A stretch of 27,925 nucleotides of DNA from Gemmatimonadota bacterium. GTDB taxonomy: Bacteria > Latescibacterota > UBA2968 > UBA8231. This document shows, piece after piece, positions 1 through 27,925 of this stretch (position 1 is its first letter; each line of letters opens with the position of its first letter). Under the pieces are notes generated by a model. The model saw only the letters and a list, made by a program, of their open reading frames with translations, searched no databases and had not been told where the DNA came from. A program made the translations under genes and the position numbers. The stretch spans positions 1 to 27,925 of the forward strand of contig PATE01000108.1 in assembly GCA_002712305.1 (NCBI GenBank). Direction: 5' to 3'.

Positions 1-2
1 AG

Positions 3-515
3 GGCAGGATGATGTACATGACCTGCATGGGTTGCCATGGCATGAAGGCCGAAGGGAGCCGGAACTTCAAAGCGCCGCGTCTGGCGGGACAGACGCCGTG
101 GTATCTGAAGCGGCAGCTCGTGAAGTTCAGAGACGGCGTGCGCGGCGCCCACCCACAAGATCTTGAAGGCGCCCAGATGGCAGCCATGGCGCGCATGCTT
201 CGCGGCACAGCCACCGACGATGTTGTGGCCTTCCTTGCCACCCTAGATCCTGGGCGCCCCCCAGATGCAGGTGGCGGGAATGCGGCGAACGGAGCCGAGT
301 TGTTTGCGATCTGCGCAACCTGCCACGGCCCCTCCGCTGAAGGGTTGGAGGCACAGAAGGGTCCGCGGCTTTCGCACCAGCACTCGTGGTATCTCGAGCG
401 TCAGCTGAGCAATTTCCAGGAAGGACGGCGCGGATCTCACGCTTCGGATATGGAAGGTCAGCAGATGGCGGCCATCGCCGATCTGGTCGCTTATATCCAG
501 TCGCTGGATCAGTAG
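3..515 (+). CDS. Diheme c-type cytochrome (c4/c553-like), 5' end missing
   Basis: Electron-carrier cytochrome c made of two tandem class I-type domains. The reading frame is open to the window edge and the first haem motif (CMGCH) begins only a few residues after the first ATG at 9, so the signal peptide and true start lie outside the window. The second haem motif is CATCH, about 95 residues later. Each half carries the same pattern after the haem: a PRL motif, then WYL.RQL..F..G.RG.H, then (L/M)EG.QMAA, which shows an internal duplication. The distal methionine is probably in the QMAA segment of each half. The protein is expected in the periplasm, passing electrons to a terminal reductase or oxidase. 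The partner genes would be upstream and are not visible. The class assignment is firm; the physiological partner is unknown. Confidence 0.88.
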   Translation, partial: GRMMYMTCMGCHGMKAEGSRNFKAPRLAGQTPWYLKRQLVKFRDGVRGAHPQDLEGAQMAAMARMLRGTATDDVVAFLATLDPGRPPDAGGGNAANGAELFAICATCHGPSAEGLEAQKGPRLSHQHSWYLERQLSNFQEGRRGSHASDMEGQQMAAIADLVAYIQSLDQ

Positions 516-546
516 CCCCAGACACGGGACAGCAATAGAACAGCAA

Positions 547-580
547 ACGAGATCGGCGAGCACCCCGTCGCCGATCTCGT
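547..580. terminator. Hairpin between convergent genes
   Basis: A 13-bp perfect stem (ACGAGATCGGCGA at 547-559 with TCGCCGATCTCGT at 568-580) and an 8-nt loop. It lies in the 78-bp gap between the stop of the cytochrome gene and the stop of the convergent oxidoreductase gene. There is no long T-run on either side, so it is a likely bidirectional terminator of weak intrinsic type. Confidence 0.6.
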
Positions 581-593
581 CGTTGTTCTGCGC

Positions 594-1604
594 CTACAAC
601 TTGATCGTGCGCTGTCCCTTGCCCGCCTTCAAGACTGCCAGCCCCACGTCGAGAGCCGCCATGCCATCGGCGGCGGTGGCCAGCGGCTGCTCGCCCTTGT
701 CGAAGTGAGCCACCACATGTTTGGCCTGATCGAGGAACATGTCCCGTCGCTTGAAGGTGAACACCTTCTGTTTCCCACCGGCTCCCTTGAATGTGAAAGC
801 GCCGTGTGCCTTGGGATCAAACCCCTTCGGTTCCTCGCTGGCCGTCATGCCAAACTGCAGCGTCCCCTTCGGCCCTACCAGATCATTGAGGGAAGCGGCC
901 GGCGCGCCGGGCGCCATTCCCCAGGACCAGATCAGCGTGTGCTGATCTCCCGAGGCAAAGTTCAAGATCGCTGACGCCGTATCGGCGCCGACACTGGTCT
1001 TGTCGAACTGACAGGATGAGGCCTGTACCGAAGCGACAGGACCCAACATCTGCAGGGCGAAGTCGTAGTTGTGGATGGCGCCGTCCAGCAGGGGCCCTCC
1101 TCCCTTCTTCTCATCGCGAAACCACGCATTTGGTGGCTTGCCGCCAGCGGCAAAACGCCAGATGACGGGCGAACCCAGGGTTCTCGCCTGGACGATCTGC
1201 TTCATTTTCCCCCACTCGGGGCAGAAGCGACGCACGAACCCCATGGTGAAACGAACGCCGGCTTTCTTAACAGCTTCGGCCATGCGTTTGGCATCGGCGT
1301 GCTTCATGGCCATGGGTTTTTCGCAGAACACGTGTTTGCCCGCCTTGGCTGCGGCGATGACAGGCGCTGCATGGAGGAAGGTGGGTGTGCAGACCCAGAC
1401 GGCATCCACATCGTCGCGGCGCAGCATCTGTCGATAGTCGGTGTAGGTCTGGGCGTCGGGCGTGCCGAACTCGTCGGCAAAGGATGTCGCTGCCTGGGCC
1501 GAGGCGTCGGCGCAGGCCACGATGCGGGCGCCCCGCACGTTGGCCAGGCGAGATGCGTGATGCCGGGCGATACCTCCGCAGGCGATAAAGCCGATGTTAA
1601 GCAT
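594..1604 (-). CDS. Gfo/Idh/MocA family NAD(P)-dependent oxidoreductase
   Basis: A 336-residue protein of the usual length for this family, which oxidises or reduces sugars, inositols and related polyols with NAD(P). The N-terminal Rossmann fold has a glycine-rich turn near residues 9-12 (ACGGIA), followed by CTP.FLH at 72-78 and the family EKP motif at 95-97, whose lysine is catalytic. The C-terminal domain shows GGGPLLDGAIH at 168-178, with D174 and H178 in the usual catalytic positions. ATG at 1604 is preceded by a good ribosome site (GAAGGAG, about 9 nt upstream). It is monocistronic here, divergent from the EamA gene with only 41 bp between starts. The substrate cannot be read from sequence. 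Confidence 0.92.
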   Translation of the reverse strand: MLNIGFIACGGIARHHASRLANVRGARIVACADASAQAATSFADEFGTPDAQTYTDYRQMLRRDDVDAVWVCTPTFLHAAPVIAAAKAGKHVFCEKPMAMKHADAKRMAEAVKKAGVRFTMGFVRRFCPEWGKMKQIVQARTLGSPVIWRFAAGGKPPNAWFRDEKKGGGPLLDGAIHNYDFALQMLGPVASVQASSCQFDKTSVGADTASAILNFASGDQHTLIWSWGMAPGAPAASLNDLVGPKGTLQFGMTASEEPKGFDPKAHGAFTFKGAGGKQKVFTFKRRDMFLDQAKHVVAHFDKGEQPLATAADGMAALDVGLAVLKAGKGQRTIKL

Positions 1605-1645
1605 GAACCTTTGCTCCTTCAGGGGTTTCAGGGACGTGGTCCCGA

Positions 1646-2605
1646 ATGGTCGTCGGTAGTTACGCTACATTACCTGCTGCGCGCCATCACGCTGTTCCCA
1701 CCCTTTCTCCAAGTGACGATCACCGCCCCTTGCTCACCTCCGCTGAATGGGCCGCCCTGGTCTGCGCCTTCATCTGGGCCTTCAACGGGTTGGTTCTGCG
1801 AACTCAATCCGAAAAGGTCTCTCCCGCGGCGATGAATACGATTCGCTGCGGTCTCGCAGGCCTGGTCATGTGGATGGCCCTGCCCTTCGACACGGTGCCG
1901 CTGAGTCAGCTGTCGGCCGTATCGGCGCGGGAGTGGGGGATGTTGTTTGCCTCGTTCAGCGTCGGCATTGCTCTGGGAGACACACTCTATCTGGTGGCCA
2001 TCAAGGAGATGGGCATCTCACGCACCATGGCTCTCACAGGCACCTTTCCTCTGACAACCCTCTTCTGGCAGACGGTGTTGCTCGAGTACCCCTTTGAGCC
2101 ATCCCTGGCCGTCGGCGGTGGTCTCGTCGTGCTCGGTGTCGTGTTTCTATCCCGCAGCGACAAGGCAACCGACACGGAGATTCGTCTTCGATATGGCATC
2201 GCCCTGGCGCTTTTTGCGTCTCTGACGTGGGGGTTTTCTTCGACTCTGCTGAAGCCGGCGACAGCGAACATGACGTCACTTCAAGCCAATGCGATCCGCA
2301 TGCCCCTGATCGCGTTGCTTGTGTATGTGGTGCGTGTGTTGCCGAGTGGCAATCGACGAATGAGGGGCATCGGCTGGCGCAGTTTCTTCCTGGTGGGCAT
2401 CACAGGTGTGCTTGGCATGGGGTTTGGTGCCTATCTCTTCATCTACGCCATCTCCCAGACCAGCCCGGCCAAAGTGGTCACTCTCACATCCAGTTCACCG
2501 CTGTTTGGCATGGTCATGGCTGCGATCTTTCTCAAGGAACCGATCACACGCTGGATTGCCGCTGGCATGTTGCTGTGCCTGGCCGGAGTTTGGGTCGTGA
2601 TCTAG
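1646..2605 (+). CDS. EamA/DMT family membrane transporter
   Basis: A 319-residue inner-membrane protein with two EamA repeats, roughly residues 30-165 and 180-319. It has about ten hydrophobic segments, and each repeat starts with the family-like pattern (ALVCAFIWAFNG in the first, ALFASLTWGFSST in the second). The family exports or takes up amino acids, nucleosides and other small metabolites; the substrate here is unknown. The start is uncertain. ATG at 1646 adds about 28 polar residues before the first membrane segment and lacks a clear ribosome site; an in-frame TTG at 1730 sits directly before that segment. Its start lies 41 bp from the divergent oxidoreductase gene, so the two promoters must be packed together. 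Confidence 0.88.
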   Translation: MVVGSYATLPAARHHAVPTLSPSDDHRPLLTSAEWAALVCAFIWAFNGLVLRTQSEKVSPAAMNTIRCGLAGLVMWMALPFDTVPLSQLSAVSAREWGMLFASFSVGIALGDTLYLVAIKEMGISRTMALTGTFPLTTLFWQTVLLEYPFEPSLAVGGGLVVLGVVFLSRSDKATDTEIRLRYGIALALFASLTWGFSSTLLKPATANMTSLQANAIRMPLIALLVYVVRVLPSGNRRMRGIGWRSFFLVGITGVLGMGFGAYLFIYAISQTSPAKVVTLTSSSPLFGMVMAAIFLKEPITRWIAAGMLLCLAGVWVVI

Positions 2606-2645
2606 TCCCCTGGCTGTTTTTGGGCGCTTCTTCTAACTTGAACTC

Positions 2646-2661
2646 CGGCGAGGAATCGCCG
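2646..2661 (+). terminator. Short hairpin after the EamA gene
   Basis: A 6-bp GC-rich stem (CGGCGA and TCGCCG) with a GGAA loop, 40 nt after the transporter stop and 38 nt before the next start. No T-run follows. It could be a weak terminator or a leader hairpin of the next gene. Confidence 0.25.
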
Positions 2662-2698
2662 ATTCGATCTTCACACTCGCTAGAATTGAGACCGCTCC

Positions 2699-2986
2699 AT
2701 GCCCCCTGTTCAGGACATTCTCGTCCTCTTCCAGACCGCCCCAGCTCTCGACACACAGGTGGTGGCCTGGGCACGCTACGAAGCCTCGAAGGGGGCCCGC
2801 ATTCAGGATCTCGTCGAAGAGGAAGATCCACCGTACAACACAGCCATTGAGGCCATGCGCGATGGCTGGCAGGTGATTCAGATGTCGGAACTCAAACATC
2901 GCGTGCCCGAGGACGGCTACGAGTTGGGCCCCCTGCCCTATCAGACCGTGCTAGCGAGATACAACGTACTAGAGGAAGAGGAATAG
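2699..2986 (+). CDS. Conserved-looking small protein, function unknown
   Basis: A 95-residue acidic soluble protein with no signal peptide or membrane segment. It ends 6 bp before the start of the PhyH gene, and its acidic tail codons (GAGGAAGAGGAA) also supply the purine-rich ribosome site for that gene, which suggests coupled translation. The middle segment (AIEAMRDGWQVIQMSEL, about residues 59-75) loosely recalls the GW-containing core of DUF4177-type small proteins, but this is weak. I do not recognise the family with confidence. Codon use resembles its neighbours and the tight spacing supports it as a real gene. A role linked to the downstream dioxygenase is inference from position only. 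Confidence 0.65.
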   Translation: MPPVQDILVLFQTAPALDTQVVAWARYEASKGARIQDLVEEEDPPYNTAIEAMRDGWQVIQMSELKHRVPEDGYELGPLPYQTVLARYNVLEEEE

Positions 2987-2992
2987 ACCGTC

Positions 2993-3805
2993 ATGACCGA
3001 ACATCTTCTGAACTCCAAACAGATGGCGCAGTTTGTCGCCTCCGGCTACCTGAAGTTTGAAGACATGATCCCGAAGGACCTGTGTGAGGCTTGCCGTGAG
3101 GAGATGCCGAATTTCGGTGGCTATATGGCCGTCGGCACACCCTTCGAGGAGACCTGGCCGAAAAACACACCCCTCGGTGACGCCTTCCGCCTGCCTCAGG
3201 TGCAGGGCTTGATCCATTCCCTCATCGGTCCCGACCCGTTGTACGATCACCACGCGGCACATCTGGTGAAGGCGAACCAGATGCGTGGGCCGGACGCGCA
3301 TCAAGACTCGGTCATCGACTTCCGCGAGAATTACTTCGACATCCAGTTGAGTTTCTTCCCCGTCGACACAACCGACGAGATGGGCGGCACATTCCTGATT
3401 CCCGGCACACAGTACCGCAACGTGCGTACCGGCGAGATCGGTCTGTATCAGCACATGCGCGGCAAGATCTGGGCGACCTGTCCCGCGGGCACGATGTATG
3501 TGTGGAACACACGCGTCTGGCACGGTTCGCGGAGCAACCACACCGACCAGGACCGCTACATGTTCAAGCTCCGTCTCAATCCGACGCGACCTCAAATTCG
3601 TACCTTCGACACTTCCGACCTCGACGATCCGGCCATTCCCGGAATCCTCAATACAAATCACGGTTGGGAAGGCAATGAGCATCGGTATGAACTGATGCAC
3701 CGGATGAAGTTGTGGCGCTACCTGTCCGGTCAGCCCGACTACGACATTGGTGAGCGCTTCCTGCGACGGATCGAATACAACCCGGGGCGTGTCGCAGTCG
3801 CATGA
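2993..3805 (+). CDS. Phytanoyl-CoA dioxygenase (PhyH) family protein
   Basis: A 270-residue non-haem Fe(II)/2-oxoglutarate dioxygenase with a double-stranded beta-helix core. The iron ligands are visible as HQD at 103-105 and H177 in the WHGSRSNHT segment; R188 or R194 in RYMFKLRLN is the expected 2-oxoglutarate anchor. GGTFLIPGTQ at 131-140 is a typical core strand-turn. The family hydroxylates diverse small molecules, and bacterial members are often misnamed after the human enzyme, so the substrate is unknown. It follows the 95-residue protein by 6 bp, and its stop overlaps the start of the next (broken) gene as ATGA at 3802-3805. The three therefore look like one operon. Confidence 0.92.
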   Translation: MTEHLLNSKQMAQFVASGYLKFEDMIPKDLCEACREEMPNFGGYMAVGTPFEETWPKNTPLGDAFRLPQVQGLIHSLIGPDPLYDHHAAHLVKANQMRGPDAHQDSVIDFRENYFDIQLSFFPVDTTDEMGGTFLIPGTQYRNVRTGEIGLYQHMRGKIWATCPAGTMYVWNTRVWHGSRSNHTDQDRYMFKLRLNPTRPQIRTFDTSDLDDPAIPGILNTNHGWEGNEHRYELMHRMKLWRYLSGQPDYDIGERFLRRIEYNPGRVAVA

Positions 3806-4282
3806 GCTCCGCTGAGTACGACGGGACCCGATTCTAGCTCACCTTCTTCTACTATGCATCGATGGATCGGGGCTTCCGTGCGTGGGCGACACCTGCAGGG
3901 CTGGAGAGTTTCTATATCAAGGAGTGCCGCACGGAGCGACCAAAAGACGAACTCGTCGCCGCCAGCGAACCATATCACTTCTACTACGTGCACGCCTTCG
4001 ATCACGACGGCCAGTTCCTGCGTGTGCAGGAAAACGAGAGTCTCGCTCACCTTCGGATCGATGGAGGTGGAGGTGTCGTTCGAGTCAGTGGAGGGTGGAA
4101 CCAAGGTCGTGCTACAGCAGAGCGGAATCGAGGACAAAGTCTTCAGCCACATGAACTGCCGCAGTTGCTGGCTTTACTTCATGACCAACTTGAAATCCGT
4201 CCTCGAACACGGCATCGACCTGCGCGACCACGATCATCCCGATCGCGCCTCGTCGATGGAAGTCGGTTATCCCCTGAACTAG
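3802..4282 (+). pseudogene. Broken SRPBCC/AHSA1-like gene coupled to the PhyH gene
   Basis: The original start is ATG at 3802, overlapping the PhyH stop (ATGA). That frame reads eleven residues, hits TAG at 3835-3837, then continues with FFYYASMDRGFRAWATPAG and on through HAFDHDG to ENESLA near 4046. The protein then continues in the frame one base further on, with FGSMEVEVSFE, QSGIEDKVF, MNCRSCWLYF and LKSVLEHG, to TAG at 4280-4282. Together these halves match the SRPBCC (START-like/Activator of Hsp90 ATPase homologue 1) fold of about 150 residues. The family is a hydrophobic-ligand-binding fold. One nonsense change plus one frameshift means the gene is inactive, unless both are assembly errors. 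The unbroken similarity on both sides suggests the damage is recent. Confidence 0.75.
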
Positions 4283-4401
4283 TTCGGGGTCTTCTGGCTC
4301 ACCCTCGTGCCGTCCACCGCCCGCCCCTACCAGAACACCCGGCCTGAGCCCCACCACCAGACAGAGATCCACCTCCCCAGGCTGGCCATTTTCCCCAATC
4401 C

Positions 4402-4444
4402 TTGACCATGCTCCACCCCCTAGGTATACTGCACAAACGTTCAG
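4402..4444 (+). promoter_or_regulatory. SOS promoter with LexA-type operator upstream of imuB
   Basis: TTGACC at 4402-4407, a 17-bp spacer, then TATACT at 4425-4430 form a near-consensus sigma70 promoter. An imperfect palindrome, CTGCACAAACGTTCAG at 4429-4444, overlaps the -10 box and the expected start of transcription. It fits CTG-N10-CAG and nearly fits GAAC-N4-GTTC, the two well-known LexA box types. The same arrangement recurs at 9301-9343. LexA repression is inferred; no lexA gene is in the window. The rest of the gap, 4283-4401, shows nothing recognisable. Confidence 0.8.
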
Positions 4445-4471
4445 CTTCGCCACCCCCCCTAACTCTTCAAC

Positions 4472-5800
4472 GTGCGTGCAACATTGGACCTCACCTGCCT
4501 CCACATCCCCCAATTCCCTGCCTGGTCCCTCTCCCAACGCTGGTGCCTCGACAATACCGGCACCGGAGGATCGGAGACCCGCCCGATCATCGTCTGCGAA
4601 AAGGGCAGAGTCCTTTCGATGATCGATGAGCGTCTGGAGCACAAAGGGATTCGGATCGGAGACCCCGTCGATCGCGCTCGTCGGCTGGCACCGGGCGCGC
4701 AATTCCTGCTGCGCGATCCGGATGTGGAACGCGCCTTGTGGGAGAGCATCCTCGGCAGATTGGTGGGACTGACGCCGCAGATCCAGCCCATCCCCGATCC
4801 TCTCCGGCCTGTACCGAGGAGACGGCCCAAAGGCAGAAAACGCAAGGGCACCAACGCCCACGACCTGTTCGCTTCCATGGGTGATCCCGAGCTGACCGAA
4901 TCTGATGATTCGGCAGGCCTTTGGGACAACGGCGCCTGGGCAATCCTGCAGGGACCCTATGCGGATGGCATTGAAGCACTGGCTACCGAATGGGGTGCTC
5001 AGGTCGGACGCGGTCATCGGCGCAGTTGGGCCATGCTCGCCGCGGCGTATTCGAAACCGGGACAGATCACCACCGTCCCCCAGCCGATGATCACTAAATT
5101 TTTACGGCAGGCACCGATCGAACTGTTGCAAAGCCTGTGCTTCTCATCCGATCTCATCGAACGCCTGCACCTATTCGGCCTCAAGGCGATCGGTCACATC
5201 TTCGGCCTCACCAAGCGTCAGTTGATGGCGCAGTTCATCGACGAAGGCCGCCGCCTCTACGACCTGCTCCATCCCGACGACCGGGAACCTCCCGTCAGCA
5301 ACTACGACCGACGCACGCTGATGGCTGACTACGAATTCGACTGGCCTGTCTTCGAACCCGGTGATCTGCAGCCGGTGTTGAAGAAGCTGCTCGAAGATTT
5401 GATCGATGACTTGGGAGAGTTGTGCACCCGGCACCTGGAAGTGCGGCTGCATCATCGCCGGCGTGCGGATCGGTTCGCCCATCGGATTCTGAAAGACCCG
5501 ACCCGGTCGCTGCACACGCTGGGTACGATCGGCGATACGCTGTTGATGCAGACACTGCAAGACGCCGGCTCGAGTCGACGACCCACGGGGCGTTCGGTGG
5601 ATCGAGTGTCGGTAACGATGAGTGGGCTGACGCGTGTGGCGCCGGTACAGGCCGAACTGTTCCGTCAGCGGCCCGAGCTCAAACCGGTGGTATTGCGCGT
5701 GGAGGCTCGTTTTCCGGGAAGGCTGGTGCGCCCCGTGCATGCCCACGCAGATCCGTTCTTCCCAGAGGAGGAATATCGACTGGTGCCGATTGCCGTGTGA
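4472..5800 (+). CDS. imuB: ImuB-like Y-family DNA polymerase homologue (SOS mutasome)
   Basis: A 442-residue Y-family polymerase-like protein. In active Y-family enzymes the first strand carries acidic metal ligands; here it reads LDLTCLHIPQFPAW near residues 5-18, without the aspartate pattern, as in ImuB proteins that act as scaffolds. An Arg/Lys-rich and then acidic insertion (about residues 110-150) interrupts the palm. The C-terminal part resembles the little-finger region, and QAELF at 393-397 matches the beta-clamp-binding consensus QxxLF. In known systems ImuB recruits DnaE2 to the clamp for translesion synthesis. The start is GTG at 4472, about 35 nt after the predicted transcription start and without a clear Shine-Dalgarno site. 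No ImuA is adjacent. DnaE2 lies 4 kb downstream under a twin promoter. Confidence 0.82.
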   Translation: MRATLDLTCLHIPQFPAWSLSQRWCLDNTGTGGSETRPIIVCEKGRVLSMIDERLEHKGIRIGDPVDRARRLAPGAQFLLRDPDVERALWESILGRLVGLTPQIQPIPDPLRPVPRRRPKGRKRKGTNAHDLFASMGDPELTESDDSAGLWDNGAWAILQGPYADGIEALATEWGAQVGRGHRRSWAMLAAAYSKPGQITTVPQPMITKFLRQAPIELLQSLCFSSDLIERLHLFGLKAIGHIFGLTKRQLMAQFIDEGRRLYDLLHPDDREPPVSNYDRRTLMADYEFDWPVFEPGDLQPVLKKLLEDLIDDLGELCTRHLEVRLHHRRRADRFAHRILKDPTRSLHTLGTIGDTLLMQTLQDAGSSRRPTGRSVDRVSVTMSGLTRVAPVQAELFRQRPELKPVVLRVEARFPGRLVRPVHAHADPFFPEEEYRLVPIAV

Positions 5801-5869
5801 GGCATACCACCCCATCGTAGACGAGAACAACCTCCAACTCAGCCGCTCTCGCCACACAAAGGACCTGAC

Positions 5870-6658
5870 ATGGAATCTGAGATCGTCGACTACGAATCCT
5901 TCGGCGCCAAAGGCGATGGGGTTACCGACGACCTGCCCGCCATCTGCAGGGCCCACGACCACGCCAACAGCCATGGTCTGTGCGTGCGCACGAAACCCGA
6001 CGCGACCTATCATCTCGGCCGACGCGACCTGACGGCCCGGATCGCCACCGACACAGATTGGAGTACCTCTCGATTCACGATCGACGATTCGACACAAGTC
6101 GAGAACCACCGGGGCTCCCTCTTCGAAATCATATCCCTCCTCGAGCCCGAGACGATCACCCTCGATCGTCTGTCATGCGATCAACGACAGACCGCTGTGC
6201 ACCCCTCCCACGACAGCTTCGTCCGAGTCGAGGATGACTCTCGCCGACTCTTCATTCGTCGTGGTCTTAATCAGAATGCCGGTGTCCCTCAGAGCGATTG
6301 TTTCGTCCTGCGCCGTGACGGTTCGATCGAGGCCGATATCGATTGGGACTACGAGTGAATGACCCAAATCGATACCCGGCCAATCGACGACGACGCCCTC
6401 TACATCCGCGGCGGTGTCTTCACGACCTACGCGAACCGCGAGCACCATCCTGACGGCTACAATTACTGGAGCCGGAACATCGCCATCTCACGCTCGAACA
6501 CCGAGATCCAAGGCCTGACGCACTATGTCACAGGTGAGATCGATGTAGGCTGCCCCTACAGCGGTTTTCTCAATGCCCATCACTGCGCCCACATCACTTT
6601 CCGTGACTGCTGGTCCACGGGGCACAGCCCGCGAGACGAGCCGCGGGCCGTAGCGTAG
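5870..6658 (+). pseudogene. Truncated, interrupted pectate-lyase-superfamily (beta-helix) gene
   Basis: The N-terminal half matches the pectate-lyase-3/phage-tail-spike type of right-handed beta-helix: DYESFGAKGDGVTDDLPAI at about residues 7-25 is the classic start of the domain. The frame reads 162 residues to TGA at 6356-6358, followed directly by ATG in the same frame. The protein then continues with PIDDDALYIRGGVFTTYAN, VTGEIDVGCPYSGFLN and FRDCWSTGH. After that the similarity stops and the frame closes at TAG 6656-6658. Relatives would continue for another 150 or more residues of helix coils, so the 3' part is gone. A good ribosome site (AAAGGA, 6 nt before ATG 5870) remains. It lies just behind imuB, so it is co-transcribed with it unless a terminator was missed. 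Confidence 0.72.
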
Positions 6659-6715
6659 CGCCCGGAGGTGTCGGCGCGACGATGTGAAGACAATCCATCC
6701 TGCACACGCCGCCCC

Positions 6716-7825
6716 TTAGCCCCAAACCTCGTCCGCAACGCGCACGACGAGTTCCAGCTTCTGCCGCTGCTCTTCGTAACTCAACCGGTTTCCCCGCAGC
6801 GAACTGGCGAAGCCGCACTGCGGACCCACAGCCAGTCGATCCAACGAGACGAAATCGCTCGCCTCGAGCACCCGTTGTACGAGTTCGGGTTGGGACTCCA
6901 GGTGCCCCGTCTTCGTCGTCACGACACCAAGCACCACCTGGCAATCGTCGCTCAAATGTCGTAGCGGCTCGAAACTGCCGGATCGCGGATCGTCGTATTC
7001 CATCAGGAAACGATTCACGCGCAGGCGAGGCAGCAGGCGCGTGGCGAGCATTTCGTAATCGCCCTCGGCCAGCCATCGACTCTCCTGATTTCCTCGGCAT
7101 AGATGTACTGCGAAGGTGACCTGGTCACCGTGATCTGCGATGACGGCATTGTCGAGGTCGGCCCCCATGTCGAACCATCGATCCGCCGTCCAACCTCTCG
7201 ACTCGTAGAAGGCCCGCGTCGACGGATCGCTGATCAGTGGATAGTGGGGCGCGTCGAGTTGGATATATGTCGCGCCGAGGTCGACGAGCCTGGCCACCTC
7301 TTCTCGAAGCAGGGCGACCACATCCGCCAGAAAGGAATCCAGCGTGGAATACGGACCCTCTTCGGACCAGAAGTTGGCCCACAAGCTTGGGCTCGACAGG
7401 CTGACCTTGGGAATGCGATCGGTGTGCGTCCGGAGATAGGTGAATTCATCCGCCGTAGGGAAGCTGCGCCGGCGAAGGGGGCCGGTGATGCCGATGCCGG
7501 GAGGCCGCTGTACGCTCTGATCACCCACTGCTGAATCGCCGCGCCAGTCCCCCCATAGGAACGCGTCCAGGTCGAACGCCCCAAACCCTTCTACCGCCGC
7601 CGGCAACTGCGCCTGGAAAGAGAGGCGGCGCATCTCTCCGTCAGAGAGCACGGGTAGCCCGACACCCTCCTGCAGCGCGATCGCCTCGTCGACGGCGCGA
7701 TCCTCCGCCGCTTTGAAGTCGGCCGATGACAGGTCGCCCGCCTCATGTTTCTGCCGCGCCGCCAACAACCAGTCGGGACGCAGGAGAGATCCCACGACAT
7801 CAGCATGTATCGCCGGTTCGCTCAT
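6716..7825 (-). CDS. MetE C-terminal-like (cobalamin-independent) zinc methyltransferase
   Basis: A 369-residue single-domain protein of the UROD/MetE superfamily, the short YxjG/YxjH-like class rather than the 750-residue MetE. The zinc site is complete: H241 and C243 in HLCRGNQ, E276 in FLMEYDD, and C337 in VGPQCGF. The start HADVVGSLLRP is the usual N-terminal strand of this class. The family moves methyl groups to thiols such as homocysteine; the methyl donor of short members is often unknown and need not be folate. It is transcribed with the upstream beta-propeller gene (47-bp gap). The ATG at 7825 has a modest ribosome site (AGCAGG). It converges on the broken pectate-lyase-like gene. 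Confidence 0.85.
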   Translation of the reverse strand: MSEPAIHADVVGSLLRPDWLLAARQKHEAGDLSSADFKAAEDRAVDEAIALQEGVGLPVLSDGEMRRLSFQAQLPAAVEGFGAFDLDAFLWGDWRGDSAVGDQSVQRPPGIGITGPLRRRSFPTADEFTYLRTHTDRIPKVSLSSPSLWANFWSEEGPYSTLDSFLADVVALLREEVARLVDLGATYIQLDAPHYPLISDPSTRAFYESRGWTADRWFDMGADLDNAVIADHGDQVTFAVHLCRGNQESRWLAEGDYEMLATRLLPRLRVNRFLMEYDDPRSGSFEPLRHLSDDCQVVLGVVTTKTGHLESQPELVQRVLEASDFVSLDRLAVGPQCGFASSLRGNRLSYEEQRQKLELVVRVADEVWG

Positions 7826-7872
7826 CGATGCCTGCTACTGAGCCTCTTGTTCTGGCGTGCTCAACCTGGCGC

Positions 7873-9276
7873 TCACTCGGTGAAGCCGAACCCGTAGAGA
7901 TCGACGGTCCCCGTCATCTCGAACTCCAGGCGGATCTCTCGACCCGCGAGGGTTCCGATGGGTTTGCCGTCCCATGATATTTCCTGCCGCACCCCGTCAC
8001 CCGTGATGGGCCGACTCTCCTCGAAGCCGGGCACGTCTTTCCGTTCGAAGTCGGTCACCTTGACGCGTACTTTCCCCGACGACGCCTCGGCATTCACCCA
8101 CAAGCGACCCGAGGGACAGATGAGGGTCTTGGTCACCACGAAGCCCCCACCCGGTGGCGACTGCAGTGACGCGAAACCCTCCTTGCGCATCGTCGCCAAC
8201 CCGATGCCGGGTACGGGATCGATTTCGTGATGGCGACCGGAGGTGCCCCCATAAAAGATCCACCACTCGTCCCCGACTTCCACCCATCCCGAAGCGTGGA
8301 CCATGCCTCCATCCCAACTGCCTTCCTCACCAACATCGATGAACCGGACACGATCTGCAGGCCGCTGGAAGTGCATGCCATCACGACTGGTGGCGAGGCC
8401 GACGGTGATGTCCTGCTGGTGCTGGTAAGACCACAGGAAACCGATATAGGTGTCGCCATAGATCCGTGTCGGCATGCCGTAGAAGTAGTTGTGATTCGTC
8501 TCGGCATCGACCTGATCCGGCAGCAGGACGTTCTCCGAGCGCAGAGGCCACTCCTCCCATAGCGCTGTGTGTTCCAGCCGACCGACCTTGCGCCGTGCAC
8601 CGCGGGTGTGATAGAGGTTCGTCGCCCGCGTGAACCATACGAAGCGCTCAGTTTTCTCATCCCACACGATCGTACCGTGTGTGTCGGGCGTGTAGTCGGT
8701 GGCGATGCACGTGTCACTGGCCGGATCCCAGTGGATCCCATCCTGCGAGCCGATCAGACGTGACGATTTCGGATCGTCCGTCAGATAGAGCATCACATAC
8801 TTGTAGCCGCGCTTGAAACGCTCCGGCACATGGAGGAGATAGGGAGACTCAGCCCGTCCGCCTGTCGGTCCCAACAGGACGACGTTGTTGTCCTTCGTCC
8901 CCTTGAACTCGTGCTCTCCGATCCGCGGCAAAGTCCAGTCGAGTCCGTCGGACGACTCCGCGTAGGCGATGGCATACGTGTAGAGCCGTGGCTCCATGCT
9001 TTGGTCCCAGTATTCCTGGTACCACATGCGGAAGAGCCCATCCTCTTCGTCTCGTATCACATTGAGCAGTCCGCCTTGACCCGGAATGAGCGGATTGCGG
9101 GGATGTTTGATCGGTGCGTGAAAGCGTCGGATCACCGTCTCGGTGAGATACTCCACCCCCCACCGGTTGTCGACGAGATGGTCGTCGATGAAGAGCTGCG
9201 ATGTCGTACCGATATCGTGCGTGTTCAAGGATTCCCCCTGAGAATGAGCAGGTTGTGAAGGATAATTCGTGACCAT
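7873..9276 (-). CDS. Glycoside-hydrolase 32/43-type five-bladed beta-propeller protein
   Basis: A 467-residue protein with no signal peptide. QLFIDDHLVDNRWGVE (about 27-42) and the repeated blade patterns (FRMWYQEYW, YAIAYAESSDGLDW, GLATSRDGMHF, WWIFYGGTSGRHHE) are typical of the GH32/GH43-like propeller proteins common in Planctomycetota-type genomes. The last 100 residues form a beta-sandwich-like tail (VRVKVTDFERKDVPGF, ending in LYGFGFTE). Many members of this class have no proven hydrolase activity, and I cannot assign the acidic catalytic triad. The start is uncertain: ATG at 9276 has no ribosome site, whereas TTG at 9228 follows AGGGGG by a few bases and would drop 16 polar residues. 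Its promoter must lie against or inside the divergent SOS promoter at 9301-9343. Confidence 0.78.
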   Translation of the reverse strand: MVTNYPSQPAHSQGESLNTHDIGTTSQLFIDDHLVDNRWGVEYLTETVIRRFHAPIKHPRNPLIPGQGGLLNVIRDEEDGLFRMWYQEYWDQSMEPRLYTYAIAYAESSDGLDWTLPRIGEHEFKGTKDNNVVLLGPTGGRAESPYLLHVPERFKRGYKYVMLYLTDDPKSSRLIGSQDGIHWDPASDTCIATDYTPDTHGTIVWDEKTERFVWFTRATNLYHTRGARRKVGRLEHTALWEEWPLRSENVLLPDQVDAETNHNYFYGMPTRIYGDTYIGFLWSYQHQQDITVGLATSRDGMHFQRPADRVRFIDVGEEGSWDGGMVHASGWVEVGDEWWIFYGGTSGRHHEIDPVPGIGLATMRKEGFASLQSPPGGGFVVTKTLICPSGRLWVNAEASSGKVRVKVTDFERKDVPGFEESRPITGDGVRQEISWDGKPIGTLAGREIRLEFEMTGTVDLYGFGFTE

Positions 9277-9300
9277 CCCAATCGACAGGGTGTAAGAGCC

Positions 9301-9343
9301 TTGACCCAGTTCCCATCCGGGAATATACTGAACAAATGTTCAG
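9301..9343 (+). promoter_or_regulatory. SOS promoter with LexA-type operator upstream of the dnaE2 unit
   Basis: TTGACC at 9301-9306, a 17-bp spacer and TATACT at 9324-9329 repeat the imuB promoter exactly in boxes and spacing. The operator CTGAACAAATGTTCAG (9328-9343) is a 7-2-7 perfect inverted repeat. It satisfies both GAAC-N4-GTTC and CTG-N10-CAG. Transcription would begin near 9336, about 75 nt before the TTG start of the small gene at 9410. The operator also lies within 70 bp of the divergent beta-propeller gene and could affect it. Confidence 0.85.
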
Positions 9344-9409
9344 CATTTAAACTCATCGCGCTCCCCACCTCACAGGCCCTGACTCACTCTGCTGCCGAGG
9401 TCGCGAAAC

Positions 9410-9697
9410 TTGAAGTCTATCCACAGCCCTATCGACGTCGACACCGACGATCGCTGCCGCCCCGTGCGCCTCTACTGGCGTTCGAACACCTACCACGTCT
9501 CCCGCATTCTTGATCGCTGGGTATTGCAGAATCGTTGGTGGGCACGCGAAGAGAAACGTCTCTACGTGCTCGTCGAGGCGAGTCTGGCCGCTGGTGAGCC
9601 CGTTGCAGGTAAGGCAGTGCAACATCTCGAGCTCTACCTGAAAACCAGCGCCGTCGGTTCCGGCAACGAGTGGACTCTTGCCCGTGTGGTCGACTGA
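9410..9697 (+). CDS. Small DUF6504-like protein, SOS-controlled, ahead of dnaE2
   Basis: A 95-residue basic and aromatic protein. The core RPVRLYWRSNTYHVSRILDRW (residues 17-37), WWAREEKRLYVL (43-54), HLELYL (72-77) and the ending WTLARVVD match the pattern I know from DUF6504-type small proteins found beside ImuB/DnaE2 genes in other phyla; this is recalled, not searched. It is the first gene after the SOS operator and precedes dnaE2 by 65 bp, so it should be induced together with the polymerase. The start is probably TTG at 9410, with GAGG 9 nt upstream, because the frame closes upstream at TGA 9380 with no better start codon. A role as a mutasome accessory or DNA/clamp-binding factor is inference from context. 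Confidence 0.72.
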   Translation: MKSIHSPIDVDTDDRCRPVRLYWRSNTYHVSRILDRWVLQNRWWAREEKRLYVLVEASLAAGEPVAGKAVQHLELYLKTSAVGSGNEWTLARVVD

Positions 9698-9762
9698 GGC
9701 GCCCACCGCATGTCTCTCCTCCACGGCCGATCATGCGCCTCCAATGACCATTCGCTGCGCGA

Positions 9763-12700
9763 ATGGCCCGGTTGAGCTGGTACGTCGTGTTCGTTCACCT
9801 GCACACACGCAGCTGGTTTTCCTTTGGCGCCGGCGGCTCCTCTCCCGAGGCCCTCGTCACCCGTGCCGCCGAACTCGGCCAGCCGGCGCTCGGGCTCACC
9901 GACTTGCACGGTGTCTACGGCATGGTGCGTTTTCAAAAGGCCTGCAAGGCCATGGGGATCCACGCCGTCGTCGGAAGCGAGGTCCTCGTCGATGGTTCGC
10001 CCCTCGTGTTGCTCGCACGGTCCCCTGCCGGTTACCGCGATCTGTGTTCGTTGCTGACCCGGGCTCATCTGGCCAGCGCTGGTCTGCAGGATGGGGACCT
10101 GGCGCTGCTCGGAGAACGCATGGCGATGTCGGGGGCTCGTTCGGTCGCCGACGTGGGCCGTCTTGTCTCTGCGAACGCTGACTTCGCCAACCCTGATTCA
10201 GAGAGCCCTGACTCATCGGCCCCATCAGGTTTCGGTCCTTCCGACGTCGACGATGATCCCAGCAATGCCCCGAACGTCGGCGAGATCCGCTTCGTTGGCA
10301 GTGGCGACACAATGACGCCTCTCAACATTCTGCCTACACCCAAACGACCGGTACCTACGGTCACTCTCGAATTGCTCGGCACCTACGCCGACGATCTGAT
10401 TTGCCTCACGGCAGGACGTTCAGGGACTCTCTGGCAACTCACCTCCCGTCGCCAGGACACGGCGGCCATTTCCTGGCTACGGACCCTGCGCGAGATCTTC
10501 GACGATAGCCCTGGCCATAAAGCCTGCGGCCGCCGCCTCTATGTCGAACTCATGCACGGCCTACTGCCCGAAGACGGCACTGTCGCCGCCCGTCTGCATC
10601 ATCTGGCGTGCACCGAACAGTTGCCCACCGTCGTCACCAACGACGTGCGATTCGCCACACCCGCAAATTGGCGTCGCTACGATCTGCTCACCTGCGCCCG
10701 ACTCAACATCCGCGTCAGCGAGCCCCACGCTGAACGTCCGCGCAACGCCGAAGCGTATTTGAAGTCCGAAGCGCAATTGCGACATCTGCTGCCTTACCCG
10801 GACGCCTTTGATCGCACTGTGGAGATCGCCGAATCCTGTCGTGTCGATCTCGTGCCCGAATACATCACACCGCCGGCGGCGATCATCCCCGCAGGAAAAA
10901 CGGCGCGGAGCTACCTGACTGAACTGTGCGATGCCGGCCTGCAAGACCTCTACGCTCCGGACCAACGCGCCGCGGCTCAGGCACAATACGATCGTGAATT
11001 GAAGGTCATCACCGATCTGGAGCTGGAGGAATTCTTCCTCGTCGTGCACGAAGTCGTTTCCGTCGCACGTCAACGGGGCATCCGTTGCGCCGGACGCGGC
11101 TCGGCAGCCAACAGCATCATCGCCTTTTTGTTGCGCATCACCGCCGTCGACCCCATTCGCCACAACCTGCTCTTCGAACGCTTCCTGCACGGCGAACGCA
11201 AAGGCACCCCCGACATCGACGTCGACTTTGACGCCGACCGCCGCGACGAGGTCATCGACTGGATGGAGCGACGCTTCGGCATCGAACAGACGGCGATGAC
11301 GGCGACGTTGATCACCTACAAACTGCGACTCGCCCTGCGCGATGTGGCCAAAGCCCTCGGTTGGCCCATGCCCAAAGTCGACGCCCTGTCGCAGACCGTG
11401 CCCTCCGGTCTGGCCAATGAAGTCACCGAATACCGCGAACCCATTCAGAGTGTCCTCGGCGACGCCCCATTGGTAGACCTGCTCTTGGAACGTGTCGCCG
11501 ATCTTCACCTGTGCCCCCGCCACCTCGGCCTGCACTCCGGCGGCATGGTCCTGTCGCGCAAACCCCTCTCCCATTTCACCCCGATTCAGGTTTCGGCCAA
11601 TGGCGTGAAGATGGTCACCTTCGACAAAGAAGACGTCGAAGCCATGGGGCTGGTGAAACTCGACGTCCTCGGTCTGCGCATGATGGCCTGCCTGAGCGAA
11701 GGCGCCGCCCTGGTCCATCGTCACGAAGGCATCGAGATCGATTTTGAGACCCTCCCCCTCGATGACCCGGGTGTCTACGAGCTGATCTGTTCGGGGCAGA
11801 CGGTGACCCTCTTCCAGATCGAGTCCCAGGGGCAGATGCATTTAATCGCGCAGAATCAGCCCGAGTGTTTCGACGATCTCGTCGCCGAAGTCGCCCTCTT
11901 CCGCCCTGGCCCTCTACAGTCGGGCATGATCCACCCCTTCATTCGCCGACGCCGCGGTCTGGAACCCGTCGTCTACGAACACCCCAGCCTCGAGCCGATT
12001 CTCGCCGACACGTACGGCGTCATCCTTTTCCAGGAACAGATCCTCGATGTAGCCCATCGTTTCGCCGGCATGTCCCTGTCCGATGCAGACGACTTTCGCC
12101 AACTCATGTCCAAGACCCACGACCCGGTCAGAATGGGTCAGATGGGTGTGCAATTCATCGCTGGCGCCATCGCCAAAGGCGTGCCACCACCGATTGCCGA
12201 ATCGGTATTCGAAAAAGTATCCCACTTCGTCGGCTACGGATTCTGCCGCTCCCACGCGGCGGCCTTCGCCCAGACCGTCTATCACTCCGCCTGGATGAAG
12301 CGGTATCACCCCGCAGCCCATCTGGCGGCCTTCATGCAGCACCGCCCCGGCTTCTACAACCTCATGACCCTCGAAGAAGAGGCGAGACGATTCAGCATCC
12401 CCACCCTGCTACCGACGGTCGACGAATCCACGGCGCGCTACGATCTGGTGCGATTGTCTGATGGCCGTCTCGGCATTCGCAAACCCCTCACGTCAATCAA
12501 AGGCCTCGCCGAAGAAGCGGTGGAGCAAATCCTCTGGGCACGACTCGCCGGTCCCTTCCGTTCGGTGGAAGATTTGGCCACCAGAGTCCCCGATCTCGAT
12601 CGCCGTGACCTGGATGCGTTGGCCAAGTCCGGTGCTCTCGACACCCTCACCGGTTCCAGTCGCAGGGCACTGTGGGAAACCGGTGTCGTGGCCAACAGAA

Positions 12701-13386
12701 GAGATGCCGGCGGCGATCGGTCTCACCAACCGAGTCTCTTCGACATGCCTCTTTTGATGGAAGAGGACGTCCCCGACCTGCCCGTGCTGAGTGCCGCCGA
12801 GAGATTGTCCTGGGACTACCGATCCACAGGAGCCGGTCGCGTCCATCCCATTACCCTGGCCAGACGCCACCTTAACGACATGGGCATTCCCACCATCGAA
12901 AGCTGCCAGCGCACGATGGTTTTGCCTGGAGACGGCACGAGCCCAAAGGCCACATCCAACGATCTGCAAGGCCCCGTGGTTACCCTCGCCGGCGTCGTCA
13001 TCATGCGCCAGCGACCGCCCACGGCCAAAGGGTTCATGTTCGTGACACTGGAAGACGAAACCAGCTTCATCCAGGTCATCGTCCATCCAAAGATCTACGA
13101 GCAGTACTACGAGCTGCTCATCAAACCGGCCCTGCTCTTCAAAGGTCCCCTGCAAGCCACAGGCACCTGGCGTGCTCTGCTGGCGAAAGAAGTCTGGCCC
13201 CTCGAAGGTGTCTTCGGCGGCTACGCCGGTTTCCCCTCCGCCGCCGGTCACCAGAACGCCGGCGATGCCGGCAAGCAAGTCGTGCGTGCCGGACAAGCCC
13301 TCGAAGGCGATGGCTCCGGAGACGATCTGGCCAAGATCGCAGCGGGGGGATCTGTGTTTCGATCGCGGACCAGGAGAACGGGGTGA
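9763..13386 (+). CDS. dnaE2: Error-prone DNA polymerase III alpha subunit DnaE2
   Basis: A 1207-residue C-family polymerase; DnaE2 proteins are usually nearer 1050-1100. The PHP domain starts with HLHTRSWFSFG at 12-22. The palm carries the catalytic motif PDIDVDF at 483-489, and the finger region GYGFCRSHAAAFA is near 825-837. Helix-hairpin-helix sequences follow. An OB fold lies at about 1065-1150 (GPVVTLAGVVIMRQRPPTAKG), and there is no DnaE1-type C-terminal tau-binding extension. Extra length comes from an acidic Ser/Pro/Asp insertion near residues 145-185 and from a Gly/Ala-rich tail. It performs translesion synthesis with ImuB under SOS control. ATG 9763 is the longest start; GTG 9787 gives the family-like N-terminus MFVHLHTRSWFSF and may be the true one. 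Neither has a strong ribosome site. Confidence 0.93.
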   Translation: MARLSWYVVFVHLHTRSWFSFGAGGSSPEALVTRAAELGQPALGLTDLHGVYGMVRFQKACKAMGIHAVVGSEVLVDGSPLVLLARSPAGYRDLCSLLTRAHLASAGLQDGDLALLGERMAMSGARSVADVGRLVSANADFANPDSESPDSSAPSGFGPSDVDDDPSNAPNVGEIRFVGSGDTMTPLNILPTPKRPVPTVTLELLGTYADDLICLTAGRSGTLWQLTSRRQDTAAISWLRTLREIFDDSPGHKACGRRLYVELMHGLLPEDGTVAARLHHLACTEQLPTVVTNDVRFATPANWRRYDLLTCARLNIRVSEPHAERPRNAEAYLKSEAQLRHLLPYPDAFDRTVEIAESCRVDLVPEYITPPAAIIPAGKTARSYLTELCDAGLQDLYAPDQRAAAQAQYDRELKVITDLELEEFFLVVHEVVSVARQRGIRCAGRGSAANSIIAFLLRITAVDPIRHNLLFERFLHGERKGTPDIDVDFDADRRDEVIDWMERRFGIEQTAMTATLITYKLRLALRDVAKALGWPMPKVDALSQTVPSGLANEVTEYREPIQSVLGDAPLVDLLLERVADLHLCPRHLGLHSGGMVLSRKPLSHFTPIQVSANGVKMVTFDKEDVEAMGLVKLDVLGLRMMACLSEGAALVHRHEGIEIDFETLPLDDPGVYELICSGQTVTLFQIESQGQMHLIAQNQPECFDDLVAEVALFRPGPLQSGMIHPFIRRRRGLEPVVYEHPSLEPILADTYGVILFQEQILDVAHRFAGMSLSDADDFRQLMSKTHDPVRMGQMGVQFIAGAIAKGVPPPIAESVFEKVSHFVGYGFCRSHAAAFAQTVYHSAWMKRYHPAAHLAAFMQHRPGFYNLMTLEEEARRFSIPTLLPTVDESTARYDLVRLSDGRLGIRKPLTSIKGLAEEAVEQILWARLAGPFRSVEDLATRVPDLDRRDLDALAKSGALDTLTGSSRRALWETGVVANRRDAGGDRSHQPSLFDMPLLMEEDVPDLPVLSAAERLSWDYRSTGAGRVHPITLARRHLNDMGIPTIESCQRTMVLPGDGTSPKATSNDLQGPVVTLAGVVIMRQRPPTAKGFMFVTLEDETSFIQVIVHPKIYEQYYELLIKPALLFKGPLQATGTWRALLAKEVWPLEGVFGGYAGFPSAAGHQNAGDAGKQVVRAGQALEGDGSGDDLAKIAAGGSVFRSRTRRTG

Positions 13387-13387
13387 C

Positions 13388-13520
13388 GTTTGCATGTGGG
13401 TCTGTGTCGATGCCTTCAGGCCCTACACTCGGTCAACGGCTTGCCTCACGGGCCCTCTGTTCGACAAACCTGACCTTCGCTCATGGGCCTTGCGACATCG
13501 ACACAGACCCACATGCAAAC
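13388..13520. repeat. 133-bp element with 25-bp perfect inverted ends
   Basis: The arm GTTTGCATGTGGGTCTGTGT plus CGATG (13388-13412) is matched exactly by its reverse complement at 13496-13520. Weaker pairing continues inward through AGGCCC (left) and GGGCCT (right). The left arm begins 1 base after the dnaE2 stop. As RNA it would be a very stable long hairpin, so it could end dnaE2 transcription although no T-run follows. As DNA it resembles a small non-coding transposable element (MITE), but there is no convincing target duplication (GAC left, AAC right). No coding sequence is recognisable between the arms. 13521-13700 shows nothing else I can name. Confidence 0.7.
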
Positions 13521-13700
13521 AACAATCCCGTTGTGACCAACAAAAAAGCAACTACCCCCACGACCCGGCGCCACACACACCACAAGAAGATCTGGTTCTC
13601 GCCGGCGCCGGCCCTTCAGAAAAGGCGTGTGTGGGAAGTGCTTACTCGCCGTGAGGCTTTTTCGATCCCGTAGAGCGCTTTAGCGAAGGCCAGGCTTTCT

Positions 13701-13824
13701 GAGCAAATGGGCCCGTAGGGTGCTCGCCAGGGATGGCGAGTGCTGACCGAGCCGCAGGATGCGGCGTTCGGTCAGCCCGTGAAGAAAGGCGTATGCCGAA
13801 GCGTCGCGCTCGGAGGGATCGGCA
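13701..13824 (+). ncRNA. Cluster of GGA-loop hairpins, possible structured RNA
   Basis: Three stem-loops follow each other just ahead of the radical SAM gene. The first is CTCGCCA, loop GGGA, TGGCGAG (13723-13740). The second is GCTGACCGA-GCCGC, loop AGGAT, GCGGC-GT-TCGGTCAGC (13742-13776). The third is TGCCGA and TCGGCA (13794-13824) enclosing GGAGGGA. The first two loops contain CAGGGATG and CAGGATG, close to the CsrA/RsmA recognition pattern CANGGAUG. An alternative 5-bp pairing (GAGCA with TGCTC, 13701-13725) competes with the first hairpin. It may be the leader of the downstream gene, a small RNA, or a scattered repeat of REP type. Structure is seen; function is inference. Confidence 0.4.
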
Positions 13825-13869
13825 AAAGCCACTCGACAACAGCAAACAGAATCAAGACACGGACACCTC

Positions 13870-14967
13870 ATGCTCCTACACCCATCCACGACAACCGAAG
13901 CCCGCAAAACCACCCCTGCCAACGTCCGAGGCCGCGGCGCTGCCACGAACACGCCCAACCGCTTCGACCCACTCCACATCGAACCCGACACGGTCGAACC
14001 GGATGAAGAAGACTTCGAACGTCGACAACCCGCTCAATACTTCGACGATGCGTCCCGTTCCATCCTGGCCAGCAACGACAGTCCCGACGTGGGATTCACC
14101 TACAGCATCAATCCCTACAGAGGTTGCTCCCACGGATGCATTTATTGCTATGCTCGCCCTACGCACGAATACCTCGGCTTCTCCGCCGGTCTCGACTTCG
14201 AAACCAAGATCCTCGTCAAACAGGATGCACCCGACCTGCTGCGGGAGACGTTCCGAAAGAAATCGTGGGAGCCGCAGGTCGTCGCGTTGTCTGGCAACAC
14301 CGACTGTTATCAGCCCGTAGAGAAACGTCTCGAGATTACGCGCCAGTGTCTGGAGGTCTTTCTCGAATTCCGCAATCCCGTCACGATGATCACCAAGAAC
14401 CAACTCGTGACGCGCGACATCGATCTGCTGCAGCAACTGGCCGAACATGATCTGGTGCACGTCACCCTTTCCGTCACGAGTCTCAGACCTGCCCTGACGG
14501 GAGTTCTCGAGCCGCGCACATCCCGACCCAAGCAGCGCTTGGCCGCGATCTCGGCACTGGCAGGGGCTGGCGTGCCGGTTGGCATCAATGTGGCGCCACT
14601 GATCCCGGGGTTGAACGACGAGGAGGTCCCCAACATCCTCGAGGCAGCGGCCAAGGCAGGCGCCCAGTGGGCGAACTATATCATGGTGCGCCTGCCCGGT
14701 GCGGTTCGGCCGCTGTTTCTCGAGTGGCTCGAGCGCCACATGCCCGATCGTGCCAGCAAGATTCAGAGTCGACTGAAGAAGGTCCGCGATGGCGAACTGT
14801 CCGATCCACGCTTCGAGTCTCGTATGCGTGGGGAAGGCGAACTTGCCGACCTGATCTCCAGGTTCTTCACTCTGGCACGCAGACGTCACGGATTGGAAGG
14901 GTTTCAGCACGAGTTAGCGACCCACCACTTCCGTCGTCGTGGTCATCTTCAGTTGGAACTGTTCTGA
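13870..14967 (+). CDS. PA0069-type radical SAM protein (spore photoproduct lyase-like)
   Basis: A 365-residue radical S-adenosylmethionine enzyme. The 4Fe-4S cluster ligands are C86, C90 and C93 in YRGCSHGCIYCYARP. The N-terminal VRGRGAATNTPNRF (19-32) and the C-terminal HLQLELF ending are hallmarks of the widespread PA0069 family, which is related to spore photoproduct lyase (SplB) but lacks a proven reaction. SplB repairs UV-damaged thymine in DNA, and the position right behind an SOS polymerase makes a DNA-repair role attractive but unproven. ATG at 13870 has only a weak ribosome site (GGACAC). The stop is 11 bp before the likely start of the glycosyltransferase gene, so the two may be co-transcribed. 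Confidence 0.9.
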   Translation: MLLHPSTTTEARKTTPANVRGRGAATNTPNRFDPLHIEPDTVEPDEEDFERRQPAQYFDDASRSILASNDSPDVGFTYSINPYRGCSHGCIYCYARPTHEYLGFSAGLDFETKILVKQDAPDLLRETFRKKSWEPQVVALSGNTDCYQPVEKRLEITRQCLEVFLEFRNPVTMITKNQLVTRDIDLLQQLAEHDLVHVTLSVTSLRPALTGVLEPRTSRPKQRLAAISALAGAGVPVGINVAPLIPGLNDEEVPNILEAAAKAGAQWANYIMVRLPGAVRPLFLEWLERHMPDRASKIQSRLKKVRDGELSDPRFESRMRGEGELADLISRFFTLARRRHGLEGFQHELATHHFRRRGHLQLELF

Positions 14968-14978
14968 AGCAGGCTTCC

Positions 14979-16964
14979 TTGTCTGACACCCGCGCCACTC
15001 TGCCACCGCGATTCGTCCTGCCCCTGCTGGGGCTTTTTGTCGTTCTCGGTGTGACACTCCGCCTGCCTGGGATCGGTCGCTCTCTCGGCCACGACGAACT
15101 CTACACAATCGTCATCTTCGCATCCCGTTCGTGGCTCGACATTCTCTCCGGCTACGACCTGCCGAACAATCACATCTTTCACACGCTTTGCTTGCGCGGC
15201 GTTCAGCTCTTGCTGGGTGATGCGGAGTGGTCCCAGCGTCTGCCGGCGCTGCTGGCGGGCCTGGCGGCCATCCCTTCGCTGTACTGGTTCGCACGCCGCC
15301 TCACCGGCGCACCGACGGTAGGGCTCCTCGCCGCCCTGCTGCTTGCAGGCCATCATCTCCACATCGGCTTCTCGCAGACATCGCGAGGATACACGCTGCT
15401 CGTGCTGCTTCTATTGTTGTTTGCGGGTTTGCTATGGACAGGTATTGCGCGAGGACTGGCCCGTGGTACCGAGCGTGCCGGTACGAAGAGCCGACCCAGC
15501 AGTCGTGAGCCTGATTCAGCCCTCGCCGCGGCAACGTCTGCAAGACCTGTCGACAACGCATGGGTGTGGTTGGGGGTCGTCATCACCGGCTCTCTCGCCA
15601 CGCTGACCCTGCCAAGCGCCGCGCTGCTGATCGGGGCAGGTACGGTCGGCGCCCTCTTGCTCATCCGCCGTGGCAGTGTGGGGTCACGCCGTGTCGCCTT
15701 GATCCCTCTCGCACTAGCCATGCTTGTCATCCTCGTGCACACCGCCTTGATCTACCTGCCGCTGTGGGAGGATCTGCGCGCTCATGCCGCGCGTTTTGGT
15801 GAACCCCTGGTGTTCACCGGCTTCGCCCACTTCGTCTCCAACGTGTGGACCACCATCGGCCCACCACGCCTGGCGTGGCTCATGCACCTGTTCACCTTGT
15901 GGGGGTTGATCACACTCGAAGGTGCACGGCGCGGCTCAGGGTTGTTCCTCGGCGCTCTGATCGGTCTGCCCCTGATCCTGAATCTGGCCCTGGGTACACA
16001 GGCCGAATCACGCCTGTATGTCTTCCTCGTCCCCTTTTCTCTCGTCGCCATCGCCGCCGGTGCTGAATCCCTCCGCCTGCTTCTCCTACGCAACACAACG
16101 GGGTTGGCGCGGTGGGCATCCGCCCTTCCTATCCTCGCCGTACTGGCCAGCTTTTATCACGAGGCGGCCACTCCGATGGAGACGGGCTACCGTGATGCAG
16201 GTCGCTTCGTGACCCAGCAGACGTCTCCCGGTGATCTGGTCATTGTTCCCTACATCATGGACTTAGTCATTGGCTACTACTCCGATGGCGCCACCGTCGA
16301 ACGCCTGCGATCCATCCCCGAATCAGGAATCGATCGTGTCCTGTTCTTACATCGGCCGGGCACTCCCCGATTCAGCCTCGATGATCTGATGCTGTCGTCG
16401 AACTTCACCACCGAAGAGGCCGACCACCTCGATACCTATGCGCACCTGACACTGCCATCACAGGCGTTCGTGCAGGTCGATCGATTTGGCCCAACCGCAA
16501 TCCACACGATGCAAACGTCACCGGTCGCGATTGATCTGGGTGACCTGACGCTGGATGATGCGTGGAATCTCTACTACGTGCAGAATCCGACGACGGCGAA
16601 ATTGGCCATCACGCCCAACCAGAGATTGCGTCTGGATCCAGCGGGAGGCGCGGCGGTGCTGCACTCTCGGCGACGCGTGCGTTTTTCGGGCAATGGTTTG
16701 GCCGTGCTCGCTTTGAATCGTCGGGGAGAAGGATATGCTTCCCTGTACGAGGTCATCGATGGCGAGCCCCAGGCTGTACAGATGGTGACACCGTTGGCGG
16801 CTCCGGCGATTCACGTGGTGGACGGGGCGCGTGTGCATGCCGATGTCGCCCTCGCACCCGTGGTGTCGGGTCGTGAGTACGGTCTGTTTCTAACGGCCCA
16901 TGGTGTCGTGGAAGCCGGCAATTGGCAGTTGAGTTTTCTACCCTACAGGGAGCCCGAACCATGA
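14979..16964 (+). CDS. GT39/ArnT-like integral membrane glycosyltransferase
   Basis: About 661 residues from the TTG at 14979. The frame is open further upstream, but that part overlaps the radical SAM gene and is not credible; AGG lies 5 nt before the TTG. The N-terminal half has around ten membrane segments, with the GT-C signature GHDELYT (D39-E40) in the first external loop, as in GT39/ArnT-type enzymes that transfer sugars from polyprenyl-phosphate donors. QTSRGYTLLVLLLLL near residues 130-145 is also typical. The C-terminal 250 residues are soluble and beta-rich, and probably extracytoplasmic. The acceptor, whether protein, lipid or envelope glycan, cannot be told. It converges on the CRTAC1 gene with 31 bp between stops. 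Confidence 0.82.
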   Translation: MSDTRATLPPRFVLPLLGLFVVLGVTLRLPGIGRSLGHDELYTIVIFASRSWLDILSGYDLPNNHIFHTLCLRGVQLLLGDAEWSQRLPALLAGLAAIPSLYWFARRLTGAPTVGLLAALLLAGHHLHIGFSQTSRGYTLLVLLLLLFAGLLWTGIARGLARGTERAGTKSRPSSREPDSALAAATSARPVDNAWVWLGVVITGSLATLTLPSAALLIGAGTVGALLLIRRGSVGSRRVALIPLALAMLVILVHTALIYLPLWEDLRAHAARFGEPLVFTGFAHFVSNVWTTIGPPRLAWLMHLFTLWGLITLEGARRGSGLFLGALIGLPLILNLALGTQAESRLYVFLVPFSLVAIAAGAESLRLLLLRNTTGLARWASALPILAVLASFYHEAATPMETGYRDAGRFVTQQTSPGDLVIVPYIMDLVIGYYSDGATVERLRSIPESGIDRVLFLHRPGTPRFSLDDLMLSSNFTTEEADHLDTYAHLTLPSQAFVQVDRFGPTAIHTMQTSPVAIDLGDLTLDDAWNLYYVQNPTTAKLAITPNQRLRLDPAGGAAVLHSRRRVRFSGNGLAVLALNRRGEGYASLYEVIDGEPQAVQMVTPLAAPAIHVVDGARVHADVALAPVVSGREYGLFLTAHGVVEAGNWQLSFLPYREPEP

Positions 16965-16995
16965 GTCAGGTGTTGCGGCGGCGCTGGGTATCTGT

Positions 16996-18798
16996 CTATT
17001 GCAAGGGTTGCTGCTCGACGATACCTCGGTGCCCCACGCGGTAGAGGAAGCCGACCTGTACGTTGTCCAGATGGGTGACCCGTTCGCCAGGCCATCTCAC
17101 GGTCACCCGTTCCGCCGTCGTCCCCTCGCCGAGTCCGAAGATTAGACGCGTCTGACTATGGCTCATGTACGAGGATCCGGTGCGCACGTGTTGCCGTTGA
17201 CGCAGCGATCCGGAGCGCACCTCGACGACGGCACCCAACCCCTCGAGCGAGGGAGCTTCGCCGGCAAGTTCGATGACCAGCACGTTGGCGGTCTGACGAT
17301 CTGCGGTCACGACCTCATTGCGCAGCAGTCGCGCCCGGCCGGCATTGGTGCCCAACAGAACATCGGTGTCTCCGTCACCTTCGAGATCCGCCACTGCCAG
17401 ACCTCGCCCGACGACGGACTCACCAAAGACATCCCCTGCGCGGTCGCTGGCCTCGATGAGGTGACCCTTGCCGTCATTCCAGAACAACTGCGGTGGCTGC
17501 GCGTAAGAGATCTCCTTCTGCACGGCATTGATCTCAGGTTCGATGTGTCCATTGGCCAGAATCAGATCCTGTCGACCGTCGAGATCGAAATCGACGAATC
17601 GCAGACCAAAGGTCAGCGTCGGCAGCGTTGACTCTACCAGCTGCGTCCGCCCCGCCACATCGAGGAAAACCTGTCCACGTGCTGCGGTTTGCTGATAAAG
17701 CGACAGCGCCTCACGACTGAAGTTGCCGATGCCGATCGTCTGCGCGGCGCCGTCCTCCAATTCGTTCACATCCACACCCATCCCGGCTCGGGCCCGTCCA
17801 CTCTCGTCGTAACCGATCCCGGCGGCGAGTCCGATCTCCTCGAAGCGTCCACCCAGATTGTGCAACAGGAAGTTGGGCTGTGTGTCATTGGTCACGACCA
17901 GATCGGCCCGACCGTCTTCGTCGAAGTCGGCCACCGCCACCCCCATCGACTTCGCGTCTGGCAACAGCACACCCGCCGACTCGGTGATCTCTTCGAAGGT
18001 GCCATCTCCACGATTGCGATACAGGCGGGGCGTAGATCCCTGATATTGCGGTGGCGTCGCATACGACTTGCTCTCCCCATCGAAGGAGAAATACAGATCG
18101 TTCTCCGGTGACCACTGCACGTAGTTGGCGACGAACAGATCGAGCAGACCGTCGTTATCCACGTCGACCCACGCTGCCGCTGTCGACCACTCCGGGTGAG
18201 CCAGTCTTCTGTCATCCTGCCAGAGCGTGCCGGCTACTCCCGCTGACGTAGCCACGTCGTCGTAGTTCCACGCCGACTTCTGACGCAGCAGCAGATTCGC
18301 GCCCAGTGTGGTGACGAACAGATCCTTGTCACCATCGGCGTCGTAGTCGGCGGCCGTGATCCCCATACCCTGCACGGGAACATCGAGACCGGAACGCGGT
18401 GTCACGTCGGTGAAGTGTCCCGCCCCATCATTGGCAAAGACAGCACTAGTGGGCACCGAACCCTCACCCTCGTGACCGGGCCACCAGGTGCCATTCACGA
18501 GCACGATGTCTGCATCGCCATCGGCATCGAGATCGTCGAAGGCGACACCACTGCCCATGGTCTCTGGCATCCACTTGTCACCGAAAGCCCCGTTGGTGTG
18601 GACGAAATCGATGCCCGCCTCTGCGGCGACTTCCTCGAAGGGGATCACGGGAACCTTTGCGGGTGCAGATCCGCGGGCATAGGAAGGCCTCGCCGGCGTC
18701 GCGTAGTCCGGACTCGATGCCGGAACGGCCGACTCATCCTCTCCACAACCCCACACGAGCAAGACCAAGCTCAAGGTCAACGAGAATCGTCGACTCAC
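16996..18798 (-). CDS. CRTAC1-family protein with FG-GAP/VCBS repeats and ASPIC/UnbV domain
   Basis: A 600-residue secreted protein. The N-terminus has a signal peptide ending LLVWGC (C17), which fits a lipoprotein. The body has repeated calcium-binding propeller motifs of D.D.DGD.D type (DLDADGDADIVLVNG, DYDADGDKDLFVTT, DVDNDGLLDLFVANY, DFDEDGRADLVVTND, DFDLDGRQDLILANG, DLEGDGDTDVLLGTN), about six to seven blades. The C-terminal 90 residues form an ASPIC/UnbV domain (VEVRSG..RQR.HVRTGSSYMSHSQ, then VTVRWPGERV). The start overlaps the end of the upstream cytochrome gene by 4 bp (ATGA), which implies translational coupling and a shared task on the cell surface. The function of CRTAC1-type bacterial proteins is not established. 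Confidence 0.9.
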   Translation of the reverse strand: MSRRFSLTLSLVLLVWGCGEDESAVPASSPDYATPARPSYARGSAPAKVPVIPFEEVAAEAGIDFVHTNGAFGDKWMPETMGSGVAFDDLDADGDADIVLVNGTWWPGHEGEGSVPTSAVFANDGAGHFTDVTPRSGLDVPVQGMGITAADYDADGDKDLFVTTLGANLLLRQKSAWNYDDVATSAGVAGTLWQDDRRLAHPEWSTAAAWVDVDNDGLLDLFVANYVQWSPENDLYFSFDGESKSYATPPQYQGSTPRLYRNRGDGTFEEITESAGVLLPDAKSMGVAVADFDEDGRADLVVTNDTQPNFLLHNLGGRFEEIGLAAGIGYDESGRARAGMGVDVNELEDGAAQTIGIGNFSREALSLYQQTAARGQVFLDVAGRTQLVESTLPTLTFGLRFVDFDLDGRQDLILANGHIEPEINAVQKEISYAQPPQLFWNDGKGHLIEASDRAGDVFGESVVGRGLAVADLEGDGDTDVLLGTNAGRARLLRNEVVTADRQTANVLVIELAGEAPSLEGLGAVVEVRSGSLRQRQHVRTGSSYMSHSQTRLIFGLGEGTTAERVTVRWPGERVTHLDNVQVGFLYRVGHRGIVEQQPLQ

Positions 18799-21731
18799 GC
18801 ACCATCCTCCGAGGTCGAAGTCAGCGGAGACACGGGATGTGCGTGAATCGGTTGTGCCTCTCGATTGGCGTCGGCGTCGCGTTGGCGATACTCGCGGGTG
18901 ACACTCTGTGCGGATTCGTCGATCTGGTAGTAGGAGTAGGCTTGCTCAGCAGCATCGGCTTCGTCTTCGCGTCCGAGGGCCCGTAGAACCAGCATGCGAT
19001 GATAGTGGGCGCTGCGATCCTCTGAATCGATGCGCAGTGCCCGCGTCAAAGCGCGCAGGGCTTCCTCGTGCCTCGCATCGAGATACAGAACACGACCCAG
19101 GTTTCGCCAGGCGGCTCGGTCTTCGGGGAATTTGCGCAACACGTGCCGATAGGCTTTTTCGGCGTCGGCGTAGTTGCCCGCCTTCTGGTGGGCGACGCCC
19201 CAGAACCAGGCGGTCTGTGCGTCACCCGGTGAGATCTGTTCGCATCGTCCCAGGTGTTCCCACGCCTTGGACAGATCGCCGTCGTTCAGTGCTACGCGAG
19301 CCAGATTGCGCTCGCCATCGACACGTTCAGGCGCCAGACGCGCCACCTCGACGAAAGCTTGTGCCGCACCCCGCGTGTCACCCTGTAACAGCAGGCCAAT
19401 CCCGTAGTCATTGAAGCGCATCCATGTCGGCGCACCCGCATCGTGCAGGCTCTGCGACGTGTCCCCGGGCGCCGGCCTCGCCTGCGATGCTTGCGCCGCG
19501 AACGGCCTGGCGAGCAGTGTCACCCGGTGTGCGTCGATTTCTGTGACGGGCAGATCGGGCACGTCGTCAAAGGCAGCGAATCCCTCAGGGTTGTTCCGAT
19601 AGGCAAATTCGGTGTAGGTGCGATCGAACTTCCGCCACAGAAGCCGCGCCTCGACGGTGATGTCACCCTCCGTGGGTGGCACGTCGACTTCGAAGTGTGC
19701 CACGTCGGCCGTCCCCGGTCCGATGACGCGCACGTAGACAGGTGCCACAATGGCCTGCGCATTGCGTTTGTGGATGGGCTCCGAATGACGATCCACCAAC
19801 AGTGCTTTGTAGAAATGGGCGGCAGGGTCCACATGGCCGTCTTCACGAATCGCACCCGAAATGGCCAACAGCTCTCCGTCGGCGTCACGCACCGTCAGTT
19901 CGAGCCAACCTTCATTAGAGTCATTCGTTCCACCGGGGAAGGTGTGACCCACCCCCTGATTGCGCACAACCACGTCGAGACCGATGCGTTCCCCCGACGT
20001 CACCACGGGCGGCGTATCCAGATTGCGCAAGATCTGACCGTCAGCGCGACGCAGGGCGAAGATGTCGACACGCAACTTCTCGTCCTGCAGGAAATGCTCG
20101 ATTCGTTCGATAGTGAGGGTGTCCCCTCGCAGATAGGGCAGGGCCGTATTGACCGCCAGAAACCGGTGCGATCGCACATACCCCGCCCTGGCCGACACAT
20201 CCCCCTCGACGGCCCGCTCTGGAGGCATATGACAGTCCTGGCAGACGCGTTTGTAGGGGGGCAGATAGAAGGTGCGCGATGCGTTGAGGGCCACACCGGA
20301 GTCGTGCCAGTTATCGTATTCGTTCTGTCCACGCAGCCAGCGATAGTCGTTGATGCGTGTATCGATATTCACCTTGTGACAGGTGGCACAGAATTCGGCG
20401 CTGCGGAAGAAGGGTTTGAGCATCTGCCGCTTGTGAACGGAAGGTCGTGCCTTCAGCGACGTGTCGTGGAACAGTTGAAGCAGACCTTGATCTACGTCGG
20501 CAAAGAGATAGGGATCATCCTGCTCGTCGGCGATGTTGTAGTTGCCGTTGCCCGTGTTGTTGTGGATGTGGTCGATGGCATGGCAAGCAAGACACGTGAG
20601 CCCAGCCTGTGCTTGAGGTGTTCGGCGATCGATGGGGCCAGACATCTTGCCCGCCAGCATCAACGCCGGATCGTGGCAGCCTGAACACCACTTCGACTTG
20701 ACCATCCCCTCGCGGCCCTCAAGGACCTCCCCCTCCCCTAAATCACGTGCCAACCGTGAATAGTGATCGATGTGAGCCGTCACCTCGGCATTGCTGCCCC
20801 CGCCGGAGGCCCGCAGATCGTTGATCGTCGCTTCGTAGAAGGGGTTGTTGAACGAGGCGAATCGGTGCGCCGAATCCTTCCACTGTGCCACCGTCGCTGC
20901 GTGACAACGTTCACAGTCCTGGGAGCCGACCTTGTGTTCGATCGCAAAGCCCCGATCACGCAATTCCTGATCGAGCATCTCCTGTTCCGGAAGCCCACTG
21001 CGCGTGATGATTCGGGAGGGCAAGAACCCGCCCGTCGTCGTCGTCGTTGCAGCCGGGAAGAAGGGACTGTCGTGGGGCACGAAGTTAGCCGGTACGAATT
21101 CGGTGGAACTGCCACCGATCTGTCGTGCGCGCGAACCCGGTCCGTCCCCGATGGCGGCCGCCTTCGACAGCCCTTGCTCCGGATTTGAGAAGGCGTCGTG
21201 GGCAAACACGGCCAGCAAGGTGAGTCCAACGATGGCGACGGGGACGACGCGATAGCTCAGCAGTGAGGGTTTCCAGATCGAAACGCGGCGATGGGCCACG
21301 TACACGGGCAGCACCAGCGCCGCACACAGAACGTGCACCCACCAAGCCCAGGCGTTGTCCCTTGAATTTGCTTCGCTGAGGATGAACAGACCGGTGATAA
21401 GGAGGGTGCCACCGAAAACAACGGTGAGCAGACCGGTCGAGATCGCTCGTCGGCGATGCCGACGCCACACCTGCGGCAGATGCCATTCGACAAACGCCGC
21501 TGCCAGAATCACCAGCAGCACACCGATACCGGTATGCGACAGGATCATGGCCTGATAGAACTTCGGCAGAACCAGCTCGGTACCGCCCAGACGGATCCAG
21601 CCCACGGCCTCCGCCATGCGATGAAGCAGCAAATACGCCGTATCGGCCAGCATCAGAACACTGAGACCTACGACACACATCAAGAGGTGTCGCTGAGATG
21701 AATTCAGACGGGTTCGCTGCGGCGTAGGCAC
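18795..21731 (-). CDS. Membrane-anchored five-haem cytochrome c with C-terminal TPR domain
   Basis: A 978-residue protein. Residues 1-180 hold about four to five membrane helices with histidines in or next to them (H66, H133, H147, H178), recalling a small cytochrome-b-like anchor. Five CXXCH motifs follow: 273-277, 349-353, 380-384, 448-452 and 497-501. A beta-sandwich-like segment then leads to TPR repeats from about 750 to 940 (for example AWRNLGRVLYLDARHEEALRALTRAL). The layout fits a quinone-linked electron-transfer protein whose haem part is periplasmic and whose TPR part binds a partner, plausibly the CRTAC1 protein encoded next. The start is GTG at 21731, with no good ribosome site. 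Related multihaem-TPR proteins occur next to CRTAC1 proteins in several uncultured phyla, from general knowledge. Confidence 0.88.
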   Translation of the reverse strand: MPTPQRTRLNSSQRHLLMCVVGLSVLMLADTAYLLLHRMAEAVGWIRLGGTELVLPKFYQAMILSHTGIGVLLVILAAAFVEWHLPQVWRRHRRRAISTGLLTVVFGGTLLITGLFILSEANSRDNAWAWWVHVLCAALVLPVYVAHRRVSIWKPSLLSYRVVPVAIVGLTLLAVFAHDAFSNPEQGLSKAAAIGDGPGSRARQIGGSSTEFVPANFVPHDSPFFPAATTTTTGGFLPSRIITRSGLPEQEMLDQELRDRGFAIEHKVGSQDCERCHAATVAQWKDSAHRFASFNNPFYEATINDLRASGGGSNAEVTAHIDHYSRLARDLGEGEVLEGREGMVKSKWCSGCHDPALMLAGKMSGPIDRRTPQAQAGLTCLACHAIDHIHNNTGNGNYNIADEQDDPYLFADVDQGLLQLFHDTSLKARPSVHKRQMLKPFFRSAEFCATCHKVNIDTRINDYRWLRGQNEYDNWHDSGVALNASRTFYLPPYKRVCQDCHMPPERAVEGDVSARAGYVRSHRFLAVNTALPYLRGDTLTIERIEHFLQDEKLRVDIFALRRADGQILRNLDTPPVVTSGERIGLDVVVRNQGVGHTFPGGTNDSNEGWLELTVRDADGELLAISGAIREDGHVDPAAHFYKALLVDRHSEPIHKRNAQAIVAPVYVRVIGPGTADVAHFEVDVPPTEGDITVEARLLWRKFDRTYTEFAYRNNPEGFAAFDDVPDLPVTEIDAHRVTLLARPFAAQASQARPAPGDTSQSLHDAGAPTWMRFNDYGIGLLLQGDTRGAAQAFVEVARLAPERVDGERNLARVALNDGDLSKAWEHLGRCEQISPGDAQTAWFWGVAHQKAGNYADAEKAYRHVLRKFPEDRAAWRNLGRVLYLDARHEEALRALTRALRIDSEDRSAHYHRMLVLRALGREDEADAAEQAYSYYQIDESAQSVTREYRQRDADANREAQPIHAHPVSPLTSTSEDGA

Positions 21732-21756
21732 GAAACACGAGCAGAGGAAAAGAGGC

Positions 21757-21774
21757 GTAACTGTAAGCGTTACA
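21757..21774. promoter_or_regulatory. Inverted repeats upstream of the multihaem cytochrome gene
   Basis: Two overlapping inverted repeats, GTAAC-N7-GTTAC (21757-21773) and TGTAA-N3-TTACA (21762-21774), lie 26-43 bp before the cytochrome start and just after the ankyrin-gene stop. They could be an operator. No convincing promoter boxes were found. Confidence 0.3.
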
Positions 21775-21785
21775 AGATACTACGT

Positions 21786-22744
21786 TCAGTCCGTGTGCGC
21801 CTCTCGCCAGCTCGCGAGCTCCTCCATAATGCTGTAGACACTGTCTGCTTGGCTGTATCTCGCCCAGACCAACGGCGTGTCATTGTAGGTCTGGTCTTCA
21901 TGGGTCGGATCAGCTCCCTGGGTCATGACCCATCTCAACATCGTCCCCTGTCCGGCCCACGCGACCCTGTGGAGGGGCGTGGCCCCGGATCCCGAGGCCC
22001 ATACACGCCGGCAGGCTGACCATTAATGTCTGCACCCCGCTCGAGCAGGAAAGAGGCGGCTTCGATCTGTCCCCAGTGGGCAGCAAACTGGAGCGCCGAA
22101 TCCAATGTGCGGCGGCGCTGCTTTCGGTCAGAGGCATCGAGCCCTGGGATCGCGTCGTCTTGGAGACGTCCCCGCCGATCGAAGTGACGGGCGAGACCTT
22201 CCATATCTCCCAAGGCTGCTGCGAATCGAACGTCTTCGGGCACACCGCGACTGAGCATCTGCTGTCGACGCAGCTGCCCACCCGTGATGGCCAGATGGAT
22301 GGGGCTGTTGTCGTCGTGATTCAGCGTGTTCGGGTCGGCCCCGGCATCGAGCAGGACCTTCACGAGCTCGGGATGATTGTCGGGCGCCCTCTGCCGCGTG
22401 GGGTTCAGGCCAGCATGGTGGAGGAGGGTGGATCCGGCGAAATAGTCATCCTCGTAGAACTCGTCCAGATAACCACGAGCATAGATCAGTTCGTCTCCCT
22501 CGGTGGCGAGCAAGTCTCGCAGGCCATCTGTATCACCGGCGTCCATCAGCGCCACCGCATCGTAACAACGTGGATTTTCTGCATGGATCTGTGTCAGATC
22601 GGCGAACTTTGTCGCCCGAAAATCGGCACCGTGTTGGGTCCACTCGTTGTCGGCCGCGACAGAGGACGACAGCACCAGACCAAGCAGCAGCCAGACAAGT
22701 AACGACACCCAGGGACCGCTACAACGCGTATCTTTGCTGATCAT
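21786..22744 (-). pseudogene. Exported ankyrin-repeat protein gene with a frameshift
   Basis: Starting at ATG 22744 (AGGAA ribosome site 4 nt upstream), the product has a signal peptide ending SSSVAA and then ankyrin repeats, including HPELVKVLLDAGADPN and the following NSPIHLAI. After GADINGQPAGVYG the frame runs into a Pro/Gly/Arg-rich stretch and a TGA at 21935. In the next frame, from about 21985, the repeat simply resumes with SGATPLHRVAWAGQG, VMTQGADPTHEDQTYNDTPL and EELASW, and stops at TGA 21786-21788. A 1-2 base indel near 21985-22000 therefore splits one gene of about 318 codons. A GTG at 22768 is an alternative longer start. The protein would be periplasmic; ankyrin repeats bind other proteins and no partner is evident. 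Confidence 0.72.
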
Positions 22745-24875
22745 GAGATTCCTGACGAAGTGGTTCACTCACAGCCTATTCGTCGCCTTGTGGATGGCGA
22801 CGATCGTACCTGCCCAGGAATCGACGGGACCCACGGTCCATACGGTCGATACCCTCACGGTGCATGCTCTGCGCACACCCGCAACGCTGAGATCCATCCC
22901 GTACAGTGTCAACCAGATTGATGTAGGTGATGTTGTGCGCCTCGAGCCCGGGCTGAGTCTGACCGAGGCTCTTTCGACGGTCCCAGGTCTGCTTGTGGTC
23001 GAGCGCAACAATCTGTCCCAGGGGGACCGGATCGCCATTCGTGGCATCGGCGCCCGTGCCTCCTTTGGCGTACGCGGCCTGCGCGTGCTCGTGGATGGCA
23101 TCCCGCTGACCATGGCCGATGGCCAGTCACAACTGGGGGTCATCGACCTGTCGCAGTTGGCATCGATCGACGTGGTGCGTGGCCCCGCTTCGGCCCTGTA
23201 TGGAAACGCTGCCGGCGGGGTCCTGCACCTGCAATCGGCCCCGATCGAGACCGATGCTGTGCAGGTCGGCACCCTCATCGGCAGTGACGAGCTCCAACAG
23301 ATTCGCTTGCAGGCCGATGTTGTGCGCGAAAACGATCAGGTGCAAATCGGCGCCTCACACACCGACTACGGTGGGTTCCGTGAGCATGCCTATTCTCGTC
23401 AGCGGACCTTCCAGGCACGCTGGCAACGGCAGATGACTGAATGGCGCGTCGGCGTGACGGGTCATTTCTACGACGCCCCGTGGCTCTACAATCCGTCCTC
23501 TTTGAATCGAGCCGGTGCCGAGGACGCGCCTTCAGGAGCGCGGTTCTTCGTACGTCAGCAGGGTGCCGCCAAGCAGGTTCGCCACGCCCAGTTGGGCTTT
23601 CGCCTCGCAAGAACGACATCGACCGATGGCGGCCTGGAGATCGCAGGTCACGTCGTGGGACGATCGCTGGCCAATCCCATTCCAGGACGCATCATCGATC
23701 TCGATCGAACAGCGGCGGGCCTGCGAATCGTGGGATATCGACGATGGCACGCCGACTGGCAGACGACGGCCGGCATTGAATTCGAGTCGCAATCGGATCG
23801 TCGCGAGGAATTCGGCAACGAAGGACTCGATGACGATGACATCGATCGTTTCCGCGATGACACGATCTTCGACCGTATCCTGACCGGAGATCGACAACTC
23901 AAACAGGATGAGCAAGCCGTCGGCATCGGCCTGTTCACGCTCACGCGATGGCACCCCACGCCGACGCTGACCCTTAGCGCGGGTGCCCGAGTTGATCGTC
24001 ACGCCTTCGATGTCGAGGACAAACTCCTTACCAATGGAGATGACAGCGGCGACCGCAATCTTGTGCAGTGGAGTCCGACATTCGGCGCCACCTACACGCC
24101 GTCGCGACAGTTCACATTGTTTGCCAATCTCGCCACGGCGTATTTGACGCCGACAACGGTCGAACTGGGCAATCGATCCGACGGACGAGGCGGGTTCAAC
24201 CCAGATCTCGACCCCGAGCACTATCGCAGTGTGGAGGCGGGTGTTCGTTTCATCTGGCTGGGGGCAAGACTCGACGGAGAAATCGCCGTCTACCAACTCG
24301 AACTCGAGGACATGCTGCTTCCCTTCCAGAATGCCGGGTCGGACGAGGTCTTCTATCGCAATGCCTCAGAGGCGCGCAATCGGGGTGCGGAAATGCACTT
24401 GCATTGGCAGCCACGGGGATCGGTGAGCATGGACGCGAGTCTGAATGTCATCGACTTCGTTTTCACCGATCACACGGTGAATGTCGATGGGGAGCGTGTA
24501 TCGGTGGATGGCAACGAGGTGCCTGCAGTTCCACCGCGGACGGCGACCTTCATCTCCACCTGGTTTCCGACGCAGCAGTCCTCTTTGAAAGCCACGGTGC
24601 GACATCAGGGGCGAATGTTTGGCGATGATCTGAATGGAGGCGACACTGGTGGTGGATCACGCGATGATCACATCAACAGCGCGTACACCGTCGGCGATCT
24701 ACGCGGTTCCATCTCTCGGCCCGTAGACCCCTGGGAAGTGGAGGTCTTCCTCGGCATCGACAACGTCTTCGATGAGGCCTACAACGGTTCGGTCGTACCC
24801 AATGCCTTCGGCGATCGGTACTTCGAGCCGGCCCCCGGGCGCACGGTCTTCGGTGGCGTGCGCCTGCGTCGTTGA
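22743..24875 (+). CDS. TonB-dependent outer-membrane receptor
   Basis: A 710-residue protein from ATG 22743, with a signal peptide ending TIVPAQ. The plug domain covers about residues 35-165 (LSLTEALSTVPGLLV, RIAIRGIGARASFGVRG, LVDGIPLTMADGQSQ, IDVVRGPASALYGNAAGGVL). The rest is beta-strands of the 22-strand barrel, ending with FGGVRLRR and a C-terminal arginine rather than the usual aromatic residue. Family members import ferric siderophores, cobalamin, nickel or glycans using TonB energy. The early plug sequence is of the siderophore/PupB-like general type and the ligand cannot be assigned. The start codon overlaps that of the opposite ankyrin gene, and no clear ribosome site precedes it. 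The 33 extra in-frame residues upstream are antisense to the ankyrin signal peptide and unlikely to be used. Confidence 0.9.
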   Translation: MRFLTKWFTHSLFVALWMATIVPAQESTGPTVHTVDTLTVHALRTPATLRSIPYSVNQIDVGDVVRLEPGLSLTEALSTVPGLLVVERNNLSQGDRIAIRGIGARASFGVRGLRVLVDGIPLTMADGQSQLGVIDLSQLASIDVVRGPASALYGNAAGGVLHLQSAPIETDAVQVGTLIGSDELQQIRLQADVVRENDQVQIGASHTDYGGFREHAYSRQRTFQARWQRQMTEWRVGVTGHFYDAPWLYNPSSLNRAGAEDAPSGARFFVRQQGAAKQVRHAQLGFRLARTTSTDGGLEIAGHVVGRSLANPIPGRIIDLDRTAAGLRIVGYRRWHADWQTTAGIEFESQSDRREEFGNEGLDDDDIDRFRDDTIFDRILTGDRQLKQDEQAVGIGLFTLTRWHPTPTLTLSAGARVDRHAFDVEDKLLTNGDDSGDRNLVQWSPTFGATYTPSRQFTLFANLATAYLTPTTVELGNRSDGRGGFNPDLDPEHYRSVEAGVRFIWLGARLDGEIAVYQLELEDMLLPFQNAGSDEVFYRNASEARNRGAEMHLHWQPRGSVSMDASLNVIDFVFTDHTVNVDGERVSVDGNEVPAVPPRTATFISTWFPTQQSSLKATVRHQGRMFGDDLNGGDTGGGSRDDHINSAYTVGDLRGSISRPVDPWEVEVFLGIDNVFDEAYNGSVVPNAFGDRYFEPAPGRTVFGGVRLRR

Positions 24876-24899
24876 CTCCCTGGCCGGCAGGAGTTCAAG
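24872..24899. terminator. Weak hairpin between convergent genes
   Basis: TTGACTCC and GGAGTTCAA pair with one bulge around a GGCCGG core, spanning the receptor stop and the end of the kinase gene. There is no T-run. Possible bidirectional terminator. Confidence 0.3.
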
Positions 24900-26088
24900 A
24901 AGCGGTCAGCAGTTCGTAGGTCTGGCGTGCAACGATGAGTTCTTCATCGGTGCGCAGCACGTGGAGACGAACGGGGCTACCTGAGGAGTGCAGCGTTCCT
25001 TCTCCCTGGACGTTGGTGTTCTTTTCCGGATCAAGCTGGATGCCGAGAAACTCCAGGCCGCGCAGGACCTGGGCTCGTACAATGTCCGAGTACTCGCCGA
25101 TGCCCCCGGTGAAGCTGATCACGTCGAGCCCACCCAATTCGACCACATACGCACCCAGATAGTCACGGATGGCCGACGTATAGACCTCGATCGCCAACGC
25201 GCAGCGCTCATCTCCCGCTGCGGCACGATCCTGTAGATCGCGCATGTCATTTGAGACGCCACTTAACCCAAGCAGACCCCCCTCCGAAGCGCAGACTTCC
25301 AGCGCCTCGTCGAGACTGATGCCCTCCCGGTCGCACACAATCTGCAGAGCGTAAGGATCGAGATCGCCGATGCGATTGTTCTGCGGTACACCTCCCTGCG
25401 GGCTCAGACCGTGAGAAGCGCCCTGCGACACGCCGTCTTTCACCGCACATAGAGACGACGATCCACCGAGATGGCAGTTGATGTGGCGAAGCGTGGACGT
25501 GCCCTCCAGGTCGATCACCTTTTCTGCGGCGTAGCGATGACTGGCACCGTGAAATCCGTAACGACGGATCCCGTATTCCTGTTCCCACTTTTGTGGAATG
25601 GCATACAACTGACGCCGAAGGGGGGCCTGGCCGTGGAAGGCAGGTTCGAAACATCCGACGCGCGGTGCGGAAGGTGCGGCATGAGCGAACTGACGAATCG
25701 CCGCCACGTACGCCGGATTGTGCGCCGGAGCGAGGCGAAAGAAGTCCTCCATGCGGCCGATGACATCATCGTCGAGTTCGACGACGCCCGTGATCGATCT
25801 CGCATGCACGGTCTTGAAGCCGACGGCCTCCAGATCCACCACGGTGGTGAGGGGACCCTCGGCCGTGGTCAGGCAACGGAGCGCCTCGTCGATCGCAGCC
25901 GCGTGATCGGGTAGATCACACACCAGTTCTACCTCAGCCGTTTCACCCAACTGATACTTGTGCACCGAATCGCCGCCGTCGTCGCCGATTCGATCCATTC
26001 CACCACGCGCCAGAACGGTCGCCGCGGGCATATCAAAAAGTTTGTACTTGAAGGTTGTGCTGCCCAGGTTCGATACAAGAATCTTCAT
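24895..26088 (-). CDS. Divergent acetate/propionate-family kinase
   Basis: A 397-residue protein of acetate-kinase length and fold (ASKHA superfamily), which moves phosphate between acyl phosphate and ADP. RRYGFHGASH at 175-184 and FTGGIGEYSD at 326-335 are the two family signatures, and R239 lies in NNRIGDLDP. Several canonical positions differ. The catalytic arginine in the HRVVHGGE motif is replaced by K92 in GFKTVHARS. The aspartate of FDTAFHQTMP is E148 in FEPAFHGQAP. The DTSMG stretch reads GASHG. It may use another acyl substrate or have changed catalysis. ATG at 26088 has a good ribosome site (GAAAGGCGA) and follows the oxidoreductase gene by 15 bp, so the two form an operon. Confidence 0.85.
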   Translation of the reverse strand: MKILVSNLGSTTFKYKLFDMPAATVLARGGMDRIGDDGGDSVHKYQLGETAEVELVCDLPDHAAAIDEALRCLTTAEGPLTTVVDLEAVGFKTVHARSITGVVELDDDVIGRMEDFFRLAPAHNPAYVAAIRQFAHAAPSAPRVGCFEPAFHGQAPLRRQLYAIPQKWEQEYGIRRYGFHGASHRYAAEKVIDLEGTSTLRHINCHLGGSSSLCAVKDGVSQGASHGLSPQGGVPQNNRIGDLDPYALQIVCDREGISLDEALEVCASEGGLLGLSGVSNDMRDLQDRAAAGDERCALAIEVYTSAIRDYLGAYVVELGGLDVISFTGGIGEYSDIVRAQVLRGLEFLGIQLDPEKNTNVQGEGTLHSSGSPVRLHVLRTDEELIVARQTYELLTAS

Positions 26089-26103
26089 CGTCTTCGCCTT
26101 TCT

Positions 26104-27141
26104 TCACACACGCACTTCGGCGCCGGTTGCTGCCGAGGCGTAGATCCCACCGATGATGCGCTGCACATTGATCGCCTCCTCGAACCGAACCAGCGACACG
26201 TCAGCCCCGCCTATGGCGGCGAGGAAGTTCGTGTGTTCGGCCAGCGTCCGAGATGCCGTCTCCTCCTCAAAGGGTAGATCTACTCCGGTCACAGCGCCGG
26301 TCTCCGGATCCCACACTTCTACGTGTGGTTCGACGTCCTTGCCCACGCCAAGGGTGCCCAGCACGTCGAACCCATGGGCTCGTGAACGATCGTGTTGAAG
26401 CCAGTTGCCTTCGACAGACATGGAAGATCCGTCGGCGAAGCGGACGTGGGCCTGACCGAAGTCCTCTACCGTCACCTCCTTCAGGTCCCCGTCGAAATTG
26501 ATCGGCGGATTCGGCATCTGTGTCAGTCGACAGAACGTCGATCCACTGACCGTTACCGGCTCGGGGGCTCCGATGATCCAATACACCGCGTCGAGGGGGT
26601 GGACCGTTGTGGCTGCCAGGACGCCACCGAGAGACTGGTCCTTCTTGTGGAAGTATCGGCCCCACGGGTAGTTCATAATGTGGCCACCCCACGCGCGCGT
26701 GTGATAGACCGAGCCAAGTCCACCGTCTGCGACGAAGCGTCTCAGCGCCTGGTTGGCGTGACCTTGCCGCATCTGCAGTCCCATGGTGAACAGTTTACCC
26801 GCCTTTTCTCCGGCCGCCTTCATCGCATGGGCTTCTTCCAGCGACATACACAGGGGTTTCTCACACAACACGTGGGCGCCTGCCTCGTAGGCAGCGATCG
26901 TCTGCTGGGCATGGAACCGAACCGGCGACGCAACGATGACGTAGTCTGGCGCAACGGCTCGCAACATCGACTCCGTATCTGCGTAGGTCTGGGCGCCCTT
27001 GATGCCGGCAATCTCCAGAACGCTGCTGGCTGCCTCAGGATCCGGATCGACCACGGCAGCGACGTCCACCTGTGAGATCTGGGCAAGGGCCTTGAGGTGT
27101 TCGCGCCCCATCACGCCACCACCGATGACCGCTGTTTTCAC
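26104..27141 (-). CDS. Gfo/Idh/MocA family NAD(P)-dependent oxidoreductase
   Basis: 345 residues from GTG 27141, chosen because AGGAGA lies 6 nt upstream and the Rossmann strand KTAVIGGGVMG starts at once; the frame is open to 27228 but the extra residues look unlike protein. The EKP motif is at 94-96. The C-terminal half has SLGGVLAATTVHPLD, with the histidine in the usual substrate position, and a region HDRSRAHGFDVLGTLG. It is likely a sugar or polyol dehydrogenase. The pairing with an acyl kinase downstream suggests that both act in one catabolic route that generates an acyl phosphate, but the substrate is unknown. The 111 bp upstream to 27252 hold no recognisable gene. Confidence 0.9.
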   Translation of the reverse strand: MKTAVIGGGVMGREHLKALAQISQVDVAAVVDPDPEAASSVLEIAGIKGAQTYADTESMLRAVAPDYVIVASPVRFHAQQTIAAYEAGAHVLCEKPLCMSLEEAHAMKAAGEKAGKLFTMGLQMRQGHANQALRRFVADGGLGSVYHTRAWGGHIMNYPWGRYFHKKDQSLGGVLAATTVHPLDAVYWIIGAPEPVTVSGSTFCRLTQMPNPPINFDGDLKEVTVEDFGQAHVRFADGSSMSVEGNWLQHDRSRAHGFDVLGTLGVGKDVEPHVEVWDPETGAVTGVDLPFEEETASRTLAEHTNFLAAIGGADVSLVRFEEAINVQRIIGGIYASAATGAEVRV

Positions 27142-27252
27142 CGATTGTCTCCTGATTGAGCAACCACTTGAATTTGAAAATGCGTCGTTGAAGGAGCTGC
27201 CACACCCTGCCGATCCCAGGCCATACACGTTGGCTGGCGGGGCCGGGTGACA

Positions 27253-27663
27253 TCAGCAGGTGCTGGATTCGAGCTCTGAAACGCGGGTGTCCTGCTCGCC
27301 GTGATTGCCATCCACAAAAATCTCGCACCGATCCTGCATTGCAGGCAGCGACGGCCGCGTGACAACATCATCATCGTCGATGACAACGGCGACGTAGAGC
27401 TGTCCCGCGGTGCTGTCGTAGCCGACGCGGAAGGAGGCTGTCAGATCGGTGTCCGCGTACGGTGGATCGTGCCGATCCGGGTGAACGGAGAGAATGGGAT
27501 AGGCGACCATCGAATCGGGCCAGTCGTCCAGACGGCCGTCGACGTAAATCGGTGAGATGGGGACCGCCTGGGCGACGCCACCGTCATGCGCCGACGCGGG
27601 CAACGAACACAGGAGGAAGGCCGCCACCAGAAGACGACTGATGGAGAAGTGACGGACCGACAT
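27253..27663 (-). CDS. Short exported CBM9/DOMON-like protein, probably C-terminally truncated
   Basis: A 136-residue product with a clear signal peptide (cleavage after ASA, residue 25), then PIYVDGRLDDWPDS at 38-51 and a beta-rich stretch (LTASFRVGYDSTAGQLYVAVVIDDDDVV). This is the opening of the carbohydrate-binding module 9-like/DOMON fold. It breaks off soon after CEIFVDGNHGEQDT with an unconvincing tail (SELESSTC), whereas such domains normally run to about 180-200 residues and often precede kinase or enzyme domains. The gene is therefore probably a truncated remnant, though a short functional form cannot be excluded. It follows the exporter gene by 38 bp on the same strand. Confidence 0.6.
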   Translation of the reverse strand: MSVRHFSISRLLVAAFLLCSLPASAHDGGVAQAVPISPIYVDGRLDDWPDSMVAYPILSVHPDRHDPPYADTDLTASFRVGYDSTAGQLYVAVVIDDDDVVTRPSLPAMQDRCEIFVDGNHGEQDTRVSELESSTC

Positions 27664-27701
27664 CTGTCAGCGTCGCCGTTGCCCGGCACGACCGTGCGGG
27701 C

Positions 27702-27925
27702 TCACGATCGCGGCGTTGACGTCTCGCCCGCCTCCACAATCTTGCCGAGTTCCATCTTGATGACCCGGTCCGCGTGGTGGAAGTAGCGATCGTCATGAGA
27801 TACGGCGATGATTGTCTTGCCACTGTCTCGAAGCTCGTGCACGAGCTCGCCATAGAAGTATTCTCGAAATTCAGGATCCTGCTCAGCAGCCCACTCGTCG
27901 AGGACGTAGATCGAGCGGTCCTCGA
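27702..27925 (-). CDS. C-terminal end of a cyclic-peptide-type ABC exporter (PvdE/SyrD-like)
   Basis: Only the last 73 residues lie in the window; the gene continues past the right edge. The visible part is the end of the ATP-binding domain. Walker B and its glutamate are in IYVLDEWAAEQDP, and the H-loop is in AVSHDDRYFHHADRVIKMELGKI. The wording DEWAAEQDPEFREYFY is characteristic of the fused membrane-plus-ATPase exporters of the PvdE/SyrD/cyclic peptide class, which move siderophore precursors or lipopeptides into the periplasm. The TGA stop is at 27702-27704. No peptide-synthetase gene is in view. Confidence 0.82.
   Translation of the reverse strand, partial: EDRSIYVLDEWAAEQDPEFREYFYGELVHELRDSGKTIIAVSHDDRYFHHADRVIKMELGKIVEAGETSTPRS

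Follow-up and report, generated by a model that had tools for sequence, protein, structure and literature searches.

LexA-binding motifs vary widely between bacterial phyla (PMC8565304; PMC7739468). The SOS box of Bacillus subtilis and Staphylococcus aureus reads CGAAC-N4-GTTCG, and the LexA box of Escherichia coli reads TACTG(TA)5CAGTA (PMC9578287). The imuA-imuB-dnaE2 genes make up an SOS mutagenesis cassette (Erill et al. 2006, as summarized in PMC9578287), and some such cassettes are without imuA (PMC9578287). Our literature search returned no paper on a LexA operator in Latescibacterota or Gemmatimonas, although one may exist.

Here we analyzed a 27,925-nucleotide stretch of DNA (the window), in which an original prediction, made from the letters alone, had placed two SOS promoters and proposed that their palindromes define the LexA motif of the lineage. 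The window belongs to a genome of 4.77 Mb (G000; 146 contigs, 90.9% complete). Database records with close imuB homologues are labeled Gemmatimonadetes, Gemmatimonadaceae or Candidatus Latescibacterota, and these labels disagree; within the genome collection, the genomes with imuB matches fall into one family. The sister species (G020) has an ImuB 84% identical to that of the window.

Two promoters at a divided imuB and dnaE2 gene set

The features of the locus are collected in Table 1. The predicted arrangement, in which a palindrome follows TTGACC-N17-TATACTG, is present letter for letter at 4402-4444 and again at 9301-9343, with TATACTG at 4425-4431 in site 1 and at 9324-9330 in site 2. The two spacers are unrelated, as had been stated (6 of 17 positions equal, counted by eye). 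At both sites the box overlaps the -10 hexamer, a placement able to block the promoter; site 1 lies 27 bases upstream of the imuB-like frame, and site 2 lies 66 bases upstream of the DUF6504 gene. The outer six bases on each side of the site 2 box form a perfect palindrome, and this site also satisfies GAAC-N4-GTTC exactly, again as predicted. It alone has both the GAAC and the GTTC half-site, the left half being GCAC in site 1 and in most lexA sites.

Table 1. Features of the locus, in window coordinates
Feature	Position	Strand	Basis or remark
-35 hexamer TTGACC, imuB promoter	4402..4407	+	sequence
-10 hexamer TATACT, imuB promoter	4425..4430	+	17-base spacer; invariant in four-genome alignment
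Predicted LexA box CTGCACAAACGTTCAG (site 1)	4429..4444	+	overlaps -10 and start region
imuB-like gene, divergent Y-family polymerase relative	4472..5800	+	GTG start; synteny with dnaE2
Insert between imuB and DUF6504-dnaE2	5801..9300	.	absent in contiguous relatives; content partly different in G020
Decayed reading frame in insert	5870-6658		
Meth_synt_2 gene in insert	6716-7825	-	
Further gene in insert	7873-9276	-	
-35 hexamer TTGACC, DUF6504-dnaE2 promoter	9301..9306	+	kept in sister species G020
-10 hexamer TATACT, DUF6504-dnaE2 promoter	9324..9329	+	17-base spacer; sequence and G020
Predicted LexA box CTGAACAAATGTTCAG (site 2)	9328..9343	+	overlaps -10
DUF6504 gene, 95 aa	9410..9697	+	PF20114 just above cut-off; same position in relatives
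dnaE2 (imuC), error-prone polymerase III alpha subunit	9763..13386	+	NF004225 best model
PA0069-family radical SAM gene	13870..14967	+	NF033668 above cut-off; downstream neighbor

The best match of the imuB-like product to the NCBIfam pol IV models (E 9e-11 over 177-363) and its weak match to Pfam IMS_C (E 0.0016) both fall under the cut-offs, a PDB sequence search gave weak Y-family matches (best E 0.0024), and no Y-family catalytic motif was recognized in the product by eye. The product contains QAELF, which resembles a clamp motif and of which Q..LF is retained in four homologues, and the gene adjoins dnaE2 in related genomes. The predicted structure has a mean pLDDT of 39.8, and the fold is unsupported by the model. 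We refer to the gene as imuB-like, an assignment drawn from weak family scores together with synteny. The dnaE2 product, with PHP, DNA_pol3_alpha and finger domains, matches the NF004225 error-prone DNA polymerase model with E 1.5e-258 and 861 bits, under the model's cut-off of 939. The radical SAM gene lies 3' of dnaE2 also in G020, G021, G023 and G024 and possibly belongs to the same transcription unit. A listed frame at 14667-16964 shares 300 bases (14667-14967) with the radical SAM gene, and the true start of this frame therefore probably lies more to the 3' side. No dedicated ImuA (NF033429) was found above the cut-off in 25 genomes of the family, the matches in the window's own genome being its two RecA genes.

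The order of these genes differs among relatives. In g7 (L092, L093 and L094), one box stands before imuB, which is followed without interruption by DUF6504, dnaE2 and the radical SAM gene; in g6 (G019), imuB directly adjoins dnaE2 and is preceded by a box-like site, ATGCACAAATGTGCAC. In the g1 genus (G000 and G020), the insert parts imuB from the rest and a second box stands before DUF6504-dnaE2 in both species, the distance between the two boxes being 4899 bases in G000 and 4202 bases in G020. Because the order is contiguous in relatives, it is most simply read as ancestral, with the second operator belonging to the split state; the two sites would thus lie 4.9 kb apart because each serves one half of an imuB/dnaE2 set that has been split. 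Where the window has the decayed frame, G020 has one frame of 497 aa; in the window an in-frame stop ends at 6358 and the 3' part is lost. Two g5 genomes (L196:1672-7101 and L197:204-5130) have a mutasome cluster of another kind, in which dnaE2 is accompanied by an ImuA-like frame and, at the imuB position, a protein of 422-423 aa, and in G014, also of g5, a second LexA-like gene lies upstream of the mutasome cluster.

Further, in an alignment of imuB promoters from four genomes, with 54-84% identity of their ImuB proteins to that of the window, TTGACC and TATACTG-ACAAACGTTCA are unchanged whereas spacer and flanks differ, and the long unbroken conserved runs are the -35 hexamer and the -10 hexamer with the box. 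The dnaE2 box is equal in G000 and G020, within 22 consecutive identical bases in diverged surroundings, and G020 has both boxes as well, each at the corresponding gene. These data also bear on the origin of the two promoters. That they are duplicates of one promoter segment, as the equal -35 hexamers, the equal 17-base spacing and the nearly equal boxes could suggest, is improbable: within the window the spacers and flanks show no relation, and a comparison of G000 with G020 finds each box conserved on its own where the sequence around it has diverged. Such an origin would be compatible with control by LexA and, even if the duplication were ancient, both boxes have been retained. An 18-base stretch, CATCGCGCTCCCCACCTC (window 9353-9375), located 3' of the dnaE2 box, is also identical in G000 and G020, and the leader is otherwise diverged.

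The box at lexA genes of the family

The lexA gene was found in 23 of the 25 same-family genomes, and all 23 lexA promoters carry the box directly 3' of the -35 hexamer (TTGACA), where it is reversed and reads TTGACAAATGAACNNNNGTGCAGTATAT or a variant of this. The same box before canonical lexA is a hallmark of autoregulation. We built a matrix from lexA boxes of other genomes only, with no window sequence in it, and scanned the window: the site at 4428 (+) ranked first with 25.6 bits and the site at 9327 (+) second with 20.1 bits, compared with a simulated per-window maximum of 12.8 +/- 1.6 bits. Site 2 thus scores below site 1 on the lexA-derived matrix.

The conserved symmetric core is TGNAC-N4-GTNCA. 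The proposal that the two sites define the LexA motif of the lineage gains support from the lexA promoters and from the rarity of the strict motif (see below), and the motif is indeed of LexA type, but it is better written TACTG(C/A)ACANNNGTTCA than CTGAACAAATGTTCAG. Likewise, CTG-N10-CAG holds for both sites of the window, but its outer CAG is unconserved in relatives, where CAG or CAC stands at imuB and CAT at lexA. Overall, identification of both window sites as predicted LexA operators is strongly supported.

No LexA DNA-binding domain was detected in the 90.9% complete G000 assembly, and a translated search of it with the LexA of G020 found nothing. In G020, lexA lies at L182:4061-4735 on the + strand; its product has the PF01726 and PF00717 domains (DNA-binding and S24), and the gene adjoins genes that read, by eye, as glycerate kinase (gckA) and era. 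The proteins flanking LexA in G020 have no orthologues in G000, where only apparent paralogous GTPases of at most 39% identity were found. Because the whole lexA-gckA-era neighborhood is missing as well, the absence of lexA from G000 most likely reflects an assembly gap. The other genome in which lexA was not found, G006, has the same box next to the gene that is usually the divergent neighbor of lexA, with the contig ending ∼100 bases away, and therefore lexA has probably been cut off there.

We considered it very unlikely that the boxes are bound not by chromosomal LexA but by another damage-responsive repressor, such as a diverged paralog of LexA that accompanies the cassette. Some family genomes do have a second LexA-like gene, in one g5 case clustered with an ImuA-like frame and dnaE2, and the lack of a recovered LexA in the window's own assembly points the same way; against this, the box equals that before canonical lexA in the family, and G020 has a single LexA_DNA_bind match yet both boxes.

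Strict-motif matches and the two recA genes

Genome-wide counts were made with strict patterns. The strict motif TACTGNACANNNGTTCA occurs at 25 places in the 25 genomes, compared with 2 for the reversed control: 15 at lexA, 4 at imuB, 2 at dnaE2, 1 at polB and 3 elsewhere, one of the last inside a helicase reading frame. A wide spread at unrelated genes, a concern attached to the original prediction, was thus not seen, the strict motif being rare and 22 of its 25 places lying at lexA, imuB, dnaE2 or polB. The polB case is a strict box directly upstream of a family-B DNA polymerase gene in G002 (L113:1-1520). In contrast, uvrA, which had been named as a gene to look at, is not among the strict-motif matches in the 25 genomes. 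The strict regulon appears very small (lexA, the mutasome and sometimes polB), which fits the published view of translesion synthesis as the core of the SOS response.

In the window's own genome, the pattern CTGNACNNNNGTNCAG occurs at 12 places, compared with 4 for the control, and the two window sites are among them; a motif place was also found at G000:C91, and a match at G000:C114 was set aside as chance because it lies inside a UvrD-type helicase reading frame. A loose pattern (3 mismatches) was uninformative, giving ∼1300 matches, fewer than the control. Within the window, CTG-N10-CAG alone has 15 matches compared with 8.9 expected and is by itself weak evidence; the longer motif carries the information, and the 20-mer TATACTGNACAAANGTTCAG with up to three mismatches has exactly 2 matches compared with 0.00 expected from shuffles. 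Chance or compositional likeness, that is, two sigma-70 promoters with a coincidental palindrome, to which the mild enrichment of CTG-N10-CAG lends its little credit, is refuted by the 0.00 expectation for the full motif and by the family-wide concentration at SOS genes, and its probability is negligible.

Elsewhere in the class, four genomes of a different family (L168, L169, L171 and L177) have the palindrome TACTGAACATAYGTTCA ∼90 bases upstream of a gene for a sigma-70-type sigma factor, with a second gene in divergent orientation; this suggests damage control of the sigma factor. The same box lies upstream of a radical SAM gene in three genomes of that other family (L170, L179 and L180), and the product of this gene resembles, by eye, spore photoproduct lyase-like proteins.

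Nearly all family genomes have two recA genes. Of these recA genes, which the original prediction had also named for a check, one paralog fits in part, having the half-sites with a wider gap, and the other has no box. Across the -35 and -10 hexamers of recA_a, TGNACA-N17-TGTNCA is present in 21 of 22 promoters with the gap fixed (L122-L142 and L167; own-genome site L183:2595-2645), a count that overstates independence, since many of the genomes are close relatives and the spacing may be set by the geometry of the promoter. The same pattern, for which 0.002 matches are expected per 290 bases, is present in 0 of 24 recA_b promoters. The recA_a gene is without the standard box, and its site may be read either as the lexA half-sites with 15 more bases between them or as two imperfect boxes that overlap; recA_a would then likely be the damage-inducible copy. 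We put forward only tentatively, as somewhat less than an even chance, that the LexA of this lineage also recognizes a second form at recA_a, either two overlapping boxes 15 bp apart or a genuine wide-spaced operator. If so, the recA_a form and the operator of the split mutasome would show that operators are added and reshaped gene by gene.

Proposed mechanism and comparison with known systems

From the positions of the boxes, their conservation, their identity with the lexA operators, the gene content and the contiguous order in relatives, we infer how the genes may be repressed and induced, how mutagenesis may result and in which order the locus may have changed. Very probably, the two sites are LexA operators on sigma-70-type promoters controlling a damage-induced mutasome, the second operator having arisen after an insert split the unit. 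In the undamaged cell, LexA bound at the -10 and start region would block the imuB and DUF6504-dnaE2 promoters. Following DNA damage, RecA filaments would promote self-cleavage of LexA, both promoters would fire together, and the ImuB-DnaE2 mutasome would then be made for translesion synthesis. Insertion in the g1 genus would have split the ancestral imuB-(DUF6504)-dnaE2 unit, and the downstream half would have gained a LexA-controlled promoter of its own, so that co-regulation was kept.

The mechanism itself is ordinary LexA repression. What is new is the operator predicted for a lineage not described before, the presence of two operators on a split gene set and the unusual wide-spaced candidate operator at one recA. 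With every further lineage that is read, it becomes easier to follow how LexA operators change between bacterial phyla. By its letters, the motif described here comes closest to the GAAC-N4-GTTC type, its left half and flanks being specific to the lineage. It resembles the Bacillus and Staphylococcus box in half-site spacing, in its palindrome, in its presence at promoters of lexA and error-prone polymerase genes and, at site 2, in GAAC-N4-GTTC; it differs in having CTG and CAG rather than C and G as flanks, in a left half that is usually GCAC rather than GAAC and in overlapping the -10 and start region at imuB and dnaE2. With the E. coli box it shares the outer TACTG, the 16-base palindrome and, at the two sites of the window, CAG. 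However, its central ten bases carry a conserved NAC..GTN, and the outer CAG is lost at lexA genes of the family (CAT) and at imuB of relatives (CAC). The LexA motif of Myxococcus xanthus reportedly has a consensus that ends in GTTCAG and a less strict left half. The end GTTCAG would be shared with the present box, and M. xanthus likewise has two recA genes, a likeness that we regard as a lead only.

Like the imuA-imuB-dnaE2 cassette, the present locus places imuB and dnaE2 under LexA-type control, here predicted from sequence. Unlike that cassette, it shows no ImuA above the family cut-off and has a DUF6504 gene between imuB and dnaE2, and in the g1 genus the unit is split by the insert, with one operator per half. 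A split imuB/dnaE2 set with an operator on each half would provide a clean natural example of co-regulation outlasting the breakage of an operon.
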